This document shows, in pieces, positions 1 through 64,000 of a DNA stretch of 64,000 bases (positions within the stretch are counted from its first letter, which is position 1; each line of letters opens with the position of its first letter). The DNA comes from Gloeophyllum trabeum ATCC 11539 (taxonomy: Eukaryota; Basidiomycota; Agaricomycetes; Gloeophyllales; Gloeophyllaceae). The notes below the pieces were generated by a model. The model worked only from the letters and a program-made list of their open reading frames with translations, did not search any database and was not told the DNA's origin. The stretch lies in the NCBI RefSeq assembly GCF_000344685.1, contig NW_006920413.1:1801717-1865716 (forward strand), written 5' to 3'. The position numbers and the translations under genes are program-made.

Positions 1-572
1 NNNNNNNNNNNNNNNNNNNNNNNNNNNNNNNNNNNNNNNNNNNNNNNNNNNNNNNNNNNNNNNNNNNNNNNNNNNNNNNNNNNNNNNNNNNNNNNNNNNN
101 NNNNNNNNNNNNNNNNNNNNNNNNNNNNNNNNNNNNNNNNNNNNNNNNNNNNNNNNNNNNNNNNNNNNNNNNNNNNNNNNNNNNNNNNNNNNNNNNNNNN
201 NNNNNNNNNNNNNNNNNNNNNNNNNNNNNNNNNNNNNNNNNNNNNNNNNNNNNNNNNNNNNNNNNNNNNNNNNNNNNNNNNNNNNNNNNNNNNNNNNNNN
301 NNNNNNNNNNNNNNNNNNNNNNNNNNNNNNNNNNNNNNNNNNNNNNNNNNNNNNNNNNNNNNNNNNNNNNNNNNNNNNNNNNNNNNNNNNNNNNNNNNNN
401 NNNNNNNNNNNNNNNNNNNNNNNNNNNNNNNNNNNNNNNNNNNNNNNNNNNNNNNNNNNNNNNNNNNNNNNNNNNNNNNNNNNNNNNNNNNNNNNNNNNN
501 NNNNNNNNNNNNNNNNNNNNNNNNNNNNNNNNNNNNNNNNNNNNNNNNNNNNNNNNNNNNNNNNNNNNNNNN
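1..572. other. Assembly gap (run of N)
   Basis: All bases are N. The gap ends exactly where an inverted-repeat element begins at 573, so repeated sequence probably caused the break in the assembly. Confidence 0.99.
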
Positions 573-992
573 CTCTGTCTTAACCCATACCTGTCATAAC
601 CCATAACCTGTAATAACCCATAGGTTTTTGGCTTCCACTGACATGGTAGATAGTAAAAACCCATAAGTCTGCCGTATCCCATAACCCATAGCTTTTTGAA
701 GGGTCATAACCCATAAAACAACCTATATTAGGAAGGTACAGGTCTCCTTCTCACGAGAATCTGGACCATCTGGACCCTTAATTTTTGGTTCTCGTGGTAT
801 TTCAGAAGATAACCCATACCAGACTCAAGATTCCGTATCTAAACGGTGTCATAAACGACGTCCGGCCTATACCGGATAGGCTGTCTGTCACGCGTACTAG
901 GTAGTCACATAATGTCACACGTTCTGGTAACCCATAGTCTGCAGAAACCCATAACTTTTGGGTTCCACGACCCGTTATGGGTTAAGACAGAG
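573..992. mobile_element. Small inverted-repeat element (MITE-like), about 420 bp
   Basis: The segment begins with CTCTGTCTTAACCCATA (573-589) and ends with its perfect reverse complement (976-992), a 17-bp terminal inverted repeat. Inside, the octamer AACCCATA recurs about nine times in the same orientation, mostly in the first 150 bp. There is no coding capacity. The left flank is N, so a target-site duplication cannot be checked and the superfamily stays open. The architecture (short length, perfect terminal repeats, subterminal repeats) fits a non-autonomous DNA transposon. Confidence 0.7.
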
Positions 993-1319
993 TCGACTGT
1001 ACTCGTGACGGTTACTGTCGATGAGATCTCTGCTTGATGAACTCAATCAATCATTCCCGTAGATTTGCGACGTCGCCATTGGCCAAGGGCCATCGAGTGA
1101 CCTGCTTGTTGACCTTCCGTACGCCATTTCCACGCGCTCCCCTTGCTTCGCTAATGTCTTCATTTCACATACTATCCCCCGTTCCTCGGAGAGATGTTCC
1201 AGGGCAGCGGGGGGGGGGGCCTCCGGTATAACACCCCTCCGCGGTAGCATCTGTTTTCCTTGAGGGGCACGCTCGTGCTTTCCAGCCATACTCTCCCGTC
1301 GCCCAGGGTCGCACCCAAC
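993..1319. other. Upstream region of the DUF3712 gene
   Basis: No gene is visible. A G-rich run lies near 1209-1219. The stretch presumably holds the promoter and 5' leader of the gene that starts at 1320. I see no clear TATA box. Confidence 0.4.
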
Positions 1320-4300
1320 ATGGAGGAAGTCAACCGGGCCCGAATCAGCAGCGGCATCTTCGGTGCTGGACAGGGCAATCTGGGCGCGAGCACGCACAGT
1401 CTAGGTGCCGACTCAACCGCCGGGTTAACAGGTGCGCGACGCGTCCGTGATTTCCTTGCCCATCGTACGCGTTAACACGGGTGTCCGGTTCCAGCCCACG
1501 TCGCGCCTCCCGCCGGTGTTGAAGATGTTCCAGCCATTGCACCGGCGGCTGGTGCTTCTGGGCAAGGAAGTGCGGGGAATGCGGGGTATACGGGGCAAGG
1601 GAGTGCGACCGAGCAAATAGCCACGGCTCCAGCTCAGCCAAAGCCCCCCTTGTACAAGAGGCGATGGTTCATCATTACGAACATCGTACTGTCTCTCCTG
1701 GGAATTGCTCTGCTCTTTATTTTACTGTTCCCAGTGGTTGCGGCAATCGCCCAGCACGTCGTGAACGTATCGGTATTGAACATTGACAAAGCCGCTATCC
1801 AGGAACCCCAGAACACCTCGTGAGTAGCGGTGACAGACTTGTAGATTACTTTTTTGATTCCAGCTCTTCTACAGCTTCACATTAGCTCTGGAAGGAGTCG
1901 TGAGTAGATTCCCATAATTTTCCACGAGACGCGCTATAACGGCTCTTCCAGGTGACGCACACGGGTATTTTCAACGCGAAAATCGACTTCACCAAGCCGA
2001 TCGACGTGACATGGTTAGATGGAGGCAACGAGGTTCCGCTTGGTTCGATGACTATGTCGGGTCTCTCGGCGAAGTCAAAGCGAGCCTACATTAACCAGAC
2101 CACGACCTTCAATATCTCAGATGAGGATGCATTTGGTAAATTCGCGGGCGCGATGATCACGCGAGAGAATTTCACCTGGCGGCTCGAGAGCCACGATCTG
2201 AAGGTGCAGGCTCTGAAGTTCCCGGTGTCGCATGGGATTAAATTCAAGAAGGAGATCACTCTAGCCGGTAAGGGGTAAAGGAGAGGTCAAACAAACGAGG
2301 ACTAACGTCGGTCTTAGGCATGAATAACTTCAGCGACAATGTTATTCTGAAAGACCTTGAGCTGCCGAGCGACAATCCGAAAGGCGGTATCAACTTCGCC
2401 ACGGATACCGTTTTGTCGAATCCAAGGTAAGACACGTTTATGCGAGAAACTTACAACGACTTACAAGACTCTCAGTCCGTTCGAGCTCACGCTTGGAACT
2501 ATAGTTTTTGATCTGTACTATCAAGACGTATACTTAGGCGAGGGAACTGGCTATAATGTGGAAATGGTATGCCTGCGTGTTCGAACCCTGCGCCGCGAGC
2601 TAACCTCGTCATAAGACTCCCGGGGACAATAACATCAGACTGACCGGCACCCTGATTCCTCACAACGAAACGAACGAGTTGAACGTGGTCTCCCAGCTCT
2701 TCACGAACTACCTCAACGGAGAGGCATCTCCAGTCATTGCAGTTGGACACACGGATATAATGACCAATGGCGCGCCCATCTCCTGGCTTACTGCTGGGTT
2801 GAGAAATTTGCAGTTGACAGTGCCATTCAAGTCCGCTAGCGGTGCCATTTCTCCGATAAAGGCCATCGACATCGGTACTTTCGCCCTAGCGTTTACTAAA
2901 GATACCTCGTGGAGCCCTCTTGCTAACAGCAATTCGGTGAAAGCCTCCATGGAGCTGCCTTTCGGCTTTGATCTTTCGATCGGAGAAATCCAGAATACGT
3001 TCAACATCACGAAGAACGATTCTGTTGTGGCTGGACTGTCGACGGTAGGTTACGCTGCATAGTTCAACGGTTAGATAAAGTCACTAATCGGGTACCCAGC
3101 CCTTGGGAGCGTCGACTTCGGCCATTAACGTTGTCAATAGCTCGTTCACTCAAGGTTACATCAACATCAGCATCCAGGACACGCACATGGAATGTCCTGA
3201 CCCAAGCCACCCTGTCTTCTCCCAATTCAGTTCGTACACCTTTATTTTAGGTCTACGTCGTACTCACCTGAGCCGCACGCAGACGCCGATCTGACCGACC
3301 TCTACAGCTCCGACTTCTTCCTGGTTGGGCATGCTCGTGCGGTTGCTAATATGAGCGTCGGACAACTTACGCTCGATCCGATCAAGTTCAATGTCTCCTC
3401 GGGTCTGCTCGGCTTGCAAGGTCTGAAAGGATCGACGGTCATCAACTCAGTGGATGTGCTGGGAGGTACTCAGGACTACATCTCCCTTGGAATCAATGGT
3501 AGGTAGCAGTGATGGTAATGTTACGTTAGTAGGATTTATTGTTTCACCCAGTTTCGATTCACAACCCTTCGAATTTGGTTCTCAATACTGGCGACTTGAG
3601 TGAGTACACTGAACATTTGAATGTTTGGTACATGCGCTGACATTTATATGCCAGCGTTGCAATTATTCCGGGACGGTGGCATGGTCGGCACGACTTTGTT
3701 ACCGAATCTTACACTTCAAATGGGTGACAACAACATAACTGCCCAGGGTGCTTTCCAGGTGCGCTGCTGGTCTTAATTGTGTGGTAATTCAATGCCTCAC
3801 TAGACTTTATCAACAGCCCAATAAGAACTCTCAAGGATCACAGACCTTGAATGACTTCGTTGGCAAGAAAGGTACGTGAACGTTCTTCTATGCGGGCTGT
3901 TATCTTGCATAATCCAATTGACTTCGGACCAGATGTCCGTCTTCAGATTGCCGGATTCCAAGAGAGCACGCAGGTGCAATCCCTTCTCCAAGCCTTCCAG
4001 ACCCTCAATATCGATACCACACTTCCTGGGCTCCAAACCAACCTTTTGGAGTCTGCCGCTCTGAAAGGTAAGTCAATACCGTTGAGGGGGCCGGACACGA
4101 GGTTGATAAATATGCTAGTTCTCAATTCTACTGGTCGTGACAATAATATCTCGCATGTTACCGTTAACCTTGCCAACCCATTCACTGCGGGCCTCGACAT
4201 AACTCAAATCAAATCATCAGTGTCGTCGTATGGTATCAACTTGGGTAGTATCCAGACTTCCACAAATTTCTCGTCGCCCGGCCATACGACTACAACCTCG

Positions 4301-7300
4301 CCTTCACTCGACTTAAATATGAATCTGGATCCCCCAGCCATATTCACTCTGACGCGGGCGCTCGCGGTTGATGCCGGGTTGAGTACCGAGCAATTGGACG
4401 GAATCGTCGAATTGGGAGGCTATCAGTATGTCCAGACGTCGCCGGAAGCTCCGGCTTCCAACTCGTCATCTCGTCGTGACAATATTTATACGTAAGTAAA
4501 TCCGATCGTACAGTGCCGTGCACATCGTTGAATCCTGCCTTAGGAACTTTAGCCTGCCCACTTTCGTGGATGCGGCATTCAAACAATTGCGCTCCGATGT
4601 TGAATTGACGTCCGTTGTCAATATAGGTCTCTACATCTCATCCGCCAGAGGCATGTGGCTGACGGTTTTGCGCAGGCGACTATCAGACGACCCTCCAATA
4701 CACCCAAAAAGGCGTCCCGACTGTCACTGATGAGAGCCTGAATCTGTTGTTGCCCATCTTAGCGCAACCCATAGTACAGAAGCTTGTCACACAGTCCCTC
4801 TTGGGGTAAGTAGCAAGTGATAACTGTAAGAGCTGAAATTTACATGCCTATGTTGCACTAGCATCGATACGGTACTCATCACTGACCCGAAGCAAAATTC
4901 ATTTGGTGGGTGGTCATCAGTCGCCACGCTGCCGATATAATTTAATTCGGGGGACAGAGACGAAATTGAGTGGATCCATTACAAACGCCGGGCCGTGTAA
5001 GTGCAGCACAGCTCGCGGTGAAAAAAAAACAATATTGATCCTGCTCCTCCTTGCACATAGTCGACGCGAACATTGTCTTCGGCTCAGGACTCACAGTGTC
5101 GTGGTCCGGAAAGCCCTTGGGTTCAATGAAGATGCCAGACGTCAAGTTAACTGGAAACGTCGGGGCTCAACTGGACTTGGATGCAACCTTTGAAGTCGCG
5201 GATGTGGATCATCTCTCGGACTTCACGAAGGTCCTCCTGACTGAAGAGTCCTTTGACTGGGAAATTGCCGGGGAAAATTTGACTGGTACGTTCCATGAGT
5301 GAACAGCGAAGCTCAAAGGCGTTGACATGTGCTGCAGTCTCTGCTATTGGTATGTACAACAGGAAAGAGTTTGCCTGCCAGAGCAGTGATGACCGTTCTG
5401 CCGCTCGCTAGGCATCGACGTGCCTGGAATCAACCTCACGGCCAAGAAAGTGACGTTGAAGGGCTTCAATGGTCTGAAGAACGGTGTCATTATTGATTCA
5501 TTCGATCTACCCACGAATGATCCTGCTGGCGGTATTCACCTTACTGTCAATTCTAGTGTTTCTAATGTAAGTGAGCCATGAACGAGACCGAAAAGGTGCA
5601 CTGATTTTTCTGTTTATCACAGCCTTCACAAGTCGGCATCCAACTCGATTCGATCGGGTTTGATACATATTTCGGGAACACGATGTTGGGACCCGTCGCT
5701 GCGAATAGTCAATTTACTTTGGCGGCGCAGTCGACCAGTTCCTTGGGCTTATCTGGCAGACTCGTACCACAGACTACGTCGGAGGGTCTTCAAGATGTTT
5801 CCACTGTCTTCAATAATTTCATTCACGGGAGGGACAGTCCCATCGTCATCCAGGGCGACAGCGCAGGGCCGAGCGGCGTGAGCCATCACACCTTTGTCGA
5901 AGTTGGCCCTAACTCACATTCCACTCAGGTAACTTGGCTGAATGAAGGCATAAAGAGCTTACAGGTCGCTTCCGTTCTTCCCAATCAAGGCGACCTTGAA
6001 ATCATCAAGTCTATCACTTTGAACCAGATGACGCTGCTATTCAGCACGGATGACGCTTATGCTCCTACGTCTGGCAGTAACTCCACCGACGCTGCATTCC
6101 AGATACCGTTCGGATTCCCGATTGACATTACCGCACTGGAACAGAATATAACGGTGGGATATCAAGGGCAGGATTTTGCAGAATTGGTCATTCCAAAGGG
6201 CCCAAGCACTACAAACGTTCAGACGCGCGTCATCCATCTGGGTTTTCAAAATGTTTCCTTTGCCGCCTTTGATAGTCAGCACGAGACCTTCAACGAATTC
6301 GTTGCTTCCACGACCACTTCACAAACCCAGACCATGCGATTATCTGGCAATGCGAATACCGACGCCGAGACCGCCGTTGGGCTGCTATCGCTCACCGGTA
6401 TCAGCTTCGCTGTAGACACGTCGCTGGCAGGGTTACAGGGTCTAAGCACAAGACCCACGGTGGTCGAGAGTCTCGACGTGAACCATGGCTATCCTGATTA
6501 TTTGCTCATCAAGACCACCGCATCCCTGTTCAATCCGAGGTACTTCGATGCTTTCTGTGCCTGGGCTGGAGCACTCACATAGTCCTAGTAACTTGACAAT
6601 TGGAACCGGCGACGTCTCATTCTCTTTGATATTCGAGTAAGTGAAGATTCTCTGCAAGCTAATGCGATAATTAACGAGGGTCCCGTCCCTTAAGAAATGC
6701 AAATGTGGGGACTGCCGATGTGGTAGGTCATAAGATCGAACGTGTCCGTCTTATCGGAGCTAATGTCACATCCTCTAGAGCGACATGACCATTATACCAG
6801 GGAATGCAACGTACGCCATAGGTGAGTATCAAGTGAGAGGGTTTGTATCATGAGACTGATACTTCGCCAGACGTGCACTACGCGCCTCAAGGTGACTCTG
6901 TCAGTGCCGGACAGCACCTTCTGGAGAACTATATCCAGGGCGTCGAATCCAGCACATCTATCCAAGGCTCTATGGATTCCACGTCCATCGATTCACTTAA
7001 ACTTGCGTTATCGGGAATTCTTCTTTCTCCTGTCAATATACCCGCTTTGCACCAGACATTGATCACCAGCACGTCCCTCACTTTCCCGAGGGACATCGCT
7101 CAGACGGGTATCGCCACCGCATCCTTCACGTTGGCTAATCCATTCACGGCCAGTATAAACCTGTTGGAGGTCACTGCATCGGCTGTTTATCGCGACCTCA
7201 CATTGGGCCTTATCGATCATGTCGATGTGTCTTCATCACCTATACATGCCGACGGGCATTCCAATGTTACGTCACCATCACTTCCGTTCAAGTTCGACCT

Positions 7301-10300
7301 TGACCCAGCCAACATCATCCGATTGTTGCTGTATCGTTCTCAAGATGCCGGTGTGAGCTTGGGGCCATTACCGGACCTCTTCCAGATAGTCCTGAATAAT
7401 CCGGACAATCATTCATCCGTATGATGCTTTGTTTGTTTCCTAGGAATCTTGCTAAAAATATACAATAGATCAATGCCACAGTCGACCCCAACTCTTCTAC
7501 TTGCGTCAGGTATATTCATAACCAGTAACATTTTGCGTGTTACTGATTAAGTTGCAGCGGGTCACAGTTCGACGTAGATGGCGCAGTTCTGAATGCACTG
7601 AAGGGTATGCAAGTGAATCTCGCTGTGGAAAGTTCCTTCAAAATCGACGACTGTGAGTGTAACGCTCCACAACCTTTCCCTCGCTGACGTCGACGCCCAG
7701 TTACCACCGACCTGTCATTCAACCAGTCGAACGTGCCAGCGATCGTGCGTATGACAACATTATAGGATATATGTGATTCTCATTACATCCGGCGAAGACT
7801 GATGCTACGGCCTTGTACCTGATCGGCGTCGTAGCCCCTCCGATCACTCAAGGCTTAGTGGACAATGCTAAGTTAGCATTCAGCGAGGCCAACATAACGT
7901 GAGTCCACCACGACCCATCTGACTATCATGCTAACGCCGAGGATTTGTAGTAATCTATCAGACGACGGCTTCGATTTATCCTTGAAAGGTTCCCTGACGG
8001 ACATAGGACCACTAGATGCGCTCATCACCTTTACCGAGCCAGTGACGTACGTTCCCTCTCTCATGAACCAGAACGGCAGCTCATTCAAATCAGTGTTTCG
8101 TGGGAAGGTCGCGATATCGCAACCATTTCCTTGCAACCCAGTATGTTGTGCTCCCTTGAACGTAGTATACGAACTGATGTCGTGCAGTATGCGGGGCTGC
8201 GAACACGGGTGTCTCAGACTACGAGACCAATGCCCACCTTACTATCACGGATCAGTCCACGTGGGTCGCTGCCTGAGTTGTGCTACTTTGAAGCTGATCA
8301 TGATGTTCGAACAGGTTCACTACTTTCGCCACTCAACTCTTGCACACGGAGAGTTTCGAGTGGACTATATCAACGGACAAGCTCCGCGTCACGGCCCTTG
8401 GCACGATTTTTGACAACGTGTCTTTATCGAAGACAGTGTCCTTCAAGGCCTTCAATAATCTACCTGGTGTCACCATTAGCAACTTCAATCTGCCTAGCGA
8501 TGATCCCGCCGGTGGTATTCACATTGAGACTGACTCAATGATACCTTCACCTTCCAGTGCGTATATCTCGTGCAACGCAACGCTGCTGCTCGTCCCCTAA
8601 CATCTTATATAGACTTAGGCATCGATTTAGGAACGGTTGGATTCCAAGCATACTTCGGAAACGATACTTTGATTGGTCGTACGTACCGTATTTTCCTCCA
8701 ATTTGCATGCTACTTAATGTTCTTTCAGCCCTCTCGGGAAGCAATTTGTATTTAGCACCACAAACCACTACTACAACCCATCTCTCAGGTCGTATCATTC
8801 CCCAAAGTGGCTCTGACTTGGATGCCATCGGCGAACTGTTCTCGCACTTCTTAGCGGGCGACAACCAAACCCTGAGTGTGAGGGGCGAGTCCGTGCAGCC
8901 TTCTGGTTCCAGCCAGCCAGTCGGGTGGCTCAGTCAGGCTTTCAAGACACTTGAACTCCAGGTGATCCTGCCCGGCAAGAAGTACACGGTGTGTCGTTTC
9001 GTATCTTGGATCAAGGTGTATTCTTACCCTTTTGGTAGATTATTGAGTCTATTGCGCTGCATGACTTTGGGATAGTAATGACCGAGGACGATCAGACATG
9101 GAGTCCTCTTGCAAGCTCGAACTCTACCGTTGCGCAGTACAAGAATCCTTTCGGCTTCTCCTTGCAAGTCGTCCAATCTGCGGAAGATATCATGCTGAGT
9201 TCAGGGGGAACCCATGTTGCTGAGGCATGCATATTCTCTCCTCACCGCTAGTGCGACTATCCAGCTGACGTTTTTCATCCTGTAGCTCAACCTTCCGAGA
9301 GCCGATACTCCAAGCGGTGTCTCCACTGGCAATCTAGTAGATCTTGACATATCGTTTCATGATCAGCAATTCAAGTCGCTTGACAACGGTGCTTTCCAAG
9401 CATTATTTGCGCAAGTGACGGATCAGTCGTCTGCGTCATTCACCCTGGAAGGCACTGCAAATGTGGTCGCACGGACAACGATAGGTGATATCCCCATTTC
9501 GGGCATCCCATTCAATGTCCCGTCTTCTTTGGAAGGTAAGGGCGAGCCTCGCAGTCAATCGCATTGAAATGTACTGATAGTGCGCAGGCATCAATGGCTT
9601 CGGCCACCAAGCCTCCTTGAGTAATGTCTCTATAACTGGTAGTGGCGGCGATGGAGGAAACCAATATATCAAATCACCCCTCACGACGACCCTGCAAAAC
9701 CCATCGAATGTTTCCCTCCAGACAGTGAATATCGCCCTTCCGGTCTCCTACAAGGGCGTGTCGCTAGGTCGTGCCTATATTTCGGTCCGTAACGTTCATT
9801 ATATAGGAATATACGGGGCTGACACTTCCTCAAGCCATTTAATCTTTTACCCGGTGAAAATGTTGTTCCTACTGAGTTCAGATACGAGCCAAACGACGCG
9901 AATGACACTGTCGCACAGGTATGCATCGAACTCGAGATGAAAACAGATGTTTATATTGACGCCACCATAGAGTTTCTTGAGCGACTTCCTCCAAACCGGT
10001 GACACTCTGCCACTATCCATCAAAGGAGACTCAAGCAGTACTCCATTTGGGTCTTTGCAATCTGCGCTCGAGGGACTCGAGATTAGCACGAGTCTGAAAG
10101 GTCAGTCAGAGTCATTACGGCCTGCTGTTGTATATTCAGGGCCGCTTCCCAGGATTGAATGTGCCGCCCATCATCACACACATCAACGTCTACATTGGCC
10201 TGTCTACCCTATTCGATAACATAGTGGATATCAACTTCGATGTAAGTCCGTACCCCGGTATCCTTTATCCGTCGCTCACTTCGCTACAGGTCAGCAACCC

Positions 10301-11090
10301 TCTGGATACACCCCTCGTCATCGAATTCGTCCAGGACGACTCTGGTGTGAACGGTGACATCTACGCACACTTCGACCAAGCCTTTGACAGCTTCGTGGTG
10401 CCGCCGCACAGCACTGCCAATAGCGGGACGTTTGGTAATGTTGTCCTGGTCAAGGGTGCCCTTGCATCACTAGGCATTATTCCTCTGGGATACCTGGATG
10501 TGTTCTCCGTCGCCACAACTCTGTAAGTCGGTCTCAACCAGTGAGTCGGGGTTAGTCGACTTATACTTCTGCGAAAGGGTCGGAGAGGGCGGCTATAGGA
10601 TCCCCTGGCTGCACTTGACGCAAAAGAACGTCCCCACCACCTACAACCTCGCTCTCAGCTTGGACGCGCTTCAGGCAGCTGCCAAGTCTATCGCAGTGAG
10701 CGGTACCGCAGGCTCTGCGAATCACTCTAGCACTGTAGTATCCGGATCGATGTCGGCGTCGTCGCTTACTGGCGGCAACGTCACCTCGGCCTCCAAGTCC
10801 GGCGGATCTGCGTCTGCGTCTCCCTCGCAAACAGCGGATTCGTCGAGTGCGCCGCAGTCTTCAGCGAGCGCGGTTGCATCTCCGTCGCAGTCCCCTGCGA
10901 CACAAGCGAAGCCATCCCCCGCGGAGTCTCCTTCGAATGCCCCGTCCCCGACTCCCCAACCATCCTCCTCCCAGGGAGGCAATCTTTCCGTAAGTGAATT
11001 TCTTTGTCAGCGCGACCTAATCGGCTCACAAAATCCGTGCAGCCTACGCTCTCGCCGTCGAAAAGCGACGACACCCAGAGCGCACGATAG
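1320..11090 (+). CDS. Giant DUF3712 repeat membrane protein
   Basis: About 9.8 kb with roughly thirty short introns, giving an estimated 2,500-2,700 residues. The start is the first in-frame ATG. Intron 1 (1432-1494) removes an in-frame TAA. A short Gly/Ala-rich cytosolic tail is followed by one membrane helix near 1680-1760 (basic KRRW, then about 22 hydrophobic residues), which predicts a type II membrane protein. The rest is a long ectodomain with many N-x-S/T sites. The motif SFTLALEGV followed by TGIF, then blocks such as LPSDNPKGGI, LPTNDPAGGI and LPSDDPAGGI, identify DUF3712 (LEA14/AsmA-like beta domains). The pattern occurs as three tandem segments (about 1980-4100, 5060-7060 and 8000-10100), each with a second related half. 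The C-terminus is a Ser/Pro/Ala-rich tail ending TAG at 11088, with no GPI signal. The family's role is unknown; cell surface or membrane-contact function is only inference. Confidence 0.88.
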
Positions 11091-14000
11091 CCAGACGACC
11101 TCGTCCCTTTGAATGGACATGTACTTATACCCTCCTCTCCAGCGTGACCAGTGCAGTTCGCTTCTCTCGAGTTGATGCTGGGATTGTATTGTTACCCTTC
11201 ACTTACCACAATGTCTGCACGAATAGCTACTCCATACGCACGCCTCCAGCCTTGTAGCGATCGAATTCCATCTGCTATCGGTGTTTCCAACGTCTCTTGA
11301 CGGATCCTCGATTTGACTGTAATGATCTGGCATCAGTCGACCTACAATGCGGGCATCGAGAGGGAAATGGAGTAGAGTCCTGGTCTGGGCAAGAAACATT
11401 GTTAAATCTAGGTTGTCATACGTCGGCGCATTGCAGTGGACTTCTGTATGTCTCACAGGGCAGTTGGGGAGCGGGGGGAAAGAACCGAACTTCAAAGCTC
11501 CTCTAGGTATTCTCCATGGTACTTGAGTTGTGCCAGCGTTCAGAAAAGCCGTTAGTCAGCTAAGCCTCCGTCCCGGTCTGAACCCTCCGTGCGGCAGAAT
11601 GGCGAATACAAAGGGCAGATCAATATGTAGGCAACTGTCCTTCTGTCGCGAGCCCGAATCGCCCGAACGAAGGAGTACTTCTTAACCGCTTCTTATAGGA
11701 AATTGCTGATCAGTTTGGTCGCCGGCCGGACCGACGCACACGTACCCTCGAGGATCCTCCTCCACATTATAGGCCTGTGTTTCCCGCCCTTCGGCCTCTA
11801 AACGAGCAGCATATCTGCTCGAGACCAATCATGCTCACTGAGAATGATCGGCGACTAGGAAATGCGTGTCAAAATGAGTAGGATCTGCCCTGGGTTTCCC
11901 CGCTGCCGAGGGAAGTGGAAGCATCCGGGGCTTCAAAGGGAGTATCTGCAGTACATACTCTGCTGAAATAAAGCGTGCGGAGTGAGTGGCGGGGAAGATA
12001 TGGGAGGTGGGCCGGCGGGTCGGAGTGTTATCCGTACCTGGACGAAGGTGTGGTACAGTAAATAGCGATGAGAAAGCCGGGGGGGGATGAAATTTGAAAG
12101 GGGAACGTCTAGAAGCGTCGAATCGGGTGGGAGCAAACCTGACCCAACCCTGCACCTGGATGCTAAGCTCCTGAGCCCGGCCTCCTCTCCCGACTACTAA
12201 TCATACTGGCACTCGAGAAGACCTTAGTCAAGCCAGAGCCAGGTTACTTACTAAGTCTGCGAACGTTCCCTATATTTTACGTCGTGCTGACAGGGTGCGG
12301 GTCAAACCGTTCCGCGACGGTCCAATGAGCACTGCGATAGCTGCGCTACGTATAGCATTAGGCGCGACGATCACAGTTTTCTTGGGTGTCTGCGCAGTAC
12401 GAGCCAGATAGGAACCGCGAGCGGGGCTTCCGCGTGCATGGGGCAGGCAGAGCACGCGGTTCCTCCTCTAGAATCTGCAGGCTGCGAAGCATAGCTGAAG
12501 GACGTACCTGCCCGATTCTGATAAGATAAACCCAGGCGAGAGGAGACGGAGACGTGGAGGAACGACAGTGTCTAGTAAAAGTTGCCATTTACGGGGGATC
12601 AGCGAGAGACGGCGGGGTTCTCGTTGAAGTTCAAGTTCCGAAACTGAAGGAATTGGAGAGACGATGCGAGGAGAATGAACTCTGCATAGCGATGGACGCG
12701 TACGCGAAGGGTCGACGGACTTCAGGCAGGCACTGGCAGCCTCCTGCGTTCTCTGACCTGCACTTGACCTGCACCATGGGCTTTGCGGCTCGGATCTATA
12801 GGCGAGGCGCTGAGCCACTCCGCCCTCCCGTTATGCTACAGACGCCGGTGTGGCAGTAACGGAAGAGCTGAGTGTCCCAGCACCTCGGGGAACAGCTTAC
12901 CAGCGAAGGTAGGCGTCCAGGATTAGGAAGTGCAGGGTTAATCAGCTCTGTGAACTTGAAGCTGTTCCGATTTCTGCCGCGGCAGAAAATGAGAAAGCCA
13001 ACCAGCTATGTATAACTTCCGGGGCCGGCCAGAGCGGAAGGTTCAGATGGAACATATTTACTGGAGGACGGTCGCCAATAATACTGCAGAGGAGGCTGTG
13101 CTGCGCGCACCAATACCATGCGGGGATGTTGACAGCCATTGGCAATGAAATGGGCACGATCACCTTCGATCATGCGATAGCAAAGGATCTAGGTTGAGGA
13201 TATCTACGGGGTTGGATTTGTATTCAATGGGGTGGTGCCTCGAGTGCAATTGCGGAGACTAGAGAATGATTGAGCAGGATCCGCTGGTTATTCTCAAGCC
13301 TTAGCGCCCTGCATTACGCAGGTGGCGAATCGCATGAGAGAAACGTGTGTCGCGACCGACCTCTGCAAGCGGTTCACTTACTAAGAACGGCGACAGTCTG
13401 GAAAGGCGTGGCTGTTGCGTGCAACTGCGCAGTTCCTGTGATGCGCGGCCCCGCAATAGAACGCAGGAGATCCGGGGCACCAATAGACGCGTTAAATACG
13501 CACCAAGAGCACATTAATTGTGGGCGCAGCGGTGCAGAATGGAGAGATAGGTGGATTTCGGCGTTCCTCGCATTTGAGGGCCGACCGGGGGACCGAGGGA
13601 CCGGAGCCGTTGGCTGTCGCGCGATCGGGCCAGGCCTCCGAAGCAACAGTAAGACGGGGGCCTGGGCCGGCCCAGGCCGAGTTTACAGGCAGCCAAACCG
13701 TTGAGCTGTGACTCCCGGACGTAAAACCATCTGGACGGAATATTATCCTGCTCGTTATTTTTCGTCTATCGATTATCAGCCTGCACCATCGTACGCAGGG
13801 CCGCAGGCTGCGCAGAGAAACAGTGCCGACGCAAGACCCGGCGACGCAGCGAAGAGGACGGCAGACGCAAGGGACTCTGCTGGGTGCCGTGTGGGGTAAC
13901 TTGGATGCGGTGTGGGGGACTGCTGATTGGACTTTGGATTTGACGCCTGTGTACTGCCGACAAGCGGAAATAGCAGCTGGTGACGATAGTAACGTGTTTT

Positions 14001-14123
14001 GAATCGCCGACTCTTTCCCCTCTCTGCGCACTTCCATCCCGTCCCGTCCTCTTCTTCTGTTTATTCTCTTACACCGACGACGGCCTCCGCACTCTCTCGT
14101 CGCCGTCCGCTACGCTTTTCACC
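11091..14123. other. Gene-free 3-kb interval
   Basis: Open frames on both strands here are short, overlap one another and resemble no family I know. The first few hundred bases should hold the 3' end of the DUF3712 transcript. The last 150 bases before 14124 are pyrimidine-rich (for example CTCTTCTTCTGTTTATTCTC), typical of a fungal promoter or 5' leader for the kinase gene. Confidence 0.5.
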
Positions 14124-16685
14124 ATGCTGAAAATTGAGGTCACTACCCCTTCACCCGAACACTCGCGGGGGCACGTCCCAACTCTCGCGGACCTGAGCAG
14201 AAATGCTTCGGTCATCTCGTCATCCTCGAGCTCGAGCTCGACATCTTCCCTAGTCTTGAATACACCCCGTCCTCGACCAATCCGAACTTTTTCTTCGCCC
14301 CGTTCACGCAGTCCTGCTTCCCCTCCCACTCCTAGAGCCACTAGGCCGCCAGCGTACCTCTCGAAGGAGCTCGGACTTGACGATGAGGAGGTTGAGCGGC
14401 AACTGGCCCGGGACGCAAAGGCCGGAGCACGAGCTAGTTCTCGAGCAGCCTCCCGAGTCCGGGGGTCGAGGAATAGCTCTGCTACCCGTGTCGTGGCCTC
14501 CGACTTCCAGTTCGGAGAGATCCTGGGCGAGGGATCGTATTCAACTGTAAGTTTCGCCGAGTGTCGCTGTCCTTAGTTTCTCATCTCTGACGCCTCTCCA
14601 AGGTGATGCGCGCTGTCTACAGAGCCACCGGACAGGAATATGCCATCAAGGTGCTCGACAAGAACCACCTGAAGCGGAACCAGAAAATGCAGACCGCCAT
14701 GGTTGAGAAGAACTCGTTAGTAAGACTCGGGTCGGGGCACCCGGGTATTGTCCGGCTACACTGGGCCTTCCACGATGATTGGAGTTTGTGTGAGTTTTTC
14801 CGCATGGCCCCGATGGGCTTGGGCTTTTCTAACGTTCTCGGGTGCAGACTTCGTTCTTGACCTGGCCAGGAACGGGGAGATGCAATCCCGCATATCTCGG
14901 ATGGGCTCGCTATCTACAGAGTGTACGCGCTACTACGCCGCGCAGCTGGTCGACGCGCTCGAGTACATGCACTCAAAGGGCGTCATTCACAGGTACGCAT
15001 ACACGCATCGTTCATGTTGCCCGGCAACCGCCTTTGTCGTGTTGCTCACAAGTGACGTTGCAGGGATTTGAAACCAGAGAACCTGCTGCTAGATGACGCC
15101 TTCCGGATCAAGATCACTGATTTTGGCACGGGCAAATTACTCGATTCCGGAGGTTTGTACCATGATCCGGCTGATCACGTGACCGTGACTAGTTAACTGA
15201 TCCTTCTGTTCTGCAGAGGAGAAAGCCAAAACATTTGTGGGCACTGCACAATATGTGTCACCAGAGTTGTTGGAGGCTTGTGAAACAACGCCTAGGTATG
15301 CATTGGACAGGAATTTCACGCGGCTACATGCTGATACGGCGCTCAGCTCGGATCTTTGGGCTTTGGGGTGCATTATATATCAGATGATCGCCGGGCGCTT
15401 CGCCTTCCAGGGGTTGTCTGAATACCTGACATGGCAGAAGATCAAGCAACTCGATTACACGTTCCCCGAGGGCTTCGACGAGCAGGCGAAGGACTTGGTA
15501 CAGAAACTGCTGGTATGTCAATCGACGCCCCGTGAAACCTTATTATGCACTGCTTACCGTTCCCAATCTTAGCTGCGAGATCCGGAGCAGCGTCTGGGCG
15601 CTGGCCCGCCCGGGAGCCCGAACGACATGCAAGCGCTGCGCGCGCACCCATTCTTCGCCGGGATCAACTGGAAGACGCTGTGGAAAGACCCGGCGCCGCC
15701 GCTCGAGTCCGGGCTCGTGAAGCGGGAGCAGAAGCCAGACGCGTACGGGGCGAACTGGGACGTGGACGCGCAGTGGGATAACCTGATGAACGGGCGCGAC
15801 TCGGACGAGATCAGCTGGGCGTCGGATGAGGAGCAGCCGGGGGAGAGCTCGACGGGGCACGAGCACGTGCCGAATGGGTACGCGCATGAAGTGGGCCCGA
15901 TGGGCGAAGTGCCGTGGTATGCAAACGGTGCGGGTGGGTCGCTGGCGGAGCCGATACGCGTGCCCTCGCCGACGAGGAGGGATCGGGGGAGTTACTCGAC
16001 GGGCTCGGCGACCAGCTCGAGTGATGGGAGCCCGGTGGAGAAGTTGAGCGCGGCGCTGGATGCGATGATGTTTGATAGAGGGAGGAATAGGGCGCAGACG
16101 CCTATACAAGGGAATGGGCCTTCGGTCGAATTCGATTGGTATGTCTTCCTTTTCCATCCTCTTTGGGGATGTGTCTGATGAATTGCATGTTTTGGCAGGT
16201 CGCAGATTTTAATACCCGGAGAGAACATCCTTTTCAACTCTGCGGTGGAGGCTAGTACGCTTAGGCGGCGTGCCAGTCGACTGCTCGCCATTGCTGTGAC
16301 GCCGCGGAAGATGAAAACTCGGCAACTCGTGCTCACCTCGCACCGGCTGGTGTGCTTGAAGCAAGGAAAGACCGAGCGCTCTATCGCGGTGAAGAGCGAG
16401 TTGTTCTTCAAACCGTCGGATAAGGAGAAGGAGCGGATGACGCAGACTATCATTGTCGGCGTCGAGCCGAAGGGCGAAAGGGAGTTTGTGGTGCTGACTG
16501 TGAGTGTTTGTTGCGACTTTCTGGCTCCGGTTACTGAGCAAGGTGCCTTGTAGAATAATAAGTCGCATTCCTATGCCACGGACAGCCCGATCCTGGCCTC
16601 GACTTGGGTACGCAAATTGAATGAAGTCCTCGAGTCGCAGAAAGAAGGCCGCAACGGACGGACACCCTCGACCACACGGACTTGA
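14124..16685 (+). CDS. PDK1-type protein kinase (AGC family master kinase)
   Basis: Nine exons (14124-14546, 14603-14789, 14848-14992, 15064-15152, 15217-15295, 15347-15512, 15573-16138, 16199-16499, 16554-16685) sum to 2088 nt, or 695 residues. A Ser/Arg-rich N-terminus precedes the kinase domain (residues about 130-440): glycine loop GEGSYSTV, catalytic Lys in [19 protein letters not shown], then [13 protein letters not shown], which is the PDK1 activation-segment signature. After an acidic/Ser-rich linker, the C-terminal 130 residues starting near [11 protein letters not shown] fit the PH domain of PDK1 proteins. Family knowledge: PDK1/Pkh1/Ksg1 phosphorylates the activation loops of Akt-, S6K- and PKC-like kinases. 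All catalytic motifs are present. Confidence 0.93.
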
Positions 16686-19600
16686 TATTCAAGTAGGACT
16701 CGCGATCTCCTGCATGCATGCATCCCTCGCACACTCTCTCCTTGTTATCGGCTGGTTGATATACCGCATTGTAGTATTATTTTTCGTTTGGGACTCGGAC
16801 ACTCACTCATCTTTGCTGCTCGCAACGCAATCATCTTTATTATCAGGTACATTAGGTTCTTGGTCTACTAGTACTCATTTTGTATGTATCATGTATTTCT
16901 CCTGCCGCTGGCGTTACAATGGCTATGACAATGAAGTGATCGAGTATATAGCCACATCCCAGTTATACTATTATAGGCGTGGCGAAATAGATCTATAACT
17001 GAGTTTGAATGATATAGTTCGGACTTCGAATTGTTATACTGTATTCGGTAGGTGTTCTCACACTTGTGGCACCGCATGCACATGCCATCCTCCAGCCTCC
17101 CTACCTTTTCACGACGAGTGCAAGCTTCCTACTGAAGCCATCCCATCCACAACTGTTTGTAAAATGAAAGAGATATATTTTTTTGGAGAATTTTTGTCCG
17201 GAAATGCGCTCTTTTGCCGCTTATGGTGCTATTTCACTCCCAAAATTGGGGCTGAAGAGTTATATCTGTACTGTGAGATCCGGGACACATAGCTAGGTAG
17301 AAGTACTATAGGTGGGTAAGTGACAAGTGATTCATTAAGTTTGGTATGCATAAAGTGAGCGGCGCGACAGCGCCGCCGAAAGAAAAATGATTTTGACTTC
17401 CAGGTTGCTTAATTTCTTGCAATTCACATGAGCAGTGGGATATACATAGAGGTGACCATTCAAACTTAAAATACCACCAGGTTTTGCCTTAAGCTATCCA
17501 GAGAGTTAATACAGCGCGCAGAGCCGCGAAGCAAAATTCATGTGCTGTGGAAACCGAAGAAACTAGCCTCGAGGGATATTTCAAGCGAGGGAGATCCCTG
17601 AATATAGCACTAGTATACCCTTTCAATAACATACCCCTTCTGAAGCTCACGGGGCCCGAACGGAGTGTCTTTCCCTTCTCTTTCTCTCTCTCCTTCGCTT
17701 TAATTTTTTTAATTTCTTTAATTGATCTAAAAGTCCACACCTAAGGTACATAAGCCCCACATCCAGCTTTGATCGTGAAGGTGCACTACAACCATAAATA
17801 GCACATGTCGGAAGCGTCTGCCGACCATTCGAATAATCAATATGCTTGCTCTTTCGCCATTTCCTGAAGCTACGTTATGGAGAAGATAACGGAATTCCAG
17901 CGCGCGCAGAGTTCTGTTGAGACTGTCTTCAATTTGCTCGCGGTCGACGTTGAATCCCTGGAAATCATGATGAACTTCGTAATTGTCAAGTTTAGCGATA
18001 CTTTCGGACTAGGGTGGTAAATTGGCCTTCGAGCAGAAAAAAGTGACGAGGACGAAACCAACAGGATTTTACCCGGGGACCGCTGTTGAACACGGGCTGG
18101 GTTTCCGTCTGTGTTACTACGTTGGACTGATAGTCACGGCTCATGTGCTCCTCCGCTGCGAGGACCTATGCTGGCTGAGGGTCATTCTCTGAGCAACACT
18201 GCGCTTCAAACTGCACTTGCCAAGCATTGGAAGTCGCCTCTTTCGTGCTGAATGGTCTCCAGTACATGATCTTTGCCAAAGTATCTGAACGCAGGGGTGG
18301 CGGAAGAGCCGCTTCCCCGGGTCTCTGGATATTCAGACTGTGAGTTAGAGCAAGAGCGTGTTCTTGAGTACTGACTTCGGTAGTCCTCGAAAGCTTCCAG
18401 GATTCTTCTGTCGGCGCAGAACCACAACCTTATGTCATGGCCGGCAGTGATGACCTTTCCGACTCAGGCGACGACAGGCGACGAGGTCGAGTCCGAGGAA
18501 GGCGAGTGCGAGAAGATCCAGGAAGCCCGAATTATGCAGCATAAACAAGCCAGCGATCGTGGAGAGGCCCCTAAGATTGAAGCGGGCTACGAAAATGAGC
18601 TCAGCGGACGTGAAGGTATAAAATCTGGAGTACACTGAGCTCTTCTACTGTCAGCAGGTCCCGCATTTCAGGGAAGGACTGCAAGGATGATGGGCGTTGC
18701 ACCAATAACCTAAGTCCACCGGAGCTGAGAGCAAGCTGTCTCTGACTTAACGTCTGCTAGTTGGAGGGCGTTGGTACTCTTTCTTTACTGCGGCCGGATT
18801 CGTTTCAATTGGAGGCTTCGCTCAAGCCACTCGGATGATCTGGATCCAGCCACTTGGCCTACACGAACGATGCAAACATTCGAGCAAGAAGTTCCTTGCG
18901 GTATGGTCTGCTCCCCGAAGTCGATGTACGGTATATCGCTTGACTTCACGCGTGAGATCCCTACTTCAGTGTTCACAAGCGGTAGAATGGAGTCAAGCCT
19001 CACTTTTTGCTTGTTTGGTTCGACCTCACGCGTCTAGCCGATGTATCTTTCGTGACCATCAAAGCTTGTCTCACTGAAGAAGACATCGTCGAGGAATTCT
19101 TTTCTGAGCTCACTCCTAGGTCAGGAGCCACACTGTCTTATGGTCAACGAATGTCTTATGCTGCCGCAGGGAGAGTCGTCACGGACTGATGGTGACACTT
19201 GCTCATTGACTTCAGCTTGTCTCCGTGTTATGAAAGCCATAAAGGGAGGCGAAATGGTCTAAACCTGTAGACTTGGACCAAGAAGCAACGGTGAGCCTAA
19301 GTGACAAACAGGTTCTCTTTGGGCTTACACAAATCAATTGACAACAACACTCGGCTGTTCACAGGGAATGTATTGGACCCACAAATTGACAGCATCTAGG
19401 AGAACCTGGATTAGGTGCAACGCAATCACCATGATACCACTCGATCTTCATCGGGAAAGCGAAGGTATGTGGAGCGTCAGTTCTGGCCCAATACAACGTC
19501 TTCTGCGCCGTTGCCATTTGCTCAATTTAGGGCCATTTGCTCAATTTAGGGACAGTTTAGCAAAGGTGAATCGCATGTGTGTGAGCACCAGGCTCAGCAG

Positions 19601-20030
19601 TACTACTTGGGTATGCATGTGCGTTCCCTGATAACAGGTTTTACGCGTGCCTGACAAAGACTAGGGTTCCAAGGTAACGACGTTCGAAGACTCAATCCTA
19701 CGTGAGACCCACGCTGTGTAAGGTCTCAGATTCGTATCCGCACGTTTTATGTTCAGCGAGCTGTGTAGTGCCTCCATCGATCGAGATGCCACAACTTCGT
19801 CTTGTAGGGCAGTAGAACATCGGAATCTCGAGGCGAATAATCAGCGGGATTGCGGACGCGTATTCTCGTGCCTTGCTCGAGTCAGAAATCACATCACTAG
19901 GGAGCTAGCACACAGCCTATTCTCCCAAGCTCTCCTTCAACCCACGTCCTTGAAGTGCTGAGGTCTTCTTCAGTAAAATTTTGAGTTGGACAATCAGACT
20001 AAGAGCATCGTATTCTCATATGCCATACCT
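16686..20030. other. Gene-poor interval, no supported gene
   Basis: I see only short, frame-shifting open segments with no recognisable domain. AT-rich sequence around 16740-17000 probably contains the 3' untranslated region of the kinase gene. A short open segment at 19007-19189 on the plus strand looks weakly protein-like but has no start, splice context or family match that I can name. Confidence 0.45.
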
Positions 20031-20396
20031 CAGTGTTGTGCCGGTCGACGACTAGTCCGTGCAGTCCACCCGTCGACTTGTCGACTAGTCGACAGTCCGG
20101 CGCGTCGACCGTAAGTCTTGTCGACTGTCCCACGGCGTTGTCGACTGTCCCACGGCGTTGTCGACTGTCCCACGGTGTACGAACAGCATGCAGCGGTTTC
20201 CCCCCGAAGGCAAAAGCCGAGAAGACTGGCCAGGGCCAGGCCAGGGACATCTTTTCCTGGTCAGCGATTGGCTCAGGCCTCCACGCATCAGTCCGGTCGA
20301 CTATTCTCACGGTCGACCGTGGACTGTTGTCGACTAGTCGACGACTTGTCGACTTTGTTGACTTTGGTCGACTAGTCGTCGACCGGCACATCACTG
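20031..20396. mobile_element. Non-autonomous hAT-type miniature transposon (366 bp)
   Basis: The element starts CAGTGTTGTGCCGGTCGACG and ends with the inverse, giving 27-bp terminal inverted repeats with one mismatch and CAGTG/CACTG termini. It is flanked by a perfect 8-bp direct repeat CCATACCT at 20023-20030 and 20397-20404. An 8-bp target duplication and CAGTG termini are hallmarks of the hAT superfamily. Fifteen GTCGAC hexamers cluster in the two ends and are absent from the centre. There is no transposase, so it would need an autonomous relative for movement. The perfect duplication and nearly identical ends suggest fairly recent insertion. Confidence 0.88.
20121..20176. repeat. Tandem 20-bp repeat inside the hAT element
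   Basis: The unit TCGACTGTCCCACGGCGTTG occurs at 20121-20140 and 20141-20160, followed by a third copy truncated at 16 bases (20161-20176). Each unit carries one TCGAC core, so the array adds subterminal motifs on the left side of the element. Confidence 0.85.
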
Positions 20397-23300
20397 CCAT
20401 ACCTCAGTAGCTGGCATAGCAGTATGTATCAAAGATCGACCTAGCCCTATTATCACACTAGTACTGACGGCACAGGAACGATGATCAGGGCGACCGCCGA
20501 CGGCATCATCCTGAACGGCATGCCTGCGGTGACTTGATCCCAGTTGATGACATGCGTGATCTTGCTAACTGTATCGTGTTTGCCTTGAGATGTCATATCA
20601 TAGCACACCAAGGAATGATAGGCATCCTCGCCGATGAGCCCGTATCCAAGTCAGCAAGCTGATCATATTACGGCGCTCACTTGTCATGATGCTGCCCACT
20701 AAACAGCTAGCCAACAGAGTTCGTATAGCGACAAAGACACTGAACGCCGTAAGCGTAGTCATGATGCTTGACATGGACTTGTCAGCCTGGCATCCATATT
20801 ATTATCTTGCGAATGGGACGGGACAGACGCTCGCGGTATCATCCGGATTCAATTGCGTTTACGGTGATGGCGGCAAACAGGATCGACAGGGGTCGTGTCC
20901 TCGACGTGCTCATTCTGTCTGTAACGTTCGGTGCGCTTGTCGACGCTTAGCGGCGTCTTAACGCTCCCGCGAGCCTCAGCTGTCGTTTGCAAGCGAGTAC
21001 CGGAGCAAGGCACTCCGGCAACTCACCGGTGAATAAGAAGCCTTCATCACGCCTCAAATGAATGTGAGTAACATCAAGCACGATGTCATGATATTTACAT
21101 AAAGAAGCATACACGGAGGACGAGGGCACTGCCAGGAAGTGAACAGCGTCGAACTGAGTTCCAATGTCAAGACGTTTGATTCCATCTGATCGCGTGGTGC
21201 ACTCACCGCCAGGGGAACCCGAAGTGCAGGGGGACACGTCGATGGGAATCGTTAAGGCATCGGAGTCGGAGGATCCGCAGCAAGAAGCTTCTATCATCTA
21301 CGGAGCCGGAATCCGGACTGGCATACGGAAGTGGAAATCTTGTGGCAAGGGGTCCAGTAAGTACTTACTTCCATACGCATGGTAGAAAAGTGTACACGGG
21401 CCCCATGGTATACTTAGTACTGTGCTCTACCGTTACGTCTCAGAACGCCAATGGGAAGCAGGCTGAAGCTCTAACGGACTTGCGGCTGGGGCTGCATGCC
21501 ACCCCCGAGAAATCTGTTCATCCACTTCGGCATGATCATGGTGCGTTTGAATCTGCTTCGCGCTCTTGCAGCATGCCAGGGTGAATTTTAGTGGCAGTCA
21601 TCTGGAACTGCATCAGAAGATCCCGCCAGCGGCGCGCTCCTGGGATTCCTTTTGCAAAGGATAATAGATGGCGGTCTGCCTGATGTACCGGCCGAAGCAA
21701 TTACGACGACGGACGCGTATGAATTACATTGCCAATCATGCGGGCTTGCTGTCCATATGTTTGTGAGGACGAGAGGAACAAAGACTAACGTCAGAACCTC
21801 GTCACTGGTCGAGGACTCAGGCACTAGCCTCAATACTTAGCTCAAGCTTGGCAGATCCCGGTTCGTGGCTTGCAATTGTCGCCGCCTTATGGACACTTTC
21901 GGACAGGACAGGACCTCGCCGACCATTGGTATTGATACGTCCGCAGGGGCGGTGTGTCCGATTTGTAGCCAATTGTCGCTCACGGCCACTGCTTCGTGAC
22001 TTATCCGGTGGGGCTTGTTGAACTATTATTCAGCTCTTATGCAAATGATTGACTTGTAAGGAACTCGGTCCTTAAAGAGGATGGACCTAGGGTCGAGGTA
22101 CATACTCAAGGTGCCGGCCATGTCCGAGTAAGCCACACCTATTCGGATCAGTCTTTGGGACTCCTCGGTATGCGCGCCGAAGTCGTGCTATTGTGTATGG
22201 AGTATGCATATTCACGTTTTCCCCATTCTTTCTTTGTCTCCAGCGCGAGCCTGAACTGGAGAAAGAAGGAAGTAGGTCAAGGTACACGACCTATGTCTCG
22301 TTGCAAGGCCGGATGCGCAAGACATACGAAAAGGTCGTGCTCTGAGGCTGGACCAATATTCACACACATGTGGCATGATCGCGGTTCCATTCAGGCTTCA
22401 CTGCGGGGGTTCCTTGATATGAAGGAGGCGACAGACTGCTGGAGAAGTCGAGGTGGACTTCGCAGAATAGCCTCGCAGCTGGTCCAGATCTTTGTTTGTC
22501 TGCCTGCCTGCCTGTAAACTGCGCCGCACCTAGTTCACAGTTCACTCTGGCTTTGGTTGTTCTTTGAGTACTGAACTCCAGGATATTCCATGGAGGGACT
22601 AGCGGTAAGCGATGCTATCGAATTTCACTAAGTAGCGTGCTCCAGGCAGATCTGACGAGCACATAGACATTGCCCGGGCATTTTGAACCAGTCGCAACAG
22701 ACGTTGGGTCTATATCGAGTCGTCCGCATGAAAAGTATCAGCAACGGTGCTATGTTAACATCGGAGGACCGCCGCAAGAGGTCTCCGTTGACCCAATGAT
22801 GCCGCTCAGTCGGGCCGGTCGTCGTGGTCAACAATGAACGAGTTTTGAGACAAAAGATGCTGTCAGTGCACTGGTCTCGCTGATGATCAACTCTGGTCAA
22901 CTAGTATCCTACAACCGGAGAGTATTCTTGATTCTAACATATGTTTCAGTTTGGAAATGAAAGTCGGCCAAGTCTTTGACCGCAGGACAGCCTGGACAAG
23001 ACGCAGCTACGAGAAGTCACATCCTAAAGCAGGATAGACTCGGATTGGAAGCAGCCACCGCCCGACTGCTTTTACGTCTTCTGGCGTAGCACCTCCAGCA
23101 AAGGGGCGTTACCTTCTGTGGCATAACATGATCGCTCTATGTGACAGATCAGTGATCTTTTCTGTTACATCCGCCAGCGTCGACCCTATAATCGGATTAA
23201 CTCTTAAATCTGCGGGTCTTCGCTGCCTATGTAGTCGTAGGCAGCTGTCTATGTGACATATGTCGTAGCACGAGACCACCTACTAGTACTGCCAATGGTC

Positions 23301-24155
23301 TACCGAAACGTGGCTACATATCATATGACATATGTCAGGTTCTGGTAAGAATCACGACAGTGTACGTACGGCTTATTTGTTTGTTTGAACCTGCTGGTGC
23401 CAAAAGCTTATTGTTGTATGCATGCTGTGACGATAAGATAAGTTGCCAACGGAAAATGGTGACGAAAAAGAACGCATCCTTCGGCAGTTATATAGGGTTA
23501 AATAGCCTAAAGTGGGTGCAGCGGTGATCTCGAACTCTTCCAGTACCTCTACCCACCTCTGCGTGAACTCTCGTACTCTCCTGCAGGTATGCGTAGTGCG
23601 CTGGATACCTACCTGCAGCTATTCGAGGTGGCACATCATCGGAACAAATCGGGGTTAGTGTTTTGGGATGCTCTTGACAGTTCGAGCGGAGTTGGCATCA
23701 AAGGCTGTAACGTCCCTGAGGTCCGAATTCGTGGGGTGGGAAACCTAGTGGAAGTCTCCGGCTTCTTTCCTTTCCGGCAGCAGCTGCGCCGTTGTGGCTG
23801 ATTGACCCATTCGCATGATCAGTTCAAACAGACACGACGCGCTTTACCATTTTCGTCCTTGTCGTTGACGTGTACAGTGCATTATTGTAGGGGTAGGTTG
23901 ATCGAGGCTGCAGGAAATTCACTGCTGTTGAGGTTCTCCGGAGAAAGGGGACCACATGCTGGTAGCACTGCGCCATGTTTTCTGATAATTTCCCTGAAAA
24001 CCTTCAACTTCCCCGAAGAATTCAAAAGAACCCATCGTCGCAGCCCTCAGATCTGTGTCCGGCGATGGATCCCGATATGCGATGATCCGCAAAAGGGCAT
24101 CGTTTCCTCGTTGCTACTCCTCTTAAACAACCTCGTCCCATTATATTTCTATCTC
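20397..24155. other. Gene-poor interval between hAT element and transcription factor gene
   Basis: No intact gene is visible. Minus-strand frames at 20950-21300 and 21590-21840 contain a hydrophobic stretch (VLTLVFVPLVLTNIW) that could be debris of a membrane protein gene, but stops and frame changes surround it. A small hairpin (CTGCCTA/TAGGCAG) lies near 23225-23250. The last 550 bases before 24156 are the presumed promoter and leader of the transcription factor gene. Confidence 0.4.
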
Positions 24156-27109
24156 ATGCGAGCCATTGAGGACGAGCCTTTCTCTCGTCCGTCGGACTAC
24201 CGACCTATCAACATGTACCAGTGAGTGGCACATTCGCGTCCTCAGTCGGCTACTAATCGTGCGTTGCAGTCCGAGCACTAATCATTATATGGCTCCGACG
24301 TATTTCGCACCTCCGCCACAGCCTGGACACATGCACTTAGTGGCACCTTTACCTCGTCCGACTAATGTACCGCCTCAACGGAAGCGTCCTAAATATACCC
24401 GCAGTAAAACAGGATGTTTAACATGTAGGGCGAAGAAGATAAAGGTATATTCGTCCACCTTAGCCGCAACGTATCCGACTGATATGCCACCCTAGTGCGA
24501 CGAAACGAAGCCGAACTGTATGAGATGTACGCATGGGCAACGCGAAGTACCTACCTTCTCTTTGCTTCGACCTTCCTTGTTCCTGATTCCTCCAAAGTGC
24601 ACTTGGCCGGAAGGCTTACCGACGCGTAAGAAAGCCCCGCCGAAGAAGCAACAGACGCCAACGGATACTCGACCTTCGACGGCCGAGTCTTCGGGAGTCT
24701 CTGAGTCCTCGACTCCTCCAACGCGCAACATAACCCCGCCGAAGCAGGAGAGTGGCCCGCTGGAGTTAAGCCTACCCCCTCTCGCATCTACGAGGCGTCA
24801 CAGGTGAGGTGTTGCGATCTTACTGAAGTCTGCTGTATTCAGTCGCCACCTAGTGAGCCCTATTTGACCCTTCCCGCCTCCGGGTTGATACCTTCGCGGC
24901 GACAAAGGTACGGTTCAAAAATCTCAACGCGTGTAAAACGACCCAACAGCCCGTTTCAGTATCCCCACGCTTCAAGCCACCACTCATCATGGATACCCAG
25001 CACATTCGTTACATTCTCATGCTTTGCCAGTAATTCCCGAGATGACCTCATCATACCCCTCCCAACGATATAATTCTCAATATTCGACTCCCTTGCACGC
25101 GCATTCGCCAGGCATTGATACCACGCATATCTCCTCTCGTCCGTCCTCTAGCAGCAATAGCATTCGTCGTATGGAGCACAATTCACACCCTTCCGCACAA
25201 TGGCTTCCTAATCATCCTACTCCACCATTAATGCAACCAGTGGACCCCATCGAACCATACGTACGTGGATCATGTCCTGGCTGTTACCGCGCTAATACTG
25301 AACGAATTCTACAGTTTCAGACAGTTCAGGAGAGGCAATTGGTGGGGCACCCTTCGTCTAATAATCACCCATTTAGATACCAATGAGAACGATGATTTGT
25401 TTTGTTTCTGTCTTAAGATCCGTCACTACTGCGACACGTCGTTAAGCATCATCATGGCCGTCCCGTCTGAGAACCCAGTCGCGGCAGCAAACTTATCCCT
25501 TGTGTTCAACCGACCCCTGCAAAGTGATCCCGCGACTGAAGCTTTACGACTGGCGTTGCTAGGTGTCGCAGCAGTGCATCAGTCCTTCCAGCTAGGCCGC
25601 GGTGGTACCTCCCCGGACGCTTCTGCCGACATGCTGCATCAAGCTCAAATTTATCGGACGGAGTCCAGGCGTTGGTTAGCAGGTGCTTGTTCTACAGTCG
25701 ATGGTTTGCAAAGCGACGCTGCGCTCTCAGCGTCGCTGAGTATTGCTCTCATCGATGTGAGTAGCATTTATATATGTCAGTGAGATGCAGCGAGATCAAC
25801 CATACGCACAATTTCGGTCTCGATAGATATTCACCGGTGGCCACCAGTGGATCACGGATTTAAATGTAGCCAAAAGCCTAGTAAAGACTCGTGGAGGCCC
25901 GTCCGCTCTACTGGCTCGACGCATCCCCTCCAGACCGGGCACTGTGACCGGTACTTCGCGTGCCAGGCTGCTGCTGGAGATTCTGGCAGTTTACGATACT
26001 TTTGGTATGTTTTACCATTGCCATTATGACAGCAATGTCTAATGGTGAGTGTAGGATGCCTAGCAACAGGTAGAGAACCGACTATCCTGGGCTCTGGTAC
26101 CGTCGATTGGTGGTCCGTCACGACTTCTTTTGTAGATACTTCTACCATCTGACCACAGGTCTGTAGGCACGACGACTCTATCGCCCACTCTCATATCGAA
26201 CATGTATTCGGGATTTCGAGAACTCTGGTACCCATCTTGGCCCAGGTCGGTACCCTGAACAGTATTGCCGTTGCACGCTGACGACTTGACGAGCAGGTCG
26301 TGTCATCTGTTGCGCGGACTTTGAGTGGTAAATCCCGCATAGTGGAACTTCCAGATGGCGTCAGTTCGCCGGAGAACGAGATGGCGGAATGTACCGCCCT
26401 CTATAACCTTCTCGATAACTGGACGCCCCCGGAAGGAGATACTCCCGTACGTGTGCAAACGGGGAACGCCATATACATCAATACTGCCAAGGTAGCTGTT
26501 GGCTGCTTCAAATCTAAGTTTTCCCGCTCATCCTATCCCTAGATTGTCCTGCTCAGAGACGTCGGTCTCGTTTCCGCTACTGATCCCTTAGTGCAGCAAT
26601 GCATGGAGGACATTCTCTCCCTTTGCTTTCGTTGCGCAGAAAATAAGCTCAGCGTCGAGTGAGTCGCAGATTGTCTGTCTGTCCTCGTTGTCTCTCGAAC
26701 CAGTCATATCTCTAGCTTGAACTGGCCCGTGATCATCGCAGCTTCACATGCCTTCGGGACGTATCGGCGGCAGGTTTTGGAACTCTTAGAGGCTTTCAGG
26801 TTCGTGTTCTGTATTTTCTTATTGAAGATATTCGACGGACTAATCACGACTATGTACTCGCAGGGTACAATGTAAGTAAACTACTCCAGAGTCGTGTCAC
26901 TACCAGCATGGAGTTGACGGTCCCCCAAAGGTTGCTACGAGGTCGACACCGCCGAGCAGATTGTGCTAGAGGTAAGTCTTGAACACTACGGGTATAGCAT
27001 CGTCGCTGATCGATGAATGCAGGTGTGGAAACGCCTGGATCAAAATCTGCCAGGCGCGAATTGGCGGGCTGTCATGAAAGACCTGAATCTGGATGTACTG
27101 ATACTCTGA
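24156..27109 (+). CDS. Zn(II)2Cys6 transcription factor with fungal-specific domain
   Basis: The start ATG at 24156 opens a 65-nt exon that joins at 24270. Further introns lie inside and just after the zinc cluster. The zinc cluster reads C-x2-C-x6-C-x6-C-x2-C-x6-C (CLTCRAKKIKC, then CDETKPNC and CMRCTHGQREC across two introns), preceded by the basic stretch KRPKYTRSKTG. A Pro/Ser/Thr-rich linker follows. From about 25320 the protein enters a helical region (ALRLALLGVAAVHQSF, DIFTGGHQWI) that resembles the Fungal_trans_2 domain, ending with TGA at 27107. Family members bind CGG-type sites and regulate metabolism or development in the nucleus. The borders of the small exons at 26100-27010 are the least certain. 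No target can be inferred. Confidence 0.88.
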
Positions 27110-27809
27110 AGCTGCGACTACGACCACCAGGAAGAAGGCCGTTAATTTATTTGCGTTCCCAATCCATCGGTACTATTTCTTTCTCTCCTCATCTCGTTTT
27201 TCTCAATGTGCTCGCTGCGAAGTTTACCTTAAAGTTATAATGTTTCAACCTGTACCACTGCAAATAGTCGAATTGTTCTACAACTGCTATGTCCGCCCAT
27301 TCATCTGTGTCCTTGACTAAATAGATTGTTCAATGTTACGATGACGTTGACTGCTTCGTACTTCTGCCCTGCGTGGAAGAGATCACCGTTATGTGGGGTG
27401 CCCGAACTCTTCTCTTGCGGGCCAGCGCAACTGCCTTGATGCGCCCTGCATTACAGTGCTTCGGAGGATCCGTGATTTGATGAAGTGCGGGTGATCGCAG
27501 TCGTCAACCCGTCCGGACTCTGTAACTGATGTTGAGCCGGCGTTCATCTCCGCGAAATAGGGAGGATGCCCCGACGAGATTCGCTGCCATCGCCCGGAGC
27601 ACGGTCGCAATTGAGTTCCGCGGGATGCAGGAAGTAGCAAGAACGATGTTCGTCACCAGTCCAAGCCAGGCATCCTTGAGGTTAACTCTCAGGGTACATT
27701 CACGTCATTACATCGACCCGACGAGTGACTACCGAGGCCCCGGATTGACTGACCTATACATCGGAGGAGACACGAGTACAATGTCAGCGCGCTGCTCCAC
27801 CGAATGAAT
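27110..27809. other. Intergenic stretch, no gene seen
   Basis: Presumed 3' region of the transcription factor gene plus non-coding sequence next to the protease pseudogene. Nothing recognisable on either strand. Confidence 0.4.
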
Positions 27810-28870
27810 ATAAGCATACATACCGAGCGGCGCAAACCCCCCTTGTTGATTTCCAACATCCCACATGCTGTAATAGTGCTTCAGGAGGCTACCCCCGACG
27901 ACAGCCACCGGCGTGCGCTCGAGCATGTTGAGGAACGTCTGGCACGTCGACGGGTCGCTCGCGAAGGGACCGACGTTCAGCTCGCTGCTCGGGATCATCA
28001 GGGTCGTGAAGGTTGCAGATCTACGACTGCGGGCAGGGAGTCAATTTTGTTGCATGCGATGCCACATGCACCCGGCTCGTCCGCGAAGGGTTGGATGTCC
28101 GGGGAGATGAGAGCGTAGATGGCCTATGTAATCGGAGTAGATACTAAGATCAGATGTTTTGGTATGTGGGAAGGAAAGGCATTACCTCGATGGTCGCCGT
28201 GTCGAACAAGACGCTGGTTCTGCCACTGTCAAATACGACCTCACGCGTCTACTGAGTGCACGCAGTTTCCCCGTTGACTGAGACACCGGGCGACTCAAGT
28301 AGCCAGGCAACGAGAACGTAGGTCAAAGAACCTGTACGTCAGTACCATCAGTAGCCCATTTCGCCCATCGAACAGGGAAACTAACCGTTGGACTTGCTCT
28401 CGTTGATCTCACCAATAGTAAGCTCAGCATTGCCGACCGCTAGGGGCGTCAGATACATCCCGAACAGGGCTATTCGGCAGAGGTCACCAAACAGCCGACC
28501 ATCCTGATGGAACGATTGCTTACATGGCAAGCCTTGATCAATAAACTTAGCAAACAAGCTTTGAGGGCTCAGTCCTAGTGTACTCGAGACGCTATAATAT
28601 GTCCTACTTAAGAGTGTCGTACGAACCGACCTTGAATGCCATCGAACGGATTAATGGCGAACGTCTCGGTTTGGTTGACAATGAGATACAGTTCCATGTC
28701 TTCCGCGACCAGCCCGCCGACAGTCACCGTGTCGCGCCCGCTTTGCAGGTGAAGCTGGTAATTGTCTCCCTATAAGGGATCAACCCTGACTCCAGTCGTG
28801 AAGGTCAGCGTGCTGTTGCGCCCCGTGTCGACGAAGGTCGAGCTTGTGATGTGTCGAACTGGTGCTGGTT
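27810..28870 (-). pseudogene. Broken A1 aspartic protease
   Basis: Read on the minus strand, pieces in the right order match basidiomycete pepsin-like proteases: STFVDTGRNSTLTF, DTVTVGGLVAEDMELYL, FAINPFDGIQ, GMYLTP, VGNAELTIGEI, SVNGET, VVFDSGRTSVLFDTATIE, AIYALISPDIQPFADEPG, then IPSSELNVGPFAS and VVGGSLLKHYYSMWDVGNQ. Two in-frame TAG stops interrupt it (plus-strand CTA at 28770-28772 and 28249-28251), and a frame change near 28010 separates the last block. The second catalytic motif, normally DSGT or DTGT, reads DSGR. The N-terminal part with the first catalytic Asp is not recognisable. A functional enzyme is very unlikely. Confidence 0.82.
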
Positions 28871-30028
28871 ACGGCACGGCCATCCGCATGCAGTGCCTTT
28901 AGGAGGTCAGATCGCAAAGAATAATCCGTAGTCGAGGGCATTTACGCACTGGGAAACTCGAGCGTAGAACTGCCACCTACAAGAGTTACGTATAAGTGGA
29001 CAGCGAACTAGCAGTATGGAACAACAACCGTTATATTCTGCGGGGGCGTGCCAACTATATGATATGGCGATGTACAGTCATATTCTAATGTATGGTCTAC
29101 AGACCAGAGATATTGTCATACCATCTGCAAAATCAATTCCATTCGTTCACCTCCTATACATGAGTGGACGCAATTCACTTACTGCAGGTTGGTTCCTCTG
29201 GAGAGGTGGTCCAATTGGATGTCCTGAGGAGACAGCGCTCGGCGTTTCGAAGACACCAATGAACCCCGCGGCGCCTTGCGAGCCGCCAGTTGGAGCTTGC
29301 TAGGCTAAGCGCCTTGGCTGGAAACGCCAGTGCAGAACGCGAGCAACGTCAAACCAAGACTGGCAATATGATGGCTAGTTCAAGGAGTGCCGAGGGCCGG
29401 CAGTCATCATCGTACTCCTGGACCCGACTTCATATATCATATATGCACAACTGTTGGGTACCTTGTCGGTAGGCACGGCGATATCTCCCTCGACATGATT
29501 GAATGACTTGATGTAAACAAAGGTTTTGACGCAGCTAAGAGAGTGTCCCAAGGATATGCGGGCACATGGGCCTTGGGGTATACGTGATGGTCTAATGTGC
29601 CAGGGCTACGCGAACTGCGGGCAGTCGCAGCCAACATGTGGTCATGGGTGCCTATTCGTCCTCGAATAAATACTGTGGATGCAAGCCCCAGTGTATTTCA
29701 TTCAAAGACGAGGAGCCCTCTCACCTTCCTGCTTGATGACCAGATCGACCGGTCGAAGTCAAGCAGATGATTGAGCGTCAGGAAGACCATCGGATGTCTA
29801 TTTATCACCGTGGGAGTTGCACCATTTCGGCCGTGATAAAATGTTGGTCGAAAGGTTAAATCAGCCAATCAGCAGCCGAGGAAATGGCTGTTATTGGCGA
29901 ATGAATATAATATAATGCCTTTCTTCCCACGATAAGTGTAACCCCCGCCGTGATATGGCCGTCGGCATTGGATTGCCATGCATTTCAGCGCTGTGGCCAC
30001 TGCGCGAACCACATTCTAGTGACTGACA
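28871..30028. other. Intergenic stretch upstream of the small gene
   Basis: May contain unrecognisable 5' debris of the aspartic protease on the minus strand (about 28900-29330). I see no signal peptide or first active-site motif. The last 150 bases are AT-rich (AATATAATATAATGCC near 29910) and could be the promoter of the gene at 30029. Confidence 0.4.
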
Positions 30029-30671
30029 ATGGGTGTGTATAGTCGTCCGAGAGCTTCCCGAGCTTTCATTGATATAGGCCCGTCTTCCCCCAGCATCCGC
30101 GGAAGAAATCGTCCTGAATGACCCACACACCCCCGCCCCGAAAGCCATCGAGGCGTTCAACCAAATCCTCCCTACCATAAAGTCCGAGATCATCAAATCG
30201 CGGCACCACTGGGACAAGCACGAGCCCAAGATGTGGGCACGCGCCGCGGACATCGCAGACGCGGTCCTCGTCGACTTCACCATCGAGAAGGACCTCGTGC
30301 AGGTCCGGAGTGCGCCCACGTCGTACGGCACGATTATCCTGGGCAAGATCAGGCTTCCCGCGGTGAACGACGCAGAAGGCGAGGGCTTCGTGCACGTTAG
30401 GTGAGTGATCGGGTGGCATGATGACTTGATCGTCGGTGCTGATGCAGAGGGCCCCCCGAATGATAGGATACATGACCCGCCCAACAGGGTAAGATCCACG
30501 CCTTAGTTGGGTTTGAGGTTTAGTTGATGCTTATGATTGTTTCAGGGCACTGAGGACGTGATCTTCCATTCTCTGTGGACGGATGAGGGCAACAAGGACG
30601 CGGACGGGCACCCCCGCTCCTGGCGTGCCGTGCAGACCGCGCAGATTCCTTTGGAGTTCTTCAACGAGTAA
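30029..30671 (+). CDS. Small uncharacterised protein (152 aa)
   Basis: Four exons (30029-30032, 30094-30400, 30467-30488, 30546-30671) sum to 459 nt, which is divisible by three, with consensus introns. The first exon is ATG plus one base; this start was chosen because it gives the only clean phase match (MASAEEIVLND...). The protein is soluble and charged, with no signal peptide or membrane helix. It has a helical first half (KAIEAFNQILPTIKSEI) and a probable beta-rich second half with conserved-looking motifs SAPTSYGTIILGKIRLP, RIHDPPNRG and HSLWTDEG. I do not recognise the family. Splicing, codon use and a defined stop support a real gene, but a longer 5' exon structure is possible. Confidence 0.68.
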
Positions 30672-31139
30672 GCTAGAAGAGGACGGTACACAGCCTGCAG
30701 CTGTAAGATTATCATATCTATTACGAGGAAGCCAATTTACAACAATGTACACCCATGTATGTATGGCTATCTGTACGCGCTCGTAACTTCAAGGTATGTG
30801 AGCGACTGGTATCGGGTAACAGTGGCACCCATGTTGCAGAAGCTCATGGATTGTCCGGCAAGAGAATTCTATGAGGGTATCTAAGTACACTAGAGCCTAC
30901 ACGACCGGCCACAGCACGCCCAACCCTGGACCGACAGCCAATATCCGTATATTCGTGGGACTGAAGTCAATAGCATACGAAAACAGGCAACCAACTTTCT
31001 ACTATGTACAACGCCCCACAAACATCCAGGAAGCAGAGTAAAGAACTACAGGGGGCATAGGGCAACCATAAGAGTACGCAGAGCAAAGAAAAGAGAAACG
31101 ATACGATACGAGATCAAAAACGGGTACATAAATACAAGA
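30672..31139. other. Intergenic region between convergent genes
   Basis: Contains the presumed 3' untranslated regions of the small gene (plus) and the cyclin gene (minus). No coding potential is seen. Confidence 0.5.
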
Positions 31140-33257
31140 CTATTGTTGATACACGGATCCTCCCAGCATGTGGACACCCAGCGCGCCCGACGAGGACACC
31201 ATCGAAGCTTGGTGGAACCAGGATATGTCCACTGTAGACTGAGCTCCATTGCCCCCTACAACGACAGGAACCGACAAAGGGAAGGACGTCGCCTTCATGA
31301 AGTCGGCGGCTCCCGGGAACCCGCCGCCGAGCAGCGGGGGGAATTGCAGGAGGTGCGTCGGCACATCCGCATCCGAGAGCGCCGTCATCTGGATCGTCCG
31401 ATCGCCGTCAGAGGACGACTCGGAGGACGTCGTTGACGATGGCGAGTAGCTCAGCGTCGGCGTCGGAGGGCTGTTATCTTCGACTGGGGCGGCCCACGGC
31501 CTCCTCTGGTAGCCGTCCACGTTCGCCGCTGCCCCAGGCCAAGACGAGCAACCCTCGCCATTGGAGAATGCACTCTCGTAAAAGATAGCTGCCAATGAGG
31601 ACATGTCCGAGGCACCGTTGAAGGTCGCGATTGCATCGTGTGCTGGCTGCCTGGACGCCCCAGAGCGAGGGTTGTAGCCCATCGAGGTTAACATGGAGTA
31701 CTCTTCGCTAACGGTCCCCGTAGGAAGGGCCGGCACCGTAGAGCTCCTTCTCAGCATATTCGGACGAGGAGCACTGTTGGAAACTGTAGGCCAGGCAGTC
31801 CACTCCACGGAACTTGCGTTAAACTGACTCGGCGCAGAGGACGGGTAGGCGTTGAAGCAAGGTAAGTCGGAGCTCCTTGACGGGGGCCCGAGATCGGCTT
31901 CGCTCTTGCACCTAGCAACGCCGCGCGCGCCGGCGCTCTCCGACTTCGTCGGCGCCTTCCCAACCCACAGCCTCCACTCGAGCGCATCGCCCAACGCGCG
32001 CTCACATCTACCAATCTCCCGGGGGTGGAGACCAGACAACTTGGCCCATGCGCGATTAGAATAGCACTTATCTTGCATGAACTTCGATGCCAGAATGAGC
32101 GACGCGAGGAATGCGCGGCGCGGGCAGAGCAGGGGCGACGGCAGCCGCGGGAGAGGTGGGAGCGGCGCCGAGGGACCTTTTGGTTTCTTCTGTATCCCTT
32201 CCATGCACGGATGGCACCCGGCGAAGCGAGTAGACGATTCCGCGAGTGATGTCGAGGGTCCAGCGGTAGACTGGGACTGAGGAGCCGCAGCACACCCGTC
32301 TTGGATGCGCACGGTGTCCATCACGTCCGTATCTTGCTCGTCGCCCGACGAGGTGGTTGCTGGACTGACGTAGCACTTACTTGAGATTGATTCAAGAGAG
32401 ACGCCGAGGGCTTCGGCGTCCTCTTCCTCGGGAAAGATGATGCGGCTAGCCGATTCCGACTCGCCCTTGGCTCCCTCGCCATCTCTCTCCTTTCGCATTA
32501 ACTCGGGGACCTTGCACCGGATGGCTTCGAGGTAGCATAGCGCCGTCTGAAGCACGCACCCGGAAGTCTTGGAACGGCGGAGGACTTCGTGTACGAAATT
32601 GCGTAGTGGAAGCAAGTTGCTTTTGGAACACTGGGCGGCCGCTGCCGGGCCACCCATGCACGAGTCGGAAGGAGAGGATGTTGAGGACTGGGAGGAAGGC
32701 GAACACGGGGAGGATGGAGAGACTGGAGAAAGAAGTTGTATGTTTCGTGTATGGTGGTGAGAGTGGGAATACTGATTGGTGGTGGGAGCGGTGGTGGTCT
32801 GAGAAGGGGCGCAGAACGGGACGCGGGCGGAGGTCTGGAAGACGACTGGGATATCGGCAGGATGCCAAATCTCGCATAACGATTTGACGGCCTGGTCTAG
32901 AGACGGTGCAAGGCTTACTACACGCTGGAACAGAACGAATTAGAGCCGGGACGCACCGATGAGACTGGTCAAATATCTGCCTCTTTGCGTGTCCCGATAA
33001 TGCGCCTCCTTGGGCGCTTGAGATGTGGAAGGAGGATTTGGAAGCGGGTTCTGTTGTCGTTCGAAGTCGCATATAGAAGGGGCATAAGTAGAGGCTGGAG
33101 ATGTTGTTACAGACGAGGCCGGGGTATTTGGATAATTGCTGGAGACGGAAGACCTTGATGAAACTGAAGGCGACGGAGAGGCGTAAGGCTGCCACCGAGC
33201 CCGGGCGCGGGTTGCACCTGGGCCACGATGGGCGAGAGAATGGGAAACGGCATGCAT
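31140..33257 (-). CDS. Pho85-type (PCL-like) cyclin
   Basis: Two exons (33257-32957 and 32917-31140, intron 39 nt) give 2079 nt, or 692 residues. The ATG at 33257 is the first in frame. The N-terminal 190 residues are Ser/Pro/Thr-rich. The cyclin fold begins near LPLRNFVHEVLRRSKTSG and ALCYLEAIRCKVPEL. It is interrupted by a roughly 125-residue insert rich in Ser, Asp/Glu and Pro, and resumes at CPRRAFLASLILASKFMQDK, SNRAWAKLSGL and CERALGDALEW. That split cyclin box is known in fungal Pcl1/2/5-like cyclins, which activate the kinase Pho85 in nutrient and cell-cycle signalling. The C-terminal 250 residues are low-complexity. The long insert and tail could carry phosphorylation or degradation signals, which is inference. 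Confidence 0.85.
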
Positions 33258-36200
33258 ATTCCGGACCGGAGACAAGGCAGAAAGCGGTCGAGAGACTAAG
33301 TGGTGATTCGGAGTAAGATAGACTATTCAGTTCATAGCATAGACGGCCGAGTAAAGAATGGTGTTGGTTTCGGTAGACTTGATCCTGAAGATGAACGAGA
33401 CGAGCAGGGCGCTGGGCTGGGACGGGGCGAAGCGGAAAAGAGATATCGGATTCATTTTGCCTGGCTGGAGTCACTCTGGACGCCCTAGTCACTGACTCGG
33501 ACGGTCCAGAAAATTACAAAGTCCTGCCGCAGGGCGCGGTAGACTTTATAATAAAAGCGAGCAGGGGGTCTGGTCGAGGCTTAGCGGGTCTTTTGCAGCG
33601 TAGACAGGCCGAGCTGGGGACCACAGGAAGCTTCAATCGTAACGGGACGCACAACAGCCACGGGCCTTGTTTATACAACTCCCCGAGGAGTCATTCGGTC
33701 TGCCCCGGACATTCCCACGGCTCCGGCACCCACCGGTATGATTCACCCCGCCACATTATTTCCCCTGCTTTGCCTCCGCCACACCGCCATCGTCGTCCGG
33801 TGTCCTTTCATGGTCGGCCGACCGACTGCGCAGGACGTCAGCGCAAACATTTTGCGCCGCCCGGATCTCACTACTATGGTTCTGCATTCTGCAATTTTCC
33901 TTGAGGCTGCCCGTTTCGCTGGCACAGATGACTCTTGTCTGGTTGTTGATGCATTTCTGGGAACATCCTTGACGTGAAATCAATCTTTCAGGGGGGCCGA
34001 GGACTAGGTTCCCAACTGGCCGAATCATCACCCGTAGACCCGCAAAGGCCTCTGTGTACACGCCGCCACAATAGACTTTCTGTCTTGGCCGGAGACCGTC
34101 TTCCCCGCTAAGAGCTTGTACCAATTATGCGCCATCCATACCATTCATATCGTTCCGCGTCTATATGCTGTTCGTTCATACTTGCTTCTCCTCGTCACCT
34201 GCTTCTATCTTGTATGAGCTTGATATAACAGAAGACCCCGCTGATATTGCGTCACCTCGATTGGACCCACCAAGAGCCTTGTCTGCTAAAGGGATATCGA
34301 GGAGGATGCTCGGGATTCACTCGGGAGCACGCGGGGTCCACCGGGACCGGACCGTCTGCATATCTCGGGGCGCTTTCTTTCCCCCGATGCGCCACTCACG
34401 CGAAATTGGTCCTTGCCCTGTTAATCTTGGCATCCTGGGAACGGACACTAATAGTACAGTTGCACTGGTGATATGGATGCAATTCTGTGCGTCTCTGAGT
34501 CTCATGACAGTGACTCAGTAGATGCGGGAAGATGGCGGGCATGTCCAAGTGGCGCCATAGTTCGGTGTTCTTCCTGCATCGCCTGGTATTCTGCCCATGG
34601 CCACCTGTGCTCCAGCACTCTGAGCACTTTCTGTCAAATCTACCTTCTCAGCCAGATGTACCTGCGCAGCTCGAATCGCGCGATAGTGCATAGCAATCGA
34701 GAAGTCTGGTAACTGCCTCAACCCAATATGGAACATGAAGTTTTGAAGTAAGCTTGTCCTGCTGGGTTCCCTACCAGAGGACTCCGGGCCCATAGTCGAT
34801 CCCGCGACGGTTCTTCCACCGCAGCGGGAATAGGACGGGCATAGCTTTCCATGGCTACAGTGTTTCAACTGCGCAAACACGCCGATGAAGCATGGCGAGC
34901 GTGAGTTTTGAACCTCCTGTCCGTCGAGTCTGCAACGAACGATTAACATGCGACTTTGTACGTAGCTGCTGTCCATGAGCCCCGGTGCCGTTCGCCAATT
35001 GGACGGACTCCGAATTCCAATGTCGATTTCTCTGGACATGTAAAACGTTAGACGGTGTCACACCATTGCGGGCGGGCTCCATTGTTGCTGAACGCTACCT
35101 CATGTCCACATTGTATGCTCGTCGCACGGCCGGCCTCGGGTCTTCAAGGCTGTACGGTATGAATGCGTCGGACTCGCAGCACGTCCCACAGCATACGCAA
35201 GTGCTCCGACTTGGTATGTCCCTCCCGCTGCAAGCTCCGCATGACTCCTAGTTTCAGCGAGCGACGTCGCCTTGCGCACCCCTCTCGGTCTGCTGCTCCA
35301 TCCCTCCTACACTCGGCGTGTTAGGAGGCCGTGACGCGGCTCGAGATTCCTGTGACTCAGTTTTACTCCCTGACCCTGGACCCAGCGGAGTGCGACTTCC
35401 GTCTGCGTCGGACCTCCGCACTACTGCTGCATTCCACGAACTGGTGCGCTTGCTCATAATTCCTAGACCGGTCCAGGGGTTCGTCTGCGCTGTCTTACGT
35501 AGCAAGCTGCTCGTTCATACCACGTTCCCTGGATACGCTGCTCGCGGCCCTCGAAAGTGAGCTCCGCACGGCGCCCATCCTCTAGCCTTCCTCCCCCTTT
35601 GTCCAGCTCAGAGTCTGCAGTCTGACTGGAGATGTCTCTGCCGACGCGTCACCAATGGCAGCCTTCGGATTCGATCAACACGATCGGTACATCGATCGTG
35701 TGAGTCGTGTGGCGGGTGGCTGTGCCCTTCGCGGTGCCGACGTGTTTCCCGCTCCTCTCCTATTCGAGTCACTCTTTGTGGGCTTGCACTTGTGGGTATC
35801 GCGGGCTATCGTGCTCGCTCCTGTTGCGGGTTTGATATCTATCGATGGGGCTAATTATTTTGGTTGTCTCTGCTATTGTGACTTGCTGGACCAGTGATCT
35901 TCCAGAACATGCATTTCGTGCGGCGGCGGCTTCTGTATGTGGTCTAGCACTACTATGATTATCATGCGCGTGCTGCTGCTAGTGGAGGGCGCAAGGAACG
36001 GTCTGCATAAGTATAGTTATTTGGCTTAGTTTACGTGAGGTACTGTAAATCCACGTAAGTTAGAGACGTCCCTGTCAATGAAGTTCCAAGGGAAGAGGTC
36101 GAATCATAAGTTGTTCTTGCTTTCGCAATTGGCGGTCTTCTTGCTAGGTTTCCGTTTCGTTTACGATACGAGTCCTCAGTCAGAATCCGTCGCACTACTG

Positions 36201-38250
36201 TGAGGCATGGCCGGATTATGATCCTTCTGGAAATCAATCATGTCTATTACTCCGTGTATTTCACACTTCCATGAAGACATGGCGAGATTGCCGTGGCGGT
36301 TGACATCGTAAATCGTCCCTGGGCTGCGCCGCGCATCCAGTACCACCAACACATCAAATATCTCCAGGTGCTCTTTCAGCTCGATGCGCCCACCGTCTCA
36401 AGAAATGAATCTGACATCTTGTTATGCGAAAAAACCGGTATCGTCGGGTTTTCCAATGCGCAGTGATTCCTGTCCGAATGCAAATCAGCGACACGACAAA
36501 TCGCGAGAACGTCTCTCCTGGCCCGATACCTTCGCTGGCGAGCACGGGTCTCGGATCTTTCTCTTCTGCGCGTATGCCATACCTCCGGGGCCATGGATCA
36601 CGGCCAGGCAAGATTATCACCTTAGTGGGTCTTGTCTATTATCTTGCAACTTTCCAACCGGGTGTGGCTGCGGTGCCTGATGATAATATTGGATGGCACA
36701 TCTCACCTCAGCGTTCATCGAGGTTATGACATTTCCAGTAGATCTGTTTACGAGATCTCGGGGAGATTGGCCTTCTGCTTGACGAACAACGGTCATATGG
36801 AGAGCAGGACGATACGACCTTAGCTTCAGCCTTCTGTACTGGGCTTGGGTTATCCAGCTGGTCGGATACTACGCATCTCTCACCAGAACTGAGTACCATT
36901 AAGCAGGTGCTTTTCCACCGGTACCGCGCCCGCGGCGCTTGTCCCATCGGAAGGCGTTGTTGACCGTCCGTGTCTTGGTGAGTGTCAGCAGGATGACGCG
37001 CTTGCTCCTGTCTGACCAACTTCCGGAGGCCTTCCCTGAGATACTTCAGGTAAGGTATTCGTCGCGCGGCGACCAGCTGCTGATGCACGAGGATCAGTTG
37101 ACGCGTTCGCTCGGCCTGATTGTGCGGAGGGGAAGTCACTGACATGCCTCCGGTGCCGCAGTAATCGGTATGTCCGAGGTCGTACGATATCACAAGGGTA
37201 TGCCCCTTGATAGTTGGTCAAGTCGGCGTCCGTGTGTTAATGTGTACCGGGGAATACTCACTGTATATCCAGACTGCTATGTCAGTGTGGCGTCAGCCCT
37301 CAGGTTCTCTATACCATAGTCACGTCAATGGGCATACTATCGTATATCATTTCTCATTGGCTCTCACCTGTCCGCTATCTTCTTAGGAAGCTGATTACGC
37401 TCGTTGTGAAATACCGGACGTGGAGGGCATTCCTGCACTATCCTTAGGAAAGGTTACGTCCCTGATCTGGCTTAGCACGAGATGGACATGCAGGGCTTAT
37501 TCTACAGGTGAACTCACCTCTGTAGCTGGTCATGATCATGTAGAACGTCCGCGGGCCTTACTGCCAGCCACAAATAAGGCGCCCATGTAGAGCGCTGGAA
37601 GGTTTTTGCATTACTCACGTCGTCCCTCTCTGCTCACTGCTCAGACGTCAACGTCGCGCCGTCCGCGTCCGTCCGTGTCCAACCAGTATACGATACTATC
37701 GTCGTGCAACAACGTGCAGGTCGTCCCAATACTCTTGGGTCTTCAAGTTGCCACAGAGAATGCGGTTCCTGAGCCCTGACGCAATACAAGGATTCGGAAT
37801 CGGGGTTCTTTCAGGTTCTCTCATGGGAAAGAAGTCTGAATGGAGATCCAGCCATGCGCAGCAGGACCAGGATCTGGAACGCGCCCGTCATATATAGGCA
37901 TTCGTATATGGCTTTACAAACTTGGATGCTTTCTCCTCGACCCTCTGCGCTGACCGTCGCTGGTCTGAGGTCTCCGCTCTCGCCAAGTTGCCCAGCGCGC
38001 AGCACATGCCCTTTGTCATGCCGCTCATGCGACGGAGCATCATGCCCGCGAAGGAACCTCAAACGAATCCGATTGGCCGAGAAGGCTCAGAAGCGCACCG
38101 CATTTACCCTACAGGGTATTTACCGACTCTGGCCTGCAGCAACCAAAATCCCCCACAAATTCATCCCTATACCTGGAGCCAGTGCTTTGCTGGCCGTTCC
38201 GTTCGTATACCTGACCTCAGTCACTCTCTTTTCTCCCCACTGTCGTTTCG
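33258..38250. other. Five-kb gene-poor interval
   Basis: No supported gene on either strand; open frames are short and mutually overlapping. Near 33540-33555 an AT-rich motif (TTTATAATAAAAG) lies about 290 bases upstream of the cyclin start. At 36031-36058 TTACGTG and CACGTAA form a short inverted repeat. The last 600 bases before 38251 should hold the promoter of the SLT-domain gene. Confidence 0.45.
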
Positions 38251-39740
38251 ATGAAGAACTTTGGATTACTCGTTCTCCTGACCTATGTGGTCGCGGTTAC
38301 GGCTGAATTGACTCATCACAATCCGCTGGCGCGTCTCGAGAGGCGTCATAGCACGCTGCACAGGCGCAGGAGCACCCCCGCAGAGCGATGCGCGAGAAGA
38401 AATTCAAAACCCTCCAGTGCTAGCATCAACGTGAGTTGGTATGCCTAATCTACCCCTGTCAGGGTGTTATGTCAGCCTTTAATTGTATGCCGCTCTGTTC
38501 TGTTCCTTTTTCTGTGTAACGTCCGAAGGATGTCAATTATTCAACTTTCTAAGTCGACCATTCAAAAAGATGGCCCCTAATAATGAGCTCCTTGTTCATG
38601 CTTTTCACGCCGTAGCACCCTTGGGAACGCATATATGATGCTGATACTTTTATCCCCTATACATAGGTTAACCAAGCGATTGTGAAGACTAGCGCTGCAC
38701 CTCCCCCTCCTGCGGAGACGCCTAAACCCGCAGACCCTGCCCCCGCACCCGGGCCGGTCCAGGGCCTCATCAACGTGAAATCCAACTGTGGGCCCAGCGG
38801 AGCTTCCCGTGCGTCAAAGCCTTCCCGCAGTTGGTCTCGCTAGTTGTATTGACCGGTTCCCTCTTGCAGAGGATGTAACGCAGTACAGTGGACCCAATGG
38901 CGGTATCGACTGGCTCAACTGCGGTCTCAACGACGGCGGCTGGAACCCTCCGTACATCCGCGTGGAGGACGTCATCACTATGGACTTAGGCGAAGCTATC
39001 AAGGACCCTAACAGCGCATTCAAGGCTTGTTCGGAATATATTCCAATTTTCCAGAAGTATGCTGGAGAGTTCGGTGGTATGTGGACACTCCGCAGGTACT
39101 CGCCTTCTTGACTGAAAGGGTACGACAGTCCCTGCGATCATGGTGGCCTCTTTCGCCATGCAGGAGAGTGGATGCAACCCCCACACCGTCGGTGGTGCGG
39201 GTGAGCAGGGATTGATGCAGCTGACCTGGGACAAGTGTGGGCAGGCGCCCGGAGGCAACTGCCAGGACGTCGTAAGTGCTCGTCCCTAAGTTCCGTGCTC
39301 GATCACGCGGTAAGATACCTGGTGTGTCTAGGACTACAACATCAGGACCGGTACCAAATACTTCTCGGACACGCTGAACGCCAACGGTGGGGATCTTCTC
39401 AAGACTATTGCCGGTTACAATGGGTGGTCGATCAAGATGACCTTCGTGCGTGTATTTCCTTGATTGTGTCCTCCATCTCTCCTGACCCGCGTGCATTCTA
39501 GGACCAAGCTACTGCCGCCGGATGGGGCCCGTGCTGCCGCTGCCAGAACAACTTGGACTAGTACGTCATCAATATCCTATTCCATGGTTACTCATCTTCA
39601 CCGGTCTTTTTGCGATGCCTATCAGCCTTCACCAGTTCCTGAACGGATGGTGCCAGAACATCAACGCTTACTCGCACAACCCTCCCCTCGGAAAGTACTT
39701 CAACCTGAACAAGTGCGGTCCTCCGGGTGGACCAAACTAA
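38251..39740 (+). CDS. Secreted lysozyme-like SLT domain protein (GH23 type)
   Basis: Seven exons (38251-38430, 38667-38808, 38870-39076, 39129-39271, 39332-39445, 39502-39560, 39626-39740) sum to 960 nt, or 319 residues. The N-terminus has a signal peptide (MKNFGLLVLLTYVVAVTAEL), then a basic, possibly processed segment (RLERRHSTLHRRR) and a Pro/Ala linker. The core shows FAMQESGCNP, with the likely catalytic Glu, then GEQGLMQLTWDKC, YFSDTL and IAGYNGW, the order found in bacterial-type soluble lytic transglycosylase domains. The C-terminal part is Cys-rich (CCRCQ, GWCQN, NKCGPPGG). Expected activity is cleavage of peptidoglycan or a related beta-1,4 amino-sugar polymer outside the cell. Intron 1 is 236 nt, long for this locus. 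Confidence 0.9.
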
Positions 39741-40183
39741 CACAGCCTGGCGCTCTCCCTCCATCCCCCCCCCCCCCCGGTTGTGTGCCCATACGGGACC
39801 GGGTACCCACGCTGATTCGAACTGCCTGCCTGTAACATTATCTTGCCTGCATACTTCCCTTTGATATACCCTGCAAGCGGAGCATCCTTCATCATTCTAA
39901 GTTCCCTGTGTACTACACCCTAGTTGGTAATCCAATGGAATGTTTCCCTTCGATGCGAAATGCCTTCTTAACCCGTGGCTGTGTGAATCTTAAGCTTCAG
40001 GCCTCAGGATTTACCGTTACCCATCGTACATTCTGCATTCACACAGCTTCACTAAGTCACTGACAAGCCTACGTCAAGAGAGATACTTCTGCTGCCTATC
40101 TGATAATTGACCCGGGTCCGCTTTCCAATTGCAACTCGGTGTCATAGCTGTCTGTCTACCTCACGGGACTACAATTGCATACA
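39741..40183. other. Intergenic region with a poly-C tract
   Basis: Holds the 3' region of the SLT gene, including a run of about 14 C near 39765-39778, and the promoter of the phosphatase gene. No further coding sequence is seen. Confidence 0.5.
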
Positions 40184-42472
40184 ATGAGTGCATCCGAGTC
40201 CTCCGCGTCATCGCCTCTCGATTCCACTCCGCCGTCCTCGGCTCCCCCAAGCCCTGCTCTGTCAGCGCTTTCCTTGAAGGACATTACGGAGGAGAGCAAG
40301 CAGGAGGCGGCGAAGATCAAGGGCGAGGCCAACAAGGCGTTCACGAGTCTGTATACGCGCAATGGCACAGCTTACCCAGGCGCGACGCTGACGAGCATAA
40401 TGATATTACAGGTCACGACTATGTCCAAGCTGCTAAGCTGTACGGGCAGGCGATTGAGCTGAACCCGGCGGACGCGACGCTCTGGTGTAACCGAGCGTAT
40501 GCGCGGATTAAGTTGGAGGAGTACGGCTACGCATTGACAGATGCGGGTACGTCTACGCTGCGCCGTTCACATGTGGATTTGGTTTATTGAGCTAGCACCG
40601 TAGCCAGAGCTATTGAATTGGACCCGAAATATGTGAAGGCATACTATCGGTGCGGGGGATCAGTCAGACGACCTTATAACTTGTCTTGTCTCACGAGGCG
40701 AAGAAATTAGGAGAGCGACGTGCTACTTGCAGACGCTAAAGCCGCAGCTGGCTGTCGCAGATTTCAAAAAAATATCGGCACTGGAGCCACACAACCAGCT
40801 CGTCAAGCAGCAGCTGGAGACCACACAGAAGTTGGTGCGGAAGATCCAATTCGAAAAGGTGCGTCTCTATAGTTGCCTGCTTTCGTGGCGTAAATTCCAA
40901 CTTGACGAACCTCTTGTAAGGCAATTGAGGTCGAAGAGGAGAAGAATGCCGTGGAGAGATGTCTTGAGATCATTGCGGAAGGCGGATGCGAGATGGATAA
41001 GGACTATACAGGCCCGAAACTGCCAGTACTGGACGGAGGGAAATACGGCATCAGCCTGGAATTCGTTCATGGAATGATCCAGTGGTTCAAGGACGGGAAG
41101 AAGCTGCCTCGGAGATACGTTTGGGAGATTGTGCTCGGCGCGCACTCGCACTTTGTTCAGGAGGAAAGTCTGGTCAATCTGGACCTGCGCGAGGGAATGA
41201 CGTGCGACGTGATTGGCGATGTTCATGGTGCGTCTTCAAAGTAGAGGAATACTCTTGAATATGACCTAATATGATAATAGGTCAATACTACGACATGCTG
41301 CACTTGTACGAGTTAACAGGCGAGCCTACCGAGAATCACTGCGTGTTGATGAACGGAGATCTCGTGGACCGCGGTTCCTGGTCCATCGAGGTGATCCTGA
41401 CCGCATTTGCCTACAAGTGTAAGAACTTCCAGCGGTGATGTTGCACCGACTGACCGATTGTTCTAGGGCTGTATCCGAAGACAATGTTTATTAATAGAGG
41501 GAACCATGAAGCTAAAAGCATGAACCAGCAATACGGATTTGAAGGTGAAGCCAAGCACAAGCACGGAGAACAAACGTACAAGGTCTGTGATCTTTCCGCT
41601 CCTGTATGATCCATAACTCACCGCAACGTCGCAAGTTATTCGCGCACGTCTTCACCGCTCGTGAGTGACATGGTACAGCCGTTATCCTCCAAGTTAATGT
41701 TGCTCCAGTCCCCCTGGCCACGCTGGTATCCGCAACCAAGCCGCCATCGAAGAAGGACAACTCGATCTTATCCCCTCAGGGTCTTAGAAGATTCTTCGTC
41801 GTACACGGTGGTCTCTTCAGCAAAGACGAAGTCACGCTGGACGACATCCGTAACATCCAGCGGATAGGCCAACAACCCGGTCAAGAAGGCATCATGTGTA
41901 AGCAATCTTTTTGTTCTGTCTCTCGAGCATGACCTGACAAGAGCCGCTCTTCCGCAGGCGAGCTCCTATGGACAGACCCGCAGGAGCTACCTGGGCGTGG
42001 ACCGAGCAAGAGAGTAAGTGCTACTTACGGGGATCGACGAACCGGAGACTGAGTCGCGTCTCTTCTATTCAGGGTGTAGGTATTGCCTTTGGCCCCGATG
42101 TCACCAAGCGGTGGTGTAATTTGAACGGCGTGACGGGCATCATTCGTAGTCACGAAGTCCGCCAAGGTGAGCAACCTCAAGGATTTCTTATTGGCTTCGC
42201 CAACGCCGCTGGTTAGATGGATATGCAATCGAACACGATGGGCTGTGCACGACAGTGTTCTCCGCACCCAACTACGTCGATCAGGCAGGCAACAAGGGTG
42301 CATTTGTAAGTCCCTTCCCCCCCTCAAGCCCTCTCTGGCACTCATCCCCCCTGTAAAGATTCGAATCGATTCCGAAGGTAATCGAGAATACATCCAATTT
42401 GACGCCGTACCCCATCCGCCGATGAAGCCCATGGCCTATGCTGGTGGCTTGTCGAATCTAATGATGATGTGA
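40184..42472 (+). CDS. PPT1: Serine/threonine protein phosphatase 5 (TPR-PPP)
   Basis: The start ATG (ACAATGAGTG) opens a Ser/Pro-rich leader. Three TPR units follow (about 40300-40860: KIKGEANKAF, YVQAAKLYGQAIELNP, ALTDA, RAIELDPKYVKAYYRR, LAVADFKKISALEP), which in this family dock Hsp90 and inhibit the enzyme. The catalytic PPP domain shows all metal and phosphate ligands: GDVHG, NGDLVDRG, RGNHEAKSMNQQYGFEGE, VVHGGLFSKDE, LLWTDPQE, GIIRSHEVR and FSAPNYVD. About a dozen introns are spliced. The end GGLSNLMMM, TGA at 42470, matches the C-terminal helix of PP5. The domain order and length are as expected for Ppt1/PP5, and no defects are seen. Confidence 0.95.
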
Positions 42473-42824
42473 AGCGAACACGTCTCGAACGAAACCAAGT
42501 GCGAGATTATAGGCTGCCTGTGACGATTGCTCGCCCTCGTATCCACCGCCGCTTTTCAGGCGCCAGTCAAAGCGGTCAATATCACAACAACATCAGAGTG
42601 TAGTGGTTTGTCGTTCGCAGCCCGAGCATTGTATTGTTACTGCTGTATCTATATTGGCAAAAATTGCATGGTGTAGTCCGGTCAGAAGCGATTTCGCGCT
42701 GTATGCCGAGTTCACGCTGGGAGTCGTTGGGTAATAGCTTAGACATGACCACCACTAGAATAATAACGAAGCAGACAAGACTCCATACAAATCGCCCGAC
42801 AGAATACAAATGGAGATACACGGC
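42473..42824. other. Intergenic region between convergent PP5 and SR140 genes
   Basis: A 350-bp stretch between two stop codons, presumably shared 3' untranslated sequence. No coding potential is seen. Confidence 0.5.
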
Positions 42825-45607
42825 TCAAATTTCAATTGGCTGTCCATCGACGTCGTCCTCCATCGGCTCCCCATCCACGTCTTCCGCCAATGGTTCCCCG
42901 TCAACGTCGTCCATAGGCACGCCATCGACATCGTCTTCAATGGGTACCCCATCAACATCATCATCTATGGGTGCGCCATCCACGTCACTGCCCTCGTCCA
43001 TCGGTTCGCCGTCGGAGTCAGGAGCACCAGCCGGTTCTGTGGCTGGCGCTTCAGCGGGCTTGAATGCATTCGTCTTGAATTTGGGTACAGGGACGGCCAC
43101 ATCTCGCTTCTCCTCGCCAATGGACGCACTCCTCTCCTCCTTCGGCTCTTCCCCTTCTAGCGTAGTACCCTCCAGCCTAGCCCGAAGGCCCGCAGTGAAG
43201 TCACCGGGGAACAACATCCAGTCGTCCCAGATATCGACAATCGTCGTGATTTGTTTTTTGAATGTCTCGGCGGTGATCCGGCCGGGGAATGAATGGTAGA
43301 TCGTGGACAGGTGATCGAAAACGAGGCCTAGTCGCGATAAGAACTCCTGGCGGAACTTCCAGGCCCCTGGTACGGGCACCGCGGAATTGTGCAGGATATC
43401 GCAAATGAGGTGTAGTCTCGCTACCTTCCGAGGCACCGGAGTACCATCGACTAGAAGCGACGATACGATAATGTCGGCGACCTGATGAAGAGGTACGAAG
43501 GGGTCAGTAAAGTGGAGAACGATGAGTAGAGAGACTTTGCGTACATCTGCAGCGGCTTCAGCATGATCCAGGCTGAAGGCCATGCACCTGGCCAGCTCGC
43601 CACGACGTCCCGTAAGAGCACGTAACATGGCTTCGAAGCGTCTCCTAGCAAGCTTCCCGAGACGATTCTTATTACCGTTTTCTCGCTCCGACTCTTCCGC
43701 AGAATCGGTGGAGTAGACGGAATTATAACCCTGCGGGTAATTAGTTGGCATAAGAACACGACAATAAAGGGACCAGCACACACATCGTCATTGAACTCGG
43801 GCTCGGAATCTTCACCTTTCTTGAGCAATGAACGGTAGTACCTGTTCTTGCGATGCTGGATAACGAGTTAGGACCGGCTGTGAAACCAGTGGCAAAATAA
43901 AGCCGCACATTTTTGTTGACCAGAAACGCATACTTGGGATTATGCTTCTCCCTTTCCTTCAGCGTCTCCTCGTACTTCCCGCCATGACCTCTCACTTCCG
44001 TCGCGACATTCCTAATGAACTGGTCCGTGACAGGATCCTCTTCATCGCTAGCAAGCCTGCGGTCGCGTTCATAGGGACTGTACGACCGGCGGTGATGGCG
44101 TGGAGAACGGCTACGGCTGTCGTACTGACGAGAGCGACTGCGGGACCGCGACCGATATCGGCGGCGCTCCCTCGAACGGCTCCTGCTGTAGCTCCTCGAC
44201 CGACTGGGAGAGCGCCGAGAGGAGTGGCCTCGATCTCTGTCCCTCGATCGCGAGCGAGAGCGGGAGGCCGACCGTGGCGACCTGCTGCGGCTTCTATCTT
44301 TCGTATGTGAACGGTCCACGACTGGCAACGGCAGTCATTAGACGATATACGGGAGATCTGCTTCGTTGAAGGGCGGCTTACCGTACATTGGCTTCGAAGC
44401 GACCGGAACCGCTTTGCTCCAGCCCACTCGAAGGACTGAGCCTCCCCAGTCGAATCCATCCAACTCGCGGAAGGCAGCTTCGGCATCTTTGCGCTTCATG
44501 AAGGACACGAACCCGCTCAGGCCGGCATTGCGATTGCGGCGGGAGGCGGTCATATCGGCGCCTGGCCCTATGGTATTGTCGCCCCTTGGCCACATGATTT
44601 TCACCTGAACGGTAGGGGGTCAGGAGATAGGCGACAGCAACATGAGCTATAAGGACGTACAGAACCAACTGGTCCACATCGCGCGAAGAAGGTCCCGAGG
44701 GACTGCTCAGTGACGTGTGGAGGCAGATTGGCAACGAATATATTCGTGGTCTGAGAAGTCCATCAGATAAGCACCTTTATCGTATGTCGGGGTACGTACT
44801 TCGGGATCACCACGGTCTTTACTCCCACTCTGCCCTTCATATGCTGCAGAACATTCGTAAGGCGGTGAAGCATAAGAAAGGTAACCACCAACCTGCCAAT
44901 GCCGTGACTGACCTTCCATTGGCTGTATGGATGCGTGATGAATCTTCTGGGAGTGACATAGGTAACGACAGCACGAACCTCTGCGTGAATATCGAGCTTC
45001 ACGTTCAGCTTGATCCCTTCATGGGGTGATTAGCTATGAACGTCCGGCAATGAGAGATAGTCACCTTTTGATTTCCTCCAAGAAGGCATCCATAGCACGC
45101 TTTCCTTTGGGTCTGGATACGGGAGGAGGGGACGGTGTCTGGGAAAACAGGAGTCAGACCTTCAACAAAACCTCAGCGGGTCTCTCACCTTGAAGTCATC
45201 TTGACCAAATGCTCGAGTAGGACCCCTAGAAGAACCTTCCGCCTTGCTCTTCAAGGACGGCGCGTAGGTCGTCCCCGAGTCCGCCTTGACGAACGCCGAA
45301 CCGGATTTCCTCCTACCAACATCCTCACCCTCGAAAGCGTCTATGAATTCCGCGTAAGCTCTTGCAGCATTCTCCTCTTCCTCCCTCTTCTTTGCTTCGG
45401 CAGCCTCCTTCTCTTTCTCCCTGCGCGACTTGCGCACTGTTCCCTGCGTATACGCGGAGACCTTGTGGTCGTCGACCGCCTTTTGCTAGGGTATTCAGCG
45501 GTGAGTTAGCGGAAGAGGCAGGAAATGAGCTCAGTCCGTCGCACTGGAAACGGATCGTCTTCGTCGTTGTCAAAGAACGCCGCAAGCTTCGACTTGGTCT
45601 TGTCCAT
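42825..45607 (-). CDS. U2SURP: SR140/U2SURP U2 snRNP-associated splicing factor
   Basis: The start MDKTKSKLAAFFDNDEDDPF (45607) is followed by about nine introns. In order: a Lys/Glu-rich coiled segment (SRREKEKEAAEAKKR), a spacer with AFLEEIKRDQAEREARYSRR, then GRSVTALAAYEGQSGSKDRG, an RRM (TNIFVANLPPHVTEQSL and VKIMWPRG; GLSGFVSFMKRKDAEAAF), an Arg/Ser-rich stretch near 44100-44300, a SURP module (FIRNVATEVRGHGGKYEETL ... YAFLVNKN ... NRYYRSLL), and a CID domain (LARRRFEAMLRALTGRR to DWMLFPGDF). The order RRM-SURP-CID is diagnostic of SR140, a U2 snRNP-linked pre-mRNA splicing factor, although here the RS stretch lies between RRM and SURP. The C-terminus is an acidic tandem repeat of DVDG-x-P units. 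Stop TGA at 42825-42827. Confidence 0.93.
42826..43015 (-). repeat. Tandem DVDGxP coding repeat at the SR140 C-terminus
   Basis: The last 60 residues of SR140 repeat DVDG-[EAVQ]-P-x(2-4)-D about eight times, for example DVDGVPIEDDVDGVPM and DVDGEPLAEDVDGEPM. The DNA repeats with a period of about 21-27 nt and small variations. Such short coding repeats usually change copy number between strains. Confidence 0.8.
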
Positions 45608-45883
45608 TGCCACAGAACTAGAGAAGAGCGGTGCCCGATGCACTCAGAGCGGTGTAAGGCTGTAGGCGTGTCTGGTCTCAGGGAGTCCCTCACGGTCCCA
45701 ATGTTCACACGGCGCTGTGCTACCACGTCAAGTAAACGAGCGCTTGCTGTAGCGTCCCTCACCAATCCATCCCCCTCTCTAACTTCAGAATATCGGCGAC
45801 GCTGTTGCAGACGTTGCAAAGTCGTTGCCCAGGTCTAATCCGTCAAAGGCTTTTCGCTTCCGGACAACCGTACACACTTTACT
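45608..45883. promoter_or_regulatory. Divergent promoter region of SR140 and vigilin genes
   Basis: Only 276 bp separate the two start codons, which point away from each other, so core promoters and both 5' leaders must lie here. I see no strong TATA box. Pyrimidine-rich patches face the vigilin gene. Confidence 0.55.
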
Positions 45884-48800
45884 ATGGCCCTCACAGCCGC
45901 TGACCTCCAGGTACGCTATTCGTTTCCTTCTATATTGACCGGAATTTCGGGTACCCACAGAAATGCTTCTTGGTGTCATTTCACGAGGCTTTGGACTTTC
46001 TCTGGGCTTTTGGTATTGTCCGTTGGGCACTGGGGACAGCAGGGTGGATCGCCCACAGTACCGGAACGCGTTGGATCTGCCTTCATGACGTCTTCTCCCA
46101 TAGTCTTCGCGCCTGCAGGCAATTCATTCTCTTCTTGCACTATTTTGAGGGCTTATTTCAGCACGGACTGATTGAATGCCTTATAGAGGAGGCATGAGCT
46201 CGAAGGCGCCCCGGATCCTTTCCCAGCTTTAGGCGATTCTAGTGCACCTGCCCCGGCGCGTCCCATCGGGTCTCCCAATGGTGAACTCAACACCGACTCC
46301 CAAGAGGCGTTCCCGTCCTTGGCACCGTCCACTGCACCGGCAAAGCAGCCCGCGACCTCTGCCTGGGGCGCTGCCGCAGGTCCTCGCATCAAGACCACCA
46401 CGGTGTCGGATTCCATCACGCTCTCTGCCATTGACCTCTCGACCGTCGGCAAGGATGGCAAACCCACTACCCTTAGCGAGGTCATGAAGCAGGTCATGCA
46501 GAAGTTCAAGGTCAAGATAGATGCGTCTACGAACCAGAGGACCAAGCAGACGACCTTCTTCCTCAAATCGGAGTCGCAGAAGGAACTGGACAAGGCCAAA
46601 AGGAGCCTGACGGCTCTTCTTAGCCCTGTCGTGAGTTGTTCGTGCTTACATATATGCTGCAAATGAACGTTGGATCAGGTCTCCTCGGTCATCAACGCAC
46701 CGGCGTCTACCATTCCTACCGTCATTGGGCCCAAAGGGGCGACCCTCAAGCAAATCCGTGACCAGACTGGCGTCAAGGTCGATATCCCCCGCAGGGATAC
46801 CGAGGTCAATGGCAAACCTAACGGACACGCTGCCGCTGCCGAGGATGAGGATGAGGAACCGACCATTCCGATCACCGTCACAGGACCACAGCCCTTGGTA
46901 CTGGAAGCCCAGGCCATGCTTAATGCTATCATCGCGACCAAGACTTCTAAGGCTACTCAGCGCGTGCGCGACATCCCTGCGCACATTTTGCCTTTTGTCA
47001 AGGCTCGTCGCGAATTCTTCCAACAGGCCGCTCAGGGTGGAGAAGTGAGCATGAATCTCAACGCAGCTGCTCGCGAGATCACCGTCAGCGGTGACCGCGA
47101 GGCCGTCATTCGCGTCGTGGAAACCATCAAGAGCACCATTGAGTCTTTCCGGACAGGTCTCACGTCTTTCAAGATCCAGCTCCAGAAGAGGCAGCACCGT
47201 CTTCTCGGTGGAAAGGCTGTTGACGAGATCATCGCGAAGAGCAAATGCTCCGTCGTCATCCCTGCACCGGAAGACCCTAGCGAGGAGGTCACCGTCTGGG
47301 GTCTGGGTCAGGATCTCGCCAGCGGTATGCAGGCTGTGATGGAGAAGGCGAATTCACAGTACATACACGAGTTCCCTCTTCCTGGTCCTATCTCCCTCTC
47401 TAGGCAGTACTTGACGTATATGACTCGCGTTGGATACCCGAAGACTTTGAGTGCCGCGCACCCCGGTGTATCTGTGTACACCACCCCTGAGGCGCTGGTT
47501 CCGAAGGCTCAGGTCCTGCATGTCGAGCTTATCGGAGAGAAGCCTGCCGTCGACGGTGCTGTGAGACAGGTGTCTGAGCTCATGGGTAAACTCATCGGCG
47601 CCACTAAGGAGATTCAGATCGACTGGCTCCTGCACCGCGTTATCCAAGGCAAGAACCCCAAGAAGTTGGTTATCTATGGTATGACTGGCCAAATAGAAAC
47701 TAATCAGACATTGCAGGTTCAAGCAGTTCCATGAGGCGCACAACGTTCGCGTCTTTTTCCCTCTGGAGTCGGCTGAGCAATCTTCGGTCCTTTTAGTTTA
47801 CGACCCCACGTCGCCCAACGCTTCCCCCAACCCGGTCGAGAAGGGAAAGCATCTCGAGGACGTCGAGGCAGAACTGCTCAAGTTGGCTCGTGACGCTGCC
47901 GATGTCAAGAGCAAGACCATATCTGTAGAGAAGCGCTGGCACGACGCTGTCGTCGGACAAAGCGGGACTACCTTGAATGCGTATGTGCTCTGGCGTTTTG
48001 TATCTTCGTCTCACGGAATGGATTGCAGGATCATCGGCGAGGACAAGACGCTCTCCATCAAAGTCGGTGCTGATGCTGGCGATGCGAGCACCGAGGACAT
48101 CATATTGATACGTGGTGCCAGTGCTGACGTCGAACGCGCGGCGAAGGAAATCTTGCAGATCGTGGAGAACGCCAAGAACGACGAGATCGTCAACAGCTAC
48201 GTGAGTACAGGTTACCAATGGCCTGCTTACGCAGCATCCTAACATTCGGCCTCTTGGCATAGTCGACCGAATTCGAGATCGACAGAGAGTATGTAGGACG
48301 TATTGTCGGTGCTGGCGGTGCTGGCGTCAACAGGATCCGTGATCTGCTCGGTGTCAAGGTCGATTTCAATGACGAGGCTGATGAGAAGGAGAAGGAGGGA
48401 AAGAAGAAGAAGGCAGCTCACTCCAAGGCCAAGGTCAAAATCACTGGCCGGAAGGAGAATGTGGAGGAAGCCAAGAAGCGGATCCTCAGCCAAGTCGAGC
48501 GTCTTGTAAGTGGACTTGTTGATTGCTGTGGCTCAAGCGCTCAACTTCGTCCAGGCGGATGAAACCTCAGAAATCCTCAAGATTCCCCACCAATACCACT
48601 CTGGCTTGATCGGTTCAGGCGGGAAGTATGTCCTTCGCCTTGAAGAGAAATATGGTGTCAAGATCACTTTCCCTCGTGATACGGGCGATGCTGATGGCAA
48701 GACCAGAGAGAACCTCAAGGCCGACGAGGTTCTAGTCAAAGGCGGTCGGAAGGGTGTCGCCCAAGCGAAGTCCGAGCTCCTGGAGGTATGTCTTGTCTGC

Positions 48801-50375
48801 GGCTCCGAAGGTACATGACATGACCCGTTCTTTGTCAGGCTGTCGAATTTGAGAAAGAGAACAACAATATCGTCAAGTTCACTGTTCCTACTCGCGCTGT
48901 CGCTAGGATCCTTGGCAGAGGTGGAGCCAGCATCAACGAAATCAAGGACGCCACCGATACGCAGATCGATATCGAGAAAGGACCTGACGACGTGACTCAC
49001 ATCCAATGCCGTGGTACTAAGAAAGGCATCGCTGCTGCGAAGGCTTCCATCTTGGAAATCGCGAACCAGGTCGGAGAAGAGATTACAGCCACGGTCCACA
49101 TCGAACCGAAGTATCATCGGAACATAATCGGTGCTGGTGGGCAAGGCCTTAAGGATCTCATCGCTCGCTGCGGCGGCCCTGCGGACCAAAAACAGCAAGC
49201 AGGTCTTATCCGTTTGTGAGTGATTCCCCGTCGAGTTACCTCCTCGTCTGATCATTCATTACAGCCCTCGTCAAGGAGAAGCGGTCTCCGACGAAGTGCT
49301 GCTCCGTGGTGACGGCAAACTCGTGAAGAAACTCCAGGCTGAACTTGAGAAGATTGTCGCAGTGCTGAGAGACCGGGTAGTATTGGGTGTTGAGATCCCT
49401 GCCACCCAGCACCGTGCTCTCATCGGCCGTGGAGGCGCTCACTTGAACGATCTGCAGAGCCGTACGGGCGCACAGGTCCAGTTCCCTGGTTCTCGATCGT
49501 ACAACCAGACCGGTGAACCTGAGAATGCTGAGGAGCTCAAGGACGTCGACCCTGCTAACCTGGTGAAGGTAACTGGTCCACGTGCAGCCTGTGAGAAGGC
49601 TATCGAGGAATTGAAAGTATGTAGCCTTGCTCGTCGGCGTCTTTATTGCTCATAGTACTTCAGGCGAGCGTTAAGCCTGCCGCTGCTGCGTTCGAATCTG
49701 TCCAAGCCGTTGTCAAGGTGCCCCTGAAATATTATCACTTCGTTACTCAGCAAGGCAACCTGTTCCGGACGCTGCGCTCTTTCGGCGTCCATGTCGAGCA
49801 GTCTAGGCAGCCAACGAAGCCTGGGGTGCCCCCGCAACCTCCTCGGGAGGGTTCGACTACCGCTCGTATCGACGATGTGGAAAGCACCGGGACCACTGAA
49901 GTACAGTGGCAAGTGGTGCCTAACTACGAGAATGCGGAGGATGGCGAGTCCGAGTGGACTCTGAAGGCTCGTGATCAGGCAGGTCTTGAAAAGGCCCAGA
50001 AGACGATCGAGGAGGCGATTGAGCATGCCAAAGAAATGACTCACGTCGGTTTCCTCACTCTTACTGATCGTTCTTCCTTCCCAAGGTATGTATGTATGAG
50101 TTTCCAATGTGGAGGACGCTCATATCGTTTCCATCTTAGGATCGTCGGTGCTAAGGGTGCCAATGTCGCCCGCCTACGTGCGGAAAGCGGCGCCGACATC
50201 ATTGTTAGTCGGGAAAACAACACCATCGTCATTATTGGTTAGGCCCTTTATCCTGTCCATCTTTTCTATCTCTCATGGGTATTTCCTAGGTTCTGAGAGT
50301 GCGCTAGAGACCGCTAAAGAAGCCATCCTGAGGATGGCTGCACCTCGGGGGCGAGGACGTCAAAATGATTACTAG
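45884..50375 (+). CDS. SCP160: Vigilin/Scp160-type multi-KH RNA-binding protein
   Basis: Exon 1 encodes only MALTAADLQ (45884-45910). A 276-nt intron leads to exon 2 at 46187 (RRHELEGAPDPFPALG). The estimated length is about 1,240 residues. Many KH domains follow. The GxxG loops IGPKG (46727), VGAGG (48307), IGSGG (48609), LGRGG (48911), IGAGG (49127), IGRGG (49421) and VGAKG (50145) are canonical, and others are degenerate, as known in Scp160. Vigilin proteins bind translating mRNAs and polysomes at the ER and affect mRNA localisation and ploidy in yeast. The tail ends in an Arg/Gly-rich PRGRGRQNDY. The intron near 47668-47725 has a weak donor (GTTATC) in my join, so that border is uncertain. 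Confidence 0.93.
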
Positions 50376-51373
50376 TCTGGTTAATTAAGCATTATAATGG
50401 ATACATCTATGGGTATGGTGAACTGGTTTGTGCTTCCTTTATTGCATATTTGTCTGCGTGATGTCAATATCGCATTGCTGTCCTGTTATACCGTAAGCAT
50501 CATGAGTTCGGGAGGATCATGGACTCACAACCAAAACAAAAGTTGACGTTAGGCTGGGTCACCACTTGGAGTCTACTGTAAGCTTTAAAAAGCAAACATT
50601 TGCTGGGACCATGTATTATGGAACGATCGATATCTTGATTTCACATTTCACATGTGAAGAAGGAATTATAACGATTATAACAATTATCTGTTGCATTGAG
50701 ACATAACGCAGGTCTACTACAACCACTTCAGGTCCTCCATAACATCCTCCATCCGCCCACAAAGTTGAGAAGCGAGATCCATCAGACAAACACTCCTCTC
50801 GCTGGCAGACATCCACCGAGCTCAACGAGCCCAACAGAAAAACCCCGCCAAACGTCCTCGAGTTCCTCCGAAGAGGAACATGTTCTCAGTCATACGAGGG
50901 AGTGCGGATGTCATCGAATGGATTTGAAGGATGTGGCATGTGTAAACATGCGAGACTCGAGTTAGTACCTATAAAATAGATCCTAGCTGAGTATGTTCTG
51001 AGGAAACAGCAATGTCCGAGGGCGCCTTTTATGCTGCCTGGTGTTTAGGGCAGGCTGGAAAATTGTCCGGGTGAGGAGAAGACCGGCCGATTCGCGGCAT
51101 CTCCGCGGAGTATCTCAAGTCCGCCCCGGTCCGCGACCACTGGAGTAGCGCGAAGGGCCGATGCATCTAGATCCCCAGTTCCTATGGTTGGCTCTCAGCC
51201 CTTGCTCCTCAGTTCAATCTTGAGAGGGCTCAGAGAGAGGGCATAATGAATCAAGTGCAATATTCGAAGATTCCATTGTTAAGCATAGAATTATACGATT
51301 TCGTGGTATATTATATCGTCAGACAACCCTCCCTTAGCCCCTCCCCCGCGTTGTCAGGAGAACCGAGGAACAG
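50376..51373. other. Intergenic kilobase, no gene seen
   Basis: Contains the 3' regions of vigilin (plus) and of the chimeric gene (minus). Open frames at 50616-50965 overlap on both strands and lack any recognisable feature. Confidence 0.45.
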
Positions 51374-54300
51374 TCAAGCTTGCTTCTCGCCCTTCTGACC
51401 TTGTGACTTCCGGAACTCTGTCATTGCTTGTCTCCTCATGAACCACTGGAACAAAGGGATCGTCAAACACGAGACGGCGATCCATGCAAATAGAACACCG
51501 AAGTTCAGCCCAACTGCACTCAGAATTAGAATTGTGCTCTAAAGCGAGGAGATGATTACAGCAGACCTTGGTTCCTGGTACTGAACACGATGGTTCTGAC
51601 GGCGCGTGAGACATTGTAGAACGGGGCGGCGTATCCGTAGCGGAAGATCGTAGGCAGGAGCTCGATCGGGTAGTATGATACGGAGACATTGGCTGTAACG
51701 TCGTGGTTGGACTTCAGCGCACCCCCCTTGCATGAGATGTTGAACACATACCGATTAGCCATAGGACAAGGAAGAAGGGTATGAATTTCGGCGTCAAGAT
51801 GGTCACCAGAGCCTCCACTGCGAGGCCACTTTTACAATGCATTACGTATCAACTCCTGGGCCGGTATATCAAGTAAGGCACTTACAGAGCGGTCATCCCT
51901 ACCCAGGCTAGCATCCAGAATGCCACAAAACCACCATTTCCGAATCTACTGTCACCTATCAGACGCGAACACGCTTGAGACAATGGGACGACTCGCCTGC
52001 GATTAAATGGTACCTTGAAGGCAAGGCTGACAAGTGCGTAGTTTAACTAGGATGTGTATGAGGTTTCTAAAACACGATGAATTGCAGCTATTGCCCGCTT
52101 ACCGAGATCAAGAAGTAAAGAGATGGAGGAACGATTAGACGAAGCTTGATGAGAGAAGACAGTTTGAGCCGGCGATCGAGGCCAGATACCATAACGCGCG
52201 CGGTAAAGTTCATTAGCTACCATAGCGACCTATCAGTCCTCTTGCGACGGGGTCATATGACAGGGAATCGGCTTACCACCGTGATAAACTGAACACAAAG
52301 GGGCACGGCTCTGTCAGCCGGGGCTACGCAATGAGCGCAAAAAACGTACAGCAAGAATGAGCAGATAAATCAGGCCGACGAAGTCAACGGCGGAAGCGCT
52401 ACGCAGCAGTCCGAGTCAGCACTGAAAGGATAGTCAGGATACGCAATTCTCGACATACACTTCCACGTCGAACGGCCGGACATTCTGTACAGCATAGGAA
52501 ATAGGAGTCGTGACAACTTGAGGTGCGCGAGCAAGCAGGTTGCCTATGTTCGCTGCGCTTGCAGGTAGTTGTGTTACGTATCTATTGGCGAAAAGCGTGG
52601 AGATGTTTTGGAGTGACATGGTCATCTGCAATCAATTAGCGACAAATATGCCTCAGGCACTGAGGTTAACACCATAGGTAGGATAATAAGACGGCTAGAA
52701 GCTCGCTGAGTGAGCTCACGAGAAGTGGATAACTCAAACACGTACTAGGCGTTCTCGTTCCTGGCTTCAGATCCGAACATCGTGACAGCTGACGATCCAT
52801 TATACGATGCGTCTGCAGACGCCGCGGCAGAATTCAGGGAGTTTGTCGCTCCCGGATTTACTGATTCCTATGGGTGAGTGCTTCCCTCTCTGATCCAAAT
52901 GAATATAATTCACTCACTGGTGACGGCGAGCCAGCAGTCTTCGTTGACGATATGCGTTGGAAGGTCAGACGGACCATTAGGGAAATTGCTGCTGGGAAGT
53001 ATATGCCACGATATCTGCTCCTTAGGTCCAGTGAGGCTATAGATATTTTGTGAAACGAAGGTCCCAATCTCTCCCCCGTCGAAATCCTGATTCGTCCTAT
53101 CCGGAGTCGCATGCAAGGCATGCGTGTGCCACCTGGGTAATGTGAGATCTACCGTGACGTCAGGAGTTTCTATCCAAAATGGCACGTCGGTGCATATGGG
53201 GCGGAATTTGCTGGAATCAATGTCAATCTTGGTCCTGAAACTGGTGCCTTTGAAGGTCATCAGGGCTATATAGAAGTGCATGATTCAGCCATGGACACGG
53301 AGACGAGGCACATGCTATTATTTACCATTCTCATCCTTGAGCAATGGCTTGTCGATGATGTTGTGGTCATTGACGTAGGTGTTTATCTCATATTTGTGGA
53401 AGTCGACCTTGGCAGCATAGCGCATGGGCACGAACCGGTAGTAGTCACCCGGAGGGCCGGAAGTCCAATCTTTGGCCAAGTCAGTGAACATATTGATATG
53501 ATCGCGTATGAGGTAAAAGACAGGCTGGCGCAAAGAAATCGAGAAGGACCATAGCCGCTCTGCGTTCCATGCTAATGGTGTAGGCATTTCGCATCGAACC
53601 TGACAACAGACACTTCAGGCATGTCGACTGTAAGAGTATAACCGACCTACCCGGCAGGATTCAGCCTTCAGCAGCCGGATATCGTTGAGCGTGGACGTAA
53701 CTCCGACATCATCTAGATGAACCTCCAACTGCCCCTCGTATCCGCCGGGGCTAATTACCATGGGCACCGTGTAACTGATTGTAGAGCCATCCCCGGCCTT
53801 AATATGAATATGGGCAGCTTCTCGTGTTTTCGGCCGAGGAACGTCCACCAAGCCATCCCACATCCAATTCTGCAGGCAGGTTTGTAAGTAACAGCAGATC
53901 CAAGTCAAGCACAGACGGCTGACCTTGGATGCCTCGCGAAACGGTATGTGGAGGGTAGTGCCGCCTCGAAGCTCCACAAAGACCTTGAGCGTTGTCCACA
54001 TCCGCTTGTCGCCAGGCCGAAGAAAGGCGGTGGGCTGCATGTCGTGATACGACGGAGGAAAGAAAACACGTTGTAATTCCGTCCTACAATCGTCTCAGTC
54101 CGCTGAAGCAGCACGAACATCATTTTCCGTACCTTTGACGATCTGCCCACGGGCCGTAGCGCACAAAGCCGCCATGAACAATAATCTCAGCGCCCCATTC
54201 CGGAGCTAGATCACCATTTCCGATCTCGAAGTCCGCAGACCCAGTTCTGATCTGAGCCTCTAGCGGTGGGACGGTACCAACCACGTCAGCGTAATAAAGG

Positions 54301-55749
54301 AGCTCCAGCTCGGGAGCCTCGAGGACATGACGTTCCGCCGCGTACTCAAGTTTCAAGGCTTCGGGCCCTACGGGGCTGATAATCTCGCCGCCCTTGTTGG
54401 TCCTCCACCACGCACGTATACCGACGCCATGAGCCTGAATCCATTTACTGGGTTCAGACTTCACCAGCCGCGATAGTTTCAGACGACGCCATAGTTTGGA
54501 GAAGGCGTGATAGGATAGGTATGGGCGCAGACTCGAGTACCTGTTTTGATTCATAAGTAATTTACGCGTGCTGATTGAGGGCTGAAATGCTCACTTGGAG
54601 TTCTTGACCTTCTCATCTACCTTCTGTCCAAATTCAGCCATAGGAGACTGGAAGCTAGTGTTGTCCACATAATGTGAAGACACGTTCTTGAACTTGATGT
54701 TCAGAAGTTGCTTATGAATATCGAACTTAGACTTGGACTGGGTATTCAACAGAAATCAGACACCAGAACTCGTGAAGGCTGGATCAGCCGTAAAACACGC
54801 ACCGGGACAATCCCGAAAGTACCCTCAGCTTCCTTGAATTCCAATATCAAGAGGTTGGGTGTGGAAGCGTTCCCACAGATTACGGCTGCTTTATTTACTT
54901 CAATACCTAACGGTAGCAGGTCCGTTGGATCGAGTCTCGGTAGCTGGCTCTTGAACCAGGCAATGGCTTTTCGGACCATTTGTGGTGGGCCGATGGATCT
55001 GGTAGGGTACAGAGACGGTGGATACAAGGGAGTTGCTGTGCCAAAACAGTCAGTGTGTTTATGCAAACCACAGAAGGGTTAGGGTACCTTCAGGAGGGAC
55101 GGGAGATTTACGGAATGTATCGCGCGAACGTGACCGCCTATTCTCTGAGCTAAAGCGAGGGGTTCCCATTAGGTGATCTCCGGCACTGCGCAATTTCTCC
55201 GCGATATCGTCATATGCAGCAGTTCTGTTATATAGGAACCACTCGAGGCCTTGGATGGATATTTGAATCCGGCATGAGGGAGGCCAAGAGGACTTGGTGT
55301 CTAGAGCATTATAACCGTCTCTGAGATTGGTGCGTACCAACTCAGAAGAGTGAGGAATACACACGTCCGAGATCTTCGCCACCTATCCGAGAGTTGTATA
55401 GGTCCTCCTCGCCCGCCGGCGAACGAATCCAGTAGCGCCAGCTAACCTGCCCCTTGACTATCTTAATCGTCTGGTTGCTGGAATGGTATCTAAGGTTCTT
55501 GAACGAGAGTCTCCCAGCAAGTAAAGATACATGGATTGCCCCTGCACAATAATTAAGTACACAGGTTCGTGGAACACAGCCAGCATGCTCACCAAATTCC
55601 ACCCATGTACTTGAGCTTCCTTGGTTCCAGAGCGCGACACGCAGAAGGAGGGTCAGAAACAAAGATATGAAGCGGTTCCAAAAGAACAAGTATAAGATGA
55701 CAGCCAGGACAATGACGGCGCATACGATCAGCAGCAGGTAGTTCAGCAT
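51374..55749 (-). CDS. Chimeric gene: Csf1 (BLTP1) N-terminus fused to DUF3533 membrane protein
   Basis: About 1,080 residues are predicted from roughly twenty exons. The first 720 residues are the start of Csf1, a bridge-like lipid transfer protein: N-terminal membrane helix (LLLIVCAVIVLAVILYLFFW), GAIHVSLLAGRLSFKNL, WFLYNRTAAYDDI, VHGGFVRYGPWADRQR, YVNDHNIIDKPL and PFWIETPDVTVDLTLPRW. Csf1 is normally about 3,000 residues, so most of it is absent. In the same exon the frame continues into a DUF3533 (Sng1-like) protein: DFDGGEIGTFVSQ, FPNGPSDLPTHIVNEDCWL, NPGATNSL, then several membrane helices, SYYPIELLPTIFRYGYAAPF, and the end FAWIAVSC...QWFMRRQA. The first membrane helix of DUF3533 is missing. 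No stop or frameshift is seen on either side, and the intron phases fit. It could be a real fusion, or two genes joined by assembly error. Confidence 0.8.
53087..53101 (-). other. Junction between Csf1-derived and DUF3533-derived coding sequence
   Basis: On the minus strand, TLPRWHTHALHATP (Csf1-like) is followed by five residues (DRTNQ) that I cannot assign, then DFDGGEIGTFVSQ (DUF3533-like). There is no intron, N, stop or frame change at the joint. A short palindromic GCATGC lies just on the Csf1 side (two copies at about 53108-53123). Confidence 0.75.
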
Positions 55750-56096
55750 ATTGCTACCTTCCTCAGAATCACAAGGTCATCCGGAGTGTAGAGTTCAGCG
55801 TCGCTTGTTGGCTTGACGCTGTCTATGGTGCCCTGAGTCCTCTTCCGGCGTGTCCCTTCAGGGTTGCAATATACCGAGGATAAGCAGCGGATTCAAGGAG
55901 CACTGGCGTTGCCTCGGGAGGCGGAGGTGTTGAAGCGTGTGGACCGCTATGGACCTTGCATACGCGTTCTAACAATAGCTTCCTCCTGCCGCCGGCTACG
56001 GGCGCTTCTTGCGCTGCTCGATTTCCCCCTCCTCCAACTGACGTCTTTCCACTCGACCCCCACCCACCGGCGACACGCGTAAAACACGCTGCTCAT
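55750..56096. promoter_or_regulatory. Divergent upstream region of the chimeric gene and NDUFAF8-like gene
   Basis: 347 bp lie between two outward-facing start codons and must carry both promoters. The part near 56000-56090 is pyrimidine-rich (CCCCCTCCTCC), usual before fungal plus-strand start codons. Confidence 0.5.
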
Positions 56097-56303
56097 ATGA
56101 ACTCGGCGACGACTACGACAACGAAGAGCAGAGCTCTCCGTCGTTTCGCGTTGCACGCTACCTCTACGTGCGCGACGCAGGCGGAAGCATATGGCAAATG
56201 CATACTTGCGACATACACCGACGTTAGGAAGGATGCATGCAAGGAAGAGTTCGCCAAGTTCGGCGCCTGCTTGAGGGAATCGGTGCGTCTTCCCCGGAAA
56301 TGA
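56097..56303 (+). CDS. NDUFAF8: Twin CX9C protein, NDUFAF8-like complex I assembly factor
   Basis: A 68-residue single-exon frame starting MNSATTTTTK. It has a basic first segment (KSRALRRFALHA) and two CX9C motifs: C-ATQAEAYGK-C and C-KEEFAKFGA-C, separated by about 13 residues. Twin CX9C proteins are imported and oxidised by Mia40 in the mitochondrial intermembrane space. The motif texture (AYGKC, then CKEEF and FGACL) matches NDUFAF8, which acts with NDUFAF5 in assembly of respiratory complex I. An unspliced TGA at 56301 is used; a GTGCGT at 56282 could be a donor, giving a different last few residues. Confidence 0.8.
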   Translation: MNSATTTTTKSRALRRFALHATSTCATQAEAYGKCILATYTDVRKDACKEEFAKFGACLRESVRLPRK

Positions 56304-56449
56304 TGCAGATGGATAGCAAGCATTGAGCTTGCGGTGATAGCTGAAGAAGAAGTGGTGAAACGAAGCTACTAAGTCTGCATATTGTACCCATCCGCCATTC
56401 TAGCTTCAATAATGTACACGCTGTCCGAACACTATCCCACACCGCGAGT

Positions 56450-57395
56450 TCATCCACCATCATCGTCGCCCAGCCCACCTGGAACACGACTTGGCGGCTC
56501 GGCCTCCCGCTCCTCATTATTTCGTCTCCTCGCCGCCATTCTCGCCGCTCTGGCCCTCACTATCCTCTGCAGGCTGTCCGGCAACTGTCCCAGTCCAGCG
56601 GGCGTCACGTTCGGCATTGGGAGGCCATCCTCCGGCTCCGGCGCGGGAGGCGGGGGACGTCGTATGCGGTCTATGACGGTAGATAGCCGGAGTTCAATAA
56701 TGTACGGTGATTCGTCGGATTCTGGCGGTTTTGAATTAGCATCGGACGGGGGTGGAGGAAAGATACTGGAGCTCAAAGGGCTAGCGCATTCCGACGCGTC
56801 TTCGGCCGTTGGGAGCAGAGAATATGTTGCGGAGGGTGCGATGGAGGGAAGAAGGGGGTCTGGGGTATCATCGGGAGATGCCATGATGTATGAGGTTTCA
56901 TACGCGATCGTTGTGAGCGCCATTTGGAGCAGTACGATGAGGAAGTCAAGAGATAATAGCTGGAGCTTGTTCGGGACATGTGCTACATAGCACGAACGGG
57001 TCAGCGCCCAAACGCACGGAGACAACAATGCCCAAATAATCTTCGTGAGTGACGCACCCATGCCGACGAAGTCGAGGACCGCCGCCCGCCCGACCGCTGC
57101 GCCCTCCGCCGCGTGCGACCATATGCTCCCCGCATTGAACAGCAAGATGAGGAAAAACCAGAAACGCAAAGAGCGCTTCGGGTCGAGGTCCCTAGGCCTG
57201 GAGAACTGGAACTGGGTTGCTGAACGGCATATGAGGGGCCAGACTCGCGGGGAGAGGAAGAATGACAGCGTGAACAGCTGGTATAGCAGGGTGTCGAGCT
57301 TCAATACGAACTTAGATCAGGGCATTTCATGAGAGATACAGCACACTCACAGACTGGATGATGTGCTGCCGCTGAGCATAGTATCGTATACGCAT
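56450..57395 (-). CDS. DUF1746 membrane protein, Dsc4-like
   Basis: Two exons (57395-57351 and 57298-56450) give 894 nt, or 297 residues. The start MRIRYYAQRQHIIQS joins across a 52-nt intron to LDTLLYQLFTLSFFLSP; this phase is the only one that gives a continuous DUF1746 motif. Hydrophobic helices follow (LRFWFFLILLFNAGSIW, LLSLDFLIVLLQMALTTIAY), then a cytosolic tail rich in Pro, Ser and acidic residues ending GLGDDDGG. In fission yeast Dsc4 carries this domain and belongs to the Golgi Dsc E3 ubiquitin ligase that cleaves SREBP and degrades orphan membrane proteins. The assignment rests on the domain pattern. Confidence 0.78.
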
Positions 57396-57757
57396 GACAT
57401 GTATGCTAGGGCAGCGACTTCGGGCCCCTCACCGCCTCGCGCGAGGGTATTGTTTGCACGTATTTGGATCCCGGAAAACATATCGCCTATGTAGCTTAGC
57501 TCAGCCTTACTAGTATGCGCTAGTTCAAAAGGTTCCAATGGTTTGGCTGTCATTAACTGGAAGAGAAGCCGATATCGATCTACCTACTACCAATACAAAG
57601 TGAAGGCAGCGCGCGGCACTACATAATGGCTAACGCGCCAACTTATGAATGAAGTCCATGGCAAGGTCCCATATTACAAGAAGAGCGAAGCGCCAGTACC
57701 GGATACATCTATGATGAGAAAGAAGCCTAAAGCGCGTCCAGCATAGTCGTCCTGAAT

Positions 57758-58968
57758 TTATGACCCGGTCGGGGTGTGACGAGAGCCGGGCGGCGAAGGA
57801 AGGAAGGATACTCTGGACCCGTGGCTGCTCTTCGTGCTCTGAGTGTGATCCGGGCTTTGAGCGGTGGAATAGTATAGCGCTTCAGGTGAGAAAGTTGTCG
57901 CAGGACGAGCTACGGGAGCAGCAATCGTCGGTTGTCCCCTTGGATCAGACGAAGGCACCGCAGGCTCAGGGAGGTCCGGAGAGGCGCTCTTCTCGTACTG
58001 CTGCAACTGTTCGTGACTCCACCTTCCGCCCCCGTATCCTGCCTCTTCGTCAGCATAAGCTGGGGGCACCTTGGTCTCGTCGGACAGCTCCACGTATCTC
58101 GTGCTGAGCGAGGAGCTCGCATTGCCCTCGTAGGTGGCGTAGGGGTTGAATTCTTTATTATATGGGCTGGAGCCGGAGTCGAGGCTGGCAAGGCTTGCAT
58201 AGCCGCTCTGACGGCTTCGCCTGGCCAACATCCGGGAATTGCGCATCTCACGTTTCTGTCCCTTCAGCTGAAGTAAGTAGCGAGTCGCAATCAAAGCGCC
58301 ATCTGTTATATGGGCGTTCATTAGAGGAGGGACGCCACGCCACGCATGAACTACAACCGTCCACTTACATAACTCGGTAAAAAGAACGGTAAAACCAACG
58401 ACGAGAAAGATCGTCTTCGTGATCTCGAGCAAGCCAGTACATTGAGCTTGCGCCTGGCTGTTTGTGATCGCCTCTTTACATGCTTTCACCACGTCACTTT
58501 GCTCCGCGTGCGTGATCATCCAGAACAGGTAGCCCGCCACGCCGACGTTCAAGAGGAAGTGGCCGTACAGGAAGTATGTGTACATCGCTATGAAGAGCTG
58601 TTTCCGAGCTATTGCACCTGCGAGCCTATACCATGGTTGGTCAAGACACCAGAACTTGTAACGAGTAGCTCACCCCAGGATAGAAGCAAGACATAGCAGG
58701 GTTTCTACTACGCCAGCGACAATGAGGACGCTATTGGCATGTGCGGTCATCATGTTACCTGGACGCCACCCATGTTATGACTGCTGTGGAGGCAAGAGAT
58801 ACAAAGCGACTTACTCGCGACCTCGTGCCATAGCGCAATGGTCAGCACCCCGGTAATTGCTATACCGACTGTGGACATGCAGATGACGCCGAAGCGCACA
58901 GGTAGGCAGCAGCAGAATTGCTCTCGCCGCCATATCCCTCTAATGAAATCTTTGAAGTGAAAAGACAT
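57758..58968 (-). CDS. Four-helix membrane protein of unknown function
   Basis: The start MSFHFKDFIRGIWRREQFC (58968) leads to CCCLPVRFGV, and the first helix is VICMSTVGIAITGVLTIAL. Small exons then encode NMMTAHANSVLIVAGVVETL, AIARKQLFIAMYTYFLYGHF and a fourth helix near FLVVGFTVLFTELY. The cytosolic C-terminus of about 190 residues is Ser/Pro/Tyr-rich with basic REMRNSRMLARRSRQSG at its start, ending HTPTGS, TAA at 57758-57760. The N-terminal Cys cluster next to a helix suggests palmitoylation. The topology resembles tetraspan/MARVEL-like fungal proteins, but no named family can be claimed. Confidence 0.8.
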
Positions 58969-59569
58969 GAGTGTTGGTTTCGTGCCGGGACGTGATGGGT
59001 CGTAAGAGTCAAGAGAGAAGCAGAGTACAATGAACGGAGACAATAAGACAGAAACCGAGGCAAGTCTTGTACCGTGAGGCCGAGGCTATGCACGACGCCT
59101 CGACGGAAGAGCTGCGGTGTCGTGTCGTGCGACCCGGCGGCAGCATGGTGATTACAACGGCTGAATATAGCGTTGAGAGTCCCTGTATTTGACGTTTCAA
59201 TGCACGCATCTTGTTGGGCAATGCAGGCCTATTTCTGGTCTGCATCCGGGCTTGCACTGCATTAGACCCGGCAATCAGTTTGCTTGCCGGCAGCAAGCCT
59301 GAGACTGTTTACAAACAGTTATTTGAGTCACTTGCTACGAGACATAGACACAAACAGCAGCAGTACGATTCCAAATTCCACGTATTTTTGACATTGGAGT
59401 TGTGGCGTGAAGATCACTGATTTGCATTAATATTGCATCTCCTTGGCACAAGCAATAGGACCCACAGGCCCACAGGCGTCAACAACGAATGGAGATTGCC
59501 GGCGGCAACGGGCGAGATGCAGCGCGTCCTTGTACTTCCTCCTTCAGCACCTGCTTCAATACCCTTCCA
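58969..59569. promoter_or_regulatory. Divergent upstream region of membrane protein and HDA1 genes
   Basis: About 600 bp between outward-facing starts. An in-frame ATG at 59489 could extend HDA1 by 27 residues. No other gene is seen. Confidence 0.5.
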
Positions 59570-62510
59570 ATGGCTACCACTACTAGTATGAACACCCCCC
59601 ATGCAGGTGATCCCATGGATGTGGACACAATTCAGGCTGCTGGGCGCTCTTCCGTCGGGGAAGAGCGTCGAGCAGTCTCTGTCCCACTTGAGCCATCACG
59701 GCAGCCACAGTATACCGTCGGTTACGTCTACGACCCCGTCATGATGTCCCATTGGCGCCCTGGGCTTGACCACCCGGAGCAACCAGAACGTATTTCCAGA
59801 ATTTATCAAATTATCAAGGATAATAAACTCCTCAATAAAATGAAGAGGATCCCGATCAGACGCGTGAGACACGAAGAAGTCCTTCTCGTGCACAGCGCTG
59901 TCCACCTGGCCAAAGTGCTCGAGATCAGCTGTGAGTGGCATTTCCAACTTTTAACTAAGGCGGTTCTGAATATAAGTTACCTTATAACCTGCTTGTAATG
60001 GACTATTCTCTACAATTCTTCTAATAGCTTTTACCGAGGAGTATATTCTAGAGTCAGATGCTTTCTACAACGAGCTGTCCCTCTATGTTTCTCCTAAGAC
60101 ACCCCTGGCCGCGGAGCTAAGTGCCGGGGGTGTCATCGAAGCAACTCTTGCCGTAGCAAGGAACGAATTGAAGAAGACATTTGCCATCGTCCGTCCTCCA
60201 GGACACCACGCCGAGCCGGAGGAACACATGGGCTTCTGCTTTTTCAACAATGTGGCAATCGCAGTACGGACAGTTCAACAGATGACGAACATAAGAAAGA
60301 TTCTCATATTGGACTGGTGAGTCGAGGACGCACCCCGCAGCCATCAGTTCTCACCCATGAATTCCAGGGACGTGCACCATGGTGGGTTCCTAGAAATAGC
60401 ATGTCGTCTGTGTCTTATTTAGCATCATTAGGCAATGGGACTCAAAAGGCCTTTTACGACGACCCGTCCGTGCTGTACATGTCTCTGCACCGCTACGAGG
60501 GTGGCCGTTTCTATCCATGCGGCCCTTTCGGAAGTATGGAAATGAGCGGCGAGGGGGATGGTGTGGGATAGTAAGCACATATTTTACGAATGCCTCTTTG
60601 CGCTGACTTCGTTATACCAGCTCGGTGAATATTCCATGGCCAGAAAAGGGCATGAGGGACGCCGATTACCTACATGCCTTTTACCATGTAGTCATGCCAA
60701 TCGCAAGAGAGTTCGCCCCCGAGCTAGTAATCAGTACGGACACGTCTCTTGCTATTCTTGCGAAAGATTATCCTCATCCGTGGACATAGTCTCCGCTGGC
60801 TTCGATGCAGCCGACGGAGACGAACTTGGCGAATGTCACGTCTCACCGGCTGGATATGCACATATGACGCACATGCTTTCGTCCTTAGCGGGCGGACGAC
60901 TGGTCGTTGCTCTTGAGGTGCGTCTGTCTATTAGACCTACCGTGCACACCCGTCATAAAAATATTCAAGGGAGGGTATAACCTTGACGCCATATCGAATT
61001 CTGCGTTGGCAGTCGCACGGATGATCGTTGGCGAAGAGCCACCAGAACTTGCCCCGATGGTCGCTTCAGAGACCGGCACGGAGACCGTGTATCAGGTTGC
61101 TAAAGAGCAGAGTAAGTACTGGAAGAGCGTCGTGCCCAAAGCAGTGGAACCTCGCGAAGGTAAGCCCGTACTATGCACACTTATTCCTCCAGATGATAAA
61201 ACGAGTTGTGCGACGCAGAACTGGAACCTCTCACCTTCTCGATACCTGGTAAGGAGGGATAAATGTTAGACTTTACGTACTGATCGTAATGCCGAACATC
61301 CCGCAGAATTGTTAAAGGCGCATCGGCAGGATTATATGTACCGCCACCACAACATGCTCCAGATACCCCTATTGACCCAGAACACGGAGGAGCGGTTTGG
61401 AACTCAAATTATGTGCACGTATGTCCGTGATATTTACGTCCGCAGTTCGTCACCTCACGCACGCATAGGCCCGACATCAATGACAACAAGACGATGGTAA
61501 TATTTCTGCATGAATTGTGAGTTCTGAGATGCTCCCAAGAAGCGGTCCTTATCACGACTCCGAACAGCGGGAATATTCAGGTAGAGTTCGACAGTATTGT
61601 CAAGGGCACATTGCATGAGGAGCACTCATACTTGGTGAGTACCTGTGGAGACTCGAGGAAGAGAGAAGTATGATATATACGGATGTTCTAGGTTGATTGC
61701 TCTAGACAAGTGGTTGACTGGGTCCGCGAAGAGGGGTACTCTCTGCTCGACGTCAACATTCATGCAAAGCCTGTAGAGGGCACTGAGAAGGTATGCTGGA
61801 CTTTTCGCTATATTCATGTCGCTGAGCGGGGATCAGAAACGAGGAGCTCAGGCTCCAGCGGAGCAGGAGCTCATCACATACCTTTGGGATAACTACGTTC
61901 TGTGCGTTTTCACATTCAAACATAGTCCCGGCCTTTCTCATAACTTTACAGGCTGTCTAAGGCCAAGTGCCTCATTCTCATAGGGCATGGCTCGGCCTGC
62001 CAGACGCTTATGCTTCTGATGAATACCAGGCGTAAGTCTGATCAATGTTCCGTGGTTTGGTGTCTCTGAATAACGGCTCGATGGTCATTGAATAGCGAAT
62101 AGTATGATGCGACGGACGCTAGCGATCTTGCAAATTGTTGGGAATGGTCGGGTCCCTCTGACACCGAAGGACTCGAAGGAAGCAGTCGAGTTGAAAGCTT
62201 GGTATGCCAAGGTGCGCATGAATCCGTTGGTATTTAGCGTCGTGTCTCAACCTGCGAGTCAGCACTCCCTCGTCATCATTCCCAAAAACCACCGATTGCT
62301 ATCTGAGAAGCCCCTCAAGAGGCATGGAAGACTTTGGGTGATAGGTGAGTAGCACGCGGCTTCAATATTCTCTCAGCCTTACCATCGTGGATAGAGGAAA
62401 CAAAGCCAGTCAAACTTATGATGAAGGCATTACCAGCTATACAAAAATACGTCAGACAAGCCATGGCTGCTCTCCCGCGCGATGATGCCCTTGTCAATGG
62501 CGATAGCTGA
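59570..62510 (+). CDS. HDA1: Class II histone deacetylase Hda1 with Arb2 domain
   Basis: The start [20 protein letters not shown] was chosen because it resembles other Hda1 N-termini; an in-frame ATG at 59489 is possible. The deacetylase domain has [56 protein letters not shown] (joined across two introns), [31 protein letters not shown] and [11 protein letters not shown], so the zinc ligands (D-x-H, D) and catalytic His pair are all present. The C-terminal half is an Arb2-like domain ([52 protein letters not shown]). This is the standard fungal Hda1 layout; the enzyme represses transcription with Hda2/Hda3-type partners in the nucleus. About fourteen introns; TGA at 62508. Confidence 0.94.
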
Positions 62511-62682
62511 GTATCGCAACTAGGCCGGGTATTTGTCGGCCTCAAATTCCATGGACTCGACGACGAATTCTGGATACAGGGCGATAGGTCTTCTCATCGG
62601 ATTCACGACTTATTTATTTGTTCTTGTGTATCGCATCAATTGTATTTCATCAGCCATTCCTTGCTTTCTCCGACATAGAAGA

Positions 62683-64000
62683 TCATAGCAGATCTACAAC
62701 ACCCCTCCTCGGTGAAATGACGCCGACGACTTTGCTACTGAAATCAAGCAGATCGCCTCCCGTAGTGGCCACCAGATCGCTCAGAGCGGGAGGAACGGAC
62801 AGTCCAAGCAACTCTTCCACGTTCACAGACGCCAGAGAGAGCGCCTCCGACTTTGAAAGCTCGATGTGGGACTCGAGCGCAGCCTATGGTTTGCATAGAT
62901 ACGTCAATATCTGTTCCTTATATACCGTGACTTGACTTACCCATGCAGCGTCGAATCGGATGTTGCGAGCAGCCCAGTTCTCGTGGGTACCGATCCCCAC
63001 CGTCACGTTATGTGCCAGCAGCAATGACACAGAGCTATCTCGAGTCAACGGGGGACCCGGCAAGCTAAAGGATACATCCCGTCACTAGCATTCCCACAGA
63101 CGATAATGACCGCCACCTACACTCTACGCTCCTCCCAGACACCTGGGTAGGGACGAGGAGGGGTTAGGAGCACTCCCACGCCGTTTTCGCCTATTTCTTT
63201 TGCGAGTAGATGGGCCTCCGTGGCTCCCGCAAAGGTCAGCTTGATGCTATGGCCCATCTCCGCTTCGACTTCGCGCTTGAGGCGAATCAGAGTAGCCATG
63301 ACGTCTGCGTTCTGGACGGTGACGACAAGAGTAGTCTTGCCCTGCACAAAGCCTCAGTTGGAATAGACTTGTGATTGGAAAAAAATATATCCGACCTCTC
63401 TAACTCGCTCGAACCAACGCCCCAAATCGCCCTTCCCCTCGCTGCCGAGCAGCCTTCTCAGAGCCGCAACCTGGGTGCTCACGCTCGGGATGGCCCCTCC
63501 ATGTCCGACCGAGACATGCAGAGCGGCGACGTCTTGCACTACCGCGCCCTTCTCGAGCTTGTGTGCGGCACCAGTCGAGAACGCGACGCTAAGTCCTGAG
63601 AGGAAACCGAGAGGTTTAGGTGCCGATATGCCGGTGGTAACACCGGAGCGGTAAGCAATACTGGATATCAACCCACGACGTTAGTCGAGAAAGACTTGAA
63701 GATAGTAAAAGAACGTACAGTGCGTCCCGGGTAGCGTACTGCAGTCCGTCGACGGCCTGCATGACTGAATAATCCCCTCCGAGGACCTTGGGTAGCTCTC
63801 CCGAGAGCGGGTCGAGGGCATACCCATCCTGCGTCGACACCTCTCCCTGAATCTCCTGAAGAGCCAAGGGCGAGCCATACGCGGTCAACCCAGGAGAGAT
63901 CGCGCCCCCTGCGATACATCAACCCATAAGCTTGCATCCCACCCCTCATCTCGAGGAGATAGCTTACCCTTGAGATCGACGAGCTTCGCCTTTCCCGCAG
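62683..64000 (-). CDS. Amidohydrolase family protein (5' end outside window)
   Basis: The gene enters from the right edge and ends with TGA at plus-strand TCA 62683-62685. Read in coding order: KLVDLKG, PGLTAYGSPLALQEIQGE, GYALDPLSG, MQAVDGLQYATRDA, AYRSGVTTGISAPKPLGFLS, VAALHVSVGHGG, RVREGKTTLVVTVQNADV, LTFAGATEAHLLAKEIGE, GVGVLLTPPRPYPGVWEERR, and TVGIGTHENWAARNIRFDA. The C-terminus runs SLASVNVEELLGL to DLVATTGGDLLDF and VVGVISPRRGVVDLL. This is the imidazolonepropionase-like amidohydrolase fold of fungal proteins of unknown substrate. The N-terminal metal-binding HxH motif would lie beyond the window. Introns are short, as elsewhere. Confidence 0.87.

Follow-up and report, generated by a model that had tools for sequence, protein, structure and literature searches.

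An in-frame Csf1-DUF3533 chimera in Gloeophyllum trabeum and the balanced three-break rearrangement that probably produced it

Introduction

We describe here an in-frame fusion between the N-terminal part of Csf1/BLTP1 and a DUF3533 membrane protein, found in a stretch of 64,000 nucleotides (the window; C4:1,801,717-1,865,716), together with the larger exchange to which this fusion belongs. Genome searches, which covered 35.5 Mb in 34 contigs, lead to the missing parts of both genes, each of them joined to one part of a third gene that we call X. Six pieces of three genes are each used once, in the combinations Csf1-N/DUF3533-C (joint 1), X-N/Csf1-C (joint 2) and DUF3533-exon1/X-C (joint 3), and all three joints are on contig C4. 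The explanation that we consider probable is a balanced three-break rearrangement, an inverted transposition, which would be recent, proper to this strain or haplotype, and similar to a small chromoplexy chain.

The chimeric gene in the window

The chimera is modelled with 21 exons on the minus strand, from 55749 to 51374, and it encodes 1088 residues with its sole stop codon at the end. GT-AG borders are found for 19 of its 20 introns. A probable GC-AG intron (51996-51949, minus strand) lies in the DUF3533 part, where it is required for the match to a DUF3533 paralogue on contig C8, and if it is retained the frame stays open for 1104 residues, 16 of them extra. The Csf1/BLTP1 N-terminal part (53087..55749, minus strand, ATG at 55749) comprises exons 1 to 9 and the first part of exon 10, and accounts for residues 1 to about 715 together with a few joint residues. 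The DUF3533 part, which is devoid of its first exon (51374..53086, minus strand, stop codon at 51376-51374), comprises residues 722-1088 in 12 exons, the remainder of exon 10 among them.

Within the exon at 53265-52918, Csf1 sequence passes into DUF3533 sequence with neither a stop nor a frameshift. The changeover takes place between residues 714 and 722, the codon of residue 722 starting at 53086, and joint 1 is placed at 53080..53110 (minus strand; C4:1,854,803), where Csf1-N meets an apparent DUF3533 intron tail followed by exon 2 from 53086. As we read its sequence, the C8 paralogue starts a new exon exactly at the position matching 53086, so the ..CAG just before 53086 resembles the 3' end of a DUF3533 intron which has become coding. 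A genome search with the 601 bases around joint 1 gives a single match, the joint itself. We confirm the in-frame joint as a genuine feature of the assembly. The window contains a single run of N, at 1-572, which is a gap or a withheld stretch and is followed by recurring AACCCATA-type sequence.

The upstream half is assigned to Csf1 by direct homology: residues 1-714 of the chimera share 48% identity with P0001 (347/717 positions) and residues 13-711 share 48% with P0002 from Athelia (340/715). In a Pfam scan of the chimera, where exons were matched singly as six single-exon pieces, three upstream pieces match Csf1_N (E 1.3e-7, 3.4e-7 and 0.0027, all below the curated cut-offs) and two of these three also match BLTP1_N, again below the curated cut-off. 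The coverage of Csf1_N in the window extends from profile positions 36 to 685, in pieces that are each below cut-off. The three downstream pieces match DUF3533, and the last of them, at 40 bits against a cut-off of 27.6, places this half in the family by profile; the two others stay below cut-off, with E 0.02 and 0.05 (14.3 and 13 bits). From residue 722 onwards, the chimera is identical to residues 91-145 of the C8 paralogue at 28 of 55 positions (51%). Two further DUF3533 genes are present in the genome (C4:694500-698200 and C8:1634500-1638500), the second being the C8 paralogue. A protein search with one exon gave no match, and the search with the whole chimera returned as its third match P0003, a distant Csf1 relative with 29% identity.

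Hydropathy predicts a strong hydrophobic helix at residues 5-23 and no helix between residues 23 and 883. The chimera thus has the N-terminal homology and the N-terminal membrane helix of the Csf1/BLTP1 proteins. It does not have their full-length groove, as the homology to P0001 stops at residue 714. Likewise, the first DUF3533 membrane helix, which should precede the large domain, is missing. The earlier note, made from the sequence of the window, had described an in-frame Csf1-DUF3533 fusion without the last three quarters of Csf1 and the start of DUF3533. Our analysis supports the chimeric open frame, with Csf1 broken at about residue 715 and the first DUF3533 membrane helix lost from this gene; the DUF3533 first exon is found elsewhere, as detailed below.

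The rest of Csf1 and its junction with gene X

When the genome was searched with P0001 (E up to 10), all ten matches fell at two Csf1 places, six in the window (P0001 8-696) and four at C4:1,493,809-1,495,069 on the same strand (P0001 732-1074). The twelve matches of P0002 are distributed between the Csf1 gene of the window (seven), the DUF1746 neighbour of this gene (one) and the region around 1.495 Mb (four, one of them weak, with E 0.03). On C4, the Csf1 sequence beyond the break starts near 1,495,210, 360 kb from the window joint, and reaches 1,493,510 or lower. At the protein level, P0001 pairs with the window protein at 8-693 and with the 1.495 Mb protein at 707-1094, and P0002 pairs with the former up to 868 and with the latter at 875-1340. 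Homology thus supports the Csf1 remainder up to about residue 1,340 of P0002. Further down on the same strand are open frames of 921, 635 and 468 residues, before which P0001 and P0002, both partial records, come to an end. These frames have no match to a Pfam family, Csf1_C included, and we take them, by position alone, to be the rest of Csf1.

An unrelated gene, X (ATG at C4:1,497,093), leads into the Csf1 remainder at about C4:1,495,210, sharing its exon and its reading frame. The resulting X-N/Csf1-C model, followed up to L018:520, has 1067 residues without a stop. With more of its sequence lying 360 kb away, Csf1 has been cut and moved, and not shortened by loss.

The N-terminal part of Csf1 is found once. 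In the Csf1_N profile search of the genome, all four matches are in the window locus (all below the curated cut-off), and neither this profile nor the genome searches with P0001 and P0002 found a second Csf1 N-terminus in the assembly. An open frame with DUF1746 (56450..57316, minus strand) lies upstream of Csf1 in the window. P0002 has the same domain joined to Csf1, and this shared neighbour suggests that the 5' side of Csf1 is still in its old place. The DUF1746-type protein and Csf1 are a single protein in the Athelia record and two adjacent genes in the window; P0002 is probably an annotation fusion of the two. Athelia, Heliocybe and Neolentinus, the named relatives that were found, are Agaricomycetes.

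The first exon of DUF3533 and the end of X

The DUF3533 exon 1 is located at C4:2,358,793-2,359,125 (plus strand), 504 kb from the window joint and on the other side of it from the Csf1 remainder. A search with the C8 paralogue matches it at C4:2,358,892-2,359,128 on the plus strand with 39% identity; at the protein level, residues 17-90 of the paralogue pair with the exon 1 piece, identical at 30 of 76 positions. The piece also matches the DUF3533 profile at positions 2-37 (20.4 bits, E 0.0003, below cut-off). This exon is spliced in phase, through the intron at C4:2,359,126-2,359,179, to 224 residues of X-C, all of which are identical to residues 610-833 of P0004.

The presence of both missing pieces on the same contig refutes, for this assembly, the deletion of the last three quarters of Csf1 and of the start of DUF3533 that the earlier note had proposed. 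Only the joint itself speaks for such a loss, along with a genome search with the Csf1_C profile that gave no match, though this profile is equally silent in 14 control genomes, and we give this explanation practically no credit. The search for a Csf1 remainder that the note had called for was successful with P0001 and P0002 and silent with Csf1_C, and no second Csf1 N-terminus, for which it had also asked, was found in the assembly. We also rejected the insertion of a Csf1 piece into a DUF3533 intron: exon 1 is at C4:2.359 Mb, whereas the sequence upstream of 55749 carries the DUF1746 neighbour known from P0002.

The two pieces of X (X-N at L018:2214-4093 and X-C at L024:5180-5854) are without Pfam match. 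In a protein search with X-N, three proteins reached E 0.001 or better among 7992 scored candidates, namely P0004, P0005 (Heliocybe sulcata) and P0006 (Neolentinus lepideus). The last two have 44% identity to X-N. P0004, which has 833 residues and the source label 'lgn', agrees with X-N at 606 of its residues 1-608 and departs from it at the joint; over both X pieces, 830 of the 832 compared residues are identical. In a genome search with P0004 (E up to 1), the four matches consist of three to these X pieces and a stray one (E 0.039). Judging from the sequences, P0004 is probably the intact X of the same species, its two residue differences being such as another allele or strain would have. 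Relatives run unbroken across every cut: P0001 and P0002 for Csf1, P0004-P0006 for X, and a paralogue for DUF3533.

Closure of the exchange

Very few residues are left unmatched between the paired pieces: 13 (with P0001) or 6 (with P0002) for Csf1, 1 for X and 0 for DUF3533. Little or nothing has thus been lost, in terms of coding sequence only. The three chimeras, as modelled, contain no stop or frame break, which fits a recent event. In the joint flanks (up to 3 kb per side), no shared sequence is found beyond one 15-base match with E 0.025. This near-absence fits a repair by end joining. A repeat-mediated exchange was rejected on the same comparison and on the genome-wide uniqueness of the window joint.

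The joints divide C4 into four segments: A, which extends as far as the Csf1 remainder, then B of 360 kb, C of 504 kb, and lastly D. The present order is A, B, C, D and the older one is A, C, reversed B, D, which makes the change an inverted transposition. How the segments are ordered and oriented may hinge on scaffolding, since the 572-N run of the window falls inside B; this does not apply to the joints. By signed-segment arithmetic on these positions, two successive inversions would lead to the same end state, the first turning C and reversed B together (with breaks in Csf1 and X) and the second turning C alone. We regard this two-step path as quite improbable, because the second inversion must cut the Csf1/X joint again at or very near the same place and no leftover coding piece is found at the joints.

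The most serious competitor of the three-break rearrangement is an assembly artefact, in which three chimeric joins would hide a real chromosome with all three genes whole. Several observations could be read this way: P0004 carries X whole and nearly identical to both pieces, contig C4 has at least one N run, and the protein search turned up no record of the chimera, the 1088-residue protein being absent from the three proteins that passed E 0.001 (7990 scored candidates, those sharing most words). An intact relative and a missing record are, however, expected equally from a change that is specific to a strain. Misjoins usually occur at repeats or gaps; here, all three joints are inside genes, there is no N in loci L013-L018 and L024, and the window joint, the only one for which uniqueness was assayed, is unique in the genome. 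Independent errors are also not expected to close a three-way exchange in which every end is used once. It is mainly because the exchange closes in this way inside coding sequence that we prefer a real event and consider an artefact unlikely, though by no means negligible.

Origin and consequences of the rearrangement

In the balanced rearrangement that we favor, one chromosome (C4) would have been cut within Csf1, within X, and within DUF3533, either inside its first intron or beside it. The six ends would then have been sealed in the wrong combinations, leaving hardly any coding sequence missing, presumably through end joining after the breaks had arisen in a single burst. The change appears, from the comparison of sequences, to be younger than the species, and it may be carried by this strain or nucleus only.

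The event would have disabled Csf1 and X, and probably DUF3533. For Csf1, this is because the groove is cut after about one quarter of the length of the yeast protein. For DUF3533, it is because the domain that would otherwise come behind a membrane helix directly follows the groove. The large domain of DUF3533 proteins usually sits across the membrane, behind helix 1, and since the chimera has no helix between residues 23 and 883, one of the halves is likely to be on the wrong side. The ER-anchored chimeric protein foreseen by the earlier note is possible, but the topologies of its two halves appear to be at odds with each other. The viability of the strain could be explained by an intact partner nucleus or by the dispensability of the genes.

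Another proposal is that the chimera is a selected new gene, working as a short ER-anchored lipid groove with a membrane tail. The 1088-residue open frame, the conservation of all splice phases and the strong hydrophobic helix at residues 5-23 would be in line with it. In a change that appears younger than the species, however, an open frame needs no selection, and the helix due before the first large domain of DUF3533 is lacking. In addition, given the window joint, the probability that each of the remaining two joints brings its pieces together in sense and in frame is about 1 in 18 (1/2 x 1/9), so in-frame joining is weak evidence, suggestive at most and no proof of selection. We therefore hold a selected function to be highly improbable. 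The event that we favor probably breaks three genes rather than builds a useful one. A more ambitious scenario, which is speculative and to which we give rather little weight, would have three active genes of a mushroom-forming fungus broken together and rejoined in a closed, chromoplexy-like chain, giving three sense in-frame chimeras, all of them transcribed, in a haplotype that exists beside an intact one.

If it is real, this would be a well-resolved and very young fungal three-break rearrangement with every gene end accounted for, and a natural case for the origin of such chains in a single event and for the birth of in-frame fusion genes. It also illustrates how a gene that seems lost, here Csf1, can instead have been cut and moved. 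Should it be an assembly error, the annotation of genes would be led astray at three places.

Comparison with known systems

Csf1-type proteins are described as having an ER membrane helix at their start, followed by a long groove, and yeast Csf1 has 2958 residues (PMC7613979), of which the part kept in the chimera represents about one quarter in length. The chimera shares with these Csf1/BLTP1 (Tweek) bridge-like lipid transfer proteins the N-terminal helix and the beginning of the groove, but here the continuation lies on another gene. The DUF3533 (PF12051) membrane proteins are discussed among the families of the ABC-2 membrane clan (PMC9408558). The chimera keeps everything from their exon 2 to the stop, but the first exon, which carries the membrane helix, lies 504 kb off, at the head of another chimera.

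At the level of the chromosome, two large segments (360 and 504 kb) have been reordered and reoriented, as in the simple inversion or inverted transposition polymorphisms generally known in fungi. In contrast to these polymorphisms, all three breaks are inside genes and all joints keep the reading frame. Among the open-licence papers listed by our searches, as judged from their titles and abstract openings, we found no comparable fungal case: a paper on Candida tropicalis brings up chromoplexy when drawing a parallel with tumours (PMC7292649), and an Ostreococcus paper concerns an alga (PMC13390643).

Chromoplexy is described in human tumours as closed, balanced chains with breaks in genes and fusion products (PMC12027847, PMC5378225), of which a NUT carcinoma report gives an in-frame fusion gene product (PMC5378225). 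It involves 3-7 chromosomes and, on average, 5-40 breakpoints (PMC12027847, Table 1). Two of these usual marks, namely several chromosomes and 5-40 breakpoints, are absent here, where three breaks are all on one contig of a fungal genome, and we do not file the rearrangement as a member of this class for this reason. It nevertheless resembles chromoplexy in its closed chain, its balance (in coding sequence), its breaks in genes, the lack of long homology at its joints and the fusion genes that result.
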